Assembly (NCBI GenBank): GCA_003963305.1 | Contig: RXJR01000011.1 | Location: 79,152 to 143,151, forward strand | DNA length: 64,000 bases | From: Candidatus Melainabacteria bacterium | GTDB taxonomy: Bacteria > Cyanobacteriota > Vampirovibrionia > Obscuribacterales > Obscuribacteraceae | Direction: 5' to 3' | Shown: piece after piece, positions 1-64,000 of the stretch | How positions within the stretch are numbered: position 1 is the first letter of the stretch | Layout of the letters: every line of letters starts with the position of its first letter | Made by a program: the position numbers and the translations under genes | Notes under the pieces: generated by a model | The model's input: only the letters and a program-made list of their open reading frames with translations | Database searches by the model: none | Told to the model about the DNA's origin: nothing

Positions 1-171
1 GGCGCCATACTGGCCCAGCAATCTTTTCCGCGCTTGCCGGAAGACACGCTCGAAACTTTCAAGGCTCGCGGTCTGGCCGTCGAGCACGCACTTTATCCTT
101 CCGTGCTCAGAGATATTTCCAACAACGGTATCAAAATAGACAATTTTGTCAGGGAGTCAATCGAGACATGA
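1..171 (+). CDS. purN: Phosphoribosylglycinamide formyltransferase, C-terminal end (partial)
   Basis: This is the last 56 codons of a gene that begins left of the window; the frame is open from base 1 to a TGA at 169-171. The visible residues (GAILAQQ, then LPEDT, then AVEHALYPSVLR) match the C-terminal tail of PurN, the folate-dependent enzyme that formylates GAR to FGAR in purine synthesis. The stop overlaps the purL start (ATGA), so the two are probably translationally coupled. Identification rests on a short tail and on the neighbouring pur genes; I am fairly sure. Confidence 0.8.
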   Translation, partial: GAILAQQSFPRLPEDTLETFKARGLAVEHALYPSVLRDISNNGIKIDNFVRESIET

Positions 172-3100
172 GTCAGACACAGGGTACCGCCCAAACTGCA
201 AACAGTTCAGCGAAAGCCGACAAGACCCTGTTGTGGTGCCTGTCAGTTATTCCTAAAACTGACTATTCATCTTTTCCACAATATTGGGTGCGTATTCCAG
301 AGTCGTACAAAGACCAGCAAGACGAGCTGGTAAGCGCCCTGCGCGAAGTGCTCATCGATCCGCTGCAAGAAGAGTTGTGGGTAGCAAAACCAGAGGAAAG
401 AAACGCCTGGGTTGCTCAGTGGAACAAGAGCGGTTACAGATGGTGGGCGGAGAAGCAGTTTCTGCCGGGTGTTACCGACAACCTGGCTCACACAGTTCAA
501 GAAGCCCTGGAATTAAAGAAGTTTCCCGGGGTGATGGTTGCTTCTGGAGCTGGATATATCTTCCGCGACCGATTGATGAGCGCAGATGACGCGGCTAACT
601 TACGCAGAACACTGACGATGCACAAAATCTATAGCGATGTTGAGGCTGTGGAGAAAGAGAGCCGTTACACGATCTATCACCCACTGGCTGACCTCTTTAA
701 GGTGCACGATCTCTCAGCCGATTGTGCAGACGAATTCTTGAACTTTCCCAACGTGCACTTGCCGGAGCCACCGCCTACAGTGCCGGTAGATCTGGAACTT
801 GATGATGCCGGGCTCGAAAAACTGAGCAAAGATCGGCTGCTGGCGTTGACGCTACATGAGATGCGCACGATCAGAAATTATTTCCGCCAGAAACAAGTAC
901 AGAAGCTCAGATCAAGCCGCGGATTGCCGAGCAGCCCTACTGATGTCGAGCTGGAAGTTCTCGCTCAAACATGGTCTGAGCACTGCAAACACAAAATCTT
1001 CAACGCCACCATCTCGCACATAGATTTCGGCTCAGGCAGCCGCAACAAAGTAGTGGTGAAGAGCCTCTACAAAACCTACATTCAAGGTCCGACCAAAGAG
1101 CTGATGGCATCACGAAAAGATCTGCTGTCGGTCTTCAAAGACAACAGCGGCGTGGTGAAGTGGAACGACGAATTCGCCGTTTGTTTCAAGGTTGAAACGC
1201 ACAATTCGCCGTCGGCGCTCGAACCTTATGGCGGCGCCTTGACAGGCATTCTCGGCGTCAATCGCGACATTCTCGGCACCGGTCTTGGTGCAAAACCGAT
1301 ATTCAATACAGACATCTTCTGTTTTGCTTACCCGTCATCCGACCTGCCCGTGCGTCCCAAACTGCTGCCGGCGAAAGCGATCATGGACGGAGTGCGCAAA
1401 GGCGTAGAAGATGGCGGCAACAAGAGCGGCATTCCAACGGTGAACGGGGCAATCTTTTTCCATCCCGGTTATCGAGCCAAGCCGCTCGTATTCTGTGGCA
1501 CCGGCGGGGTCTTGCCGCTCGACGTACACGGTCAATGTGGTTACGAAAAACATACAAAGGTCGGTGACACAATTGTCATGGTCGGCGGACGGGTCGGCAA
1601 AGACGGCATCCACGGCGCCACCTTCTCCTCCGAGTCGCTGCATGAAGGTTCACCGATGTCAGCGGTACAGATAGGTGATCCGTTCACGCAGAAGCGAGTG
1701 CTCGACTTCATCATCGAAGCCCGCGATCAGGGATTAATCACAGGCATAACCGACAACGGCGCCGGTGGACTCTCTTCTTCAGTAGGCGAGATGGCGCAAA
1801 TAACTAATGGCGCCTCAATCGAGCTCGACCAAATTCCAACCAAGTACCCGGGCTTAGCTGACTGGGAGTTGGTTGTATCCGAGTCGCAAGAGCGCATGAC
1901 CCTCTCCACTACGTCGCTTGAGAAACTGCAAGCACTGGCGGAAAAACATCATGTCGAAGCAACTGCAATAGGCACGTTCCACGACAAAGGCTACTTCGAA
2001 GTGACCCGAGGCGGTCAACCAGTGGCTCTGCTCGACCTGGAATTTCTGCACGACGGGCTGCCACCACTCGAACTGGAAGCGGAGTGGCGACCATCCCAAA
2101 TCACGATGACATCAGGCACGGTGCCAGCCGACCTGGGCAAATACCTGCTGTGCTTACTGTCGCATCCAAACATATCGAGCCGAGAGCATGTGATTCGCCA
2201 GTACGATCATGAAGTGCAGGGTATGAGCGTGATCAAGCCATTGATGGGCGAAAGACAGCAGGCTCCCTGCGACGCAGCCGTGATCATTCCAATTTATGGC
2301 GAATCGACGGGGCTTGCAGTCTCGAACGGTCTGAGCCCGCGGCTCAGCCATCACGACGCTCATCTGATGGCGATTTGTGCCGTTGACGAAGCGATAAGAA
2401 ATATGGTCTGTGTCGGAGCCGACCCAGAAACGATTACATTGCTGGACAACTTCTGCTGGCCCGACCCGGTCGACGGTCCGAAAAACAGTCAGGGTAAATT
2501 GCTCCTGGCTATGCTGGTACGAGCCTGTCAGGGACTGGCTGAAGCAGTGCGTGCATACAAAGCACCGCTTATTTCAGGTAAGGACAGCATGAAAAATGAC
2601 TTTGACGACGGTGTGGTCAGACTTTCGATTCCGCCCACACTGCTCATCTCCGGCATGGCACGTGTGCCTGATGTGAGCAAGTGCGTCTCTATGGATTTCA
2701 AACAGCCGGGCGACCTGATCTACTTGCTCCGCGCTGGTAAGCCAGGTCTGGCAGGCAGCCATTACGAAGAGATGCTCGGCTGGCAGTCGGCTTTGATACC
2801 ACAAATAGATCTGACAAAAGCAGCAAAAATGTATCGCCAGTTCTATCAAGCAATTGAAAAAGGTCTGGTCAATTCTGCCCACGATCTTTCGGAAGGCGGG
2901 CTTGCAGTAGCGGTTTCCGAATGCATAATCGGCGGCGGCAAAGGCGCAAAGATAGACCTCACTCATCTTGCTGAAAGCGAGAAGAAGCATGGTGCAGCAT
3001 CTCCGTTCCCATTCAGCACCGAGAAAGTGCTGAGCCGCATCGATACTATATTGTTCGCCGAAGGACCGGCCCAGTTGCTGGTCAGCGTTGACCCGTCACA

Positions 3101-3263
3101 AAAATCGGAATGGGAAAAGCTCTGGAAAGACTTCGACTGCCATGAGATCGGAGTGGTCGCGGACAAGCCTCGACTGACCGTGTGGGAAGGCGAAAAGACC
3201 GTCATCGACGTTGCTCTGATAGATCTGGAGCGCGCCTGGCGAACGGCTTTACCGTTTGATTAG
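168..3263 (+). CDS. purL: Phosphoribosylformylglycinamidine synthase, large synthetase subunit
   Basis: PurL converts FGAR to FGAM using ATP and ammonia. The protein has 1031 residues, longer than the small PurL (about 740) and shorter than the one-piece enzyme (about 1250-1300) that carries its own glutaminase. The N-terminal ~150 residues look PurS-like (FLPGVTDN about residue 103), followed by two AIRS-type halves; KVETHNSPSALEPYGGA and LISGKDSMK are characteristic PurL motifs. No glutaminase domain is present; it is supplied by purQ next door. The start overlaps the purN stop as ATGA. The sequence thus shows a long PurL with a built-in PurS-like domain but a separate glutaminase. Confidence 0.95.
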   Translation: MSQTQGTAQTANSSAKADKTLLWCLSVIPKTDYSSFPQYWVRIPESYKDQQDELVSALREVLIDPLQEELWVAKPEERNAWVAQWNKSGYRWWAEKQFLPGVTDNLAHTVQEALELKKFPGVMVASGAGYIFRDRLMSADDAANLRRTLTMHKIYSDVEAVEKESRYTIYHPLADLFKVHDLSADCADEFLNFPNVHLPEPPPTVPVDLELDDAGLEKLSKDRLLALTLHEMRTIRNYFRQKQVQKLRSSRGLPSSPTDVELEVLAQTWSEHCKHKIFNATISHIDFGSGSRNKVVVKSLYKTYIQGPTKELMASRKDLLSVFKDNSGVVKWNDEFAVCFKVETHNSPSALEPYGGALTGILGVNRDILGTGLGAKPIFNTDIFCFAYPSSDLPVRPKLLPAKAIMDGVRKGVEDGGNKSGIPTVNGAIFFHPGYRAKPLVFCGTGGVLPLDVHGQCGYEKHTKVGDTIVMVGGRVGKDGIHGATFSSESLHEGSPMSAVQIGDPFTQKRVLDFIIEARDQGLITGITDNGAGGLSSSVGEMAQITNGASIELDQIPTKYPGLADWELVVSESQERMTLSTTSLEKLQALAEKHHVEATAIGTFHDKGYFEVTRGGQPVALLDLEFLHDGLPPLELEAEWRPSQITMTSGTVPADLGKYLLCLLSHPNISSREHVIRQYDHEVQGMSVIKPLMGERQQAPCDAAVIIPIYGESTGLAVSNGLSPRLSHHDAHLMAICAVDEAIRNMVCVGADPETITLLDNFCWPDPVDGPKNSQGKLLLAMLVRACQGLAEAVRAYKAPLISGKDSMKNDFDDGVVRLSIPPTLLISGMARVPDVSKCVSMDFKQPGDLIYLLRAGKPGLAGSHYEEMLGWQSALIPQIDLTKAAKMYRQFYQAIEKGLVNSAHDLSEGGLAVAVSECIIGGGKGAKIDLTHLAESEKKHGAASPFPFSTEKVLSRIDTILFAEGPAQLLVSVDPSQKSEWEKLWKDFDCHEIGVVADKPRLTVWEGEKTVIDVALIDLERAWRTALPFD

Positions 3264-3274
3264 TGGGGGAAATC

Positions 3275-4066
3275 GTGCACAAACCTGAAGCGATTGTTTT
3301 ATGCGGTGATGGTATCAATTGTGATGCCGAAACGAGCTGGGCGCTCAACCTGTCTGGCTTCGAACCCAGACCCATGCACGTTTCAGACCTACTGGAAAAC
3401 GCCGCCGTGCTTCAAGAAGCGCAGATGCTTGTGATACCGGGCGGCTTCTCGTATGGTGATGAGATCGCCAGCGGCAAAATCCTGGCCATCAAGCTCAAAG
3501 AAAGATTGCGCGATGCGCTCTACACCTATATTGAAGACGGAAAACTCGTTCTGGGAATCTGCAATGGCTTCCAGGTTCTGGTGCAGCTCGGGCTGCTTCC
3601 TTTTTCAGGAGAGAACGACCCGCGCATCGTCAGTCTCGTACGCAACACACAAATGAAGTTCATCAATCGCTGGGTCAAGCTGCAAGTCTTCCCAGACGTA
3701 AACAGCAGGTTTTTCACATCGCTTCGAGAGATAGAGCTGCCGATTCGTCACGGCGAAGGTCGACTGGCTCTGGAGACTGTCGACGGTGGTTCGACCGAAT
3801 CAACCGAATTGACAGTGAAGCGGCTGGCACCGTTGCGATACACAGAGGAAGTGAACGGCAGTTTCGACCGCATCGCGGCGCTGACCAACCCGGCAGGCAA
3901 TGTACTCGGGTTGATGCCGCACCCTGAAGCGTTTGTGCGCTGGACACAGAACCCGGCATGGACAAACCGCCAGGTGGCAATCAAACGATTCGAACGCGCC
4001 AACTCGATTGCCGAGATTCCGCATGGTTTAGCGATTTTTTCCAACGCGGCAGCATCGCTGAACTGA
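3275..4066 (+). CDS. purQ: FGAM synthase, glutaminase subunit
   Basis: PurQ is the class I glutamine amidotransferase that feeds ammonia to PurL. The nucleophile motif LGICNGFQ is visible near residue 96, and MPHPE near the C-terminus supplies the His and Glu of the triad. GGFSYGDE is another typical PurQ signature. I prefer the GTG at 3275, which has GGGGGA just upstream; a GTG at 3263 that overlaps the purL stop is the alternative and would add four residues. Length of about 263 residues fits the longer PurQ forms. The near-contact with purL suggests matched production of the two subunits. Confidence 0.93.
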   Translation: MHKPEAIVLCGDGINCDAETSWALNLSGFEPRPMHVSDLLENAAVLQEAQMLVIPGGFSYGDEIASGKILAIKLKERLRDALYTYIEDGKLVLGICNGFQVLVQLGLLPFSGENDPRIVSLVRNTQMKFINRWVKLQVFPDVNSRFFTSLREIELPIRHGEGRLALETVDGGSTESTELTVKRLAPLRYTEEVNGSFDRIAALTNPAGNVLGLMPHPEAFVRWTQNPAWTNRQVAIKRFERANSIAEIPHGLAIFSNAAASLN

Positions 4067-4080
4067 TTGAAGGAGAGCAC

Positions 4081-5073
4081 ATGGAAAACACATACGCAGC
4101 GGCGGGAGTAGACGTATTAAAGGCGGAAGCGTTTGTCGGACGCCTGAAGAAAATCTCTCGGCGGCCAGGGCATGAAAAGCTCTGGGCAGGCGCAGGCGGT
4201 TACGCTTCTGTAGTGCCAATCTCAGACTCGCAAGCAGTCGCACTCACCACAGATGGTGTCGGTACCAAACTGCTTCTGGCAGTTGAGCTGGACAAACTGG
4301 ACACAATCGGTATCGATCTCGTCGCCATGTGCGCTAACGACCTGATCTGCGTTGGTGCTCCACCAGTTTCTTTTCTTGATTATTACGCCACTTCAAAATT
4401 GGTAGACTCTTACGCAGACGATATCATCAAAGGCATCGCTGACGGCTGCGATCAAGCAGGAATGCTGCTTGTGGGCGGAGAAACAGCCGAAGTGCCCGAC
4501 CTCTATCAAGACAAACATTTCGACCTGGCCGGTTTTGCCATGGGTCTGGTCAATAAGAAAGACTTGATCACGGGCAAAGATATTGCCCCCGGCGACGTCA
4601 TTATCGGAGTGGCATCGAGCGGAATTCATTCCAACGGCTTTTCACTGGCTCGTAAAGTCGTGCCAAAGTCAAAGTGGGAAGAACTTCTGGCACCAACACT
4701 GATTTATGTAAAACCGGTTGTTGATTTGTTCGGCAAGTCCGAAATCAAACTGAAAGGACTGGCTCACATCACAGGTGGTGGCTGGCGCAATCTCTTCAGA
4801 CTGAAAGAAGGAGTTGGCTTCAGCATCGACAACCCGCTGCCTGAGCCTGCTATTTACGCTGAATTGAGAAAGCACGTTGCTCAAGAAGAACTGTTCAAGA
4901 CGTTCAACATGGGCATGGGTCTGGCAGTCATAGTCGATAAATCACAGGCCGCGCCTGTCATAGAAACCTTTACGAAACACAACTTTAAAGCACAGCTGGT
5001 TGGACAAGTCACCGATCAAGGTGACAAGCTTAGTGTCGAATGCAACGGCACTAAATTCGCAATTGCGAACTAA
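4081..5073 (+). CDS. purM: Phosphoribosylformylglycinamidine cyclo-ligase (AIR synthetase)
   Basis: PurM closes the imidazole ring, turning FGAM into AIR with ATP. The 330-residue length matches the family. Typical segments are present: TTDGVGTKLLLA (ATP/phosphate region), MCANDL, GGETAEVPD and ASSGIHSNGFSLARKV. The frame is open further upstream into purQ, but the ATG at 4081 is preceded by AGGAGA at good spacing, 14 bases after the purQ stop, and is clearly the start. It is the fourth gene of the pur run and probably cotranscribed. Confidence 0.95.
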   Translation: MENTYAAAGVDVLKAEAFVGRLKKISRRPGHEKLWAGAGGYASVVPISDSQAVALTTDGVGTKLLLAVELDKLDTIGIDLVAMCANDLICVGAPPVSFLDYYATSKLVDSYADDIIKGIADGCDQAGMLLVGGETAEVPDLYQDKHFDLAGFAMGLVNKKDLITGKDIAPGDVIIGVASSGIHSNGFSLARKVVPKSKWEELLAPTLIYVKPVVDLFGKSEIKLKGLAHITGGGWRNLFRLKEGVGFSIDNPLPEPAIYAELRKHVAQEELFKTFNMGMGLAVIVDKSQAAPVIETFTKHNFKAQLVGQVTDQGDKLSVECNGTKFAIAN

Positions 5074-5097
5074 CGAATACTCACTCAGGAGATGACG

Positions 5098-6696
5098 ATG
5101 CGTACAATTTTGGTCAGTGTCTGGGATAAGACAGGCTTGGAACAGTTTCTCAAAGGTGTTCAAGAACACGGTGAGCTGAGGCTAATAGGCACACGCAGCA
5201 CTTCGAAATTTCTGGAAGAAAAAGGGTTCAAGTGCGAAGCAGTGGAAGAGTTGACTAAGTTTCCAGAGATTCTCGACGGCAGAGTCAAGACCCTGCACCC
5301 CAAGGTTTTTGCCGGAATTCTTTCCAGACCATCAAAAGAGGATCGTGCCAGCTTAAGTGAACATGGCATCAGTGAGATCGACATGGTGATTGTCAATCTT
5401 TATCCATTCGAAGAGAAACTGAAACAAGATCTGACCGAGTCCGAGATGATTGAGCATATCGATATCGGCGGAGTCAGCCTGATCAGGGCAGCTGCTAAGA
5501 ACTACTCACGAGTGACGATCGCCTGCAACCCTGAGCAATACGACGAAATTCTGCAGGAGATGGCGGCCGAGAAGGGCGACCTGAGCCACACATTCAGACG
5601 ACAGCTGGCGCAGCAAGCCTTCAAACGCACCTCTGAATACGACACGACTATCGCCAACTACTTCGCATCAAGTCAGGGCGTAGCCGACTCTATTTCTGCG
5701 GTGGCAGCCGGAGCCGGCGGCGATTTGCCGGAAGCGGTCGATATCAAACTCTCCCAGTTCCAACAACTGCGCTACGGAGAAAACCCACATCAAGCCGCTG
5801 TCTGGTACTCAGATGGTCGTTTCTCAGGCACAACCGAAAGCAAAGACGCCTTCCCTCCATTCACCCAGCTGCAGGGCAAAGAACTGTCCTCAAACAACAT
5901 CACAGACACTTATTGCCTGGTCAGAATTCTGCGTGATATCGGCTCTCCCGCGGCTTGTATCATCAAGCACAACAACCCCTGCGGCGTAGCTGTAGGCAAG
6001 GATCTTCTCGACGCCTACAACAAAGCTTACGAAACAGATCCAATGGCTGCATTTGGTGGCATATTCGGTTTCACCGAAACAGTGACCAAAGAGTTGGCAG
6101 AAAAGATTACTGAGGGATTTGTAGAGATCGTAGCCGCTCCTGATTTCGACGACGAAGCGCTCAAAGTATTCAAAGCCAAGAAAAATGTTCGCGTTCTGAA
6201 GTTGCGCTCAGCCCTTCTATTACCGACCGAAACGACTTCATGGCATTTGAGAGATTTGCAAGATTTCGGCTGGATCATCGAGAAAGACGTAGAGCCGCCG
6301 GTGCAGCTTGCGCAATTCCAATGTGTCAGTGGTGGCAAACTGCAAAACGAGCACATCGTTGATGCTGCGTTCGCCTGGGCAGTGGTTAAGCATTTAACCA
6401 GCAATGCCATCTTCGTTGTGAAAGACGGTCAGTCGCTCGGTTTCGGCATCGGTCAAACCAGCCGCATCGCCAGCGTCAACATTGCGCTCACACAAGCAGG
6501 AGACAAGGCGAAGGGAGCGATCATGGCTAGCGATGCCTTCTTCCCTGCTACGGACAACATCGAAGCGGCAGCGAAAGCCGGCATCAGCGTCATTGTTCAG
6601 CCTGGTGGAAGTGTCAAAGACAAAGACGTCATTGCCGCCTGCGAAGAGGCTGGAATCACGATGCTCTTCACCGGACAGCGCTGCTTCAAGCACTAA
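5098..6696 (+). CDS. purH: Bifunctional AICAR transformylase / IMP cyclohydrolase
   Basis: PurH carries out the last two steps to IMP: formylation of AICAR and ring closure. The N-terminal ~190 residues are the MGS-like cyclohydrolase domain (start MRTILVSVWDKTGLE, then TLHPKVFAGIL); the rest is the transformylase, with the KHNNPCG motif and a C-terminal GQTSRI segment. I chose ATG 5098 over ATG 5092 because AGGAG at 5087-5091 touches the first one and is correctly spaced for the second. At 532 residues it has the usual length. It ends just before a strong terminator and so probably closes the first purine transcript. Confidence 0.95.
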   Translation: MRTILVSVWDKTGLEQFLKGVQEHGELRLIGTRSTSKFLEEKGFKCEAVEELTKFPEILDGRVKTLHPKVFAGILSRPSKEDRASLSEHGISEIDMVIVNLYPFEEKLKQDLTESEMIEHIDIGGVSLIRAAAKNYSRVTIACNPEQYDEILQEMAAEKGDLSHTFRRQLAQQAFKRTSEYDTTIANYFASSQGVADSISAVAAGAGGDLPEAVDIKLSQFQQLRYGENPHQAAVWYSDGRFSGTTESKDAFPPFTQLQGKELSSNNITDTYCLVRILRDIGSPAACIIKHNNPCGVAVGKDLLDAYNKAYETDPMAAFGGIFGFTETVTKELAEKITEGFVEIVAAPDFDDEALKVFKAKKNVRVLKLRSALLLPTETTSWHLRDLQDFGWIIEKDVEPPVQLAQFQCVSGGKLQNEHIVDAAFAWAVVKHLTSNAIFVVKDGQSLGFGIGQTSRIASVNIALTQAGDKAKGAIMASDAFFPATDNIEAAAKAGISVIVQPGGSVKDKDVIAACEEAGITMLFTGQRCFKH

Positions 6697-6753
6697 AGCT
6701 GGCAGGAGACGGCGTTGTTTCGAGCATTGAAATCTGCAGGAAACGGCGTTGCA

Positions 6754-6784
6754 AGCGTGAATCAGGAGCTGATTCACGCTTTTT
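6754..6784 (+). terminator. Rho-independent terminator after purH
   Basis: An 11-bp perfect stem (AGCGTGAATCA at 6754-6764 and its complement at 6770-6780) has a 5-base loop and runs into a T tract. It separates the purN-H run from purE-purK. Just upstream, GCAGGAGACGGCGTTG and GCAGGAAACGGCGTTG form a near-identical direct repeat about 36 bases apart (about 6702-6752), whose role I cannot tell. Confidence 0.85.
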
Positions 6785-6835
6785 CCAGCTTCACACAAAT
6801 GCGCACGCATTTCCAATTCACCACGGGAGCACAAT

Positions 6836-7357
6836 ATGAGTAAACCAGTCGTCGGCATCATAATGGGCAGCGAATCTGACTACGAGACGCTGCAATTTGC
6901 CGAGGAGGTTCTGACAAACTTTTCCGTGCCGTATGAGATATCTGTTACGAGCGCCCACAGAACTCCGCACGTCATGTACGAATACGCAACCAGCGCAGTC
7001 TCACGCGGGCTGAAAGTTATCATTGCCGCTGCCGGAGGCGCCGCACACCTGCCCGGTATGGTCTCGGCGCTGACCACGCTGCCGGTGCTCGGAGTGCCTA
7101 TCCAATCCAAAGCACTAAATGGGCTCGACAGCTTGCTTTCCATCGTTCAGATGCCGGCCGGAATTCCCACCGCGACATTTGCCATCGGCACCAGCGGTGC
7201 CACCAATGCCGCACTGTTCGCAGTGCAACTACTGGCCGTGGAAGATAAAGTGCTGAGCGGAAAATTGGAAGTCTATCGAAAACAAAGGGCGGATGCCGCT
7301 CTTGCAGGCAACTCCAAAGTTCAAGCCAAACTAACGAAAGGCGCTGATTTCAAATGA
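6836..7357 (+). CDS. purE: N5-carboxyaminoimidazole ribonucleotide mutase
   Basis: PurE moves the carboxyl group of N5-CAIR to give CAIR, acting with PurK. The 173-residue protein is a class I PurE: GIIMGSESDYET at the N-terminus, the active-site TSAHRTPH at about 39-46, and GGAAHLPGM. The start has GGGAGC upstream. The stop overlaps the purK start as ATGA, so the two genes are translationally coupled. A terminator upstream suggests that purE-purK has its own promoter in the 6785-6835 stretch, although I see no clear one. Confidence 0.95.
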   Translation: MSKPVVGIIMGSESDYETLQFAEEVLTNFSVPYEISVTSAHRTPHVMYEYATSAVSRGLKVIIAAAGGAAHLPGMVSALTTLPVLGVPIQSKALNGLDSLLSIVQMPAGIPTATFAIGTSGATNAALFAVQLLAVEDKVLSGKLEVYRKQRADAALAGNSKVQAKLTKGADFK

Positions 7358-8544
7358 AGCATATCGGAGTGCTGGGAGGTGGGCAGCTGGGCATGTTGCT
7401 CACCGAGAGCATTTATCGACACGGCGGCAGAGTCTCCATCTATGACCCGGACGCTCTGGCTCCGGCAAGCAGACAGGTCTCCGCCGGACACTATTTCAAC
7501 AAGCAGTGGACAGATATAGAGGCGCTGGGAGAATTTTTCAACAGTGTAGATGCCGCCACTTATGAATTTGAAAACGTGGAAAGCACGGAACTTTATCAGT
7601 TCGAAAAAGTAAAACCGATTCATCCATCCGTCAGTGTCTTGTATACAACCCAAGACAGAATTCGCGAGAAAGAGTTTCTGCGTGAGCACAGTTTGCCTCA
7701 TGCCTCATTTCGCTCAATCACTAATTTAGACACACTGGCTAAGACAGTTGCGGAGTTTGGCTTTCCCTCCATCTTGAAGAGCAGCAGAGGCGGCTACGAC
7801 GGCAAGGGACAATTTTTTCTTGCCAACGAAACAGACTTGAACAATGCCCTCGAAGCCCTTGAATCACATAAAGGCAACTACCGCGGCGTGCTTGAAGAAG
7901 CTCTTTCAATCGAGCTCGAGGTCAGTTGTATCGTGGCACGTTCGCCTCAGGGAGAAGAGATAGTATTTCCTGTTTTTGAGAACATGCACAGGAATCACAT
8001 TCTAGACTTCACGATTTTTCCCGCGCGCGTTCCTGCTGCTGTGGAATCAAAAGTACGTGAAATCGCCCTCGACGCCGCCCGCAAACTTGGTGTCTACGGA
8101 TTGCTCACAAGCGAGTTTTTTATCACGAAGACGCGAGCCAGACACGGCAATGGAGCCGAATGTGGCGACTGGCAAATCTACATGAACGAGTTTGCTCCTC
8201 GCCCGCACAACTCAGGGCACGTGACAAGAATTGCGTGCACACTCAGTCAATTCGACGCGCTAGCACGAGTGATGCTCGATATTCCGCTATCCGAGCCAAA
8301 AATCATTGCCCCCGGAAGTTTTTGCATGGGCAATTTGCTTGGTGACGTATGGCTGGCGCAAGGACGGAAAGAACTGGATGTGAGCGCCCTGGCCAGGCAT
8401 CCGCAAGTGATCGATCTAGTCTTGTACGGAAAGCACGAAGCTCGCGCCGGTCGAAAGATGGGACACTTTGTCACGTACGCCGAAAACGCCGATGCGGCTC
8501 TAAGCGCAGCTCGCGCCTTTCGCGAAAGCCTGCTCACTCCCTAA
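7354..8544 (+). CDS. purK: 5-(carboxyamino)imidazole ribonucleotide synthase (ATP-grasp)
   Basis: PurK uses ATP and bicarbonate to carboxylate AIR to N5-CAIR. The protein starts with a pre-ATP-grasp fold (GVLGGGQLGMLL, then YDPDALAPASRQ) and continues with the ATP-grasp domain (PSILKSSRGGYDGKGQ at about 145-160, NEFAPRPHNSGH at about 277-288). At 396 residues it is normal length. The ATGA overlap with purE couples the pair. With the other genes here, only purD, purF, purC and purB of the main route are missing from the window. Confidence 0.95.
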   Translation: MKHIGVLGGGQLGMLLTESIYRHGGRVSIYDPDALAPASRQVSAGHYFNKQWTDIEALGEFFNSVDAATYEFENVESTELYQFEKVKPIHPSVSVLYTTQDRIREKEFLREHSLPHASFRSITNLDTLAKTVAEFGFPSILKSSRGGYDGKGQFFLANETDLNNALEALESHKGNYRGVLEEALSIELEVSCIVARSPQGEEIVFPVFENMHRNHILDFTIFPARVPAAVESKVREIALDAARKLGVYGLLTSEFFITKTRARHGNGAECGDWQIYMNEFAPRPHNSGHVTRIACTLSQFDALARVMLDIPLSEPKIIAPGSFCMGNLLGDVWLAQGRKELDVSALARHPQVIDLVLYGKHEARAGRKMGHFVTYAENADAALSAARAFRESLLTP

Positions 8545-8546
8545 CT

Positions 8547-8700
8547 AATGGACCGCCCGCGTCCCGCGGGCTTCGCGTAATGGAGCGCCCGCGTCCCGCG
8601 GGCACGTGTAATGGACCGCCCGCGTCCCGCGGGCACGTGTTATGGACCGCCCGCGTCCCGCGGGCACGTGTTATGGAGCGCCCGCGTCCCGCGGGCTTTC
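8547..8700. repeat. Five tandem 31-bp GC-rich palindromic repeats
   Basis: Five units start at 8547, 8578, 8609, 8640 and 8671, an exact 31-base period. Each unit begins T(A/T)ATGGA(C/G)CG and contains the self-complementary core GCCCGCG-TCC-CGCGGGC, so every copy can fold as a short hairpin. Units differ at only a few positions (ACGTGT or TTCGCG at the junctions). There are no unique spacers, so it is not CRISPR. It sits between the 3' ends of purK and the convergent gene at 8728-9276, where it could act as a bidirectional terminator or transcription boundary. That role is inference. Confidence 0.9.
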
Positions 8701-8727
8701 AAAAGGGTTGAATAATCCTTCCCATCT

Positions 8728-9276
8728 CTAGTGAGGAGGAATAATCGTCGGGCACTCTTTAGACTTGCCGCACGCATCGGCGTGACTGGGCGCAAAGGTA
8801 GAACCAAATTCTTCTGCCGGAATGAAGACACGCTCGCGCTCATAAGCAGCTGCTTCTGTGTTCGTCCAACCGTCATACGGGAAGTCTGCGCTCTTATGAC
8901 GACGATACCAGATGTACACACCTTCAGGCTTCCACACCACCACTACAGGCAGTGGCATACCGTCAGCGTATTTCTCATGAAATTCCTTCAGCATCGACTT
9001 GTTCATTTTGATTGTCATCGCTGTCGGAAACACCTTCAACTCATGGTCTTTGAACATGTCGATAATTTCGGGCGTCGCCTTGTCAACTGCAACAAGTACG
9101 TTCGTTCCCTGTCTGCACCATGGCAGCTTCTTCAAGAATTCCAAGAACTGCTCTGTAGTAATCGCCGTGCCTTCAGCTTCAGTCATCTTTAAGGTCCACC
9201 CGTGTCTAAGAATTCCGTGGGACAGGTTTACTAGTTTAGCCGGTCCATCAGATATATTCAAAGCACCTGACTGCAC
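8728..9276 (-). CDS. Hypothetical protein, up to 182 residues
   Basis: I do not recognise this protein. It is soluble-looking, with WCRQGTNVLVAVDKATPE in the first third, a middle segment VFPTAMTIKMNKSML, and a C-terminal part rich in aromatic and charged residues (VYIWYRRHKSADFPYDGW). The start is uncertain: the ATG at 9276 gives 182 residues, while the ATG at 9186 (MTEAEGTA) gives 152 and has only a weak ribosome site. It is convergent with purK, with the 31-bp repeat array between the two stops. Confidence 0.6.
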   Translation of the reverse strand: MQSGALNISDGPAKLVNLSHGILRHGWTLKMTEAEGTAITTEQFLEFLKKLPWCRQGTNVLVAVDKATPEIIDMFKDHELKVFPTAMTIKMNKSMLKEFHEKYADGMPLPVVVVWKPEGVYIWYRRHKSADFPYDGWTNTEAAAYERERVFIPAEEFGSTFAPSHADACGKSKECPTIIPPH

Positions 9277-9551
9277 TGCTTATTGGCAAGTCAACCGTGC
9301 GCCACAACTCCCGTATATTCGGAAGAACACCGCGGCGCATACATACGTCTGTTGTGGACACCTGATGACGGCCAAAACAGTTTCTGCATCGTGAAACTGG
9401 GAATTGTTTGAAAGGTAAAGACCGTGCCATTTTCAAAAACAGATTCTCTGAATCCGCGAATCAACTTGACTTCTCATCAATATTCGGCAACTTTGCAACT
9501 AAAACCTCATCTAAAGCTCGATAATGGACTTGGCAGTCGAGGAGCGGCAAG

Positions 9552-10232
9552 TTGATCTACGAAGATAGAAAAGAGGCAGGAAAACTACTGGCGGATTTAT
9601 TGAGTGAGTTCGCGAACCGCTCCGACTTAGTAGTACTGGCGCTTCCTCGTGGTGGAGTGCCGGTTGCCGCTGAAATCGCTAAACGGCTCAACGCCCCGCT
9701 TGATGTTTTCATCGTTCGCAAATTGGGAGTGCCGGGGCAAGAAGAGCTAGCCATGGGTGCCATTGCGAGCGGTGGTGCTCGGGTTATCAACGATGGAATC
9801 GTCAAAACCCTTCGGATCACGCAATCCACGATTGACGAGGTAGCGGCGCATGAGCAGTTGGAACTAGAGCGTCGGGAACGGCTCTATCGAGCTGGAAAAA
9901 GCCCGCACCAGCTGAACGGAATGCAGGTGATTCTTGTCGATGATGGCTTGGCGACAGGAGCCAGCATGCGAGCAGCCATGCGTGCTGTGAAGACATTGAA
10001 ACCAGCGAAAGTGTATGTGGCTGTCCCTGTCGCCGAAGCCGAGACCAAATCAGAGTTCCTCCGCGAAGTTGACGGTATCTACTGTACTCAGACTCCGTCT
10101 CCATTCAGAGGAGTGGGGCAATGGTACAAAGATTTCGATCAAACAAGCGACGCCGAAGTTGCGCAGCTTTTAGCTGGTGCGGACATCACGGCACCATATG
10201 CGAAACCACAGCCGGACCCATCAAATCGCTAA
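9552..10232 (+). CDS. Predicted phosphoribosyltransferase (COG1926 type)
   Basis: This 226-residue protein has the PRPP-binding loop VILVDDGLATGASM at about 131-144 and the segments LALPRGGVPVAAE and RKLGVPGQEELAMGAI, which are hallmarks of the COG1926 family of type I phosphoribosyltransferase-fold proteins. The substrate is unknown, and in other organisms the family is often fused or linked to hydrolases. The start is a TTG at 9552 with GGAG at 9541-9544. The ~275 bases upstream hold no gene; I see no convincing promoter in them. Confidence 0.85.
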   Translation: MIYEDRKEAGKLLADLLSEFANRSDLVVLALPRGGVPVAAEIAKRLNAPLDVFIVRKLGVPGQEELAMGAIASGGARVINDGIVKTLRITQSTIDEVAAHEQLELERRERLYRAGKSPHQLNGMQVILVDDGLATGASMRAAMRAVKTLKPAKVYVAVPVAEAETKSEFLREVDGIYCTQTPSPFRGVGQWYKDFDQTSDAEVAQLLAGADITAPYAKPQPDPSNR

Positions 10233-10334
10233 TTTACGATCACGTGCAGGTGGTCTGTGTTACCGGATTTGCCGGTTTAACCGACACGATCCGGAAAAGT
10301 GATACTGTATTGTCAACGAACAGGAATTCCTCGA

Positions 10335-10727
10335 ATGAATCAAGCACTTTTGATCAACACATTAGCCGTCGCCCTGGGTGGCAGTGTTGGCTCAATTGCA
10401 CGATTTTGGAGTGGGCAACTGTTTGCAAATTGGTTCGGCACCACGTTTCCATGGGCCACCTTGTTCGTAAACATCGTCGGCAGCGCCTTTCTCGGATTCG
10501 TCTTTAGCTTCTCGATAGCGAAACCCGGAGCCGTCGATCCGAACGTTCGATTGCTTCTTACAACGGGATTCTCTGGTGGCTTCACGACGTTCAGCGCTTT
10601 CGCGTGGGAAACACTCAGCTTGTATCAAAAGGGCGATACCACACTAGCACTGGCGAACATCGGCGCCAATCTGCTGCTGGGTTTCATTGCTGTTTTTCTC
10701 GGATATCTACTTGGTCGAGTGGTGTAA
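10335..10727 (+). CDS. crcB: CrcB/Fluc fluoride ion channel
   Basis: Fluc channels export fluoride as dimers of four-helix subunits in the inner membrane. The 130-residue protein shows four hydrophobic helices and family motifs: GGSVGSIARFW near the N-terminus, TLFVNIVGSAFLG, and TTGFSGGFTTFSAFAWE, which holds the phenylalanine box. I chose ATG 10335 because AGGAA lies upstream; the frame is open 36 bases further. I looked for a fluoride riboswitch in 10233-10334 and did not find its conserved core. A DUF190 gene follows after 31 bases, a pairing seen in other bacteria. Confidence 0.92.
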   Translation: MNQALLINTLAVALGGSVGSIARFWSGQLFANWFGTTFPWATLFVNIVGSAFLGFVFSFSIAKPGAVDPNVRLLLTTGFSGGFTTFSAFAWETLSLYQKGDTTLALANIGANLLLGFIAVFLGYLLGRVV

Positions 10728-10758
10728 TGACGGGTGTGCATCAACTTATCGAGGTATT

Positions 10759-11091
10759 ATGCGAACTAGCTCAGTAATGAAACGTGTGATGATTTTTGTT
10801 GATGAAACCGACAAGTTCCAACGCGCAAATCTGGCGGCCGCGCTTCTTGAGCGGTTGAAGAAAGAGGGGTGCGCTGGTGCAACTGTGCTGAAGGGTTCCG
10901 CCGGTTTCGGTGCACACAAGCAGATTCACACAAACACAATTGTTGACCTTGCTGTCAGTTTGCCCGATATAGTCATGTTTATTGAAACACCTGAAAAGGT
11001 AGCTGAGATACTTCCAATTCTGGAAGGAATGATTGAGGAAGGATTTATCGCAATTGATGAAGTTGAAACAATCAAACTGTCGAAGAAATAG
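10759..11091 (+). CDS. DUF190 family protein
   Basis: A 110-residue protein with the DUF190 pattern: MIFVDETDKFQ at the start, an AAALLERLKKEGCAGATVLKG helix-strand unit, GFGAHKQIHT, and a C-terminal IVMFIETPEKVAEILP. The fold of the family is ferredoxin-like (PII-like); its function is not established, but it often sits next to crcB, suggesting a role with fluoride export. ATG 10759 is supported by GAGG at 10751-10754; ATG 10777 is an alternative. It lies 31 bases behind crcB and overlaps the next gene. Confidence 0.85.
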   Translation: MRTSSVMKRVMIFVDETDKFQRANLAAALLERLKKEGCAGATVLKGSAGFGAHKQIHTNTIVDLAVSLPDIVMFIETPEKVAEILPILEGMIEEGFIAIDEVETIKLSKK

Positions 11092-11866
11092 GTTCGGAAG
11101 AGTTTCACTTCGCAAAGTGCAGTTCCTTGCCATTGCCGGAGCGCTTCTACTCTCCGTGCTTGTTCTTTTGCCACACTTCGGAGCCTTTGCAGATCAAACC
11201 GGCACTTCAAACATTCAATTCGATGCGCAAACATTCGACTTCGGCACCGTTGATGAAGGAGCGAGAATAAATCACACATTCAAAGTGATGAATAAAGGCA
11301 ACAGTCTGCTCAAGATTGTCGACGCCTACGCCTCTTGCGGCTGCACGGTGCCAAAGCTTTCCAAAAAAAATCTGGAACCAGGAGAAACTGCCGACCTATT
11401 CATTACAGTTGACACTTCGATGAAACAAAATGCAGTCACTAAAACAGTGAACGTTTCTTCCAACGACCCCAAAAGACCAATTGTCGAAATAGCGCTGAAG
11501 ATGTTCGTCCGCAATCAACACAAAGGTTTGACCGAGAGCGCCAAAGCCAAGATTCTAACGGATGAGAACTGCACGTCTTGCCATGTTGCTCGTGGTGTCG
11601 GAGCGTTTGGCATCGACCTTTACGTGGCGGATTGCGCCATGTGTCACGGTCCAAAAGCGGAAGGTGAGAGCGGACCGCCCCTCATCGGTCCATACGACAA
11701 CGCGACTTATTACAACCACATGAAGGATGTTCTCGTACACGGCAGCAAACGCACAAATGCCATGCCCGGTTTCGGCGGAGAGTCAGGCGGTCCGCTAGCG
11801 CAGAAACAGATTGATTCTTTGCTGACCTATTTGAAAGAACTTTCGGCAAAACGCAACAAGAAATAG
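11057..11866 (+). CDS. DUF1573 domain fused to a c-type cytochrome
   Basis: After a basic leader and one hydrophobic segment (FLAIAGALLLSVLVLLPHFG), which would export or anchor the protein, comes a DUF1573-type Ig-like domain with the typical FDFGTVDEGARINHTFKV and CGCTVP segments. The C-terminal third is a cytochrome c-like domain with two CxxCH sites (CTSCH and CAMCH) and a possible methionine ligand in NAMPGFG. It should act outside the cytoplasmic membrane. The start is uncertain: ATG 11057, or a TTG at 11033; both lie inside the DUF190 gene, so the two genes overlap. Redox role is inferred from the heme sites. Confidence 0.8.
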   Translation: MKLKQSNCRRNRFGRVSLRKVQFLAIAGALLLSVLVLLPHFGAFADQTGTSNIQFDAQTFDFGTVDEGARINHTFKVMNKGNSLLKIVDAYASCGCTVPKLSKKNLEPGETADLFITVDTSMKQNAVTKTVNVSSNDPKRPIVEIALKMFVRNQHKGLTESAKAKILTDENCTSCHVARGVGAFGIDLYVADCAMCHGPKAEGESGPPLIGPYDNATYYNHMKDVLVHGSKRTNAMPGFGGESGGPLAQKQIDSLLTYLKELSAKRNKK

Positions 11867-12275
11867 AAACTTGAGCAAAAGGCACGACAATTCCGCTTCC
11901 TCACTAGTGCATAAAAATGCACCTGAGCATTAAAACTCACAGCCGGTCGTCAAGAGATTTGGTATATGTCGTCGATAGATCTCATTCCGGACGAAGCGAA
12001 AAGTCGCCGCCAAAGTGTGACTTGAAGAGCAGGTAATGCTGACAAGCCAAAAGTCTGATCTTCGTTGCCTTCAGGGCGTTGTCGAGCAGTACTTCAGAGT
12101 GCGAAATAAGCGAACGAGCTAAGTCTGATAATGAAAAATGCAAGGTCTTGCCCCTTTCAAGGGTTTATAATCGACGGCCCGTGGAACATTTTAGGAGAGT
12201 GTATGGTTGGCGCGGCGACAAATCTGCGAACCTGATCCTCCCACGGATGGTAGATCCGGACTAGAACGACAGAGC
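11867..12275. other. Gene-free stretch before the FHA gene
   Basis: About 400 bases hold no convincing gene. A perfect TATAAT at 12166-12171 lies 104 bases before the FHA gene start, but no -35 hexamer stands 16-18 bases before it (the nearest, TTGCCC at 12149, is only 11 bases away). If it is the promoter, it would need an activator or be weak. Nothing else stands out. Confidence 0.4.
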
Positions 12276-14588
12276 ATGACCATGGAAAGCACGTGTCCAG
12301 TATGTAAAAAGCCCTACGATGGCGTCGTCTGCACTCAGTGCACGGTCACCGACCTCGACATGGGTGGTCTGATGGCTGGTGAAGGTCTTCGACTGAAGAG
12401 TGATGAGGAGCCCGGTGATGCTCACGCTACGGCATATCTCGTAGATCTTGTGTCGAATCGAAAGATTCCTATTACAGCGCCGCGATGCAAAGTCGGGCGT
12501 GATGATCTAAATGACATCGTTATCTCCGGCGACCAGTCAATTTCTCGATTCCACTTCGTAATTACTAAAGAGAACGGTCAATACATGGTGCAAGACGGAA
12601 AGAGCCGACACGGCACTTTCCTCAACGGCAATCAGATCACCGTGCCCGAACCGATTCACGATGGTGACGTGCTCAAAGTAGGCGTGTCCCTTTTCTGGTT
12701 CGTTATCGAGCAAGTTGTTCCTGCCAGCGCACCCGAAAAGTTTGCGCCGGTTGACGTTGCAGCCATGGCGAATGCTGACGCAGAGCAACAAGAGCTGGAA
12801 TTCGAGTTGCCTGAGCCTTCCAACCAGCAAGGCACAAGAGAGATGAATCTCCCCGATGCCGCAAATGTAACTATCAGTGCAAAAGGCGAATCGCCGAAAA
12901 CATCCTCGGATAAAGGCGAAATCACGGTCGCGATGCTGCTTGACCCGTTGCAACAGAAAGAGCTGAACAATGCCGTAAGTAAGGCAGCGGAATCTCAGAA
13001 AGCTGAGCTAGCGGCCAAGGCAGACGATAAAGCTGAAATCTCGGCCGAAGCAAAAAGCGATGCGAGCAAATCTGAAACTGCCAAGACAGAAGACACAGCA
13101 GCAGAAAAAGCTGCAGAAAAAGCAGCTTCAGAAAAAACAGATACGACCCCAGATGTGGTGGCAGCCGACGAGAAGAAATTTACGGAGTTCGACGACGCCT
13201 ACGGTCAACAAAAATCTTTCGGCGATTACACTTACGGAATCAACGATCTGTTCGACCCACTGAACAAAGTGGCCAGCGCGATCAGTGCTGCTCGCGAAGA
13301 GGGCGCCGCTAGTGATGAGAAGACTGCAGAAATTTCCAGCAGTGCAGCTGATGAGAAGTCGGACGTGAAGGCAGAATCGAAAGAGCTGGAAGCTAATAAG
13401 CAAGAGCAAGCGGAAGAAGTAAAAGTCGACGCCGCTCCTGCGGAGAAAGAGCAAGAGCCGATTATCGCCTCGACCACGACCACTGAAGAGCAATCGAAAT
13501 CAGAAGAAGTCAAAGCCGAAGACGTCAGATCCGAGGACGTCAAAGCAGAGGAAGTCAAAGCCGCGGACGAAACAAAAGCAGCTCAAGACTTCGAACCATT
13601 GCATGAAAAAGCAGAAACAGTCGAGCCAGAATTGGCTTCTGCATCTGCCTCTACTCCATCCACACTGGATAAATTCGCCGAAATCATCGACGAAGTTTCC
13701 AGTAACACTGAAAAGAAAATAGAAGAACCTGCGTCGTCTTTAAAACTCAACTTTCAATCATCGGGTGATAAGGTCGAACGCGAAGAATCGAAACACGAGG
13801 ACGAAACGCGGGTACAAGCCTCAACAACAAACGGTGAATCACAGACCAGCAACGGAGCAAAAGGTATGAGTATAGTTAAAGAAGCGGGCTCGAGCACAGT
13901 ACCAGAATGGTGCAAAAAGTACTTCTCTTCTGAGCTTAATTCACTCAGCAAAGAATTGACAGAGCTGAACGAACAAGTTCGTCTCGCGCAGCAAAAAATC
14001 AAGGAAGTGGAAAGCCGAGTTGCTCTCACCAAAGGGTTGCGTAATACGCTGCTCACATCGCAAGGTGAAGAACTGGTCGAAGCCTGCGGAAAGGTTCTGA
14101 CGATGCTGGGATGGCGCGTCAAAATCTCCGAAGAAGATAAACACGAGCTGCGTCTGGACACTGGCGAAGACAAAAACGTTTCCATCGCTCGAATCGTCTG
14201 GACAGAAAGCCAAGCCGATCGGACACACCTCGGACAGCTGTCTATCTCGCAGACGCGCTACTGGTGCGAACAGGGAGTTGAGCCGAAGGGCATTCTGCTC
14301 GTCTGCAAGAGCGGCGACAGTGCACCGGCACCGCTCGGTTCTTCAGATTTCAACAGCGAACTTGCTGAGTACGCATCGAAGAAGAATGTCTGCTTGATGA
14401 CGACGCTGCAGTTGCTGGCGGTCTACAAAGAGATCGCATTGCATGACGGCAGCGCCGATACAGTGCGGTCGACAATTCTAGCCAGCAGTGGTTGGTTGCC
14501 TGGTTTCAACCTGGAGCCGGGAGCCGAGTCTGCGGAGAAAGAAGAAAGCTCCGGCACAAACAAACTGAGTTCTTTGCTTTCCGCTTAG
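12276..14588 (+). CDS. Zinc-ribbon and FHA domain protein with nuclease-like C-terminal domain
   Basis: The 770-residue protein has four parts. Residues 6-25 form a zinc ribbon (CPVC...CTQC). Residues about 55-150 are an FHA domain with the phosphothreonine-binding pattern KVGRDDLNDIVI, SISRFHF and SRHGTFLNG. Residues about 180-520 are low-complexity, rich in Glu, Lys, Ala and Ser, with repeats such as EDVKAEEVKA. After a coiled coil (about 545-585) comes a domain resembling the restriction-endonuclease fold (ACGKVLTMLGWRVKI, KGILLVCKSG), without clear catalytic residues. It may tether phosphorylated partners. The start uses the first of two close ATGs (12276 or 12282). Confidence 0.75.
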   Translation: MTMESTCPVCKKPYDGVVCTQCTVTDLDMGGLMAGEGLRLKSDEEPGDAHATAYLVDLVSNRKIPITAPRCKVGRDDLNDIVISGDQSISRFHFVITKENGQYMVQDGKSRHGTFLNGNQITVPEPIHDGDVLKVGVSLFWFVIEQVVPASAPEKFAPVDVAAMANADAEQQELEFELPEPSNQQGTREMNLPDAANVTISAKGESPKTSSDKGEITVAMLLDPLQQKELNNAVSKAAESQKAELAAKADDKAEISAEAKSDASKSETAKTEDTAAEKAAEKAASEKTDTTPDVVAADEKKFTEFDDAYGQQKSFGDYTYGINDLFDPLNKVASAISAAREEGAASDEKTAEISSSAADEKSDVKAESKELEANKQEQAEEVKVDAAPAEKEQEPIIASTTTTEEQSKSEEVKAEDVRSEDVKAEEVKAADETKAAQDFEPLHEKAETVEPELASASASTPSTLDKFAEIIDEVSSNTEKKIEEPASSLKLNFQSSGDKVEREESKHEDETRVQASTTNGESQTSNGAKGMSIVKEAGSSTVPEWCKKYFSSELNSLSKELTELNEQVRLAQQKIKEVESRVALTKGLRNTLLTSQGEELVEACGKVLTMLGWRVKISEEDKHELRLDTGEDKNVSIARIVWTESQADRTHLGQLSISQTRYWCEQGVEPKGILLVCKSGDSAPAPLGSSDFNSELAEYASKKNVCLMTTLQLLAVYKEIALHDGSADTVRSTILASSGWLPGFNLEPGAESAEKEESSGTNKLSSLLSA

Positions 14589-14612
14589 CCGACAGAGCAC
14601 CAAGAGTAATTG

Positions 14613-14639
14613 AGAGGCATCACCACTGGTGGTGCCTCT
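14613..14639 (+). terminator. Hairpin after the FHA gene
   Basis: A 12-bp stem with a 3-base loop (AGAGGCATCACC pairing with GGTGGTGCCTCT, one G-U) lies 25 bases past the stop. It is followed by only a short T-rich run, so it may be a weak terminator. Confidence 0.6.
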
Positions 14640-14658
14640 TCTGCATGCGGGACGCATG

Positions 14659-14775
14659 CGTTCCATGGACTGCGGGGCTCAGCGTTCCATGGACTGCGGG
14701 GCGCAGCGTTCCATGGACTGCGGGCGCAGCGTTCCATGGACTGCGGGGCTCAGCGTTGCATGGGGTTCGGGTCGC
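14659..14775. repeat. Tandem 24-bp repeats between convergent genes
   Basis: Units of CGTTCCATGGACTGCGGGGC plus four variable bases begin at 14659, 14683, 14707, 14730 and, degenerate, 14754 (period 24, once 23). CCATGG is itself palindromic. The array fills the space between the FHA gene (+) and the FMN reductase gene (-). It shares ATGGAC and a GCGGG run with the 31-bp array at 8547-8700, and occupies the same kind of site. Confidence 0.85.
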
Positions 14776-15390
14776 TTAATTCTTGGTTTCAGTTAGTTGC
14801 TTCAGTTCTGTTCCGTGCAACTTCGAGGCGACTGTAGCAACCTGGGCTCCTATATTCTTGATTGCACTCTGTTGCTTTTCGTCTTTCATTGTGCCGTCTT
14901 CAGCAAATGCTTCGTTTGCTTTTGCCACTGCCACCTGCTCAGGAATAACAGTGCACTTAATGTTGCCGAAGATGGAACGCACTGTGACCAGTCCCCTCAG
15001 ACCACCAAGGGCACCAGGCGAAGCCGCCATCAAACCAACCACCTTCTTATCGAAACACGCAAGCGGACTCTCGCCAGGCACAGGTCTGGACACCCAATCG
15101 ATAGCATTTTTTAGCAGCGCTGAAATTGACGAGTTATATTCAGGAGACGAGACCAGAAGTCCATGATGTTCGAGAAAAATTTTCTTGAGCTTCTTAGCAT
15201 TTTCAGGAAGTCCTTCTTGCGTTTCCAGGTCGCCATCGTAGATTGGCATGGGATAATCCCGCAAGTCTATGAAGGTTACTTCTGCTCCCGCGCCACGAGC
15301 ACCCTCTGCTGCAACCTTGACCAGCTTTTTATTGAAAGAATCGCTCCGTGAGCTACCTGCGAATGCCAAAATTTTGGTAATTGACGCCAT
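14776..15390 (-). CDS. NADPH-dependent FMN reductase (flavodoxin-like)
   Basis: The 204-residue protein has a flavodoxin-like fold. It carries the FMN phosphate loop GSSRSDSFNKKL at about 12-23, SPEYNSSISALLKNAIDW at about 83-100, and GALGGLRG. Enzymes of this type reduce free FMN, quinones, azo dyes or chromate with NAD(P)H in the cytoplasm; the substrate here is unknown. The 3' end touches the 24-bp repeat array. The 263 bases upstream, shared with the divergent gene at 15654, hold no clear promoter. Confidence 0.88.
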   Translation of the reverse strand: MASITKILAFAGSSRSDSFNKKLVKVAAEGARGAGAEVTFIDLRDYPMPIYDGDLETQEGLPENAKKLKKIFLEHHGLLVSSPEYNSSISALLKNAIDWVSRPVPGESPLACFDKKVVGLMAASPGALGGLRGLVTVRSIFGNIKCTVIPEQVAVAKANEAFAEDGTMKDEKQQSAIKNIGAQVATVASKLHGTELKQLTETKN

Positions 15391-15653
15391 GATTCAACCT
15401 CGCTTGCTATTCATTTAAGGCAGGTAGTTTAACCGATCCGAAGGCATTGCTCCAAACGCTGATGAACTCAGCAAAACAACCTGGTTCAGCACAGGTCTCA
15501 GACAGAAGTCCAAAATATGAAGTGCAGATGGACAAACTGTCTGGCAGAATTCGACGCCGTTCCATTTAATGCAAAGGCGCTCGACTTGGGGTACACCTAA
15601 CTTGTAGTCCGAAAGCTACATTTCCTCCTCACGCTGAGCACAGGTAAAAATAA

Positions 15654-17141
15654 ATGCCAATTCTGCTTGATTGCAGAGACGATGGGTCTCTGGCTTGTTT
15701 TCTGGATGGTGACCTTCAGTTTGACAGCCGCGATGAGCGCATCTATCACGAGGCATTGGCTTTGCCGGCCCTGGCGATCGCTGAATCACGCGGCGTTCAA
15801 TCGCTGAGAGCCCTGATCATCGGCGGAGGCGATGGACTGACGGCGAGAGAACTGCTTAAATCAACCAAAGTGCACACGATCGATCTCGTTGATTATGATG
15901 CCAGCATGATAAAGCTGGCCCGAAGCGAATTTGCTCGCTTCAACGATAGCAGCCTCAACGACCAACGGGTCACCGTGCAAATTGAAGACGGCAGAGATTT
16001 TGTCAAACGCGCACTTGCGACTGGCACCAAATACGATATCATTATAAGCGATTTAACAGCCGCACACGATGCCGATGCAGCTCAACTGCACACGGTGGAT
16101 TTTTATAGACAGTTGCGCGAATTGCTCGGCAAGCACGGCGTGCTCTCCGTCAACAGCGCGTCGCCGTCGGGGACGCCGGAAGCATACTGGTCAATTTTCA
16201 ACAGCCTGTTGACCAGCGCACTTAACCCGCGTCCTTACTGCATAACGTTGCCATCATTCGCGGAACAGGGGTATGGCTCAGATTGGGGATTCATCCTTGC
16301 CTCACCGCAATCGATTCAAGCTGCCGATTTTACAGATTGTCTCAGTTTCGCAACTCCCCGGCACGAGTTGAAAGATGTTCAACAGGTGCACCAACTTTTC
16401 CTCATCAATGAGAATGTATTTTCGAGGCAAGCCACTACATGCGCCGCTAATGGCGAGAGCGACATTCTCGTGCATTATCTCTTCAACCCACAACCGATAA
16501 CTTCGGCGTCCGACACATTCATCGACATGTTGTCGTTTGATTTAAATCAGCTTACTGCCCCGCAACATTCGGGCAGCTACCTTCTGCCACAAGAGGTGCG
16601 TCAATCGCTTTCGCAGTGGCAGGATGCACCGCAACGACAGGAAGAACTGCTTTCTGAAGTCTTCGACCTTATGCCGGCGCTCAGACGTTTCCAGACGCGA
16701 GAAATGATAGACGAATTTCTCGTCAAGCCGGCCGCGTTTCTCGCTCCAATAGATCTACGCGGATTGGTGAACGCGCTTCTCACCAGGGTTTCAGAGCTGC
16801 CAGAGAAGCTCGTACAAGAGTTGGATTTTTTGAAAGAGAAAATCGAGGAGTTGGCTGGCGACCACGAGCAGCTGCTGGCGCTGGGATTGCGTTCTCTGAC
16901 GATTATCGCGGTGGTGGTGATCATTGGCAATCTCATGTATCCTGACGCGGTCTACGCCAAAGGACACGCCGATGCGCATGCAGCAGCCCACTCAGCCTCC
17001 CATGCAGGACATCGCGGACATGGCTCCCGCGGTTATGGCTATGGATACGGCTCAAGCTACACATACAACAACAATGTTGGACATTGGGGTCCATGGTATA
17101 CAAACAGCAATGGCAAACGAGTGCGAAACTGGATCCCGTAA
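15654..17141 (+). CDS. Spermidine-synthase-like methyltransferase-fold protein with membrane anchor
   Basis: Residues about 1-230 resemble the spermine/spermidine synthase family: IIGGGDGLTARELLK at about 55-69 (cofactor loop), IDLVDYDASM, EDGRDFV and IISDLTAAHD. Residues 230-415 are not recognised. A hydrophobic helix follows at about 418-434 (SLTIIAVVVIIGNLMY), then a His/Ala/Gly/Tyr-rich tail (GHRGHGSRGYGYGYG) of about 60 residues. The tail would lie outside the membrane or bind metal, which is speculation. The ribosome site (AGGTAAAA) is weak. The stop overlaps the start of the next gene (TAATG), so the two are coupled. Confidence 0.8.
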   Translation: MPILLDCRDDGSLACFLDGDLQFDSRDERIYHEALALPALAIAESRGVQSLRALIIGGGDGLTARELLKSTKVHTIDLVDYDASMIKLARSEFARFNDSSLNDQRVTVQIEDGRDFVKRALATGTKYDIIISDLTAAHDADAAQLHTVDFYRQLRELLGKHGVLSVNSASPSGTPEAYWSIFNSLLTSALNPRPYCITLPSFAEQGYGSDWGFILASPQSIQAADFTDCLSFATPRHELKDVQQVHQLFLINENVFSRQATTCAANGESDILVHYLFNPQPITSASDTFIDMLSFDLNQLTAPQHSGSYLLPQEVRQSLSQWQDAPQRQEELLSEVFDLMPALRRFQTREMIDEFLVKPAAFLAPIDLRGLVNALLTRVSELPEKLVQELDFLKEKIEELAGDHEQLLALGLRSLTIIAVVVIIGNLMYPDAVYAKGHADAHAAAHSASHAGHRGHGSRGYGYGYGSSYTYNNNVGHWGPWYTNSNGKRVRNWIP

Positions 17142-18181
17142 TGTCCATTACTCTCAAGGATTTAGGTGAAGTAGAACCTGACTCAACTCTGGGCAAACAG
17201 TGGGATCGGCTGGTGCAATCAAACCCTGCTTCGGGTTTTATGCAAAGCACCCACTGGGCACAGTTCAAGCGGCAGATGGGCTTGAAGCCATATCATCTAG
17301 CATTGCTTGCTGATGACGAACTGTTCGGTGGTGGGATTTTTTACGCGGCGCCCAATATGAAAGGAGCGGGTTTTCTCGTCGCTCCCGATGGTCCTGTCTT
17401 GCCCTGGCACAACGATGAACTTGCGGCCCGAGGTATGGAGTTGCTGGTAGAGTCCCTCGCAGCAGAAGCCTCGACATCGGGCTCGATGGCGCTAAGGATT
17501 GCGCCTCGCCTCGGCGCGCAGTTGCCGCCGGCTCTGCAGGAATTTTCCCGATCGCCCCTGCGCTTGATCGAGAATAAAACAATGTTTCTAGACTTGCGCC
17601 CGGAGCCTGAAATTCTCCTTGAAAAAATGAAGCCGAAAGCCAGATACAACATTGGTCTCGCTCGCAGGAAAGGGGTGACCGTGCATGAGGAGAGTTCTCT
17701 ATCAGCGGCTCGGAAGTTCTATGCAGTGATGCAGTCAGTCGCTGCGCGTAATGAAATATTTGTTGAGCCGCTTTCTTATTTCATCGCCTTGATTGACACT
17801 CTATGCGCGCCTGGTCTGGCCAGAGTACTGTTTGCGGAGCACGACGGTGAGATACTGGGCGCTTTAATCATGGTAATTTTCGGCGAGCGCGCCACTTATC
17901 TGTATGGTGGCACCACTGATACCAAACGAAATTTCATGGGCGGTTACGCTTTGCAGTGGGCAGCAATTGAAACAGCACGAAAAGCGGGAGCGAAGACTTA
18001 TGACTTCTGGGGTTACGATTCGGCGTCGTCGCCCGATAACAATTACGCAGGATTTTCGCGCTTCAAGAGCCAGTTTTGCGGAGAGTGCATTGAATTGTCG
18101 GGTGCCCTCGATCTCTATTTCATGGATCGCCTGGCGGATGTTGTGATCAAAGCAATCAACGAGATGGCGCTGGAAACTTGA
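17141..18181 (+). CDS. FemAB-family (GNAT fold) aminoacyltransferase
   Basis: FemABX proteins add amino acids from aminoacyl-tRNA to the peptidoglycan stem peptide, or make related lipid or peptide links. The 346-residue protein shows the family's QSTHWAQFKRQMG start, ALRIAPRLG, MKPKARYNIGLARRKGV in the middle, and the C-terminal YDFWGYDSASSPDN followed by FSRFKSQFCGE. The ATG at 17141 overlaps the preceding stop, and no earlier ATG is needed. Coupling with the spermidine-synthase-like gene suggests a joint role, perhaps in a polyamine- or amine-linked envelope modification, which is inference. Confidence 0.85.
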   Translation: MSITLKDLGEVEPDSTLGKQWDRLVQSNPASGFMQSTHWAQFKRQMGLKPYHLALLADDELFGGGIFYAAPNMKGAGFLVAPDGPVLPWHNDELAARGMELLVESLAAEASTSGSMALRIAPRLGAQLPPALQEFSRSPLRLIENKTMFLDLRPEPEILLEKMKPKARYNIGLARRKGVTVHEESSLSAARKFYAVMQSVAARNEIFVEPLSYFIALIDTLCAPGLARVLFAEHDGEILGALIMVIFGERATYLYGGTTDTKRNFMGGYALQWAAIETARKAGAKTYDFWGYDSASSPDNNYAGFSRFKSQFCGECIELSGALDLYFMDRLADVVIKAINEMALET

Positions 18182-18206
18182 CCTGAATTGACTTTTGGGT
18201 TCGGGT

Positions 18207-19367
18207 CTACGGCCGCAAAGGTGGATGCTTCTTGATGAAATCGACGAGTTTCTGTGGGTTGTCGGATATCGTGATCATCTGCGCATACGGATGACCTACC
18301 GCCTGTTGAGCCAGGCATGAGTATACCTGAGACTGCAAATAGTGCCCTTCGCCAAGGAAAACCATGGGGCTGTAAAAGTTGAAGGTGGCGTAGTGGTTTT
18401 GTGCAGCGTCCATAAAGACTTCTTCGGTTGTAGCGGCACTACCAGGAGCAAAAACAACTCCATACATAGAAATAGCCAGCAGACCATCTTCCCGGATACT
18501 GTTGGAAAAATATTTACCGATGTGGGAAGCGAAAATATTTACTGGTTCATGCCCATAAAACCATGTGGGAACAGCAAGACTTTCAGCACCATTCGGATAA
18601 AGATCAACGACCTCGCGCGCACGTCCAATGTATCCTGGATCCATTGTGCCATCAGACTTTGAGTAATTCGGTGTTCTGGCCAAAATCGAGATAGCCTTGT
18701 CCAGCGCGTCATCGTCTGCGGTAGCAAGATAGGCGCCTAGATTCGCTGCTTCCATAATGCCGGGTCCACCGCCACTGGTGATGAAAAATCCAGCGCGAGT
18801 AAGCAGTCGAGCCAATTCCACAGTCTTTCGGTAATAAGGATCATCACGCGTAGCCAGGTGCCCACCCATGATCCCTACCGCCTTACGCACGGTCAATCCG
18901 GTTTCTTCATCGTATCCCAACAACTCCTTGATCGCCGTATCGATGGAGTAATCGTGAATACGTTGCGACAGAGCTTCCATGATGTCGGCATCATGTCCGC
19001 CATGCGCATCGAAATGTCTGTTAATTCGTACATCGAGACTGTTATTTTCGACGGGATCGTACCCTGTCATCAACTCTTGAGGTGAATACAGCGATGTACG
19101 ATACGGGTTATACGGCAGCCCCACAAACGGCGCAAAAAATTGTGCACCTTTGCGCATCAGCACAGTTACTTCGTCGACGCTTTCCAGTTTGCATCCGAGA
19201 AACATTGTGTTTTCCGTATTCACTTGCTCCCAATTCACACAGAGAATAGCGACATCAAGCCCCTGAACAACGCAGTTTTTCAAAGAGCCATCGCGAATAT
19301 GCGCGATAAACGTGTCTAAATCCCGAATGGTTTCGTACTTAAGTGGGCGAGGTTTAAGTTGTTGCAC
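18207..19367 (-). CDS. LOG-like Rossmann-fold nucleotide-binding protein
   Basis: The 386-residue protein contains the LOG/lysine-decarboxylase-like fold: VGIMGGHLATRDDPY, then ITSGGGPGIMEAANLGAYLA at about 195-214, and APGSAATTEEVFMDAA at about 313-328, which takes the place of the usual PGGxGTxxE. LOG proteins release nucleobases from nucleoside monophosphates; longer forms such as PpnN act in purine salvage. The altered PGG motif makes activity uncertain. The GTG start lies 3 bases after the adaptor gene's stop, with AGGTGA overlapping that stop, so it is the last gene of the efflux operon. Confidence 0.8.
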   Translation of the reverse strand: MQQLKPRPLKYETIRDLDTFIAHIRDGSLKNCVVQGLDVAILCVNWEQVNTENTMFLGCKLESVDEVTVLMRKGAQFFAPFVGLPYNPYRTSLYSPQELMTGYDPVENNSLDVRINRHFDAHGGHDADIMEALSQRIHDYSIDTAIKELLGYDEETGLTVRKAVGIMGGHLATRDDPYYRKTVELARLLTRAGFFITSGGGPGIMEAANLGAYLATADDDALDKAISILARTPNYSKSDGTMDPGYIGRAREVVDLYPNGAESLAVPTWFYGHEPVNIFASHIGKYFSNSIREDGLLAISMYGVVFAPGSAATTEEVFMDAAQNHYATFNFYSPMVFLGEGHYLQSQVYSCLAQQAVGHPYAQMITISDNPQKLVDFIKKHPPLRP

Positions 19368-19370
19368 AAA

Positions 19371-20867
19371 TCACCTAGTTGAGTCGGAGTCCTGAGATCT
19401 AAACGATTTTTCCCTTTCGGGATTGGGCGTTGCCATCGGCGCGCCTTCAGTATGATAAATGGGTCGCGATTCCGGCTCGGCTTCGGCTGTTCGGCGGTCT
19501 ACGTCAATCGGCTTGACCTCAGTGCCTTGCTTGAGTTCATCGCTGCCATGCAAAGCAACCTTATCACCCTGGTTGATGTCGCCGAAGATCTCCACCATGT
19601 TACCCATCATCTGCCCACGCTTTACTTTTACCCATTCGATCTTATTGTCTCGGTTTATGCGACAGACAAAAGTTTCAATGGTGGAATTTGTTTCTACAGC
19701 AGTCAGCGGCACGAACATCGTCGGATGCTGACGCTTGGTGGGCCAATACACTTCGCAGAACATGCCGGGCAACACGCGATTATCGTGGTTCCAGTAATTC
19801 AGCTCAACGGGCATGGTTCGGGTCTTCTGGTCAAGATAATTTCCCAACCGGGCCACCGTGCCAGTGAATTTTTCACCGGGGTGAGTGGAGACAGTAAATT
19901 GCACTTTAGCACCGGGAATGACACCACTTGTGTCGATCTCCGGAACAGGAGCGATGATGCGCAACAGATTTAGCTGCTGAATGCGAACAATAGGCGGATA
20001 AGCGCCCTTGCCGAGCGGTCCGACGAAGCTGCCCACATGCATGTTGCGTTCAGTTATGTATCCATCGAACGGAGCTGCAATCGTCAAGTAATCGGCAATG
20101 TCTGCGTAGTTTTTGGTTGCTTGACCTTGCGAAACGACTGAGTTCTTCAGGGCAGTGACTGCATTTTGGGCCGCTCGTACATTTTCCTGCCATGCCCGCA
20201 GTTTTTCCCGGTCTGCAGCCACTATTTTCTCAAGTACGATCACTTCGTTTGCGGACACAACACCGGGCACGAGCGACGCTTCCTTTGTGCGCGTGTATGT
20301 ATCGTTATCACCTTCCAACTTGGCAGTTACTTCAAGAACCTGCGCTTTTGCACTGGCAAGACGCGATTCAGCTTCATGGAGCTGCCCACTCACCGCTTGC
20401 GTCTTTGAATAAGCCTCATTAGTTTGTGCGTGCAATTCCGGTGCGATCAAGCCAACCATGAGCTGACCTTTTTTCACAACAGAACCGCGGTCTACGCCGA
20501 TCCACTTGATGAAGCCAGGCACCTTCGGGTAAATCGCAACGTCCTGATAGGCTTCTATTTCACCTGGAATTTGATCCACGCGGTCTAGAGTCTTCAACTG
20601 CACTGCCACTACCGGCAGTTCTCGCACAGTATCTGTACTGTCACCTACAACTTCTTTAGTGGAGTTCGAGCAAGATGAAAGACTGAGCGAAAGACAAACG
20701 GGCAGTATGGAACGCACAAGAAAGGCAGCAACAGATTTAGCGGCAGTCGCAATCTTCCTGTCGAGCTGGTCGCTTCGCTCACGGCGGTATTCCTCGAAAT
20801 TCCTGAGCGCTGAAATTCGAATTGTCATTGCATTCGCCTGCTTATTCATTGTCTGTTTCAGTTCCAT
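19371..20867 (-). CDS. RND efflux periplasmic adaptor, lipoprotein
   Basis: Membrane-fusion proteins join an RND pump to the outer-membrane channel. The 498-residue protein has a long basic leader and a hydrophobic segment ending in LSLSSCSN, a lipobox-like site. A lipoyl-like part (VAIYPKVPGFIKWIGVDRGSVVKKGQ split around a coiled coil) and beta-barrel segments follow. ATG 20867 (MELKQ) is preferred because it has AAGG and AGGAGA upstream and starts after the permease stop; a longer form would overlap the permease gene. The C-terminus after residue 450 is proline- and charge-rich. Confidence 0.88.
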   Translation of the reverse strand: MELKQTMNKQANAMTIRISALRNFEEYRRERSDQLDRKIATAAKSVAAFLVRSILPVCLSLSLSSCSNSTKEVVGDSTDTVRELPVVAVQLKTLDRVDQIPGEIEAYQDVAIYPKVPGFIKWIGVDRGSVVKKGQLMVGLIAPELHAQTNEAYSKTQAVSGQLHEAESRLASAKAQVLEVTAKLEGDNDTYTRTKEASLVPGVVSANEVIVLEKIVAADREKLRAWQENVRAAQNAVTALKNSVVSQGQATKNYADIADYLTIAAPFDGYITERNMHVGSFVGPLGKGAYPPIVRIQQLNLLRIIAPVPEIDTSGVIPGAKVQFTVSTHPGEKFTGTVARLGNYLDQKTRTMPVELNYWNHDNRVLPGMFCEVYWPTKRQHPTMFVPLTAVETNSTIETFVCRINRDNKIEWVKVKRGQMMGNMVEIFGDINQGDKVALHGSDELKQGTEVKPIDVDRRTAEAEPESRPIYHTEGAPMATPNPEREKSFRSQDSDSTR

Positions 20868-20886
20868 TGCCTTAAACAATTCTCTC

Positions 20887-23800
20887 CTATTCGCCTCGAT
20901 CGTCAGGGTGCATCGATGGTGATACCAATGAAGTCTTCTCTTGAATAAGGGCAAAAACCAGCGGCAATATTGTCAGGGCGGATATTGTCGATGCAGTCAA
21001 ACCGCCGATCACTGCGCGACCAAGCGGAGCACTCTGCGCGCCGCCACCGCCCAGCGCGAGTGCCATCGGCACCATACCAGCCACCATGGCGATAGACGTC
21101 ATGAGAATCGGACGCAAGCGCTCCTCGGCGCCTTTTAACGCCGCTTCCTCAGCAGACAAGCCGTCTAATCGATTACGTTCGGCGAAAGAAACAAGCAAAA
21201 TTGCGTTTGAAACGCCGACACCAATAGCCATAATGGCGCCCATAAACGATTCCACATTGAGTGTTGTATGCGTGCTCCACAGAGCCAGAAGAACTCCAAA
21301 AATAATAGCCGGAGCAGTAGACAGAACAATGGTCGCGAGCCTGGGCGACTGGAAGTATGAGGTCAACATCAAAAAGATGACACAGATAGCCAGTCCCAAA
21401 CCGCCAAACAAGTGATTGAAAGTATCTTTCAAAACAGGAACTTGTGCCCCTACTTTTGCACGAACGCCTCGGGGCGGTTTCCCTGCTCTGTCCAGAGCCT
21501 TCTCAACCTCCTCACCGACGTTGCCCAGATCCTTTCCGGAGATGTTGGCAGTTAAGGTCACCATTCTCATCATATTGTCGCGATCGTACTCACCGACGCA
21601 TTTTCCGTACTGCACTTTGGCAACGTCACCGATCAATGGATGCTGGCGATTTTCGGAGCGCATAGCGGGAAACTGCTGAATGTCTTCAATCGACCTGATC
21701 TGGTCCTGCGGCACCTGCACCTGCACTTGATACGATACGCCGGTCTTTCTATCCATCCAGAAATTTTCCAGAATATATCGGCTTGATGATGTAGCAGGAA
21801 CCAATGAATTACCGATTTGCTGCGGATTGAGATTAAACTGCCCAGCCAGTTCCCTGTCGATATTGATATCGACTGTAGGATAATCTTGCGGCTGACCGTA
21901 CTGCAAATCGCGTAGATAAGGAATCTTCGCCATCTCATTTTTGACTCGCTCAGCAAAAATCTTGTTTTCGGTCAAATCCGGCCCCTTCACGATAACCGCG
22001 ATAGGCGTGGGCGAGCCAAGGTTCATAATCTGACTGACGAGGTCGCCCGGTTCGAAAGAATATGCAACATCAGGCATGTCTTTTGCGAAGCGCTTGCGCA
22101 ATTTGTCTTTGAATGCCGACAGCTCGATGTGAGCTTCCTTGCGCAGCTTGAAGTCCATAACCGCCTCGTGCGGACCACTGGTCCACAAGAAAACAGAGCT
22201 GATGACAAACTGCACAGGCTGCTGACCGGCGTATCCCAGACTGGCGATCAAGTTACCCGGTCCGGCTTCCTCTTTGATGATTTCGATAGTCTTCAAGACT
22301 TTCTGTTCGGTCACTTCAACACGAGTGCCGGTTGCAGCTCTGATGCGGATGCGAAACTCTTCAGCATCAGCACCGGGGAACAACTCGCGCCCGATCTGAG
22401 TGAAGAGGAGCACGCTCAGCGAAATGAAAACAACCAGATAGATTGGAATGATGACGTTGCGCAGAGGCATTCCGCGTCTGACCAGGCCCGCGAATCGGCG
22501 CTGAAATTTATGGAAGCCGCCTTCCTCGCCACCCTCTTTTTGCGCTTTGACGAGCCAAACCGCCATGACCGGAACTAGTGTGCTGGAAAGAAGGAAAGAG
22601 GAAACCATGGCGAATCCGACCGCCAGTGATAGCGGAACGAAAAGCGCACGAGTGATACCAGTCATGAAAAACGACGGCACGAAAACGGCCAGAATCGACA
22701 TCATCGCCAGAAAGCGCGGCACCATCGTCTCGACACCAGCTGCAAGAGTGGCGCGCGTTATTGCTTCTCCTTTAGAAAGATGCACGTGGATGTTTTCAAT
22801 ATTTACTGTCGCTTCATCGACCAGAATCCCGATTGCAAGTGCCAATCCCGAAAGCGTCTGAATGTTAATCGTCTGCCCCGTCATCCACAACGCCACCGAA
22901 GCCCCCATCAGGGCGCAGGGAATCGTGGTGACGACGATCAGTGTGCTGCGTAAGTCTCGCAGGAACAGCAAGATCATCAAACCAGGCAACATAGCGCCGA
23001 GCGCTCCTTCCTGCAATACGTCTGCAATAGAATCAGTCACCTTTTTAGATTGATCGAACTCGTAACTGAGCTTCACATCAGGCGGGAGAATCGCCTGCAT
23101 TCGTGGCAATGCAGCCCGCAGAGCATTGACAACAGAAACGGTGGAAGCGTCTGCTCTTTTGATTACAGGCACATAGACTGTGCGCTTGCCGTTGTATAAA
23201 GCGTATCCTGCCAGGATGTCACTGGAATCCGTGATGGTCGCGATGTCTCGCATAAATACTGTCGGTCCCGGTCCCATCTTGATGGGAAGGTACTCGAGCT
23301 GCTTGATATCTGGCAAGTCTGTATTGACCGGCGAAATGCGCATGTAATCGCCCGTGCGCACGTTACCGGCCGGGGTGATCATGTTGCCTGTAGCGAGGGC
23401 ATTTACGATCATGTCTCCAGAAATATTGAATTGCCGCAGTTTTTGAGCATTGACATTGACAACGATAGTTCGCGCATTGCCACCCATCGGAGGCGGCGCG
23501 GATGCACCAGGTATGGTGCCCAGGTCGGGACGAACACGAACGAACGCCAGGTCCTGAATTTGATCGATTGTCTTGGTGGGGCTCGACAAGACGAGCTGAC
23601 CAACAGGAAGACTGCCTGCGTCGAAGCGCAAAACAAATGGTTCTAATGTTCCGGGTGGCATCAGAGTTCTGGCGCGGTCAACCATGGCAACGGTAGTAGA
23701 AAGTGCTTCCGCCATGTTCGTGCCGGGGTGGAAAAAGATCTGAATCATCGAGATGTTCTGAATCGATTTCGATTCGATGTGATCTACGCCAGGAATGTAG

Positions 23801-24015
23801 AGGAAGTGAATTTCGTAAGTGGAGACAAGATATCCTTCCATCTGATCCGGAGCCATGCCGCCGTATCCCTGAACGACGTAGATGGACGGAATGTTCAGAT
23901 CCGGGAAGATGTCTTGCTTCATCGTGCTCAAAGCCATAAAAGCAGCCAGGAAGAGACTGATGATGCCCACAACAATCGTAATTGGACGGCGCATTGACGC
24001 GCCAATAAGCCACAT
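20887..24015 (-). CDS. RND efflux permease
   Basis: A 1042-residue inner-membrane proton antiporter of the AcrB/HAE or CusA type. It begins MWLIGASMRRPITIVVG with the first helix, has the family's large periplasmic loops (YGGMAPDQMEGYLV early) and GILVDEATVNIENI near residue 396, which matches the proton-relay helix: the first Asp is kept and the second is Glu. VSNAILLVSFAERNR near residue 950 lacks the usual lysine. Substrates cannot be told; drug efflux and small-molecule export are equally possible. The ATG overlaps the stop of the TolC-like gene. Confidence 0.92.
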   Translation of the reverse strand: MWLIGASMRRPITIVVGIISLFLAAFMALSTMKQDIFPDLNIPSIYVVQGYGGMAPDQMEGYLVSTYEIHFLYIPGVDHIESKSIQNISMIQIFFHPGTNMAEALSTTVAMVDRARTLMPPGTLEPFVLRFDAGSLPVGQLVLSSPTKTIDQIQDLAFVRVRPDLGTIPGASAPPPMGGNARTIVVNVNAQKLRQFNISGDMIVNALATGNMITPAGNVRTGDYMRISPVNTDLPDIKQLEYLPIKMGPGPTVFMRDIATITDSSDILAGYALYNGKRTVYVPVIKRADASTVSVVNALRAALPRMQAILPPDVKLSYEFDQSKKVTDSIADVLQEGALGAMLPGLMILLFLRDLRSTLIVVTTIPCALMGASVALWMTGQTINIQTLSGLALAIGILVDEATVNIENIHVHLSKGEAITRATLAAGVETMVPRFLAMMSILAVFVPSFFMTGITRALFVPLSLAVGFAMVSSFLLSSTLVPVMAVWLVKAQKEGGEEGGFHKFQRRFAGLVRRGMPLRNVIIPIYLVVFISLSVLLFTQIGRELFPGADAEEFRIRIRAATGTRVEVTEQKVLKTIEIIKEEAGPGNLIASLGYAGQQPVQFVISSVFLWTSGPHEAVMDFKLRKEAHIELSAFKDKLRKRFAKDMPDVAYSFEPGDLVSQIMNLGSPTPIAVIVKGPDLTENKIFAERVKNEMAKIPYLRDLQYGQPQDYPTVDINIDRELAGQFNLNPQQIGNSLVPATSSSRYILENFWMDRKTGVSYQVQVQVPQDQIRSIEDIQQFPAMRSENRQHPLIGDVAKVQYGKCVGEYDRDNMMRMVTLTANISGKDLGNVGEEVEKALDRAGKPPRGVRAKVGAQVPVLKDTFNHLFGGLGLAICVIFLMLTSYFQSPRLATIVLSTAPAIIFGVLLALWSTHTTLNVESFMGAIMAIGVGVSNAILLVSFAERNRLDGLSAEEAALKGAEERLRPILMTSIAMVAGMVPMALALGGGGAQSAPLGRAVIGGLTASTISALTILPLVFALIQEKTSLVSPSMHPDDRGE

Positions 24016-25523
24016 TATTTACTGCCCTCCGCACTCGCAACGAGGGACATGAACGGGCTCAAGTTGCCCTGAGCATATGCACACGCCAGGATGGATCGCC
24101 AGACGCGTACCTCCGCCACGGCGTCTTCGACCTCGGCACGAGCCAGAATTCGCTCGGCCTCGGCAACTTCAACAATGGTCGAAAGTCCCACTCGATATCT
24201 CTCCAGCGCTTTGATTTCGTTTTCTTTGGCAGCTTTGATTAAGACTGGCGTTTCATCAGCGATGCGCCTGGCATTTTCAAGCAAGATTTTCGCGCGCGCG
24301 TCTTTCTGCGCCAAAACCTGAAGTGCCAAATCATAGCTTGCTCTTTGAGCTTGCTCATTCTGGATCGCCATACGTTTCTGGGCTTTGATCTTGAAATAAT
24401 CCATAGCCGGAAAACTTATGGACAGACCCGCCACCCAGTTAGCGACCTGGGGCAGAGCGCCATCCGCCACAGGTGAAAGAACATTGTTGCGCACGCCGCT
24501 GCCCCGCCCCCAGATGGCTGAGTGGAGCCAGATGTGAGGGTAGTATGTCTTGTTCAACACCTGCACTTGTGAGCCTGCAGTTTTGACTTCGGCGTTCCGC
24601 AAAATCGCGTAAGGATGCAAACCCAGGTCGACTACCTGGGCAACGAACAGTTTTGCCGGGCGTTTAATCCACGGCGAGTCTTCGATACCGATATAACTTC
24701 CTGCTAACCCCATCGATTCAGATAAATCAACACGGGCAAGCTCGGTTTCACGCTCCGCTTCTATCAGCGCAATACGCGCAAATGAGAGGTCAGCGTCGGC
24801 ACGAGCAGCGTCTACTCCGGGTCTTAGCCCTTTGTCAACGAGAGTGTGCACGATCAACGCCCAAGCCTCCATGCGCTTGACTGTTGCCTTCTGGGCGCGA
24901 ATCGTCTGTTTCGCTGCCACAGTCTGCAGATAGGCTTCGGCTGCAGCGGCAGCCACGTCAAGGTCGGTCAAACGCACCTGGGCGTTTGCGGCAGCGTAGT
25001 CTGATTTCGCCAGACCCACGTTGGCATGTCGCAGACCGAAGTCATACAACTCCCAAGAGAAATTGGCGCCGGCGTTGTTCGCCCAGACACTGCTAAGCGA
25101 CGACCCGCGCTTCTCCGCCCCGGTTTGCATGGGGATGACATCCAGAGTCTGCGGAAAGATAGCGCCGGCGATGACGTTGGACGTGGTTCGCAACTCCTGG
25201 AAAAGCACGTCAAAAGTCGGCAAGTACGCCGTGCGTGCCAGGGTGATGCCGGCGCGGGTCTGCATGACACGCGCTTTCGCATGACGAATCGTGGGGAAGT
25301 TCCGCAGTGACGTGTCGACCGCCGCAGTCAGGGAGTAAAGCTGCTGCAAGGGCGCTCTCAGCGCCGGGGGCATCTCACCGGGCTCTTGCCCAGCCGCAAA
25401 ACTGGGCGTTACAGTAAAACCGACTGAGAAACACACGAAGGCAAGGCAAGCCAAAACCAGAACTGGTAATGCGGATGCCCGTGACAGCTTCATCAAAAAC
25501 GCAAAGGCGCAGGCCCTTGACAC
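24015..25523 (-). CDS. TolC-like outer membrane efflux protein
   Basis: The 502-residue protein has an N-terminal signal peptide (LPVLVLACLAFVCFS, cleavage near SFAAG) and the two repeated helical halves of the outer-membrane efflux family, for example ARVMQTRAGITLARTAYLP and YRVGLSTIVEVAEAERILAR near the C-terminus. The start is a GTG at 25523 with a perfect AGGAGG five bases upstream (25529-25534). It is the first gene of the operon that continues with permease, adaptor and LOG-like protein. Confidence 0.9.
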   Translation of the reverse strand: MSRACAFAFLMKLSRASALPVLVLACLAFVCFSVGFTVTPSFAAGQEPGEMPPALRAPLQQLYSLTAAVDTSLRNFPTIRHAKARVMQTRAGITLARTAYLPTFDVLFQELRTTSNVIAGAIFPQTLDVIPMQTGAEKRGSSLSSVWANNAGANFSWELYDFGLRHANVGLAKSDYAAANAQVRLTDLDVAAAAAEAYLQTVAAKQTIRAQKATVKRMEAWALIVHTLVDKGLRPGVDAARADADLSFARIALIEAERETELARVDLSESMGLAGSYIGIEDSPWIKRPAKLFVAQVVDLGLHPYAILRNAEVKTAGSQVQVLNKTYYPHIWLHSAIWGRGSGVRNNVLSPVADGALPQVANWVAGLSISFPAMDYFKIKAQKRMAIQNEQAQRASYDLALQVLAQKDARAKILLENARRIADETPVLIKAAKENEIKALERYRVGLSTIVEVAEAERILARAEVEDAVAEVRVWRSILACAYAQGNLSPFMSLVASAEGSK

Positions 25524-25631
25524 CTCGTCCTCCTGCCATCTCAGAAAGCGACCACGCCTTCCGACGAATACATACGATACCTAAAAGATAGCGAAAGACT
25601 ATTAACAGGGATCAAGCTTCCATGTACTTAT

Positions 25632-25668
25632 AGCTTTTCAACCGCTTCAGCCGAGGGCTTGAAAAGCT
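25632..25668. promoter_or_regulatory. Perfect 10-bp inverted repeat upstream of the efflux operon
   Basis: AGCTTTTCAA (25632-25641) and TTGAAAAGCT (25659-25668) are exact complements with 17 bases between. The repeat sits between the divergent TolC-like gene and the gene at 25746, about 110 bases before the TolC start. It could be an operator for a dimeric regulator or a leader-RNA hairpin. I cannot choose. Confidence 0.5.
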
Positions 25669-25745
25669 CCACGGGGATTTCACACTTTGTTCGTAGTCTA
25701 AACACGTCAGCCAAATCACCCGTCACTAACCGCTGGAGATAACGA

Positions 25746-26084
25746 ATGCTTTTAGGAAAATTGCCTGCTTCAAACAATAACGACGAACAGCACGTTTTTC
25801 GTATGATCGGTGCCTCTGCAGACGTCGTAAGTTCCTGCAAAGCGACCATGGCAGCGCACGGATTTGGCGGTTTCATCTCTTACGGACAGAATTTCGTTTG
25901 CTCAAAAAGCGTGGAAGGGTCGCAATCTGCAGTTGTCGTCTACGTTGAGTGCACGATGGTGCACCCCGACCTCTACCAGATCTCTTTCAGAAAATCAGAG
26001 TCACGCTCAGCCTCATTGCTCGGACAACTGGTGCACAAAAAACTGGAACGCGTTAAGGGCGCACTAGAGAGAAAAGCCGCCTAG
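25746..26084 (+). CDS. Hypothetical protein, 112 residues
   Basis: Not recognised. It has a good ribosome site (GGAGATAACG) and an even composition with no signal peptide. Central residues HGFGGFISYGQNFVCSKS and VVVYVECTMVHPDLYQ suggest a small alpha/beta domain; the C-terminus is a basic helix (VHKKLERVKGALERKAA). It is divergent from the efflux operon. The 170 bases after it contain no clear feature. Confidence 0.65.
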   Translation: MLLGKLPASNNNDEQHVFRMIGASADVVSSCKATMAAHGFGGFISYGQNFVCSKSVEGSQSAVVVYVECTMVHPDLYQISFRKSESRSASLLGQLVHKKLERVKGALERKAA

Positions 26085-26254
26085 AAAGAATCTGCAACTC
26101 CCTAGAAAGCAGCATCGCCAGAACGGTTCAACTTTCTGGCTCGCGTCACAAGCGTGTCACGAGAGTATGCAATTATGATTAAGTCACCGATGAACCCCGG
26201 CGACACCAGGTTAAGGAAGCTGCATCGCAGCTTCGATTTTGAGGTGAACAAATT

Positions 26255-26509
26255 ATGGCAGGCGATAAAGTCGATCCACGTGCAGAGAAGGCTTGTGCAG
26301 AACCTGGATTTTGGCAAGCGCTTGGAGAAAAGCTTCATCTCGTCGATAAATCTTGCAATCAGGCCGTTGAAGCAATGAAGCCGCCCACCAATGCCAATGC
26401 CCAGAGAGAACTGCCGAACCTGTTGATTGAAGGAATTGAAGGGGCGAAGCGCCAGGGACGCACTGGAACCATCAATAAGCAAGAAGCTGAGATGTTGAAA
26501 GAGATTTAG
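26255..26509 (+). CDS. Hypothetical small protein, 84 residues
   Basis: Unrecognised small, hydrophilic, mostly helical protein. GAGGTGA sits seven bases before the ATG, and a strong terminator follows 40 bases after the stop, which together support expression. It contains two Cys residues (KACAEPGFW and DKSCNQAV). The competing reading on the other strand has an unlikely composition, so I reject it. Confidence 0.65.
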   Translation: MAGDKVDPRAEKACAEPGFWQALGEKLHLVDKSCNQAVEAMKPPTNANAQRELPNLLIEGIEGAKRQGRTGTINKQEAEMLKEI

Positions 26510-26549
26510 AGCGATAAGCGCTCACGTCAGACAAGTTAGTTAGGGAACG

Positions 26550-26577
26550 AAAAAGCGGGTCTTTGATCCGCTTTTTT
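26550..26577 (+). terminator. Rho-independent terminator
   Basis: A 12-bp stem (AAAAAGCGGGTC pairing with GATCCGCTTTTT, one G-U) with a TTT loop ends in a T run. It follows the 84-residue gene and, being A-rich on the left arm, could also work from the other strand. Confidence 0.9.
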
Positions 26578-26621
26578 GACATCCGCCTTTATTGTGCGAG
26601 ACTCATCAACTACAAGTTCAT

Positions 26622-26939
26622 CTATGTTTGACTTGGAGCAAACATCTTCACATTCAATGCATTGAAAGAGTCGGCATTATTGTTGAACAGAAGCGGTGGC
26701 GATTTGTCAAAAGTCAATGATGATGATGATGATGATCTTGTTGTTGTAGATTGTGTTGACGTTGCTGATTTATCGAACTGAAGCGGAACAGCATTTTCAA
26801 ACGAAAGCTGTCCACCACGCTCAAAACCTGCTATCGCTCCGTCGGCGAAGCCAGCAACGCGCAAAGGTTCCGGCGCCCGGTCGTATACCTGAACCGAATA
26901 CTCAACAGGTCTGGCATTTTGCTGGAAATGAGCTTTCAT
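26622..26939 (-). CDS. Hypothetical protein, 105 residues, with serine run
   Basis: Unrecognised. Low-complexity middle with Thr and Ser runs (TTTRSSSSSS, encoded by a GAT/ATC triplet repeat at about 26717-26735) and two similar short motifs, SFENAVPLQFDKS and LTFDKSPPLLFNN. I chose ATG 26939 (MKAHFQQ) because GAGGTTCG lies just upstream; that site is inside a hairpin (see next entry). No signal peptide. Confidence 0.6.
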   Translation of the reverse strand: MKAHFQQNARPVEYSVQVYDRAPEPLRVAGFADGAIAGFERGGQLSFENAVPLQFDKSATSTQSTTTRSSSSSSLTFDKSPPLLFNNNADSFNALNVKMFAPSQT

Positions 26940-26943
26940 AATC

Positions 26944-26968
26944 GAACCTCGCAATTTCGATGAGGTTC
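26944..26968 (-). promoter_or_regulatory. Hairpin that covers the ribosome-binding site
   Basis: On the - strand, GAACCTC (26968-26962) can pair with GAGGTTC (26950-26944), loop 11 bases. The second arm is the Shine-Dalgarno sequence of the gene starting at 26939, so the fold would hide it. It could also be the terminator of the upstream gene, which stops 44 bases before it. Confidence 0.5.
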
Positions 26969-27011
26969 CATAAAAATGTCACAGGAATATGGAAAAGTCG
27001 TGACCCAGAAT

Positions 27012-28076
27012 TTACTGCCCCGAAAGCGGTATCACGGGTATTCCCGATCGAACTAGAGGGTTCTGCGGGATGGCAGGTGAGGAAGGCACATTTGGAGCCT
27101 GAAGATTGGCATCGTTGACAGGCGCGGTCTGAGGACGATTGAATAAATTAGTGTCGAGACGGGGATTCGGCATGCCTCTCAGCGCGAACGAATTGACAAT
27201 GACAATTTTCCAGATCGTATACGCTGAAAGCAAAACCAAAAGCCCTGCAACTGCGCCTACAACTCTCGACCCACCTTCGCGATGCCCGAGAACGACTGAG
27301 TAAGCAGCAAATGCTAGAAAGATGGTGGCGGATACGACACCAATTAAAACAAACAAACGTGACAGCCGTCGCACGGTCGGCAACGGTCCCTGAAAGTCGT
27401 AGATGCTCTGCTGGAGCGGCTTCGGATAGTAAGCCGGGTCAGGAGTTGCATTCATATTCAATTGCTTGCGATTTATACTGATTTCTCGCCAGCTTTGCCC
27501 ACTTGCAATTGATGTCTTCTTATTCCAATCATATGCATTGAGTCCGTCCAGTTTCGGATATGGTGCCAAAACCTGCTGAATCTGTTCAAGCTGATTATCT
27601 GTTGGATTGAGATTTGCAAATTGCTGACCCGATAGCAAATTAACACCGAGAATGCCCTGGATAGCCGCAAGCTGACGCGCAGAAAGCTGGTCGGGACGAA
27701 TCGTCACCATCGACCCTGTGGTTTGTTTTCTAAAGGCAATATCTCGCTGTTGATTTTGCGTACGATGTAGATAAGCAACTGTGGTATCACGCCCGATCCG
27801 TACTCCAAAATCCGGATGATGAACGCCGGTACTTTTGTCTGCACCATCAAGTGGATTGGTAACAGGTTTAGGTTTAGAAGCTAGAGGATCGCCTGCAGTA
27901 ACAGAAGCTTGTGGAGTCCAGTTTCCATCGCCGATTGGTGGCGGTTGTGGTATCGGATTTGGATTCGTCAACTCAGGAGGTTCTGGAATTCTATTTTGAG
28001 AATGAGCAGGTTGTATCAAAACGAAATGGCTGATTGCGACAACTGTTATGAGTGGAGCTGAACATTCACGCAACAT
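27012..28076 (-). CDS. Proline-rich exported membrane protein with two helices
   Basis: The 354-residue protein has a signal-like N-terminus (LITVVAISHFVLIQPAHS), a proline-rich stretch at about 30-75 (NPNPIPQPPPIG), a soluble middle with RPDQLSARQLAAIQGIL, and two adjacent transmembrane helices at about 240-263 and 272-294 joined by a short loop (GHREGGSR), then a Pro/Asn-rich tail. The helix pair is reminiscent of VirB2/TrbC pilin-like proteins, and a TrbL/VirB6-like gene lies at the right end of the window, but the protein is much longer than a pilin. I give no firm function. Confidence 0.65.
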   Translation of the reverse strand: MLRECSAPLITVVAISHFVLIQPAHSQNRIPEPPELTNPNPIPQPPPIGDGNWTPQASVTAGDPLASKPKPVTNPLDGADKSTGVHHPDFGVRIGRDTTVAYLHRTQNQQRDIAFRKQTTGSMVTIRPDQLSARQLAAIQGILGVNLLSGQQFANLNPTDNQLEQIQQVLAPYPKLDGLNAYDWNKKTSIASGQSWREISINRKQLNMNATPDPAYYPKPLQQSIYDFQGPLPTVRRLSRLFVLIGVVSATIFLAFAAYSVVLGHREGGSRVVGAVAGLLVLLSAYTIWKIVIVNSFALRGMPNPRLDTNLFNRPQTAPVNDANLQAPNVPSSPAIPQNPLVRSGIPVIPLSGQ

Positions 28077-28218
28077 CTGACTACTCCGCTAGACCGTGAC
28101 CGTAAACCATAGGCTAGCGATGCGATCAGGAAAACTTTGGAATTAATTCCATAAAAAATGTGGATTTCGTATTCGCCACATCAAATGCTGGTTTAACAAT
28201 GTCAATCGAAAACTCATC

Positions 28219-28416
28219 TCAATTGCAGATTCGCCATACGAAATTATCAACGTTGTAGATTTCGCCGTGAATAGTTGCAAGAGCAAGAGTGTAGAGACTA
28301 CCGTTCAAAACATAACTGTCAAATGTCGGAGATGTTTTTCTCTGCGCATTCTCTGGAACCAGGACATCTGCATTATCTCGCGCCGTTATAAAATCAACAG
28401 AATCAGACATCAACAT
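28219..28416 (-). CDS. Possible small hypothetical protein, 65 residues
   Basis: A short frame in an otherwise empty 495-base gap (28077-28571). Its composition looks protein-like (NADVLVPENAQRK, then LYTLALATIHGEIYNVDNF), but there is no good ribosome site; ATG 28416 or 28410 could start it. No family recognised. It may be chance. Confidence 0.3.
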   Translation of the reverse strand: MLMSDSVDFITARDNADVLVPENAQRKTSPTFDSYVLNGSLYTLALATIHGEIYNVDNFVWRICN

Positions 28417-28476
28417 CACCACAAAGCTAACCTCGACTGCGATGATGCTACTGAAAAAATCAGTAATATTTGTCGA

Positions 28477-28533
28477 ATTGAATGGTGGATTGAATGGTTG
28501 ATTGATTGGTGGATTGATTGGTGGATTGATTGA
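28477..28533. repeat. Imperfect 12-bp tandem repeats
   Basis: About four and a half copies of TTGATTGGTGGA with variants. They lie in the gap between the genes at 27012-28076 and 28572-28979, which otherwise holds nothing but a doubtful small frame. Confidence 0.75.
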
Positions 28534-28571
28534 CCGAAATCTTGCTCAGTTCCTTACTCAATCAAATATAT

Positions 28572-28979
28572 TTATCTGACACGATAAACGTACTGTCGCG
28601 CAAACGCTTGAGAGTCGCGCAGCCACAAATTGCCGTCCTGATCAACAGATGGGGTAAAGTTGAGCTGCTTCTTCGGCTGTCCCGCAGAAGTCAACAAGAA
28701 CCACTTGCCATCAGAACTCAGGCGCCAGATCGATTTGTCTGGAAAAGTAATTTCGCGCAACCGCATCGATCGTTCATCGTATCGATATTCAAAAGTATGT
28801 CCCGTAGGACGAACAACGCGTAGCACTTGTCCATCTGCACCAGATATGACACTGGTTCCATCAGATAGTATTTGCAAGAAGTTACCGAGCTCGACGTCAT
28901 CGACGGCTCTCGGATATACCATTCTTACGGTGCCATCATCATGGAGCGCCGCAAGGAATCCTGAAACTTCAGTGCTCAT
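28572..28979 (-). CDS. Small YD/Rhs-like repeat protein, 135 residues
   Basis: The protein is built of short beta-hairpin-like units with DG or PD turns: LHDDGTVRMVYP, LSDGTSVISGADGQ, HTFEYRYDERSMR, ITFPDKSIWRLSSDGK, VDQDGNLWLRD. These resemble YD/Rhs-type repeats and those of the giant protein at 51183-57896 and its neighbour at 58232. It is far too short for a whole Rhs shell, so it may be a small family member or a cut-down remnant. ATG 28979 has AGGTGA upstream. The next 318 bases upstream contain no gene, only a GTCGAC-containing inverted repeat at about 29249-29274. Confidence 0.65.
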   Translation of the reverse strand: MSTEVSGFLAALHDDGTVRMVYPRAVDDVELGNFLQILSDGTSVISGADGQVLRVVRPTGHTFEYRYDERSMRLREITFPDKSIWRLSSDGKWFLLTSAGQPKKQLNFTPSVDQDGNLWLRDSQAFARQYVYRVR

Positions 28980-29297
28980 CGATATCACCTGGATAGTATT
29001 GAAAATTCATATACACCGCTTAACAAGCTTGTTTGAATTGTAGTGGTTGTTCGGATCGATTTGAATGCAGAGGTTTTTTAACTCTACTGCGCAGTTGTAT
29101 AAATTGCGTAGACTACACGCTCAGGCGGGATGTGATGAGAATCTTCTCCACTAAGCGATATATCGGAACAAAGCCCAAAAGATATTTTGCAGCGAGTTAG
29201 CTGAAAAGTAAGGTCGGGCAAGCCTGAAAATCATGAAACATCAAACAAGGAAGTCGACTCGACGAAAGTCGACTCCATCGTTGATTCGTTCAAAAGC

Positions 29298-29882
29298 CTA
29301 ACCCGGTTGAACTCTTAGCGGGCGATGATCTGGCGCAAAAAACGACGTGGAAGCATTATCAGGATCCCCTACCGGATATCCAGGACCTACCTCTGGATCA
29401 GGGTCCTTTGTTGACCGTGGATCGTGCGCACCATCTCGTGGTTGAGTCCGAGGGTCAGGTCCAGTTCCTGGGGGCAGGTCAAATGGCGGAACAGGATCAA
29501 TCAAGCCCGGAAGAATATCACGCGGATCAAGCTTACGTGGACCCGCAACGGCATCGTGGTAAGAAGACTTTCCCTCATCATCCTTATAACGAATATCAAG
29601 AGTCCCAGTCGTTCCCTTTTCATTTCCGGTGTATGTAATATCAAAATTGTCCAACATTTCCTTCAGTTCCGGATCTTTTGCGGCCTTCCTATCCGCCAAT
29701 CTCATCTGCTCCAGAAAAGTGGTCCACTCACCGTCGTTGCGATGTTCGCGCCAAAAATTATCTACATCTGCAAAAGCTTGACTGGCGTTATGGTTTTGCA
29801 GGTCATTAATAACCTTATTGACAGTGTCGGTTACGTCGGCGGGTACACATTCATCCTTTGAAAATTCTCTCGGTCCTGGCAT
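29298..29882 (-). CDS. Hypothetical protein with proline/aspartate-rich tail, 194 residues
   Basis: Not recognised. Residues 1-120 look helical then strand-rich (NVFKVIND-type helices around VTDTVNKVINDLQNH; MLDNFDITYTGNEKG; TLDIRYKDDEGKSSYHD). Residues 125-194 are rich in Asp, Pro and Gly (PPFDLPPGTGPDPRTQPRD), likely disordered. AGGAGA lies upstream of the ATG. No signal peptide. Confidence 0.65.
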   Translation of the reverse strand: MPGPREFSKDECVPADVTDTVNKVINDLQNHNASQAFADVDNFWREHRNDGEWTTFLEQMRLADRKAAKDPELKEMLDNFDITYTGNEKGTTGTLDIRYKDDEGKSSYHDAVAGPRKLDPRDILPGLIDPVPPFDLPPGTGPDPRTQPRDGAHDPRSTKDPDPEVGPGYPVGDPDNASTSFFAPDHRPLRVQPG

Positions 29883-30079
29883 GGTGGTTCTCCTGGTAAG
29901 GTGTTTAAGCGCTTGTCAAGACTAATAAAAAAGTCCATAAAATTTGTAGAATTCGCATCGCTAGATTGATCTTTAACCATGGTGGCAAATCGGTGCGTCA
30001 CTAATTAAATGAAAAATGACACTTCTGACCAATCTATAATAATCACCTAAATAGTTTTTTTCGGTCATATCACCCCCAA

Positions 30080-30161
<82 letters not shown>

Positions 30162-30202
30162 ACCAAACTTATCCACAACAAATTGGAATTACGCGTTACT
30201 TG

Positions 30203-30880
30203 CTATTCGGCAGGCGTAATTCGTTGACAAGCAAGGCAGGCAGCGCGCGCCAGTACGGCAATCAGTGCAAAGCGAACGCGATCGACCGGATCCAGGCTGT
30301 TATCGAATTGAAATAACATGCCTTGGACAGAATTTTCCTCTAGACAAACCTGAAGGAAACCCACGACTACTGATGCCGTTCGCTCCTCGTAACGCTCGAC
30401 TTGAGCGCCTTTCTTCACCAACCAGCACTCATTGAACACTGACTCGAAAAGCGCTGAGGCATCGTAAAGCTCGACGCGCAGCAAGTTTGAGATTCGAGCG
30501 CCAGTCCAACTCCAGCCGGCTATCGCAACGGCGCCATATCGAATTTCGTCAAGGAACCACGAAGATTGTATGTCATCCGCTGCCGGTAAAGTGAGAGTGA
30601 CATCGCTAGGAAATGTAAGCAGCAGAAAACGCGAATCGGCGATGTCCCCTTCATTAAGCACTGCTGAAGTCAGACGTTTTGCCCAGCGTTTCTCCAAACG
30701 CTCCAATACTTCCTTTTGGCGTTCACCGCTGGCCCAATCTGAATTCGACGCTTTCAGTACGCCGAATGCGGCAACAACATCGTACATGATGCGAGACTTA
30801 CCCAAAGCTGCCAACACAATCCGAATGTGTTCTTGGAAGAGACCAGCTGTACCCGGGCGATTCGAGGTTTGATTGCTCAT
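30203..30880 (-). CDS. Unrecognised ~220-residue family, copy A
   Basis: 225 residues, mostly helical, no signal peptide. It is a clear relative of the proteins at 31766-32419 and 32584-33240: all share a D-x-A-(D/N)-(S/A)-x-LLL segment, then DE(I/L/V)-R-(Y/F)-x-(A/S)-(V/I)-A near the middle, a RISNLLR-like helix, ECWLVKKG, and an LARAACLACQR-like end. Copy A has WFLDEIRYGAVAIA. I do not know the family or its function. It stands as a separate unit with its own hairpin after the stop. Confidence 0.7.
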   Translation of the reverse strand: MSNQTSNRPGTAGLFQEHIRIVLAALGKSRIMYDVVAAFGVLKASNSDWASGERQKEVLERLEKRWAKRLTSAVLNEGDIADSRFLLLTFPSDVTLTLPAADDIQSSWFLDEIRYGAVAIAGWSWTGARISNLLRVELYDASALFESVFNECWLVKKGAQVERYEERTASVVVGFLQVCLEENSVQGMLFQFDNSLDPVDRVRFALIAVLARAACLACQRITPAE

Positions 30881-31010
30881 TGAAAGTCACTTTCTTACTA
30901 TGCAGATGATGATTTGCAAGAGACAGACAAACAGACAAACTCAACTTCGATATTTCCCCCTTCCATTTCGATCTTTGCAGAATCTTGATTGCAATCAGAG
31001 ATGTCGACCA

Positions 31011-31637
31011 CTATTTGATGACGTTACCTCCGATTTTGCATCCATCCGACGTAATTCCCTTGTCGATGTCTGCCTCCGAGAGCAGTCGGCAATAGATAGA
31101 GCTGGCGATAGTCTCGAACACTTCATCCGGCATAAATGCATCATGTCGAGAGAAAAAACGGAACGTTCGCATCCCGCTGTCCCGTGCAGAATTGAACTCT
31201 GCGGCAGGCGCCAAGCGAATCGGTTCACATGTTGTCGTCGTGATTGCATTCAACTGTGTCTCAGATAAGATTGGCGCCACCTGACCGGGTAGTTCCATAC
31301 CAAGCAACTCTTCGCGCATTTCTCTGCGAGGATCGATCTCGAAATATCGAGAATCTTGGCTAGCAAAGAAGCTCATAACTTGCTGAATGTACCGAGCCTC
31401 AACCTGAAATCGAGCATCATTGCCATCCTCGAATGACGTTGCGTTGAATTCGCGAACCAAAAATTGCATACCGAGGGATGTAAGCTCACCACCGCCGCCG
31501 AGACTCTTGTAAACAGCAGCACCGGTTTTGGCAGAGCCTCGATTCAACAATGACAGATACATAGGAGCGTGTCTGTTACTACTTATCTGCCTTATCAAGA
31601 CAGCGTAGGAGAACCGAACCAGACCTTGCAATTCCAT
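31011..31637 (-). CDS. NUDIX-like protein resembling SMODS-associated NUDIX
   Basis: The 208-residue protein begins GLVRFSYAVLIRQ, continues with MYLSLLNRGSA, a GGGGELTSLG glycine stretch, YFEIDPRREMREELLG near residue 105-120, and an unrecognised C-terminal half. This order (RFSY start, glycine loop, RE-x-REEL helix) recalls the SMODS-associated NUDIX family, linked by others to nucleotide-based conflict systems. The REMREELLG box has one residue more than the standard NUDIX box. GAAGGA lies upstream of the ATG. Family call is from memory of the pattern, not a search. Confidence 0.5.
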   Translation of the reverse strand: MELQGLVRFSYAVLIRQISSNRHAPMYLSLLNRGSAKTGAAVYKSLGGGGELTSLGMQFLVREFNATSFEDGNDARFQVEARYIQQVMSFFASQDSRYFEIDPRREMREELLGMELPGQVAPILSETQLNAITTTTCEPIRLAPAAEFNSARDSGMRTFRFFSRHDAFMPDEVFETIASSIYCRLLSEADIDKGITSDGCKIGGNVIK

Positions 31638-31715
31638 GTTGTTCTTCCTTCTATAGGTTTACATACTGGTCAACAGAATTAGAATTGAATTGGCATAACG
31701 TGCTCGTTTAACTGA

Positions 31716-31747
31716 CTGCGCACCAACCGAACAGTATTGGTGCGCAG
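31716..31747 (-). terminator. Perfect 11-bp hairpin
   Basis: CTGCGCACCAA and its exact complement enclose 10 bases, 19 bases past the stop of the gene at 31766. No T run follows on the - strand, so it may protect the mRNA end rather than terminate alone. Confidence 0.6.
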
Positions 31748-31765
31748 CCGTTCAAGAAACGCAGA

Positions 31766-32419
31766 TCAGGAGGACTCATGACGCTGACACGAAAGTACTG
31801 CGTAACGAGCCAACGCAGAGATAGCCGCAAATTTTAACCGTTTTGGGTAAGAAGGCTCCGCCGAGCGCAGGATGCGCTCAACCGAGAACTCATCCAAGCC
31901 ACGCTGCAAAGCTTCCACGACCCGACCGACAAACACTCGGTCTACCGATATGATGGCTGCACAGGTAACACGCACGCCGGTCGGAACGAGATACGATTCG
32001 TTCCAAATTGCATCCAGTAGCACGGAGTTCGCAAGGTCATGGCGAAGCAACTGCGAAATGCGCCCATCTTGCATCGATACAGCCGACAGTGCTACGGCCG
32101 CATAACGCAGCTCGTCAGCGAAGAGAACGGAGTCGAGATTGGCTTCCTTCGCATCTGTCAGAACAACACGGACCGAGTTAGAACCGAGCAGAAGGCTCGC
32201 ATCGGCAAAATCATCATCCGTCACAGTAGTCGACACCGACACATCGGGGTGTCGGCCGACAAGTCTGTGCATACAGGCACTACGTTTATCATCGTAGCTC
32301 CAGTGAGGGCAGTTTGCAGCGAGATATTGCAGACTGCCGACGACAGCAGCGAAACTAGTAGCATCCGCAGATTTCAACAGTGCTTTGATCTGGGTTTGAA
32401 CGAGCTGATTAGAGAACAT
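31766..32419 (-). CDS. Unrecognised ~220-residue family, copy B
   Basis: 217 residues, relative of copy A (30203) and copy C (32584). Shared landmarks are DFADASLLLG, LFADELRYAAVALSA, RISQLLRHDL, NESYLVPTGVRV and a C-terminal FAAISALARYAVLSCQR, which matches copy A's LARAACLACQR closely. AAAGGA lies upstream of the ATG. The N-terminal third is much less conserved among the copies. No function can be named. Confidence 0.7.
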   Translation of the reverse strand: MFSNQLVQTQIKALLKSADATSFAAVVGSLQYLAANCPHWSYDDKRSACMHRLVGRHPDVSVSTTVTDDDFADASLLLGSNSVRVVLTDAKEANLDSVLFADELRYAAVALSAVSMQDGRISQLLRHDLANSVLLDAIWNESYLVPTGVRVTCAAIISVDRVFVGRVVEALQRGLDEFSVERILRSAEPSYPKRLKFAAISALARYAVLSCQRHESS

Positions 32420-32553
32420 TTCGAACTTCCTTTATTGCTTTCATTGGACGGATAAGGAATTAACATCACCCAACTGCTGTTTTCGAACTGAATCTCGCTC
32501 CTTTCTTTGGAAAAGTAGACGCTAAATGAATAGTCACAATCCACCTTCCTACA

Positions 32554-32583
32554 TAAACAAGCACCGGTTTCGGTGCCTGTTTA
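32554..32583 (-). terminator. Terminator hairpin after copy C
   Basis: Arms 32554-32566 and 32571-32583 pair over 13 positions with one mismatch; the loop is GTTT. It touches the stop codon of the gene at 32584, and its last arm is T-rich on the - strand. Its core GCACCGGTTTCGGTGC differs by one base from a hairpin at 50907-50922. Confidence 0.75.
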
Positions 32584-33240
32584 TTACTGACCCTGAATAT
32601 CTATCAAAGCCTGACGAGCCAAGCCCGCAACGCAAGCGCAACGGAGCTTCAACACTGATTGCTCCATCGAATCTGCAATGTCCGGCAAAATCCCATGAAC
32701 TGGATATTGAGCGAGTCTTCGGTTGAGCAGATCCGTGGTTCCCCGCACGAAAGAGCGTTCCGCTTCTAACAGTCCGGTATAAACCGCATTCTTGCCGGTC
32801 TTAACGAAAACTGCTTCACCGAAAGCTCTCTCCAACATTGATGCTCCACCGGGGTGGGGAAGCAATAGCGCTTGCACGCGCATAGTGGACAAAGTGGCTG
32901 CCGCCAGAGCAATCGAGGCAAAACGCAACACTTCATCAGATGGCACAGAATTCTGCGCCTGTTCTTCAGCTCCATCAATTACCCGCACCTGCTCCAGAGG
33001 TACAGTGAACAAGAGCAGAAATGCGTTCGCTCTATCCGCTTCGGTTACGTCACACCGGCACAGGTCATCGGTCCACTTTTGCTGCAACTCGTTCAGTGCC
33101 GCACCTGGCGCAGCAGCCGATGCCCACAGAGACTGACGACTGGCAAGTGCCAACAGCCCGCCGTAAACAGAAGCAAATTGTTGCGACAGTGAGGCATCTG
33201 TCATCATTTTGCTAATTAGTTCAAATACGTCATCGAACAT
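32584..33240 (-). CDS. Unrecognised ~220-residue family, copy C
   Basis: 218 residues when started at ATG 33240 (MFDDVFEL), which matches the size of copies A and B; the frame is open upstream to 33486, but the extra residues would overlap a hairpin and look non-coding. Landmarks are DRANAFLLLFTVP, SDEVLRFASIALAA, MRVQALLLPH, EAVFVKTGKNAV and a C-terminal LRCACVAGLARQALIDIQ. It is the most diverged of the three. Function unknown. Confidence 0.68.
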   Translation of the reverse strand: MFDDVFELISKMMTDASLSQQFASVYGGLLALASRQSLWASAAAPGAALNELQQKWTDDLCRCDVTEADRANAFLLLFTVPLEQVRVIDGAEEQAQNSVPSDEVLRFASIALAAATLSTMRVQALLLPHPGGASMLERAFGEAVFVKTGKNAVYTGLLEAERSFVRGTTDLLNRRLAQYPVHGILPDIADSMEQSVLKLRCACVAGLARQALIDIQGQ

Positions 33241-33287
33241 TTTTCTCTCACTTTCTCGATAAAATAGAATCGAACGAAGACAAGATG

Positions 33288-33325
33288 CTCGAGCGACTAT
33301 GTGATGAACCCCACAGTCGCTCGAG
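33288..33325 (-). terminator. Perfect 11-bp hairpin after the HD gene
   Basis: CTCGAGCGACT (33288-33298) and its exact complement (33315-33325) have a 16-base loop. The hairpin begins 10 bases past the HD gene's stop. It lacks a clear T run. Confidence 0.6.
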
Positions 33326-33334
33326 GCGAAACAA

Positions 33335-34264
33335 TCAGTTGTGCTTGACCCACCTTCCGGCAGAGGCAGACCACGTCCAGAGAACAGCACAGACATCGGG
33401 TGACGAGTACGCAGCAATCCTGAAGGAGAAACCCAGGTACTTGCACGCCTCTGCGCAACATTGAAATGCTTCAAAGAACCAATCAACCTGCAGTATCTGC
33501 GGAAGAGAGCATACCCTTTCGTCTAAAACGAGATTAAGGACGATTGCGCCTTTCGGACTGTCATCACAATCAAGAGGATCGACAGTCAACTTTGCTTGCT
33601 GAATTGCATAGGTAGCAAAATTGTTTCTCGAATCTTGATTCGCCGCAAAGTGAAACCAGACACGTGACAGCCCAAGCCATCGCAGCATCGAGATCCACCA
33701 GACCTTGTTATCCCGCACCCGCTCACGATCGCCGACACATTTGTCGGCTAGAACAAGTATGGACAGCGTACGCAAGCACGCTTCGTATACTGATCGCTCT
33801 TCATCGCTACGACAGTCAGGCATTTCAAGGCCGTGTTCTCTAAGTACGCCACTGGTGCGATGATAACGAATCGGATACGACACCAATCGTCTGTGCTTCT
33901 CTGGTACATCCATCTCAGCGAGTATTCGGTCCATCTCAATCGCACCCTGAATATGATGAACCTCAGCTACGGATCCATCAGACGCAACCTCCGTTATACC
34001 TTTACACAAATCATGAAACTGACAAGCGATAGGCACTGAATACTCTTTCTCCACGCGAGTGAATGTGCCCGGGTAGAACCTCTCTATCTCTGCAACCAAT
34101 GCTAAACCCATACGCATGACCGGCTTACCATGTCGTTCCAGATCATGAATGGTCTTACCGCGACTCCTGCTATCCGCAATTGTGTATAGGTCCTTGATGT
34201 CGCTCCGACTGTCGAGAGTTGGGAAAATCAATCCCAACTGCTCATCTGCTACTTCCGATGACAC
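33335..34264 (-). CDS. HD-domain metal-dependent phosphohydrolase
   Basis: HD-domain enzymes cleave phosphate from nucleotides or cyclic dinucleotides using His/Asp-bound metals. In this 309-residue protein the signature CQFHDLCKGI puts the HD pair at 84-85; further likely ligands are H103/H104 in EVHHIQGA, H135 in IRYHRTS and D174 in LVLADKCVGDR. The C-terminal ~110 residues are an unrecognised extension (LQVDWFFEAFQCCAEAC, ending WSASAGRWVKHN). The substrate is unknown. The NUDIX-like gene in the same block suggests a nucleotide theme. Confidence 0.78.
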   Translation of the reverse strand: MSSEVADEQLGLIFPTLDSRSDIKDLYTIADSRSRGKTIHDLERHGKPVMRMGLALVAEIERFYPGTFTRVEKEYSVPIACQFHDLCKGITEVASDGSVAEVHHIQGAIEMDRILAEMDVPEKHRRLVSYPIRYHRTSGVLREHGLEMPDCRSDEERSVYEACLRTLSILVLADKCVGDRERVRDNKVWWISMLRWLGLSRVWFHFAANQDSRNNFATYAIQQAKLTVDPLDCDDSPKGAIVLNLVLDERVCSLPQILQVDWFFEAFQCCAEACKYLGFSFRIAAYSSPDVCAVLWTWSASAGRWVKHN

Positions 34265-34352
34265 AGAAAATCCTTTCGTATGCAGTCGTCCCCTGAATTG
34301 GAGCGGCTGCCACTCTCAAATTGAGATTCGAACGAATTGATAGGGATGAAAA

Positions 34353-34379
34353 CCAGTGACAAAACGCTGTTGCCACTGG
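34353..34379 (-). terminator. Hairpin after the 162-residue gene
   Basis: CCAGTG-a-CAA pairs with TTG-c-CACTGG around a 7-base loop, 14 bases past the stop at 34393. One mismatch. Confidence 0.5.
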
Positions 34380-34392
34380 ATGGTGAAAGTAC

Positions 34393-34881
34393 TTACCTAG
34401 AAGATTGCTTTACCTTGATTTTGTTTGGCATTGCGAGCAGCCAAATCAGATAGAACTCTTCCTCGATTTGAACAACATGTGGCACTCCAGTGAATGTGTA
34501 GTAATTTTCCCCGGGTGTGGGGAAGTCCCAACAGAAATAGGAATTACCATGAATCGCGCGAATTACACACGACACACGCTTCATGCCACCAGTGCAGAGG
34601 GCCGCAAGCACATCACCGTATTTGCTTTGAGCGATAGCAAAATTGCCACTGTCAAAACTTGCACGGCAACCTTGAAAATGAAAGATGGCACTGTCGAGAT
34701 TTTCCGAAGGCATTGCAACGCTCAACCGAATCAGCAAATCGTGAGCACTAGAAAGAGCGACGAAGGCTTCTGCCGTAGAGGCAGAGTCGAGCGGAGGATT
34801 AAGCATCGCCAGCTCACCTAATGCCCCTGCTAATATCGATGAAGACGGATTCGCTCCCAAGAACTTTATATGGTAGGACAT
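34393..34881 (-). CDS. Hypothetical protein, 162 residues
   Basis: Not recognised; no signal peptide or membrane helix. The N-terminal half looks helical (ILAGALGELAMLNPPL, AFVALSSAHDLLIRLSV), the C-terminal half strand-rich (VSCVIRAIHGNSYFCWDF, YYTFTGVPHVVQIEEE). GAGGAA lies upstream of the ATG. It is one of the evenly spaced single genes of the 30-36 kb block. Confidence 0.62.
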   Translation of the reverse strand: MSYHIKFLGANPSSSILAGALGELAMLNPPLDSASTAEAFVALSSAHDLLIRLSVAMPSENLDSAIFHFQGCRASFDSGNFAIAQSKYGDVLAALCTGGMKRVSCVIRAIHGNSYFCWDFPTPGENYYTFTGVPHVVQIEEEFYLIWLLAMPNKIKVKQSSR

Positions 34882-34942
34882 GATCTTGATTCCTCATTTC
34901 TACTCAGACTGAACATGGTTTGCTTAGATTTGAACAGGACTG

Positions 34943-34985
34943 AGTGCATGACTTTCTGCGACGGCGGTCCAGGAAGTCATGCACT
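34943..34985 (-). terminator. Perfect 12-bp hairpin
   Basis: AGTGCATGACTT and its exact complement enclose 19 bases, with further partial pairing inside. It lies 39 bases past the stop of the gene at 35024. No T run follows. Confidence 0.6.
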
Positions 34986-35023
34986 GACTTAAGGTTGGGG
35001 GCTCAGCTAGCTCTCACGGAGCG

Positions 35024-35635
35024 TCAGAGCCATCGCGCTTTACGCAACAAAGACTCAGGGTCCAGAGGTTTTATCAGCAGAAGCGGTTCCGTGTGCAGAA
35101 CGACCAACGTGCGATCCTGCTGTGCCTCGCCAAGGAGGGCGCTCGTGTACTGCAAGCTGAATCCGATTCTTTCAAGAAAAGCACTGATACGCACCAGATG
35201 ATCAAGCGAACAATCGCCGAACTTAACTACACGTGGACAATCGTTATAGTAAGGTCCTCTGGCGTGCAACTCTGTGAGAGTCCGCCCAACCAGCGAAAAG
35301 AATGGTTCTCCCAGTTTGACCATGCGATCAAGCAGTTCCGTCGCCTGAGTGACGTCACCGTTAGCCGGTAGTTTATCGTCAAACCCCAGAATCTGTGCGG
35401 AAAACGTCAGCACCCGAACTGCATCCTGCACGCTGTCATCACGCCACGAGTAATTTGCCTGTTGAATCTTCAATCCTTCCACAATGTCGTTCGGAGAACC
35501 AACGAAACCGAGCAACTGAAATTCACACCACTCGAACAGACGAACGGATCTGCTCACGACGTCGTAAGCAGATCCAAATTCACGATTTGCAGTGGCAACA
35601 GTTTGCTGCCACCGACTGGTTGATCTGTCATTCAT
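35024..35635 (-). CDS. Hypothetical protein, 203 residues
   Basis: Not recognised and not obviously related to copies A-C. Mostly helical; notable segments are FEWCEFQLLGFVGSPND, HARGPYYNDCPRVVKFGD and a C-terminal strand pair TLVVLHTEPLLLIKPLD. AAAGGAC lies upstream of the ATG. It is the right-most - strand gene of the block. Confidence 0.62.
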   Translation of the reverse strand: MNDRSTSRWQQTVATANREFGSAYDVVSRSVRLFEWCEFQLLGFVGSPNDIVEGLKIQQANYSWRDDSVQDAVRVLTFSAQILGFDDKLPANGDVTQATELLDRMVKLGEPFFSLVGRTLTELHARGPYYNDCPRVVKFGDCSLDHLVRISAFLERIGFSLQYTSALLGEAQQDRTLVVLHTEPLLLIKPLDPESLLRKARWL

Positions 35636-35862
35636 CTCGAAAGTGTCCTTTACTATTCGATTCGGTTTACTGGAATTTGAATATTGAATAATCTGCGTGA
35701 CCTTTCAATCACGCCCGACAAGATTTGAGTCACTGCGACTCGGTGCCAAGAATTTAGTTAGATGTGATGTATGGCTTTTGAGGGGTTCTCCAATGAATAA
35801 AAAGAAAATTGACGATCGCCTAGACACTAACATCTACACAGCGACAAAATGCAAGAAAAACT

Positions 35863-36171
35863 ATGCTCAAAGATGCTCCACATTGCGGAAATCACCATAT
35901 TTGGTGCATTCATTCATCCATCAGCCTCGCAGAATTCGCGCCAGAAGAGCTCCACTTCATTAACACACAACTGATGGATACGCGTCTGATTGCTAATGTT
36001 CAGAGCTGGTGCAAGGTGCGTAAACTTCGCTCACTCGGGGTCAGCGAAATAGATGAACAAAAGTTTGCACAGCTAGTTCAGCACAGGTACATTAATCAGC
36101 ATGGTTGCTCTAGCTGTAAAAAAAGCGTCGCTCAAAAGACGCCGAGCCTGGCAAAGTGCAGAACTCGCTAA
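35863..36171 (+). CDS. Possible Cys/His-rich small protein, 102 residues
   Basis: The only protein-like frame in the ~890-base gap 35636-36528. It has paired Cys and His residues (HCGNHHIWCIHS early, HGCSSCKKS late) that could bind a metal. The ribosome site is poor. The rest of the gap shows only a short CTGG-AAAAA-CCAG hairpin near 36365-36377. Treat as doubtful. Confidence 0.35.
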   Translation: MLKDAPHCGNHHIWCIHSSISLAEFAPEELHFINTQLMDTRLIANVQSWCKVRKLRSLGVSEIDEQKFAQLVQHRYINQHGCSSCKKSVAQKTPSLAKCRTR

Positions 36172-36528
36172 TTCACAGCGCAAAGCAGTCTTCAGACACC
36201 TTGATTTCATGCCAGAATTAAACGTAGTTTGCAAACACAATCCTCTCCTCATTTTCAGAGCGAACCCGCACAGTAATCTCACCACTATCAAGCCAACAAT
36301 ATGAATTCAACGACCGCTGAACTGAGGTTGTTGAATTGTGCCGGGGTGAAGCTCACTCCTTAATCTGGAAAAACCAGGTTAGTCGCACCTCGATAACATC
36401 CACGAATTTCTTTTCGCACGTGCAGCACGAACATCTCCCCGGTGTTCGCGCTGCTATTTCGTTTCGACCGCCGATCAGGCAGGTCACAAATTCATTCTGC
36501 TGACAACAGCCAAACAGAAAGGTTTCAA

Positions 36529-38109
36529 ATGAACATCAAGACCGAAACGAATGGGATTGGGTCAGGGAGCTTCGTCACGCCGGGTCTAGACAACCTGCCG
36601 AATGGGATCCTCAAGTACCGTTACGACCGGAGCAATGTGACTGCTTCGCATGTCCATATAGGATTGGGATCGTTTGCGCTTGCTCACATCGCCGCTATCG
36701 CTGATAAGTACATGTCTGAAACTGGAAATCTCGATTGGGGGATCATCGGGGTCGCGATGCACAATCGTGGCACCATAGATGGACTCAAGAAAGCACAGAA
36801 TCGGATCGTTCTCGTTCAAAGGGAAAATGAAACCGAGACCGTTTCTGTGCTTGGTTCGCTACTGGAGACAATATTCGTGCCGGACGATCCAGCACTGCTT
36901 ATCAAAACCATAGCCAGGCCCATGACCAAACTGTTGACGTTCACAGTCACATCCAGCGGACACTACATGCGCGATCAAACGGGAACGCTGAATATGACAG
37001 CCACTGAAATCGTGCATGACCTTGATTATCGAGGTGATCCGAGTGATTCTCCCAAAACGATCTATTGGGTGATTGCAAAAGCACTGGAAGAGCGAATGAA
37101 ACTAGAGGATCAAAGTGGCGTTCCGCTGCCTCTAACGGTCCTTTCGCTCGACAACATTCCCACCAATTCGAAGGCTCTGAAGAAAGCCGCAATACAGTAC
37201 ATCAGAGCCAGTTACGAAAACCCGCACAAATTGCTCGAATGGATTGAAAATCGAGTCGACTTTCGGGTCACCGTAGTGGATCGGATTACGCCCAAGGATA
37301 CAGTCGAGTTTCACGATGAATTTGTAGCCCAGTACGGATTCGACCCAACGGTACTGATTGCGACCGAAAAGAAGTGGCAACTCGCCGTTGAGAAAGGTCG
37401 CTTCTGGGTTCCAGAATGGACAAAGATAGGAGTAAAGGAAGTTGAGGACATCCAGAAGATCTGGCAAGCAAAGTTCTTCGGGCTCAATGCAGCCCACCAG
37501 ATTCTAGGAACCTTTGGACTTCGGCTCGGACTGCAATTCATTCACGAAGCGATGGAAATACCGGAACTGGCAGAACTGGTCGCTCTTTTCCACCGCGAGC
37601 TAGGGACTTTCCTCGGATACGATGTGATGAAAGAGTACGGAGAAACCGTTCGCAGCCGATTCGCCGATCGGGCACTCAAGGACCAAAACCGGCGCGTAGT
37701 CAAGGACGCACGGAAGAAAGCATCGGAGCGAGTTGCCTACGCGTTCGAGATGGTGCTCGAAAACAGCAATGGTGCTATCTTAGCTCGGGCGGCAACGTTT
37801 ACTTTCGCTGGCTGGTTATTGAACATCGACTGCGTCGATGAGCGAGGAATCGAGTTTGTACAAGACGATCCAGATCTGGTGCGCCTCAAAGAAATCTCTG
37901 ACGACATCGCACAGTGGCTGCGCGGAGAGCAAGAGGACCGTGGAGTCGCGCACATTCTTCGTCACATCGGTGAACTATTCGGTGACAACCGCATGATCAT
38001 GCTTGCCAGCAAAAGCAGCTTCGTACAAGAATTGGCATGGTCGCTCAGAGAACTAGCGGCGTCCGGAACTATTGTCGCAACGCGAAAGCTGCTCAGCAGC
38101 TCACGCTAA
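36529..38109 (+). CDS. Mannitol dehydrogenase family oxidoreductase
   Basis: Polyol-specific long-chain dehydrogenase, 526 residues. The N-terminal Rossmann part has VHIGLGSFALAH and LDWGIIGVAMHNRGT; the typical LTVLSLDNIPTNSKAL and TVVDRITPKDT follow. The catalytic pattern K-x4-N-x2-H is seen at K315, N320 and H323. Members oxidise or reduce mannitol, mannitol-1-phosphate, fructuronate or tagaturonate; which applies cannot be told. ATG 36529 (MNIKTETNG) is preferred over a start at 36442, whose extra residues look non-coding. A HAD phosphatase gene follows. Confidence 0.88.
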   Translation: MNIKTETNGIGSGSFVTPGLDNLPNGILKYRYDRSNVTASHVHIGLGSFALAHIAAIADKYMSETGNLDWGIIGVAMHNRGTIDGLKKAQNRIVLVQRENETETVSVLGSLLETIFVPDDPALLIKTIARPMTKLLTFTVTSSGHYMRDQTGTLNMTATEIVHDLDYRGDPSDSPKTIYWVIAKALEERMKLEDQSGVPLPLTVLSLDNIPTNSKALKKAAIQYIRASYENPHKLLEWIENRVDFRVTVVDRITPKDTVEFHDEFVAQYGFDPTVLIATEKKWQLAVEKGRFWVPEWTKIGVKEVEDIQKIWQAKFFGLNAAHQILGTFGLRLGLQFIHEAMEIPELAELVALFHRELGTFLGYDVMKEYGETVRSRFADRALKDQNRRVVKDARKKASERVAYAFEMVLENSNGAILARAATFTFAGWLLNIDCVDERGIEFVQDDPDLVRLKEISDDIAQWLRGEQEDRGVAHILRHIGELFGDNRMIMLASKSSFVQELAWSLRELAASGTIVATRKLLSSSR

Positions 38110-38115
38110 ACCTAC

Positions 38116-38148
38116 CTCCCCGAGGACAGATATAACTGCCTCGGGGGG
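38116..38148 (+). terminator. Strong hairpin between the dehydrogenase and HAD genes
   Basis: CTCCCCGAGG pairs with CCTCGGGGGG (10 bp, one G-U), with CAG/CTG pairing inside around ATATAA. It is 7 bases after the dehydrogenase stop. There is no T run, so some readthrough to the HAD gene is likely. Confidence 0.65.
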
Positions 38149-38201
38149 ATCCAACTCGATGTATTACTCCCGTAAAAGAAACGTAGCAAAGGAATCCTGT
38201 A

Positions 38202-39068
38202 ATGATTACACAACAAGAACGAGAGAAACTGGCTCTGGCAATGTCCCAGAGCGGAACAGGCGATCTTGATCGAGTTCTCGCATTCGCAGATCAGGCAATC
38301 GTGCCTGTTGAAAATATCCTCCAGCTCATTCAAGTGCGAGCAACACACCCGGCGCAAATCTGGGACATGGACGGAACGCTAGCGGACTCCGAGCCGGTAG
38401 CATTTTCGGCTTGCGCGGCGGTGATGAATCGTCTGGGCAAGCGAAAAGGACATGATTTTGGGTTCACCGGTCCGTCTTTGCTCGAGAAATATGTAGGACG
38501 ATCATTCTCGGCTATGGTCAGAGAGCTTCAAATGATCTACAACTTCGATATCAGCGAATCCGAACTTCGATACTATGCCGACATGGAAAAACGGATGGTC
38601 ATGAATCACTTCAGAAATTGCGGACTAGGTGCTACCCCCGGCAGCAAGGATCTGGTCCAGATAAGCATCGCTGTAGGTTTCCGCATTGCCATTGCCAGCA
38701 GCAGCACACTACCTCGCATCCTGCTATGCAAGAGATTGCTGGGCTTGGACTGCATCTCGGACACGCTATGCTTTAGCGGCACTGATATGGGGAAATCAAA
38801 ACCGGCACCAGATGTCTATTTGAAAGCCGCTGCTGCCTTAGATGCCGCACCAGACCAATGCATCTCCTTCGAAGACGAAGAACCCGGTGTGCAAGCAGCT
38901 CATGCTGCAGGAATCGGTATGAAGCTAGGCATTATCGTCCTTACACCTCCAGCTCGGAGAACCGACCATATAAATCGGCTGCGCGTGAAAAATGTGGATG
39001 CAGTAGCAGAAGACTTCAGGGAGATGCCGGCTCTGATGTATCGACTCTCGCAAAACTCAGTCTTGTAA
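38202..39068 (+). CDS. HAD-superfamily phosphatase/phosphoglucomutase-like protein
   Basis: 288 residues. The first ~50 are an unrecognised helical lead. Motif I is WDMDGTLADSE (D55 and D57), motif II ASSST, motif III lysine in GKSKPAPDVYLKA and motif IV SFEDEEPGVQAA, with a helical cap between: a beta-phosphoglucomutase-like HAD enzyme acting on a sugar phosphate. AAAGGAA precedes the ATG. Next to a mannitol-dehydrogenase-family gene, mannitol-1-phosphate is an attractive substrate; in Acinetobacter MtlD the two activities are joined in one protein. That assignment is inference. Confidence 0.85.
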   Translation: MITQQEREKLALAMSQSGTGDLDRVLAFADQAIVPVENILQLIQVRATHPAQIWDMDGTLADSEPVAFSACAAVMNRLGKRKGHDFGFTGPSLLEKYVGRSFSAMVRELQMIYNFDISESELRYYADMEKRMVMNHFRNCGLGATPGSKDLVQISIAVGFRIAIASSSTLPRILLCKRLLGLDCISDTLCFSGTDMGKSKPAPDVYLKAAAALDAAPDQCISFEDEEPGVQAAHAAGIGMKLGIIVLTPPARRTDHINRLRVKNVDAVAEDFREMPALMYRLSQNSVL

Positions 39069-39085
39069 TTGAGTTGAATAAATCA

Positions 39086-39116
39086 AGGAAACCGTGGGCG
39101 AGCCACGTTTTCCTTG
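39086..39116 (+). terminator. Hairpin after the HAD gene
   Basis: AAGGAAA-c-CGTGG pairs with CCACG-t-TTTCCTT around GCGAG. It lies 18 bases past the stop; the right arm is T-rich. Confidence 0.65.
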
Positions 39117-39257
39117 CAAACGTAATAGCCGAAAAGAACTTTTTACGCTTACTTGCACAACAAAAGAAAGAAGAGGAAGAAACAATTCAAATCCAAAAAA
39201 ACAAACTTCGGTGTTAGCGTGTCAAAGAGCTCGAAAAAATTAGAGCCCTGAAACGAA

Positions 39258-39297
39258 AGAGACCCTGGCGAAACTTGCCCAGAGTCTCTCGCGTTTT
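39258..39297 (+). terminator. Terminator with T5 run between convergent genes
   Basis: AGAGACCCTGG pairs with CCAGAGTCTCT (one mismatch) around a short loop and is followed by CGCGTTTTT. It lies between the HAD gene and the - strand gene at 39324. Confidence 0.7.
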
Positions 39298-39323
39298 TAC
39301 TGCTCACACTCCAGCAGCCCCAG

Positions 39324-39644
39324 CTAGTAGGAGTATGTAGGTAGTTTTGCCCGCTTCCGTGGTACGCGCGGCTGCGCCGCAACGACGAGAAAATCGTCGG
39401 GGTGCAAGCCCAGAGCGCGGGCATACTCAAAGAAAGCTCCTACAGCGACATTCGGCACAGTTATCTCGTCTCCGCCAAGCTTATGGCGATAAGTCACTGT
39501 ATCAGAAAGATCCGTGCCGAACACCTCGAAACTGTTGGACAGTTCACCAATTGCCATGAAGTGTCCTAGCGGCAGATGAGCCGTGTCCACTTCACGAAAA
39601 GAATGATCCAATGGTGCATCTGCCCGTTCAATACGATCGCTCAT
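39324..39644 (-). CDS. Hypothetical protein, 106 residues
   Basis: Not recognised. The middle has TVTYRHKLGGDEITVPNVAVGAFFEYARALGLHPDDF, here quoted in pieces as TVTYRHKLGGDEITVP and VGAFFEYARALGLHPDDF, which could be a small DNA- or protein-binding domain; the C-terminus is basic (VPRKRAKLP). AAAGGA precedes the ATG at good spacing, which supports it being real. Confidence 0.6.
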   Translation of the reverse strand: MSDRIERADAPLDHSFREVDTAHLPLGHFMAIGELSNSFEVFGTDLSDTVTYRHKLGGDEITVPNVAVGAFFEYARALGLHPDDFLVVAAQPRVPRKRAKLPTYSY

Positions 39645-40196
39645 GATAATTGTCCTTTCTACAGTTATGTTGTGCCATCACAATCGGGAATCCTCACTAG
39701 CGAACATTTTCGCTCTACCATCATGAATCTCCTTTCTGATCAAACGAACACTGTTGTCACGTTCCTCCTCTCTCAGCACTACAAAAGATCCAGGAAAACG
39801 AAGCAGCTTAGTTCATAGGGAACGTGAGCTACTTCGTCAGTAAAGCGAACCTCTGTTGCCCAGGGAACAACATGCAGAACGCAGTAAGCGTCAATCAAAC
39901 AGCCGATGTCTAACTCGTGTGAATACTCTTTAGCTAATTCCGAAACTCAACTTGCTCAAATATGTCACCGTCAACTTATCAAAAATAACTACGCTATTTA
40001 AACGGTTTTGCACCTTCAATCTCATGGACAGATGAATGAATCACAAAATTAACGTCGTCATTAGATAGCGGTGACATACAAAGCATTAGTCAGCTCGTTT
40101 AAGTCAAAAAATGAATTGCCGATCTGATAGCTGCGTGACAAGAGACGATTGACCCCCAATCAGCCCAAATTAACAATATGCCAGTGCGTATCTTGA
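39645..40196. other. Gene-free region with one hairpin
   Basis: About 550 bases without a supported gene. It contains a hairpin at 39798-39837 (ACGAAG-c-AGCT pairing with AGCT-a-CTTCGT, with a shorter GTTC/GAAC pair inside). The rest is A/T-rich, with nothing I can name. Confidence 0.5.
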
Positions 40197-41288
40197 TCAC
40201 TCGGCTTCAGAAAATTCCCTCGCCTGAAGAGGATGCAAAATTGACTGACCCGGGTCCTTGTGCGCAACGCCATCGTTGTATATTTGTCCACCCGGCAAGT
40301 CAACCGCTATAACATTGTTGCTCCCATCACTAGCATGCTGCAGCGAGATTTTAGGTAATTCACTTCCGGCTTTAGCGGCGTCTTCACTTAGCCTGCTACA
40401 AAGTTCGTTGAAATCCGCATCGGACATGTGTTTTTTCAATGAATACAATTCTCGACCGGCCTCATACCAATCCCCCTTCCTCAGCGCAGACTCTACGGTG
40501 CTGACATCGTATTTAGTAACTAGCTTGCCGGTTGTTGAATCGACTCTAAAATAATCACTCGAAGAACCGTCGTATGGCACTGTATTCGCCTTACCTTCGG
40601 GGTCCGTGTAAGTAACGAGAAAGCCCTTATCGGTGGGAGTAACATCAAAACTTCCACCATATTGACCATCTGGTGTGCATCCATTGCCCAAATTAATCAA
40701 ACCAAATTTCCTGATAGTGGAGCCGACACTGTTTTGCAACGCCGCTCTCTCATCTTCAGAGAGAGCGGGATTTTCCCGTACACCAACAAGGGTCTGATAG
40801 ACGATTGTAAGCATCTGATTGATCTGTCCTTTATCAAAACCGGTCATCTTAAAAAGTTCAAGAGTCTCCATCTGCGCTCTGTGTATACTTTCGTCCGTCC
40901 CGAGTAATAGATCATCAGCAATCTTCTGCGCGTTTTGCCTCATTAGTGCGTCGTTCATTTGGAGACGAGCCTGAGCATCACCGTGATCATTCACGGTGTC
41001 CTTGCCGTCGCTCGTAGTTACCGTTTCCCGATTAATATCTCCGCCAGAACCGAACTGCAGACTAAAGTCATTTAGCATCCGACTGACATCAATAGCAGTG
41101 GCACGCAAAAAGGGGGTAACCTGGCTAGAGCTGTCCAATCCCGCATTAGTTTGATGCTCTCGCAGCAGAGTGAATGCCTCCAAGTGCAGGGAAGACAAAG
41201 CTGAACGCGAGTCAGAATTGTCAATCCTCTTATCCAAATCAGAGGTATGTAGCTTCTCATTCCGGTTAACGATTTCCTCAAACGGCAT
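40197..41288 (-). CDS. Hypothetical protein, 363 residues
   Basis: Not recognised; no signal peptide or membrane helix. The first ~220 residues look helical (SALSSLHLEAFTLLREH, MLTIVYQTLVGV); the rest is strand-rich, with GFLVTYTDPEGKANTVPYD and a YFRVDSTTGKLVTKYD segment that recalls the repeat proteins elsewhere in the window. I chose ATG 41288 (MPFEEIVN), which has GGGGTAAT upstream, over a longer form from 41348. Confidence 0.62.
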   Translation of the reverse strand: MPFEEIVNRNEKLHTSDLDKRIDNSDSRSALSSLHLEAFTLLREHQTNAGLDSSSQVTPFLRATAIDVSRMLNDFSLQFGSGGDINRETVTTSDGKDTVNDHGDAQARLQMNDALMRQNAQKIADDLLLGTDESIHRAQMETLELFKMTGFDKGQINQMLTIVYQTLVGVRENPALSEDERAALQNSVGSTIRKFGLINLGNGCTPDGQYGGSFDVTPTDKGFLVTYTDPEGKANTVPYDGSSSDYFRVDSTTGKLVTKYDVSTVESALRKGDWYEAGRELYSLKKHMSDADFNELCSRLSEDAAKAGSELPKISLQHASDGSNNVIAVDLPGGQIYNDGVAHKDPGQSILHPLQAREFSEAE

Positions 41289-41473
41289 GATTATTACCCC
41301 GAAGTCATTTTTGTAGTTAACTAGCATTAGTTCAACTCTGTCAAACAAACGTGGAAGAGTTGTGGAAGCCAGTCAGCACAAACACAAAATCGAAACTACT
41401 ATGTTTCTGTCAAAGAAATTCCACAACTTTTATACTTGCAATTTATACACTCCACTCCGTAAGACAACCAAAT

Positions 41474-42085
41474 ATGGTGGCTCAGACATCAGACAACACT
41501 TGCGTGGACAGAGATATGGAATTTGGCGGAATTTGGAACACATATGTTGAACTCAGCACGACTGCGTTCGAAAACGGACATTACGATGTAGCAGAAACAA
41601 TGTTGCGAGCGGCCTACAGACAGGCCCCGCGAGACATGGACGGTGGGCACACACGCATGGCAATAGTCCTGGAGAATTTGGCGGAAGTATTCGTCAAACA
41701 GAAAAGATACGGAAAAGCTGAGCGTGTATACCGTCGGGCACTCGGCATGAATGAAAGGGCTAGAGTTCGTGGTGCACGAAATGCGGCACGTATATGCTTC
41801 AAACTAGCCTACCTCTGCTTGTTAAGCGAACGACTGGGAATGTTTGACAAGTGGTATCAAAAGTCCATGGAAATCTGCAAAGTTGCTACGGACATTCCAC
41901 TGGAAGAGCAGGCAACTCACATGCTAAAGCTTGTGCAATATTTGCATAGGCAAAAGAATCATGAGCTCGGTTGGTCGATATACAAGCAAGTACTGGCGAT
42001 GAGGCAAGATATGCAACCTCCAGGCGCCGTCGAAGCAATCGTAAATGCAGCCAAGATGACAGTGCCGAGCAACGTCAATTTATAA
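41474..42085 (+). CDS. Tetratricopeptide-repeat protein, 203 residues
   Basis: Helical repeats of about 42 residues fit TPRs: FENGHYDVAETMLRAAYRQ, LAEVFVKQKRYGKAERVYR followed by RALGM, and LAYLCLLSERLGMFDKWYQ. TPRs mediate protein contacts; partners are unknown. Start ATG 41474 (MVAQTSDN) is chosen because the upstream extension to 41351 looks non-coding; the ribosome site is weak. A hairpin (AAGACCGA at 42084-42091, complement 42115-42122) overlaps and follows the stop. Confidence 0.68.
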   Translation: MVAQTSDNTCVDRDMEFGGIWNTYVELSTTAFENGHYDVAETMLRAAYRQAPRDMDGGHTRMAIVLENLAEVFVKQKRYGKAERVYRRALGMNERARVRGARNAARICFKLAYLCLLSERLGMFDKWYQKSMEICKVATDIPLEEQATHMLKLVQYLHRQKNHELGWSIYKQVLAMRQDMQPPGAVEAIVNAAKMTVPSNVNL

Positions 42086-42248
42086 GACCGAAGTGGCACA
42101 ACATGGCTTAGAGCTCGGTCTTAACAGTAGCTTCTGTAGCGCGCCCCACGTCATGAATATTGAGAGATCAGGTCTTCAAATGCGAACGACTATGACCAGC
42201 GTAAAAGCTGAACAAAGTTCTCGACCAGTTCGAATTTGTCATCCCTGG

Positions 42249-43733
42249 TTAATGTGGAATTGAATTTTGCCAGCCGACTTCAGTTGGTTCGCTTATCAAA
42301 ACACCATTAAGAACGTCAGTTCGAAAAGCCGGATTGTCCAGGAGTGGATTCTCATTCAGTTTACTCATGCCGGCGTAGATCGAATTCAGCGCACTGGAAA
42401 TATCTGCTTGCGCGAAAGAGGCCGCCGGCGTGCCAAAAACGTTCAATCTCCCAAAAGCTTCGAGCAGCTGTCCAATCAGAGAATATGGATTAACAGAAGG
42501 ATTGTACTGAAATTCGCTCACTATCGAAGCTGCGAGCGCTTTCGCCGCCGCAATCTGTTGATCTTCAGTCGCCTTATCTACGCCACCCCTCGTCAAACCG
42601 GAAGTTGACATCAGCAGACCAAAAGCCGTACCATCAGTAGGACGATCCACGTGGAAGACAAAATCCGGTGCATCTGGCGTGCCACCAATTGCGACATCTC
42701 CACTATCAAAATCATAAGTGATAGGAACCCCACCTTCAGTCGAGAGTGTTGCAGATGGTGCGGCAGAACCGTCTGCCGACCCTAAAACTAGAGACAGCGG
42801 CATCACAGGATTACCGACTAACTGTCCAAGCAACTTGTACTGAGCCATTAATACTGCTGCAGTCAATCGCGAATCGTAAAAATCATCATACAAATTTTTC
42901 TTTGTATATAAATGATTATCCTGCACATTCATGGCAATCATATGCTGCATCAACAGATCAAATTTCGCAACGTCGGCTGCATCGCGAAGATGCAAAACGG
43001 CTGGCGGGAAACTGGGATCATCAGAGTCCAAAATAACGTCGAACCCAGAACCGTTTTCAATCAATTTAACAGTTTGTGGTGGCTCGCCCTTGGTCGTAAT
43101 CGTAAGAATCTTTTGCTTGTCCGGTCCATTCATAGTGAAGCTGTATTGACTAGTGAAACCATGAACCTCACCACTCTCCATTTTGGTTACGACAGTATGG
43201 GTTCCATCAGCAGCGACGGTGGCAATAGTCTCTATATGAGTGCTTTTGTCAAAGACGTACCTTTCACCATGCGGCCCGGACGTATACTCACAATCTCCTT
43301 CAGTGAAAGAGAACTGTTTATTAAGATCAGATGGATGCGATGCCAGATAGGATTCAAACGCTCGATTCATACCGTCAAGAGTGTTTTGCGTCTCGCAGTC
43401 GACTACGGTCGTTAACCTGATAGAGGGATCCAAATGATTGCTGAACAGCGTGGAAATTCCATCGCCTAATGTCGGCAAAAATTCAATAAACTGCTCGGCT
43501 TCGTTGATCAGAGCTTGCGCGAAACCCTTTACAGAAGTATCACTCCCGCTTTTCTCTACAGCGTCATTTCGAAGCATAGTTGAAGCAGTAAGGATACCCT
43601 CACCAACCAACTTTGCAATTAAACCAACTCGCTGTTCACCAGAAGTGGTGCTAGCGATCTCACCAATTGTAGGAACCTTGTAGTGATCAGCAGAGACTGC
43701 GACATCGGCCAACTGTTCCATCCGAGTGATCAT
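42249..43733 (-). CDS. Hypothetical protein, 494 residues
   Basis: Not recognised. A helical N-terminal ~110 residues (LIAKLVGEGILTASTML, GFAQALINEAEQFIEFL), then a strand-rich part with VAADGTHTVVTKMESGEV and QYSFTMNGPDKQKILTI, then a C-terminal region with another DG-type turn set (YDFDSGDVAIGGTPDAPDF). No signal peptide. GGAGAAC precedes the ATG. Style is like the large proteins downstream, so it may belong to the same set. Confidence 0.6.
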   Translation of the reverse strand: MITRMEQLADVAVSADHYKVPTIGEIASTTSGEQRVGLIAKLVGEGILTASTMLRNDAVEKSGSDTSVKGFAQALINEAEQFIEFLPTLGDGISTLFSNHLDPSIRLTTVVDCETQNTLDGMNRAFESYLASHPSDLNKQFSFTEGDCEYTSGPHGERYVFDKSTHIETIATVAADGTHTVVTKMESGEVHGFTSQYSFTMNGPDKQKILTITTKGEPPQTVKLIENGSGFDVILDSDDPSFPPAVLHLRDAADVAKFDLLMQHMIAMNVQDNHLYTKKNLYDDFYDSRLTAAVLMAQYKLLGQLVGNPVMPLSLVLGSADGSAAPSATLSTEGGVPITYDFDSGDVAIGGTPDAPDFVFHVDRPTDGTAFGLLMSTSGLTRGGVDKATEDQQIAAAKALAASIVSEFQYNPSVNPYSLIGQLLEAFGRLNVFGTPAASFAQADISSALNSIYAGMSKLNENPLLDNPAFRTDVLNGVLISEPTEVGWQNSIPH

Positions 43734-43860
43734 AAGGTGTTCTCCGAACCTTGGCGCAAGCCTGATAGTTATGCATTCAAGTTTTCGGATTTTAAGAAGA
43801 GTTTATGGAAAAGTTGTATATTCGTCAGAGCGAATTCAAAGAATCAGGCAAAGAAATTCG

Positions 43861-44355
43861 CTAGTACCTGAAACCAGATTTCGCATTGAGAATATCGATG
43901 GAAAGTTGAAACGCAGAGAAATACGAAGCCCACTGCTCATCGCGCAGTTCCTCATTCAGCAGTTTGTTCGTAATCTCACGATAACGCTGCTCGACAATCG
44001 CTATCGTAGTTGGCGGAAGCTGCCCCTGCCACATCTTTTTACTCAGCTCAGAAAATAGCATCTCGATTCTTTCTCGATTCGCCAGCCGCTCTCGACTTAT
44101 TTCGTTAACACGCCTGGAGACTGGGTTCGTCAAACTCAAACCCAGCTCAAAACTTGCGAGATCGCGCTCGCAATCAATTAAACTTATTAGTTGTTGTGCA
44201 TAATCCTCAATAATCTCGTCGAAATCAGGATCAAAACTCAATGCCGATCGAGAACATTTCATGCTCTCTCCGTGTTGCGCAGAATCCGACAAGAAGCCAG
44301 TCTCTGAGTCAGGTAGAGGTGGTTCGCCTTCAGTTTTTGTGTTCCGTTCTTCCAT
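43861..44355 (-). CDS. Hypothetical acidic helical protein, 164 residues
   Basis: Not recognised. The first ~45 residues are probably disordered; the rest is strongly helical and charged (IIEDYAQQLISLIDCERD, ISRERLANRERIEMLFSEL, IVEQRYREITNKLLNEEL). Size and acidity would suit a chaperone or adaptor for a secreted partner, but that is a guess. It is divergent from the lysozyme/C39 gene. Confidence 0.6.
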   Translation of the reverse strand: MEERNTKTEGEPPLPDSETGFLSDSAQHGESMKCSRSALSFDPDFDEIIEDYAQQLISLIDCERDLASFELGLSLTNPVSRRVNEISRERLANRERIEMLFSELSKKMWQGQLPPTTIAIVEQRYREITNKLLNEELRDEQWASYFSAFQLSIDILNAKSGFRY

Positions 44356-44912
44356 AATTCATATCTCTTTGGTCCAGCTGCATCGTCGCAAGTCAATCTC
44401 GCAGAATAATTCCTTAACACTAAATAGAACATCAAAATTCAACATGCGCAACTGATAACGTTTTCAAAAAAAGTACTGACGCAGCATTGCTAACTTAATT
44501 CGTTCAGCGATTCCGCGAACATTCCAGATCAGCGTCAATTCTCATTACATCTGGTACCAGAGCCAATATGCTGGCAACATTAGCTGTGCCTTCGAGAGCG
44601 AATAATGTCAGATGAATGACAAAAGCTGCTCGACACGGCGCTAACTAGCACAACCACAGTTATTAAAACCCCTGGATTCAACCATCTTAACGCAAGCCGC
44701 GCTACCACAAAATCCATTTCGAATTTACGTGGACGTCACAGAGACACGCATTTATTTCTAGAGCAAACTGTGTTCGATGAAATCAAATTCGATGTCACCA
44801 ATCCGAGTCGTGCGGCACAAACCGGAATCTATGAAGTTCGCATCCACGTTCACTCGGGACTATCAATAACGCAAGCCACACAAACTTCTTTTCAAAATCC
44901 GAGGACTCACAC
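44356..44912. other. Divergent intergenic region
   Basis: 557 bases between the genes at 44355 (-) and 44913 (+). One frame is open for about 98 codons up to an ATGA overlap with the 44913 start, but it has no ATG and no ribosome site, so I do not call it. No clear promoter or hairpin seen. Confidence 0.4.
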
Positions 44913-47675
44913 ATGAGTGGAATCTATCAAGGAAAATTTTCGACGCCTGATTTACGAGTCGACACAAACATTAGTCTAGCTTCCTCACTCAAACTGAGCG
45001 CAGAAGTCCAGGGAATGTTTAGCCCCATAGCAACTGATGCGTCAAAAATTAGTTCAGGAGCTTTTTTGGACATTCCGTCTATCTACACAAAAGAAGCTCT
45101 CAATGACGCCACCGACCGTGGCGCCGCATGGGACGACAAGAGTTATGCCGGCAAGGTTCCAACCGTCGACCTGTACAACTATTTTCTTAGCAACGGTTTT
45201 ACTCCAGCACAAGCGGCTGGGATTTTAGGAAATATACACACGGAGTCCCGATTCAGCACGAGTGCATACAACCCAAGTGAAAACGCCATAGGGCTATGTC
45301 AATGGGAGGGAGGGCGAAAAACAAACCTGGAAAATTTCGCCAAACAGAAACACATGTCCATATATGACTGGCACTTGCAAGCCGATTTCATTATGGAAGA
45401 ACTTAAAACCAGTGAAAGCAATGCCTACGACCAACTCATGAAAGCAACCACACCAGAGGAAGCTGCGCAAGTTTTTCAATCGCAATACGAACGCAGCAAA
45501 TACCTTGGCGATCGTCCTCAAAACGCCAGATATTACTTTGACCAGCTTTCTGCGAGCGCATCGGCACCAGCGTTGGATTCTACACAATCAATTGAACAAT
45601 TGCTTATGAGCGGCATGTTTCATCCCTCGCTCAACGCATTGCTGCAAACCGGACTGGAACTGGGGAAAGACGCTCTGGTCAAGCTTTTCAATGGCACAGA
45701 CTTTGATGCCAGCAAATTACTAAATTTTCTTCCCGTGCATCCACTGGATGAGGTGGCAAACCTGGAGTTGCAGAATCAACCGAAGATCATTCTAAGAGAA
45801 AAAGGCTTTGATCCTACTGATCAACAACAACCGGCGGACTTCATCATCAACAAAGACGGAACAATCATCTGCAATCACATTCCTGAGGTCGGACAGAAGG
45901 AAATCATCATAGAAGATGTTCGTTCGGAGGGCGATTTCCTTTCTGGTGCTTCTCCTGAGCAGAAGGGTGCAGCCGCTGCTTTAGTCGCATATTTGCAACA
46001 AAGACTAGCGTTAACGGACTCAACAGGCGTACACATACCTGAGGTTCAAGATCCGGAAGGATTGCTACCTGAGCCATTGCCTGATGCATCTGCCAGCAAC
46101 AACTCATCCGACTCCAACGGAACTGGGAACCCAGGTGAAAACGGCAGTGGCGGATATGGCGGAAGCGGCGGTGGCAGTGACAGTGGGTATCCCGGCTCCG
46201 GCACCCAATCACAAACTCTGAATAGACTGGATGACGCAGGCGATGGTCAGATCACAGAGAATCAGGCAAGCGATCTCTTTGCACACCCAGACAATGAACC
46301 ATCAATTCCCGGCGAATCAAATCAAATGCTCGCTTTAAAAGATGTGACGGGCAGCCTGGAGACAAAAAGCTTTCCGGGAGATGCCTATGCGGCGGTGCTT
46401 GACCGTGGCGACGATGGATATGGAGTGGGTAGATTCGGTTTCACCGCATATGCATACCTTGGTTGGTTAGACGGATTTTCTGATGCAGACTTCGACGATT
46501 TGGAGGATATGGAAGATCCTCTCCCTGCATCGAAAGACCACAAAACTGCGCCGGGCAAACTCCCTCATGGAACTGTGAAGCGCCTTAGAGCCATCAAGAA
46601 AAAATTTGATGCCTTCAAGGATAAGGTCATCAAAGACGGTCATGGACCTGGCGGTGAGAACACATCTCAGATGACAGACAAAGATCTCATGAAGCTCTTC
46701 CTCAATGCGGAAGCGAAGACCGCTCTGCCGCCCAATGCAACAGATGAAGACAAACTCGATCAGGCATTTATTCAGTCACTCTCACAGCTTGCAAACAAAG
46801 GTGACAAACCTGACTCTGACGAACTAACTCAGTTTTACCCACCTGAGTTGCAAGAGATCATGGCGAACCAACTGGTCAACAAATATGCATATCAGTCGGC
46901 ACAACTGCACGATGGCAAATTCCAACCGAGTGATGTAGTTCTCGCCATGCATCTGGGCTATTTCCCGAGTGAGAAAGATATCGCAAAATTTGCCGACAGC
47001 ATCGTTCATCCAGCAGACCGCGGCTATCCCCTTGCCTACAAGGCGCGTGAGAATCCTAATGCCCCTGTCGCGTGGTCGGAACTGGGTGGAACCCCTGTAG
47101 GGGACCCAGAGTCGTATTTCATTACGCAATTCAGAAGCAAATACAATCCTGATGTGAGTGACGCCCAAGAGCTTCACAATGCCGATTGCGGACCCACATC
47201 TCTAGCAATGCTCCTGGTTCACTACGGTCGAGTCCAAATGCCTGACAATCGAGAGTCTCTGATCGAAACAGTAGAATCGCAGTTCATGGGCGCAAACATT
47301 CATAACTCCAACGGATACAACCTGCAACAACTAAAGAAAGGCGCCGAGGCGGCCAATTTGCATGCCGATCGCATTAACGGTCTCGCCGCAGTAGACAAGG
47401 CCTTCGAGGACAACCCAAATGCTTCAGTAATACTCGTCGGACAACCGCGGCACGCATGGCAAGACGATCCTCGCCAGACTTCCGAGACCTACGTCGACAG
47501 CGGCAGTTGCAATCACATTGTCGTTATAGCAGGAAAAACCAGCAATGGAGACTACATTCTGCTAGATCCGCTCAGCCTGAGTGGTCCCCGCATAGTCACA
47601 AGACAACAAATTCAACGATACATTGCCGACGGATTGAATGGTGAGGGCGGGACAGGCCTGGTTGTATATCCCTAA
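44913..47675 (+). CDS. Phage-type lysozyme plus C39-like peptidase protein, 920 residues
   Basis: Residues about 85-210 match the phage tail lysozyme fold: YFLSNGFTPAQAAGILGNI, then HTESRF with the likely catalytic E111, and GLCQWEGGR. Residues about 740-915 match a C39-type cysteine peptidase: ADCGPTSLAMLLVHYG (C759), SCNHIVVIAG (H868) and YILLDP (D885), a complete triad. Between them are a Gly/Ser-rich linker (about 395-430), a weak EF-hand-like loop (DDAGDGQITENQ) and an unknown helical part. There is no signal peptide, so export would need a specialised system. Likely target is peptidoglycan, own or foreign. Confidence 0.78.
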   Translation: MSGIYQGKFSTPDLRVDTNISLASSLKLSAEVQGMFSPIATDASKISSGAFLDIPSIYTKEALNDATDRGAAWDDKSYAGKVPTVDLYNYFLSNGFTPAQAAGILGNIHTESRFSTSAYNPSENAIGLCQWEGGRKTNLENFAKQKHMSIYDWHLQADFIMEELKTSESNAYDQLMKATTPEEAAQVFQSQYERSKYLGDRPQNARYYFDQLSASASAPALDSTQSIEQLLMSGMFHPSLNALLQTGLELGKDALVKLFNGTDFDASKLLNFLPVHPLDEVANLELQNQPKIILREKGFDPTDQQQPADFIINKDGTIICNHIPEVGQKEIIIEDVRSEGDFLSGASPEQKGAAAALVAYLQQRLALTDSTGVHIPEVQDPEGLLPEPLPDASASNNSSDSNGTGNPGENGSGGYGGSGGGSDSGYPGSGTQSQTLNRLDDAGDGQITENQASDLFAHPDNEPSIPGESNQMLALKDVTGSLETKSFPGDAYAAVLDRGDDGYGVGRFGFTAYAYLGWLDGFSDADFDDLEDMEDPLPASKDHKTAPGKLPHGTVKRLRAIKKKFDAFKDKVIKDGHGPGGENTSQMTDKDLMKLFLNAEAKTALPPNATDEDKLDQAFIQSLSQLANKGDKPDSDELTQFYPPELQEIMANQLVNKYAYQSAQLHDGKFQPSDVVLAMHLGYFPSEKDIAKFADSIVHPADRGYPLAYKARENPNAPVAWSELGGTPVGDPESYFITQFRSKYNPDVSDAQELHNADCGPTSLAMLLVHYGRVQMPDNRESLIETVESQFMGANIHNSNGYNLQQLKKGAEAANLHADRINGLAAVDKAFEDNPNASVILVGQPRHAWQDDPRQTSETYVDSGSCNHIVVIAGKTSNGDYILLDPLSLSGPRIVTRQQIQRYIADGLNGEGGTGLVVYP

Positions 47676-47690
47676 ATCGTGCAGCAGCCA

Positions 47691-48374
47691 CTAGTCGCCA
47701 TCTGGAACCTCAAACTTATAACCAACTCCATGCACAGTCTGAAACAGCGAAGGCTTGCCTTCCACGTCAAGCCTTTTACGGAGGCGCTTTATATAAGTGC
47801 GAATCACTTCCGGACTTGCGTCCGACTCAGAATTCCAAACGCGCTCGATAAGCGCCTCAGAACTGAATACTTTGCCCTGATGTTTCATGAAAAATTCGAG
47901 CAGAGCAAACTCTTTAGGAAGAAGCGATAACTCCTCACCGTTGTACAGCACTTTACGTGTACTAGTGTCGAGGTCAAGGCCGCCAGCCTTCAAATTAGAC
48001 CCACTGAAAACTTGAGGGCGTCGCAACAAAGCTCTCAATCGTGCTGACAATTCCTTCATGTCGAACGGCTTAGTTAAATAATCATCCGAACCAGCATCAA
48101 GTCCGGCTTCTTTCTCATCAATCATTTTCTTGGCAGTCAAAAAAAGAATTGGTGTAGTTCCACCGGTTGCGCGATACTCCTGGCACACTTCCAGACCGCT
48201 TTTTCCTCTCAAAACCCAATCCAAAATCACAACGTCGTACTTGTAGAACTTGAGGCGGTCAATCGCGTCTTCCCCAGAGGTAACGACTTCAACAACGTGC
48301 TTGTCAGCCTTCAGCCATTCTCGGATCAGATCAGAAAGATCAGCTTCATCTTCGACAAGTAAAATCTTAGCCAT
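47691..48374 (-). CDS. OmpR/PhoB-family response regulator 1
   Basis: 227 residues: receiver domain with the acidic pocket VEDEAD and phospho-acceptor D52 (VVILDWVL), T/K switch residues (LFLTAKK, LTKPF), then a winged-helix DNA-binding domain (LLPKEFALLEFF, VIRTYIKRLRKRLD, HGVGYKF). It binds DNA when phosphorylated. No histidine kinase is in the window. It is convergent with the lysozyme/C39 gene, 15 bases apart, and 23 bases after the receiver-only gene at 48398. Confidence 0.92.
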   Translation of the reverse strand: MAKILLVEDEADLSDLIREWLKADKHVVEVVTSGEDAIDRLKFYKYDVVILDWVLRGKSGLEVCQEYRATGGTTPILFLTAKKMIDEKEAGLDAGSDDYLTKPFDMKELSARLRALLRRPQVFSGSNLKAGGLDLDTSTRKVLYNGEELSLLPKEFALLEFFMKHQGKVFSSEALIERVWNSESDASPEVIRTYIKRLRKRLDVEGKPSLFQTVHGVGYKFEVPDGD

Positions 48375-48397
48375 GCAAAGTATCCTATTGATTGTTC

Positions 48398-48808
48398 CTA
48401 ATTGACGCCTGGTTCTTGGGGATTTCTAGCTGAATCACCGAGAGAAGCTTTGACAATTTCATTAATCTGAGAGCCTAGCGTAGTTGGCTCAAACGGTTTG
48501 CGCATCACCGCGAGGGCGCCCAGATCAATTAATCTGTCGACTTCGCTCGGTATGTTTTTTACCGTTAAAAATATGACTGGAATATCTTTAGTTTCAGAAT
48601 TGGCACGTAAGCGTCGAATAGTCTCTGAACCATCCATAATGGGCATCATAAGGTCCAGAAGGATGACGTCAGGTTTGTGCAGCGCTGCCAGCTCTAAACC
48701 TTCAGCGCCACCTGAAGCAGTCAAGACTTCCTCTCCGTCGATCAAACCGAGACACATACTGGCTATGTCACGGACATCATCTTCATCGTCGATTATTAGG
48801 ATTTTCAT
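48398..48808 (-). CDS. Stand-alone response-regulator receiver protein
   Basis: 136 residues with only a receiver domain: IIDDEDD at the start, phospho-acceptor D52 (VILLDLMMP), VIFLTVKN and MRKPFEP. No output domain, so it acts through contacts, like CheY or Spo0F. It is probably cotranscribed with response regulator 1 downstream. Confidence 0.9.
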   Translation of the reverse strand: MKILIIDDEDDVRDIASMCLGLIDGEEVLTASGGAEGLELAALHKPDVILLDLMMPIMDGSETIRRLRANSETKDIPVIFLTVKNIPSEVDRLIDLGALAVMRKPFEPTTLGSQINEIVKASLGDSARNPQEPGVN

Positions 48809-48902
48809 GACAAGTCAAAACCTGAGAAGCTCCCCGATTTTAACATTTTGCCAAGTCCAGGGTTTCGGCAAACCTTGTGAGACAAGAATTTGGATTGAAA
48901 CT

Positions 48903-49253
48903 CTATTTTTTCGCGGCCGCCAGTAATTTTCCTTCCACAGCTGGAGACTCTTCCAATTGTTTTAGAAGCTCGACATTTACTCGCGCCTTCATTCTCTCAT
49001 TACTGCTTCTCAGCATAATAAGCCAGGCAGTGGAGACAGGTGCCATAACAATGAAGATAAGACCGGCATCGATCAAGCGCATAAAATCCGTTCGTTCGCA
49101 AAGAGCAACAACCGCCGCGATCGTCTGAGTTACAACATAAGCCCAGGCACATCTAAATCGCAACGTTGAGAGCCTGCCAAACACGGAAAAATAACCGAGC
49201 GCTAGACACACTACTGACGAGACGGCAACTAAAATAGTCATAGAACCCAACAA
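48903..49253 (-). CDS. Small membrane protein, 116 residues
   Basis: Three hydrophobic helices (MTILVAVSSVVCLALGYF; CAWAYVVTQTIAAVVALC; LIDAGLIFIVMAPVSTAWLI) and a charged C-terminal tail (EESPAVEGKLLAAAKK). Not recognised. Lies upstream of the receiver genes, with a 94-base gap; it may be part of the same transcript. Confidence 0.65.
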   Translation of the reverse strand: MLGSMTILVAVSSVVCLALGYFSVFGRLSTLRFRCAWAYVVTQTIAAVVALCERTDFMRLIDAGLIFIVMAPVSTAWLIMLRSSNERMKARVNVELLKQLEESPAVEGKLLAAAKK

Positions 49254-49532
49254 GTATGCACCTCCAATGCAATCATCTACGGTGCCGAAGTTTTTGTCAG
49301 CAAAATCTTAAGCAGTGTGTCTAATGTACACAACCGGCGTCATCTTGCGCCAATGATGGGATGTTTTGCCCCGCACCCGCAGCTCTCTGCCGCACCGCAT
49401 ATGATACCTCAGGTCATAAAGCTACTAGCGGAGCTGGATGAACGCCTCAGGTTTAAGCAGACTTAGGTAAACCGTGTAGTGCATTTGCAGCTTTCTGCGT
49501 AAACTGTTGTTGCAGAAAATTGAGGTGCAATC

Positions 49533-49949
49533 ATGAACTCGAACAGAACGTGTGTACTGGAGCCAGTCAATGTCAGTGACGATCGGTCACTCTGGACAAC
49601 TGCTCAAGCAGCCCTTGTACTTAACAGATCAGAAAGAAGTGTCCGTCGTCTCGTGCAACAAGGAACAATTGCCGGACATAAAGTAAAAGGCAAATTTGGC
49701 GAGGAATGGCGCATCATACCGTTCACTACCGAATCAACCAGGATGAAGACAATTGATCACGATGAGAATCACGAATTCTCCCAAGATTACGCGGAGAATC
49801 TACACGTGAATAATGCCCCCATTCTCTACAAATCAATCACGCCCCGACCTTCGCTTTGGACGACGATCATCAACCTACTTAAATTACTTCTGTGTTGGAA
49901 TACAAGACAAAACAAAATGACCAGCCAAACATTCGAAACGCAAAACTGA
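49533..49949 (+). CDS. Excisionase/MerR-like DNA-binding protein, 138 residues
   Basis: Residues about 18-65 fit the helix-turn-helix of the excisionase/MerR-type HTH_17 family: LWTTAQAALVLNRSERSVRRLVQQGTI followed by HKVKGKFGEEWRI, quoted here in parts. The rest is unrecognised, with a short hydrophobic stretch near the C-terminus (TTIINLLKLLLCW) that could touch the membrane. GAGGTG precedes the ATG. Probably a small regulator; no integrase or phage genes are nearby. Confidence 0.72.
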   Translation: MNSNRTCVLEPVNVSDDRSLWTTAQAALVLNRSERSVRRLVQQGTIAGHKVKGKFGEEWRIIPFTTESTRMKTIDHDENHEFSQDYAENLHVNNAPILYKSITPRPSLWTTIINLLKLLLCWNTRQNKMTSQTFETQN

Positions 49950-50012
49950 AAGGATTCAAATTGGTAAAGTTGGTGACCAGGCACTAGAACGAGTTTTCTA
50001 CGCGAGGGCACT

Positions 50013-50747
50013 TTAGACGTTATCAGAGTCAAGACAGTAGCCGACTGAATGAACGGTTCTGAACATAGACAAACGCCCGGGTGTGTCAAGCTTGCGGCGC
50101 AGCTTTTTTATATACGTTCGGATGGTGTCGGGAGATGCCTGTGCCTCCGACGCCCAAACGTTATTCAGAATCTCTTCTGGACTAAAAACCACGTCAGCAT
50201 TACGCATTAGAAATTCTAACAAGGCGAACTCTCGCGGCAGCAGAGGCACGTCGACACCGCCTTTCTGAACAGTAAATTTGCTGCAATCCAGAATAAGGTC
50301 CTTGATTTGATAAGTAAATCCTCGAAATAGTTTCGGTCGCCGCAACAATGCTCTCAGTCGAGCGGAGAGTTCTCTTAGATTGAAGGGTTTAGTAAGGTAA
50401 TCATCAGCTCCGGCATCGAGGGCTATCTCCTTTTCTGCTACATGCGCCTTATTGGTCAGCATAATGATCAAACAGTTATCCCCCTCTCTGCGCGCGTGCT
50501 GGCAAACCTGCAATCCGGAAAGTCCAGGAAGCATCCAGTCTAAAATCAAAATATCAAACCTTGAATCTTGTAGAATCTGTAGAGCTTCCTCGCCAGATTT
50601 TGCTACTTGCACGGAATAACGTTGTGAACGAAGCCACGATTCCATGACAAGTGCAATGTCGACGTCATCCTCGACAAGCAAAATTGATGCTGATTTGCCG
50701 GTATCAATGGTCAAGCCAATGCCGGCATTTGTTCCCAGACTAAACAT
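50013..50747 (-). CDS. OmpR/PhoB-family response regulator 2
   Basis: 244 residues, close relative of regulator 1 (shared SARLRALLRRP, EFALLEF, IRTYIKKLRRKLD-type segments). Phospho-acceptor is D70 (LILDWMLPG), with VEDDVD acidic pocket and YLTKPF. A ~20-residue N-terminal extension precedes the receiver. ATG 50747 has GAGGTG at good spacing; a GTG nine bases upstream is less likely. No partner kinase nearby. Confidence 0.9.
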   Translation of the reverse strand: MFSLGTNAGIGLTIDTGKSASILLVEDDVDIALVMESWLRSQRYSVQVAKSGEEALQILQDSRFDILILDWMLPGLSGLQVCQHARREGDNCLIIMLTNKAHVAEKEIALDAGADDYLTKPFNLRELSARLRALLRRPKLFRGFTYQIKDLILDCSKFTVQKGGVDVPLLPREFALLEFLMRNADVVFSPEEILNNVWASEAQASPDTIRTYIKKLRRKLDTPGRLSMFRTVHSVGYCLDSDNV

Positions 50748-50860
50748 TTCAATCACCTCAATCGACCGTCAAGTGCAGGAAGTCTCCCAGACAAATATGG
50801 AAAGACTGTGGAAAAAAAGTCCCACCTGGTCTAGAGTCAAATTCAATATCACTAGTGAAA

Positions 50861-50922
50861 ACGGACCCGTTCGCCAGGTCCGTCCACTTGCCCTAAAATT
50901 TTTTGAGCACCAGTTTCGGTGC
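50861..50922. terminator. Two small hairpins in the 426-base gap
   Basis: ACGGACC/GGTCCGT (50861-50883) and GCACC-AGTTTC-GGTGC (50907-50922). The second has the same core as the hairpin at 32561-32576. They lie between response regulator 2 and the giant gene. Confidence 0.5.
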
Positions 50923-51000
50923 GCTTGAATGTTAATACTATAGATGAGAGTTCTGGAATTTTTGTAGAATCGATGTCGCCGTTCAGTACTTTCTTCATTC

Positions 51001-51029
51001 AAAAAGAAAAGACTTACTTGCGTAAGTCT
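51001..51029 (-). terminator. Rho-independent terminator for the giant gene
   Basis: On the - strand AGACTTAC-GCAA-GTAAGTCT is a perfect 8-bp stem followed by TTTCTTTTT. It lies about 155 bases past the giant gene's stop. Confidence 0.85.
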
Positions 51030-51182
51030 CTTCTGCCCCTGCGTAAAACTTTTATCGGAATACCGACCTGCTAATAGTATCTGGGAAGCATGGAAGTTAC
51101 GTGTAATTTTCAGAGATGCTTTCCATAAGCTCAAATCAGAGACCCGCACTATTCCGCGAATCCGGATCAGATCGAACGATAA

Positions 51183-54100
51183 TCAGTACAGCGACTGCGT
51201 TACATACTCAAATAACGTGTCTTCGGTGGTAACATCGAGACCGTGGAATCGCTGGTCGTAGCCGGAATGCACCAACGCGAAATTATCTCTCAACCATAGC
51301 AATACGGCTGGGTCGAATCCAGCATTGATTATGTGCTGCATTTGTTCCCGAGCTGTAGCATCTGCGGGATTAGCATCATAAGTGGTTTTAAGTTGCACAA
51401 GCCTGTTCAAGTCATCTAGCGTAATGTACCTGGCTGCGTTAGCTCCGCGTGCGCCGTACGTCTCATTAGTCGAAGAAATTGCCAGCAACAAGCTATGAAT
51501 CTGCTCTCGGGTAACATCTGGCGGGAAGTAAGTCTTTCCATCGGAACTATAAGACGCTCTTGTGGGTTGAGGCCCCAGCTGCCCTGTGTATGGATTGACT
51601 TGATTGTCTGAATTGTCTGACGCATGACTGTTCGAATCGCCCGGCTGTATACGTGAAAGGGCATAACTGAGAAGTGTCACGCCGACAAATGTTGCACCTC
51701 CAAGTATTCCAACTGTTTTTAAGAAAGGCTTACCAACATAATTAAAGGCACCGCCGGCGAGTGTGCGGCCGAACTGCAAAGCGATCTTCTGCATCGTTTG
51801 AGCATTTGTCGGGACGGCAGCAGCAGGCTCACCGTTAACAGGCAAATCGTCTAAAGGTAGAGGCTGTCGGCCGAAATTGGGAGGGTCGTCTCCAGGCAGC
51901 AGCGGCGCATCATCAGAAGCAACGGATGGCGAATCATTGGCTGCAGCTCCAGCAGATGGCGGACCGTCCGGCTGCGCACCATTAACATCGGAGCCTGGGA
52001 CTTGAGACGTACTCTGATAAACATTCGGCTTCGTGCTGCTGGCCGAATCTGGTGCTGCACCGAATGGGTCGGGTCCGCCGGCAAATGCGAAATTGCCCGG
52101 GAAACCAGGATTCACAAAATCATCAATGAGCTGCTTCAACCGAATCTGGAAGAGTGCAATTCGTTGCTCCAAATTCAACTGACTTCCAGCTTCTTGCAAA
52201 GTCTGCATCCAACTAGTGATACGAGCCTGGACGTATTCCAAAACACGGACTCTCTGCGACCCACTTTCTGAGGCAGTAGAGGCAGATTGGGTCACAAACT
52301 CAGTAATCATGCTCAAACCTACACCGACTAGAATTGCAGCTGCTGTAGGCAGCAAATTCTCACCGGCAGAACGAAGCGCTTCCAGAAGCTGCATATCTAT
52401 GGGTTTGCCCGACCTGGCATTCTCATACAACGAGGTTCCAATGTTCGCCAAACTATGAGAGAACAAGCCGACGCCCTCCATTGCGGCAGTGTTTATCAGG
52501 GCGCGCTGGGCGAAACTGAGACCATTCAAAGCGTCTGTTGTCGACATAATCAACAAATCAGCGGTGGATCTGATTGCATCTGCCGCCGCATTTTCGCCAA
52601 GAATTTTTACAGCCATGCCGGTAGCAGCAGCGCTTATAGCATCATCTCCTGCAGCACTTTCAATTGTACGTACCAAGCCCGTCAAGCTGCCTCCAAAGCC
52701 CGCTCCAGCTTCGATGCCGACGGCATCTAAAGCCTTCACAACAGCACCACCAATCAGTTTTGAAGTGAGGCGCTCTGCGGCAAACCCGCCAAGAAGCAAC
52801 ATCGACATGTTCGCGGCGCCATGCAACATGTCCGGCACAGCCTCTGTTGAAAAATCAAAATCGTTTCCCATGCCAAGCTTCATTCCAGCCAGCTCAACTA
52901 GACTCGAAACACCCACCAGCACAAGCTTTCCGGCAAAGCTGAGACCGGCACCGAGCGGCAAAGTAGCAATCGTTAAACCGACCATCAAAGCGTTCATGGT
53001 GTAGGCGCGCTTCGCCTCAACATACGATGCTATCGACGCCTGGAATGTCTCCAATTCAGCTTGAAGCTTCTTATCATCACTTGCGCCGGTTTCCCAGGCG
53101 ATAACTTCACGCAACAGCTGATCGCGCTGAGCCTCCATTCCTTGTAACGCAGAATTCCAGAGGGCAAATGCAGCAAATCCTGTCTCACTCATCATAGATT
53201 TGAAAGTTGCATCGTTAGCCAAATCCTTCCATGACTCGGGACGAATCGTAAGGGCGTTCACCAGCCGATCTTTCCACTCAGAGCCAGCGGCATTCAAGGT
53301 ATCGGCAAAAACGTCCCGGTTGAAAGCCTGACTGTACTCGAGGACCATTCTGATTTTCGCGGTCTTGTCCCCTGGCGCGGCATCCGCACCATCCATGACA
53401 TGAAGCATGTTTACAATCGAACCGGGATCGTTCACATAAAGAACGTGGAGCGTATAAAGACGCATTGTTTCCGCGGGGTCAAAGAGGGGCAGATGCCCAG
53501 CAATTCCAGGGCTAGCCTCATCTTTCAGGCGATTGAGTGCATGAAACAGGACTTGCTGTTCCTCGCCTGAAAACCTATTCAACAGAGCCGCATAAGATTG
53601 CTGACCAACCGGCTGACCATTTGTATTCTGCATATTCGCGAGAATTGCTGCTCTATCATTTTGACTAAGAGAGAGAATTGCAGTCAGCAGATCAACCTTG
53701 CTCTTATCAGATGAACTCAACGTCTCAATTGATTGCTCCAAGCTATTGAACTGCTCCACTCGTAACCGATCCTGCGCCAGCTGGACGTCAGAAGCACCAG
53801 TCGCGGTATCAAAACTGAGCTGCTGGGAAGGAGTGAATGGAGGGGTTATAGTTTTTGGCTGATGAGTCAAAGACGAATTGCTGTCTAGATTCGGCGCCAG
53901 AACAGGCAGACCATTCGTCAAGGAATTGAAATCGCCAGCATTCATAGTGACAATGTGGTCAATCATAATCTCAGCCAACTGTCGAGAATCAAGTGGCAGC
54001 ATGTTTATGTCGCGCCTGACAGCACCGGCGTAGTCAGGACTGCTGCGCAACATTTGCATTTCAGTGAGGGGCATATTGTAGAGATGGTTGAGAATTCTCT

Positions 54101-57100
54101 GTATGCTGACTGGGTCACTGAGGTCTGGATTAGCATCAAAAACAGCGGTGGTATTCCCGCCAGTCGGTCCACCATTTATTAGATATGCCTCGTACTGAGC
54201 AATCTGACTCCAGCAAATTGGATCTTGTGCAAAGGGCCAGACCCAGGCAGCACCCTTCAAATCTTCAAAAGTGGTGGCATAAAACGAAGTAATATCTCTA
54301 ACTGATTTATCGGGGTACTTCGCCAGGAAAGCACTGACCTCATCAGCCAAATCTTTATTGACACCAGGGTTCGCCAAATCGAAATTATTCAACAAGGCGA
54401 TCTCTTTTCCTAATTTATACATCTGCCGCTCTTCGTCAGTGATATTCATTGCAAGATCAGTCAAGATCCTATTCTTATCGGTGTACAACAAACCGGTGTT
54501 TTTCGTGACCAGACGATGCAGCGAGATAGCGCCTACTGTGGCATAACCAGTAGCATCAGCAAATTCATCTCCTGCAAAATGTTGGCTGAGCACTGGCAAT
54601 CCATTTGGATCATCTCGATACGCAGCCCTTTGCTCAGGTGAGGCATACTGAAACGCAATGCTAAACAATTGAAGATCGTTATGCTTCAGCGCAATATATT
54701 TCAAAGTATTAAAAGCACCATCATTCAGGTAGGCATCATTTTGACTACCGGACTTAAGAGCATCGATACCTTGAGAGAGCAATGGTAAGGCCTGCCTGAA
54801 GCCATCAGAGATTCCAGGTGCATTTGAAATCGCCGATATGAAGTCGTATCCATACCGGTCTCGAAATTCCGTTTCATACTGCCTGATTTGAGCAGCAGTT
54901 GAGCTGCCCAACAGATAAACGATTTGCTGCTGAGCAATGTTCTGAGCAACTTGATCGCCACCGGCATTGGCCGCAATTTGCATCAATTCAATAATGTTAT
55001 TTCGAAGCCGCCCGTTCTCTCGTTCGCCGGTGATATACAGCAATCCCTGGACTGTAGCTTTATCGACGTCGCCCCAATTTGCGGCAATATCAACCAAATG
55101 AGATTTCTGACCGGTTAGCAAAAAATATTGATCATCTACGGCCAACCGATCTGCGACAGATAGAGTCGTGAGTTCCGGCAGAAGCTTGCTTGAATCATCT
55201 TTGATTGATTGCGCAATCCGTCTGGCTGTAGTGGTATCAATAGATAAATATGAGGTCGTTCGCAGACTGTCTCCATTCGGATAGTAATTCTCAATGGAGA
55301 GAGTCGTTCCAGAATCAGTCTGTTGTGTCGAAGCTATCGAAATGCCGCCATGCACATCTAATTGAATGTAAGCTGCTTGCTTCGACCCGTCTGAAGTTTT
55401 CCAAACTGAGCCATCCCAGTAGTAAACACCCTCCGGCGTTGAAAAACTTTGATCTGGCTGTATTCCGTATGTCGTTCCATCCAGAAATGTTACGGTCTGA
55501 GGTTTATCGTTAACAAAAGAAACTCGCCTGCCGTCGCTCATCACAGACTCTGCCACCGACTGACTTCCATCTATAACGATTGAGAGATCATCGACCGCTT
55601 GCACCGCCATTATGGTGACATTACCAGCAAGATCAACGCCCACTTCTCCACCTAGCCGTTGTCCGGATGCGTCGGTAGTAACGAGAGTCGAAGCAGTGCC
55701 ATTGTTGCGCGAACTTTGCTGCCAGACCTGTCCGCTGCGATCGATAAAAGAAGAGACAAAGCGAGTTTTGCCCTCACCGTCTCCGCCCCAGGTAAACTGC
55801 TGACAGCTCCCATCAGAATAACTAATTCTACTCACCTCACCATTTTGGGACTCGATAGTTCGACCATCGGCAGTGAATTGAATAGCAAAAGTCCGATGAT
55901 GAACAATTGAATCTTCCATGAGCTCAAGGGCCGTTACATTACCCTGCCCATCGACTGAGACAGTAAAGTCTCGCACCGCTTCGAAGTGAGCTTCGGTGCC
56001 GTCGGCATTGAGTAAGTGCCAACTTCCGTCATCCTGCAACTGCATGCGTCGACCGGATGAATCAACAACACCGGTCAGCTCCAGGGCACCACTACCGGGG
56101 ACACCAGTTTGACGATAGTTAAAAGCTGTCGACTCACCATTCGGGTGTATCACCTCATTAAGAACTGGGGGATTCCCGGAAGAGACCAAAAATACACCGT
56201 GATTGAGCTGAAATGGAATGTCAGGACCAGAAGCTGAATCTTCCAGTGCAGAACCAGTCACATCAACATGCAACCAGGCATCATTAGACCGAATCCACTG
56301 CGAGCGATCCGCCATCACAATCTTGCTGAGAGCTCCGTTGCGGTCCAGCAAATATTCGTTACCTTGCAAGGTCAGCGATGTTGGCTTTCCATCCCGGCTA
56401 ACCGCCACGATAGTGCCATCGGCAAGCGTCCGGACCATGGAACCGTCAAAATTTATAAGTTTGGTTGAGTTGTCCGCGTATCTCAATAACAAGGCATTGT
56501 GAGCGGAGTCGAATTCGGGGGTCTCGCTCAAGGCTCGTTCGCCTGAAATCAAATTGCCCGCCGCGTCAAAGTGTCTAAAGGTTCCATCCTGCATTTTCCA
56601 GGAAGATCCATCCGCTAAGGTGACTTGCTCTTTTGACAAGTCTGCAGCATTCCGAGCCAATTCAAACCCAGGAAGTTTTTCGTTGATAGCACCATCTGCG
56701 GTATACGTTATGCGCAAACTGCCGTCTTTAGATTGGAATACGATACCGGCTGGGTCCTTTGTCTGCTCAGGCAGATAGTTCATCAGATCCATATAAATCT
56801 GAGGGTCGCCAATTACGGACGCATCGTATTCCGAGGCACTGCTTGCCGCCTTAAGTTTTGCCGTATCATGAAGACGCCATCCTTGACCGTCATATCTCCA
56901 GGTCAATGTACCGTCCGGACTATCCAACTGGCTGGCTTGCAGCCCGCGCATGCCACTTGCATCACCGGGAGCAAAAGTTATGATCCAGTTATTAGCAGCA
57001 ATTTTCTGCAAAATTCCATTAGCATCATTGTATTGAATTGCGCCGCCTGGCAAAACTGTTGCAGAAGTGCCGTCAACATCAGTGATTGTCACGGCACCAT

Positions 57101-57896
57101 CGGCGGTCTGTCTTCTGAATGTGCCATCTAATAGAAAGCTAAGCCTCGCGCCCGTCTGATCAAACACTGATACAGTACCAGTGGAGGGATCATACGCATT
57201 TTTCAGAGTATCAAGCGAAGCAAATTGACCACCATTCCCACCCACTAGAATGGCGTAATCGGGATCTGCAAAACACCTACGCCATGTTTGCAATTCTTCT
57301 AAGGTTACCCCCGCCTGCTGCAAGCGATTTATCCAGACTGAATCGCCCTGCGTGACAGCATCGATGACATGGTCTAGATTTCCAGTGCCCACCAAGCCAT
57401 CGGTACCGCCAAACGTCACACCGGCATTATCCAGAAGACTGAACAACGTGCTCGTGGTTCCGTCCTCGTTACTAATAACGCTGCTGGAAAGTCTCTTCGC
57501 CAGCGAGGCACAAAAGAATTGTGAATTTAGACTGGTCAGTTTTACAATCGCATCGGAGAGTCGAAAAGTTCCATCAGCGTTTAGCAAACTGCTGTATTGG
57601 AAATCAGAGAGTGCAGCAAAAGCTCTAATCAAGGGATCTTTCGAAGGGTCCATTGCCAACTGCCGAAGCTGCTCGCGAGTCAGTGGTCCAGATGGTAAGT
57701 CGGCAGTAATTTTGATATTAAGTCGAGGCAGAACTCCCTCTTCTTCCATCAGCAGAGCAAACTCACTCAAGGCAGTTTCATTTTGGAATACGCCAGGATT
57801 ATTTTGAATAAAAGCCCTGGCTTCAGAGTCGACATCAGACAACCTGCGCAGGGCGCTGACTTCATCAAGGATTTGTCTAGTGGCGTCGTTGGGCAT
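51183..57896 (-). CDS. Giant YD-like-repeat protein, 2237 residues
   Basis: Parts in order: a helical N-terminal domain (1-230, MPNDATRQILDEVSALRR); DG-turn beta repeats at about 230-870, e.g. ITDVDGTSATVLPGGAIQY, DGTLTWRYDGQGWRL; a long helical region (870-1620); a hydrophobic Ala/Gly-rich zone at about 1630-1880 with several possible membrane helices; a Pro/Ser linker; one helix near 2053-2079; and a C-terminal domain (about 2095-2237). This is polymorphic-toxin-like in layout, but I recognise no toxin. No signal peptide. Start ATG 57896; a TTG six bases upstream is possible. Divergent from its relative at 58232. Confidence 0.75.
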   Translation of the reverse strand: MPNDATRQILDEVSALRRLSDVDSEARAFIQNNPGVFQNETALSEFALLMEEEGVLPRLNIKITADLPSGPLTREQLRQLAMDPSKDPLIRAFAALSDFQYSSLLNADGTFRLSDAIVKLTSLNSQFFCASLAKRLSSSVISNEDGTTSTLFSLLDNAGVTFGGTDGLVGTGNLDHVIDAVTQGDSVWINRLQQAGVTLEELQTWRRCFADPDYAILVGGNGGQFASLDTLKNAYDPSTGTVSVFDQTGARLSFLLDGTFRRQTADGAVTITDVDGTSATVLPGGAIQYNDANGILQKIAANNWIITFAPGDASGMRGLQASQLDSPDGTLTWRYDGQGWRLHDTAKLKAASSASEYDASVIGDPQIYMDLMNYLPEQTKDPAGIVFQSKDGSLRITYTADGAINEKLPGFELARNAADLSKEQVTLADGSSWKMQDGTFRHFDAAGNLISGERALSETPEFDSAHNALLLRYADNSTKLINFDGSMVRTLADGTIVAVSRDGKPTSLTLQGNEYLLDRNGALSKIVMADRSQWIRSNDAWLHVDVTGSALEDSASGPDIPFQLNHGVFLVSSGNPPVLNEVIHPNGESTAFNYRQTGVPGSGALELTGVVDSSGRRMQLQDDGSWHLLNADGTEAHFEAVRDFTVSVDGQGNVTALELMEDSIVHHRTFAIQFTADGRTIESQNGEVSRISYSDGSCQQFTWGGDGEGKTRFVSSFIDRSGQVWQQSSRNNGTASTLVTTDASGQRLGGEVGVDLAGNVTIMAVQAVDDLSIVIDGSQSVAESVMSDGRRVSFVNDKPQTVTFLDGTTYGIQPDQSFSTPEGVYYWDGSVWKTSDGSKQAAYIQLDVHGGISIASTQQTDSGTTLSIENYYPNGDSLRTTSYLSIDTTTARRIAQSIKDDSSKLLPELTTLSVADRLAVDDQYFLLTGQKSHLVDIAANWGDVDKATVQGLLYITGERENGRLRNNIIELMQIAANAGGDQVAQNIAQQQIVYLLGSSTAAQIRQYETEFRDRYGYDFISAISNAPGISDGFRQALPLLSQGIDALKSGSQNDAYLNDGAFNTLKYIALKHNDLQLFSIAFQYASPEQRAAYRDDPNGLPVLSQHFAGDEFADATGYATVGAISLHRLVTKNTGLLYTDKNRILTDLAMNITDEERQMYKLGKEIALLNNFDLANPGVNKDLADEVSAFLAKYPDKSVRDITSFYATTFEDLKGAAWVWPFAQDPICWSQIAQYEAYLINGGPTGGNTTAVFDANPDLSDPVSIQRILNHLYNMPLTEMQMLRSSPDYAGAVRRDINMLPLDSRQLAEIMIDHIVTMNAGDFNSLTNGLPVLAPNLDSNSSLTHQPKTITPPFTPSQQLSFDTATGASDVQLAQDRLRVEQFNSLEQSIETLSSSDKSKVDLLTAILSLSQNDRAAILANMQNTNGQPVGQQSYAALLNRFSGEEQQVLFHALNRLKDEASPGIAGHLPLFDPAETMRLYTLHVLYVNDPGSIVNMLHVMDGADAAPGDKTAKIRMVLEYSQAFNRDVFADTLNAAGSEWKDRLVNALTIRPESWKDLANDATFKSMMSETGFAAFALWNSALQGMEAQRDQLLREVIAWETGASDDKKLQAELETFQASIASYVEAKRAYTMNALMVGLTIATLPLGAGLSFAGKLVLVGVSSLVELAGMKLGMGNDFDFSTEAVPDMLHGAANMSMLLLGGFAAERLTSKLIGGAVVKALDAVGIEAGAGFGGSLTGLVRTIESAAGDDAISAAATGMAVKILGENAAADAIRSTADLLIMSTTDALNGLSFAQRALINTAAMEGVGLFSHSLANIGTSLYENARSGKPIDMQLLEALRSAGENLLPTAAAILVGVGLSMITEFVTQSASTASESGSQRVRVLEYVQARITSWMQTLQEAGSQLNLEQRIALFQIRLKQLIDDFVNPGFPGNFAFAGGPDPFGAAPDSASSTKPNVYQSTSQVPGSDVNGAQPDGPPSAGAAANDSPSVASDDAPLLPGDDPPNFGRQPLPLDDLPVNGEPAAAVPTNAQTMQKIALQFGRTLAGGAFNYVGKPFLKTVGILGGATFVGVTLLSYALSRIQPGDSNSHASDNSDNQVNPYTGQLGPQPTRASYSSDGKTYFPPDVTREQIHSLLLAISSTNETYGARGANAARYITLDDLNRLVQLKTTYDANPADATAREQMQHIINAGFDPAVLLWLRDNFALVHSGYDQRFHGLDVTTEDTLFEYVTQSLY

Positions 57897-58231
57897 CTTC
57901 AACTCTCTTGGAAAAGTACTTCTCAGAAATCTGACTACAATTTTGTGTAAAAGCTATGGAATCAGAGGAGCAGGCTGAAGCGTGAAAGTCAGCAAGTTCT
58001 CATGATGCCGCACTTACATGAAAGTTTGCGGCATCAGTAGCTCAAATCAAAATAGAGATCGATTGAATAATATTTGTAGAATTCCACCATCAAACTTCGC
58101 GATATCCACACTGCAATCGCAGCTTCAAGTGCAAATTACAGATAAAATCCACAAAACGCTGATAATTTGCTGCCATATACCTGCACATCGAGTCGTAGCC
58201 AAAGCAGGTGACACCATATGGAGTGCAATCA
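57897..58231. promoter_or_regulatory. Divergent promoter region of the two repeat-protein genes
   Basis: 335 bases drive both directions. A TAGAAT at 58077-58082 resembles a -10 element for the + gene but has no clear -35. Similar TTTGTAGAAT strings occur at about 29945 and 50960, each in a gap, so the motif may be general. Confidence 0.35.
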
Positions 58232-60421
58232 ATGCCCGACAGAACGGATGTGATAAATGAGGCGAATTACCTGATTCAGGAAGTGCGCAACAACAAGCCC
58301 ATGCAAGACGTTCTTGCAGATTACGTTGCCTACCTGACGGAAAACCCGGAAATCGGTCAAAATCCGGAGCTAAGTCACACGATGTCAACCGCACTGCGCT
58401 CTATCCTTCCTGACTTGATAGTCGAAGATATTCACGAATCGAAAGAAGGCGGGCTCTCCGCTACTGAAACTCACGATGAACTAGTGGCTATGGCAGAAAG
58501 CGGTTCGCCCTATGCTGAATTTGCAAAGCTGCTATTGAACGACCAGTACATACTGCAGCAAGCAGGCGTGTTAAATAGCAATGACACATTCATCGCCGGC
58601 GACACATCTTTCAATTTGTCCCTGCTGAGAATTGATGAACTCTCACACAAGCTGGTTGCTGGAGATAGCACCGCCCTGTCTCAGGAATTACTATCGGACG
58701 GTACCGGAATCTGGCGAGATGCAGCAAATAACATCGTCGCAGCCCAATTCACAAACGGCATGATCGTCCACCTCAGAGGAAACACGAGCGCTACTATCAG
58801 CTCGAAGGAAGATCTGTTCAATCCTGACCTGACACAGACTTTGGTTCCAACACAAATAGATTATCCAAACGGCGCCATGGTGCTGCAAGACCCTTCATCA
58901 AATCAGTGGTCGTACGTCAACTTCGATACAAACCAGAACTATCCAACAGAAGATGTATCCTGGCAATCCAGTTACTTCAGAACCGTACACGAAGACTCAA
59001 GCAGCCCCCAGCGGCAGAGCACAAACTCAGGCCAGGTAGATACATACGTGGTTCCGATTAACACTCAGTCGTCTGATGGCACCAGGACAGAGGCAACTTT
59101 CGACGCAAGCGGCAGGTTAGTCGCGTTCTCAAGAAAGGGCCAAGATCCCAATCAAGTTATACAGATCGACGGCACTGCCGGTCAACAGTATGTTCAACTT
59201 CCCGGAAAACCTGCTTATCAACAAACAGGTCCCGGTCAGTGGAGAGTGCTCGGACCTGATGGTGTCTGGAAGCCCGTGACCGAACACGACATTCCGTCCA
59301 TTACACCAATGAATGGATATTTGGACGTGACGTTAGGACCTGATCCAGGTGGCATCGATCGTGGTGCCTACGACACAAATCCAGGCGGAATGCACGTCAC
59401 ATTTTTCCCCAATGGAGATAATGAAGATGCTGATTACGAAAGATCATTCGCCAACAATGTTCACATCAGCAACTTAAAAGGAAGTGTCTCAAACCTTAAT
59501 GAAAATGGCTTTGTTGCCGTCTCACCCGATAGCATAGTAATTCTTCCTGACCGCACCACAGTTCAACAAACGAGCGATGGGATGTGGGGCCATTACAGCC
59601 AATCAACGGACCAGTCGCATCCTCTGGCGCGCGGAAAGTTCCTGGGACTGGTCAGTCAACCATATTACGAGGTGCACTCCGAACCTCGGCAACCTACCGT
59701 TTGCTTTGCCTCAGATAATCCAGACGCGCCCCTCGTGGCAATTACCTTTGCCCCCCAGACCGGAAGATACAAAATGCAGGTAAATGGTGTACTGGAAACT
59801 TTCAATTTTGGGGGAAAAATTTTTCAAGTTGAAAGAAGAGATGGATCAGTCATCCAATTCTCGCAAGATACAGCAGTGCCGTATCCGGTATCAATTGATT
59901 TTCACAAGTTAGGAACAACTCCGGGAGTGAACACTCATCCAGTTACATATAATGAATCATCTCCAACACTATGGACGAGAGATGGAAAACCAGTGACTGT
60001 TGAAGGTATTGAAGATGGTTCCGATTATTCCTCAATCACGATAACCGATGAGAATGGAAACCAGGATATCTTTCCTGGCGGCGGTCTTGCTCCGCAACAT
60101 AGGGATGCTCTGCCCGAGGCGCAAGACACAAGTCAGGCAAACTCAGTCACTGCAGAGATTTCTCTCGGCCGAAGCAAAATACGATTGAGAGATGGCGTCC
60201 CGATCTCAGTCACAGTAGATGACTCTGAACTTTCAAACATGCTCATTACTCCTATGCTGTCGGCTAATGGAAAATCACTGACCATCGCCATCCCGCCGCC
60301 AGCCTCGAGTGACTTTAACGTTGTAGTATCCGCTGACCTGTCCACGATCACAGTAACTAACAAAAAGACAGGAGAAATCGAAAGATTCTCCGCACAAGGC
60401 GTTGAACAATTCAACTCATAA
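58232..60421 (+). CDS. YD-like-repeat protein, relative of the giant protein, 729 residues
   Basis: The N-terminal ~130 residues share layout with the giant protein (short MPDRT start, helices, then SPYAEFAKLLLNDQYILQQA against its DPLIRAFAALSDFQYSSLL). Beta repeats with DG turns follow to the end: DGTRTEATFDASGRLVAFS, WRVLGPDGVWKPV, LDVTLGPDPGG, LSTITVTNKKTGEIERF. No membrane zone and no separate C-terminal domain. ATG 58232 has GGAG eight bases upstream; an ATG 24 bases earlier is less likely. Probably works with, or is regulated with, its neighbour. Confidence 0.72.
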   Translation: MPDRTDVINEANYLIQEVRNNKPMQDVLADYVAYLTENPEIGQNPELSHTMSTALRSILPDLIVEDIHESKEGGLSATETHDELVAMAESGSPYAEFAKLLLNDQYILQQAGVLNSNDTFIAGDTSFNLSLLRIDELSHKLVAGDSTALSQELLSDGTGIWRDAANNIVAAQFTNGMIVHLRGNTSATISSKEDLFNPDLTQTLVPTQIDYPNGAMVLQDPSSNQWSYVNFDTNQNYPTEDVSWQSSYFRTVHEDSSSPQRQSTNSGQVDTYVVPINTQSSDGTRTEATFDASGRLVAFSRKGQDPNQVIQIDGTAGQQYVQLPGKPAYQQTGPGQWRVLGPDGVWKPVTEHDIPSITPMNGYLDVTLGPDPGGIDRGAYDTNPGGMHVTFFPNGDNEDADYERSFANNVHISNLKGSVSNLNENGFVAVSPDSIVILPDRTTVQQTSDGMWGHYSQSTDQSHPLARGKFLGLVSQPYYEVHSEPRQPTVCFASDNPDAPLVAITFAPQTGRYKMQVNGVLETFNFGGKIFQVERRDGSVIQFSQDTAVPYPVSIDFHKLGTTPGVNTHPVTYNESSPTLWTRDGKPVTVEGIEDGSDYSSITITDENGNQDIFPGGGLAPQHRDALPEAQDTSQANSVTAEISLGRSKIRLRDGVPISVTVDDSELSNMLITPMLSANGKSLTIAIPPPASSDFNVVVSADLSTITVTNKKTGEIERFSAQGVEQFNS

Positions 60422-60511
60422 GAAATCGATTTAGTTCAGGTCTGGTGGTCTGGAGGCTAGAGACGCCAGTTGCATCCCGGCCCTTGAATGCATGTGACTC
60501 GGTCAGCAAAT

Positions 60512-63500
60512 TTAGTTTCCACTCAGCGAATTGAAAGGCGGCGACTGCGGCGCTGGAGGCACAGGCAGCTGATTCGTCGCGGCGTACTGAGCAATTATTT
60601 GCTGAGGAATGTGAGCACGTTCAGTGGGCGGTGTGACGCCGTACTGATAAGGATGAGCCTGATATTCCGAATTTTTCATGACTGCCGCGACAATTTCTGG
60701 TGTTGGATTGATTTTGTTTTCAACAAGTCCTTTACCTATGAATAGAGCCTGGTCAGTAATGATCGGATGCTCGTCACTGACGAATTGAGCATCCAACATG
60801 TATCGGGCCGCATTAATTGACTCCACATTTTGATTGCTCGGAGAAACCCATTTGGCAGCGTTTAAATTGTCCACGTTAAATGCCGTCGGAGGAGCGTTGT
60901 GTGCAACCAACCTCTGAGCAATCTCCATATTCGCAGCGTTTAACACACCGGAAGAAGCACCATTTGCTCGCAGAAGCACCGCCGCTTTTAACATGTTGCC
61001 ATCAATCGTCTCCGGCGGAATATGATTATTGAGGAGCAGATGCGCGGCCTCAATTTGTTCCTCGGCTATGGTGTCGCCCGGTGCACTCAATCGTGTGGCA
61101 ATCCCCTGTGCAACAGTATGCCTGGATAACTTTCTTCCATGAGTATATCCGTTAGCCTGAGCCATTTGGATCATCTGCGGCGATACATTTCCACCACCAT
61201 GGTCCATCAGTGCTCCTGCCACTTTGAAGTCATCATAAGAGATGCCTTTGGCCTCATAACCATCATTTATCATCTGAACAACAAGTTGTCTGTTCTGACT
61301 ATTTGAAGGCGCTCCGATGTTTCTCAAGACCTGATCGGCCAGATGCGAAGGCGTGATCAGATTTTCACTCGAAGCGGAAGCGCCTCCCAGTACAGCCTGC
61401 ACCACTTGCGGTGAGGGATGGCCTACCGCATTAGCCTGGAAACCAGCAACAACTTCAGCAACCTCAGGATTTGCAATTTGACTGTCATCGAAGCCGGCAC
61501 GGCGCAGTTGTTGAACAGTCTGCGCGGCAAGATTAATCACCGTCGGTGATGCATCGGCAAGAGACGAGACCTCGCCTGAATTCTGCCTGACATGAGTGCG
61601 TAGCGCAGCAAAAGCAGTTTCATGAGAAGTGCGGCTCGAACCAGCTCCAGCCATGTCGGCAACTGCACGGACGAGCGCCGGGTTACGACACGCCTCTGGT
61701 CCTTCAAATTTAGAAATCACCCTGCAAGCATCGGCTTCCTCCGGCGTAATCGCATTGACTAAAGGTTGAGCTTCATGGTTACCCATCTGAGAGCCAGACT
61801 TGTTGACCATTGCTTCGATGTAGTTGTACATACCAATAGCTTTATCACGCTGTCCTATACGGGTTCCAGCCACCAGATTGCTCGCGTAAATCGCTCTCAT
61901 CAAGTCGTTAATCTGGAAACCGTGACTGATGTTAGTGCGAGTGGCTGAAGCATTGGAGCGATTCAGTCCGCTTTCCGTCGAATCTTCATCAGTCATCTGA
62001 GCAAGCATGCCGGCTTGACGATTGTTATCGTAGGGGTTGAATGTATCAGTCAGTTGCTTGCTAACATCATTTTCGTGACCAGCATCACCGAGCGTAAGGT
62101 AGTGCGCTGAACCGGCCGCCAATTCATCTAACATTCCCAAATGTCCGCGGCTCTGACCCAGCTTAGATTGATTGAAGAACTGTCCCTTCGCTGTGTATAG
62201 GGCAGCGGCTGCCGCGTGCTCTCCGAGCGTGCGAGGCTGATCCAGGTGTCGAGCAAGAACAGAGCGACGAGCCGCATCCCGTCCACGAGGATTGTTTGCC
62301 AGGTCAGTTGCCATAGCAGCAGTGGCGATGGTAAATCCCATCTCTTCTTCGCTTGCACCTTGAGCATATTGGACCATACGAGCGCCCCGCTCGCCCATAT
62401 GGATTGTTGACTCGCTACCAGTTCCGTAGTTAGCCATATTTGTTCCATCGTTCAAATCTTGCACCCAAGGTCTCATGCGTGCGTTGGTGTAGAAGTGTGC
62501 CAGCACACGAGCTAGACCTTTCGTTGCCGCAGGATGCACTCTTCTGAGATTCTCAGTATCAGCACTTGATTCAACTTCAGCTGGTGTAGAAGTAGCTCTG
62601 GAGCTCTCAGAGTCATTTGTGTCTAGATCGGCAAATGGCATTGGAGTTTGCCCTGAGGTTTGGTCCAGAGACTGGGTCGAAGTTTGCTCTAAGGTCTGCT
62701 CCAAAGCTTGGGTGGAAGTTTGCCCCGAACCTTGATCTAATGGTTTGTCTATAGCTTCAGGAGCAACGGACGGTAATTGCGTCTCAGTTTTTTCATGACC
62801 TGTCAATCCTTCCAATTTCTTCTCCGGAGCTTTCGATGGTGGGACTGGTCGATTAACTGATTGACTCGTATTCACAGTTGATGAATTCCTTACCGCGTTC
62901 CCACCAGCACCAGAAGCACTTGCAGCCGAGGAATAAGTTGAATTGATATTGGTGTCGCCGTTCTCCAACCTGCCCGCCTTTTGCCTGGGTGCCTCCAACT
63001 GCTGCGCGTAGGCTTCAGGAGCACGTGCAGTACTGGGTAACTTCAATGTCGTCGCAGTAGTTTCAGGCGTGCCAACAGAAGCATATTTTGCATTCAACTG
63101 ATAATCTGAAATGTCTGTAGCAGCTTTCTTGATCGATTCGGTTACGCCCGTCAGTCCCTTACTTACAAGACCGGTAGCGGCACCTGCTGTCAGAAACTCT
63201 GACACAGGGCTGATCTGCGCACGTCCCATAAAACTCGGCACCTGTATCATTATTTGCAATACGCCAATGATCAGCAAGATTTGCGCACCACTGGCCTGGT
63301 CCGATGCATTCAATACAATGCAAAGCACCTTGAGTAAAACCAACCAAACAAAGGACCAAAGACTTACCTCTATAAAAGACCGCACGAAACCTGTCGCCAT
63401 GTGCTCGGTATCTGGTGAGGCGAAGCAGACCAGGAAGATATAGCCAAAGAGAAATTGAGCAGCCAGAAGCGCTTCTTGAATAGCTTTCAAGACCAGGAAA

Positions 63501-64000
63501 TAAACGATTTCGGTGATGATTACGACACCGAAAACGATAAACAAAAGCCAGCCTACTAAAGCGGCAATGGAACCGCCGGCACCACCAATAACCATGCCGG
63601 CAGGTCCGCCAACGATAGACCCTCCAAGCGCGCCCATAAATGGCGCAAACGAAGCCAGTGCCAGTCCAGCAGTACCTGACATTATCGCAACGAACACCTT
63701 CTCAATCGTGTCGACCAAAAGATTGCGCTGCGCAGGATCGTTAAACCAGACAGCTTTGATCATCTCATTTGTCAAATCAAGCTCGAGCGTATACATAGTT
63801 TTCCAGAGAAGAATTACGGCAATAGTAAATATCAATCGTCCGATTGCCGACATCCAGCCGCCTGAACGTCCACGCCATGCCCCATCAGACCAATGTCTCC
63901 AAATTGCCAGAACAAAAAACAGCAAAGACAGATCGATGGCAATGTAAAACATGACATCGGCAGTTTGATTGAATAATTTTTGAACATCGGTCTTAGCGTC
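60512..64000 (-). CDS. TrbL/VirB6-like membrane protein with long helical-repeat tail (5' partial)
   Basis: The frame is open to the window edge (the last 16 codons encode DAKTDVQKLFNQTADV before MFYIAID), so the true start may lie outside. Counting from that Met, residues 1-250 hold 6-7 membrane helices with TrbL/VirB6-like features (AIQEALLAAQFLFGYIFLV, then SFIEVSLWSFVWLVLL, and Gly/Ala-rich loops). Next comes a low-complexity region with QTSTQ repeats (about 395-445), then a long tail (480-1146) with helical repeats such as LKAAVLLRANGASS and AQRLVAHNAPPTAFN. VirB6 proteins form the inner-membrane core of type IV secretion. The call rests on the membrane part only. Confidence 0.6.
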   Translation of the reverse strand, partial: DAKTDVQKLFNQTADVMFYIAIDLSLLFFVLAIWRHWSDGAWRGRSGGWMSAIGRLIFTIAVILLWKTMYTLELDLTNEMIKAVWFNDPAQRNLLVDTIEKVFVAIMSGTAGLALASFAPFMGALGGSIVGGPAGMVIGGAGGSIAALVGWLLFIVFGVVIITEIVYFLVLKAIQEALLAAQFLFGYIFLVCFASPDTEHMATGFVRSFIEVSLWSFVWLVLLKVLCIVLNASDQASGAQILLIIGVLQIMIQVPSFMGRAQISPVSEFLTAGAATGLVSKGLTGVTESIKKAATDISDYQLNAKYASVGTPETTATTLKLPSTARAPEAYAQQLEAPRQKAGRLENGDTNINSTYSSAASASGAGGNAVRNSSTVNTSQSVNRPVPPSKAPEKKLEGLTGHEKTETQLPSVAPEAIDKPLDQGSGQTSTQALEQTLEQTSTQSLDQTSGQTPMPFADLDTNDSESSRATSTPAEVESSADTENLRRVHPAATKGLARVLAHFYTNARMRPWVQDLNDGTNMANYGTGSESTIHMGERGARMVQYAQGASEEEMGFTIATAAMATDLANNPRGRDAARRSVLARHLDQPRTLGEHAAAAALYTAKGQFFNQSKLGQSRGHLGMLDELAAGSAHYLTLGDAGHENDVSKQLTDTFNPYDNNRQAGMLAQMTDEDSTESGLNRSNASATRTNISHGFQINDLMRAIYASNLVAGTRIGQRDKAIGMYNYIEAMVNKSGSQMGNHEAQPLVNAITPEEADACRVISKFEGPEACRNPALVRAVADMAGAGSSRTSHETAFAALRTHVRQNSGEVSSLADASPTVINLAAQTVQQLRRAGFDDSQIANPEVAEVVAGFQANAVGHPSPQVVQAVLGGASASSENLITPSHLADQVLRNIGAPSNSQNRQLVVQMINDGYEAKGISYDDFKVAGALMDHGGGNVSPQMIQMAQANGYTHGRKLSRHTVAQGIATRLSAPGDTIAEEQIEAAHLLLNNHIPPETIDGNMLKAAVLLRANGASSGVLNAANMEIAQRLVAHNAPPTAFNVDNLNAAKWVSPSNQNVESINAARYMLDAQFVSDEHPIITDQALFIGKGLVENKINPTPEIVAAVMKNSEYQAHPYQYGVTPPTERAHIPQQIIAQYAATNQLPVPPAPQSPPFNSLSGN

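Follow-up and report, generated by a model that had tools for sequence, protein, structure and literature searches.

We tentatively explain the seven small open reading frames at positions 30203-35635 of the window, the whole 64,000-nucleotide stretch analysed here, as an accessory block that is specific to its lineage, diverges fast and encodes two probable nucleotide or phosphate hydrolases together with the probably helical proteins A, C and D; we put the chance of this explanation a little below even. The window belongs to a genome (G000) of 7.48 Mb in 44 contigs, from a cyanobacterial relative that is non-photosynthetic. As the initial annotation stated, the ORF list places all seven reading frames on a single strand, the minus strand. 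In order of position, they encode copy A of a triplicated family, a NUDIX protein, copies C and D of the same family, an HD protein, and proteins F and G. The accessory-block explanation is supported by the domains of the NUDIX and HD proteins, by the adjacency of their genes and the shared gene order in the relative G001, by the divergence of the HD clade as compared with the ordinary HDs, and by the high identity of the core beside the slot. Further support comes from the slot of only a few kb in the relative G002, the salvage-type neighbours of the HD relatives, and hairpins that follow most genes in 29.3-39.1 kb and are lacking in the rest of the variable part of the window.

The region from 0.2 to 25.5 kb of the window is collinear with 60-91.5 kb of contig C14 in G001, with an identity mostly of 80-94% and a lowest value of 66%. 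The block sits in a variable chromosomal slot, which spans about 67 kb in G000 and a few kb in its congener G002, and has a different filling in G001, likewise a congener, that runs to the end of the contig. The length of about 67 kb follows from the comparison with G002, where a few kb separate the core-ending gene from genes that are found at window-relative 92.8-100 kb in G000. Two genes on the plus strand flank the block and also lie beside the block of G001, encoding a mannitol-dehydrogenase-like protein (MDH-like; 36442-38109; Pfam E=4e-24) and a HAD-family hydrolase (38202-39068; Pfam E=2.8e-17; 36% to that of G001). The order NUDIX-HD-MDH-HAD is common to G000 and G001 with identities of 22-42%, versus mostly 80-94% for the core, which can reflect fast change or exchange with distant lineages. 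Judged from these sequence comparisons, the block would thus either diverge much faster than the core or have been exchanged between divergent lineages, the pattern that would be expected under changing or conflict-type selection.

In G001, the NUDIX and HD genes are immediate neighbours, 308 bp apart, with gene orientations different from those in the window. The initial annotation had proposed a survey for repeated linkage of the triplicated family with these two genes; the NUDIX-HD adjacency is found again in G001, so that the refuting case named there, neighbours conserved in no relative, did not arise. The triplicated family does not take part in this linkage, being absent from G001 and from the other genomes of the family searched. 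That a single relative shows the linkage, with differing orientations, counts against the accessory-block explanation, and so does the absence of A, C and D from G001, since these proteins are then not tied to NUDIX and HD. Protein G (35024-35635, minus strand, 203 aa) resembles G001:C14:150884-151468 weakly and at a consistent position; phmmer, run on a small set, gave E=0.28, and hhalign gave P=0.0035. No family was found for protein F (34393-34881, minus strand, 162 aa) by profile and database searches. On reading, the rest of the slot contains thiamine-synthesis-like genes and response regulators, so the variability may reflect rearrangement alone. No tRNA was seen in the window, and no integrase on reading its ORF list, so nothing here marks the slot as mobile. 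A 920-aa protein encoded at 44913-47675 combines a phage-tail lysozyme domain with a C39-like peptidase domain, and has a 33% relative in the same slot of G001.

The NUDIX protein (31011-31637, minus strand, 208 aa) is assigned as a soluble stand-alone SMODS-associated NUDIX-domain protein from its Pfam and PADLOC matches, its G001 homologue, its motif and its hydropathy. It matches Pfam Sa_NUDIX (PF18167) at 31.1 bits (E=2.9e-7), above the Pfam cut-off of 25 bits, indicating that the identification as a NUDIX-like protein of the SMODS-associated type was right. The match covers positions 2-105 of the 199 profile positions, i.e. the first half, and the C-terminal half of the protein is conserved with G001 only. 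The RExxEE core is kept and the canonical full Nudix box pattern is unmatched, so that catalysis by this protein is not assured. The best PADLOC models are those of effectors with two transmembrane helices (2TM). No likely transmembrane segment was found in the window protein, the top hydropathy over 19 residues being 0.78. Among 50 genomes of the family a relative is present only in G001, with 32% identity; neither a two-row NUDIX profile nor that of Pfam found another match in the phylum sample (386 and 373 genomes), and viral contigs and plasmids yielded no relatives. The predicted structure is unusable (pLDDT 37.3). The G001 protein (L021:7186-8196) has its NUDIX domain fused to about 124 extra N-terminal residues, which are soluble and without a family match.

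Cap16 is a CBASS membrane effector with a NUDIX domain (PMC10419184). The window NUDIX resembles Cap16 in the Sa_NUDIX domain match and the RExxEE core, but differs from it in the lack of transmembrane helices, the lack of a cyclase nearby and the match to the first half of the profile only. The membrane part of Cap16 is N-terminal, whereas the G001 NUDIX has a soluble stretch at this place. A CBASS/Cap16 module is not supported, because the NUDIX protein lacks the two transmembrane helices and no CD-NTase gene adjoins it. The window has no SMODS cyclase, and the one SMODS cyclase match in the genome lies on another contig, C26, where it has a 4TM effector of its own. This locus (G000:C26:86000-99500; L048: 5152-6982) holds a CBASS-type pair, in which an oligonucleotide cyclase is combined with a 4TM effector; a gene next to them may be PtuB-like.

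The suggestion that the block could be a defence module found no defence evidence, as the PADLOC match concerns the NUDIX domain only. A defence system is possible; the rapid divergence fits a conflict role, without establishing one. An anti-phage module in particular, such as one built on a Cap16-like effector together with new partners, would agree with the matches of the NUDIX protein to Pfam and to the PADLOC 2TM effector models, with the rapid divergence and with the multiplied genes. We nevertheless regard it as improbable, since the 2TM part is missing, the only CBASS cyclase of the genome is located elsewhere and no other block protein has a PADLOC match.

The HD protein (33335-34264, minus strand, 309 aa, GTG start) keeps the H/HD/H/H/D positions and is sister to the HD protein of G001. 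The window copy alone has no Pfam match; at the level of the family, 11 of the 14 aligned members match Pfam HD, and the metal-ligand columns H40, H45, H84 D85, H103, H135 and D174 are invariant across the alignment, in agreement with the HD identification made at the start. With the family profile, PDB 2pq7 (E=1e-7) and exopolyphosphatases were retrieved. The family resembles the HD-domain phosphohydrolases (PF01966; PDB 2pq7; Ppx/GppA domain III) in its invariant metal ligands and its family-level matches, but the window copy alone falls below Pfam and is grouped in a divergent clade that also contains the copies of G001 and G008. The block HD is a probable HD phosphohydrolase, with hydrolytic activity predicted from the fold and the kept metal motifs.

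The tree joins the block HD of G000 with that of G001 in a clade of their own (98/96), places the G008 copy beside this pair as its sister, and sets these copies apart from the remaining HDs. The block HDs of G000 and G001 are separated by about 2 changes per site, whereas about 0.17 separate the ordinary HD of G000 from that of G002. In other relatives, the HDs outside the divergent clade are MerR-linked. The block-type HD of G008 (L022:7983-8834) adjoins a MerR-like regulator, in the place that the ordinary HD takes in other relatives. In the two genomes examined with Pfam, HD-family relatives share their stretch with a protein of the purine-nucleoside-phosphorylase type and with a phosphopentomutase-like metalloenzyme, and these salvage-type neighbours give a hint toward nucleotides. 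No HD relatives were found in viral contigs.

These neighbours also bear on a purely metabolic reading, in which the HD, NUDIX, MDH-like and HAD proteins would dispose of phosphorylated metabolites and sugars or salvage them, without any part in conflict. The MDH-like and HAD genes travel with NUDIX and HD in G001, HD-family relatives have nucleoside-salvage-type genes and a glycogen-debranching enzyme in their vicinity, and in other genomes, too, HAD relatives occur together with MDH-like genes. However, such fast divergence is unexpected for metabolic genes and known defence effectors carry NUDIX domains of the Sa_NUDIX type; we consider this reading rather unlikely.

Copies A (30203-30880, 225 aa), C (31766-32419, 217 aa) and D (32584-33240, 218 aa from ATG), all on the minus strand, are true paralogues under protein-level constraint. 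By BLASTP, A shares 34% identity with C (E=1e-24) and 30% with D (E=3e-11), and the Smith-Waterman scores among the three copies (202, 177 and 131) exceed the maxima of 500 shuffles (76, 62 and 53). Codon position 2 is 51-56% identical and position 3 is near chance level, indicating old duplicates with constraint on the protein. The paralogy noticed earlier is therefore borne out. The proposed signatures hold in part: the DE-x-RY core and the CQR end are found in A and C, but D, the most diverged copy, has DEVLRF and ends in LIDIQGQ. A longer reading frame of D from TTG would overlap the HD gene.

A match of the triplicated family to a known housekeeping protein was a further point raised earlier, and profile searches in Pfam, NCBIfam, PADLOC and PHROGs returned none reaching the cut-off. 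The family was found only in the source genome among 50 genomes of its family, i.e. in none of the 49 others, and no relative was found in the 59 relatives searched. Viral contigs searched with the A/C/D profile and phages searched with copy C gave no relatives; pattern scans of genome contigs and viral contigs, which can miss distant relatives, also found none, and no likeness to a known system emerged. Three individual matches were judged to be due to chance, namely a carbonic anhydrase in the PDB for A1 (E=7e-4), blaOXY for copy A (E=0.005) and DinB for copy D (E=0.15). An internal repeat is unsupported (hhalign probability 0.4), and the family has no similarity to the N-terminus of the G001 NUDIX. 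The AlphaFold model is poor (pLDDT 43.7, pTM 0.37), and a Foldseek search with it returned nothing. The A, C and D proteins are probably soluble, mostly helical and may bind a partner or ligand.

Small multiplied proteins could also be duplicated immunity-like proteins in a polymorphic toxin immunity or orphan array. A 138-aa ORF just outside the block (28572-28988) has a weak RHS-repeat match, which is in keeping with this idea; this match does not reach the Pfam cut-off, a toxin domain was not recognised, and A, C and D match no immunity family, which makes such an array hardly probable.

Based on these comparisons, we propose a working scheme for the accessory block. The block would be a lineage-specific one occupying the variable slot, in which the HD protein and the soluble Sa_NUDIX protein most likely act as hydrolases of a phosphorylated nucleotide or a nucleotide-like signal, as suggested by their folds and kept metal motifs, and the A, C and D paralogues might bind a partner or ligand. 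A more specific version, a novel small nucleotide-signal system within this lineage in which Sa_NUDIX and HD set or erase a signal, A, C and D act as sensors or effectors and conflict with phages or rivals drives the divergence, is very improbable. If the module is real, a defence-associated NUDIX domain would be used without a membrane part or a cyclase and paired with an HD hydrolase, and A, C and D would constitute a new protein family. For fast divergence at a site that keeps its place in the chromosome, the slot makes a clear test case.

The block had been described as made of single-gene units, which is supported by the predicted 3' hairpins that follow each of the seven genes except NUDIX. 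These minus-strand hairpins are located after A (30123-30202, z -3.3 to -3.8), C (31686-31765, z about -3.7), D (32504-32583, z about -4.9), HD (33255-33334, z about -4.6), F (34313-34392) and G (34944-35023, z -3.8 to -4.5). The tested genes from 29.3 to 39.1 kb have such hairpins, with z from -2.3 to -4.8, except NUDIX (z +2.2), whereas the variable-slot genes tested outside this range in the window are without them. By eye, a clear U-tract is present only at the hairpin after F, which is intrinsic-terminator-like; most of the block hairpins may therefore not be intrinsic terminators. From the predicted RNA folds, the genes would be expressed mostly as separate units or be parted by intercistronic hairpins. 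As NUDIX alone is without a 3' hairpin, NUDIX and A may form one co-transcribed unit.

The hairpins bear in two ways on the view that there is no functional module, and that a rearrangement hotspot has gathered orphan and accessory genes with the NUDIX-HD adjacency retained merely from shared ancestry of the slot. Most genes having their own 3' hairpin would fit a hotspot, as would the very different slot content among the three congeners and the finding of A/C/D and of G in the source genome only. On the other hand, the limitation of this architecture to 29.3-39.1 kb, the NUDIX-HD-MDH-HAD order kept despite large divergence and the protein-level constraint on A, C and D argue against it; we hold a hotspot without a module to be unlikely, with an appreciable chance all the same. 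The hairpins and same-strand genes also suggested an integron-like cassette array, which was rejected as the intergenic stretches share no repeat by eye and the next genes start well past the hairpins. Elsewhere in the window, at 8545-8727 and just after 14588, the fold output revealed GC-rich repeated hairpins following core genes.
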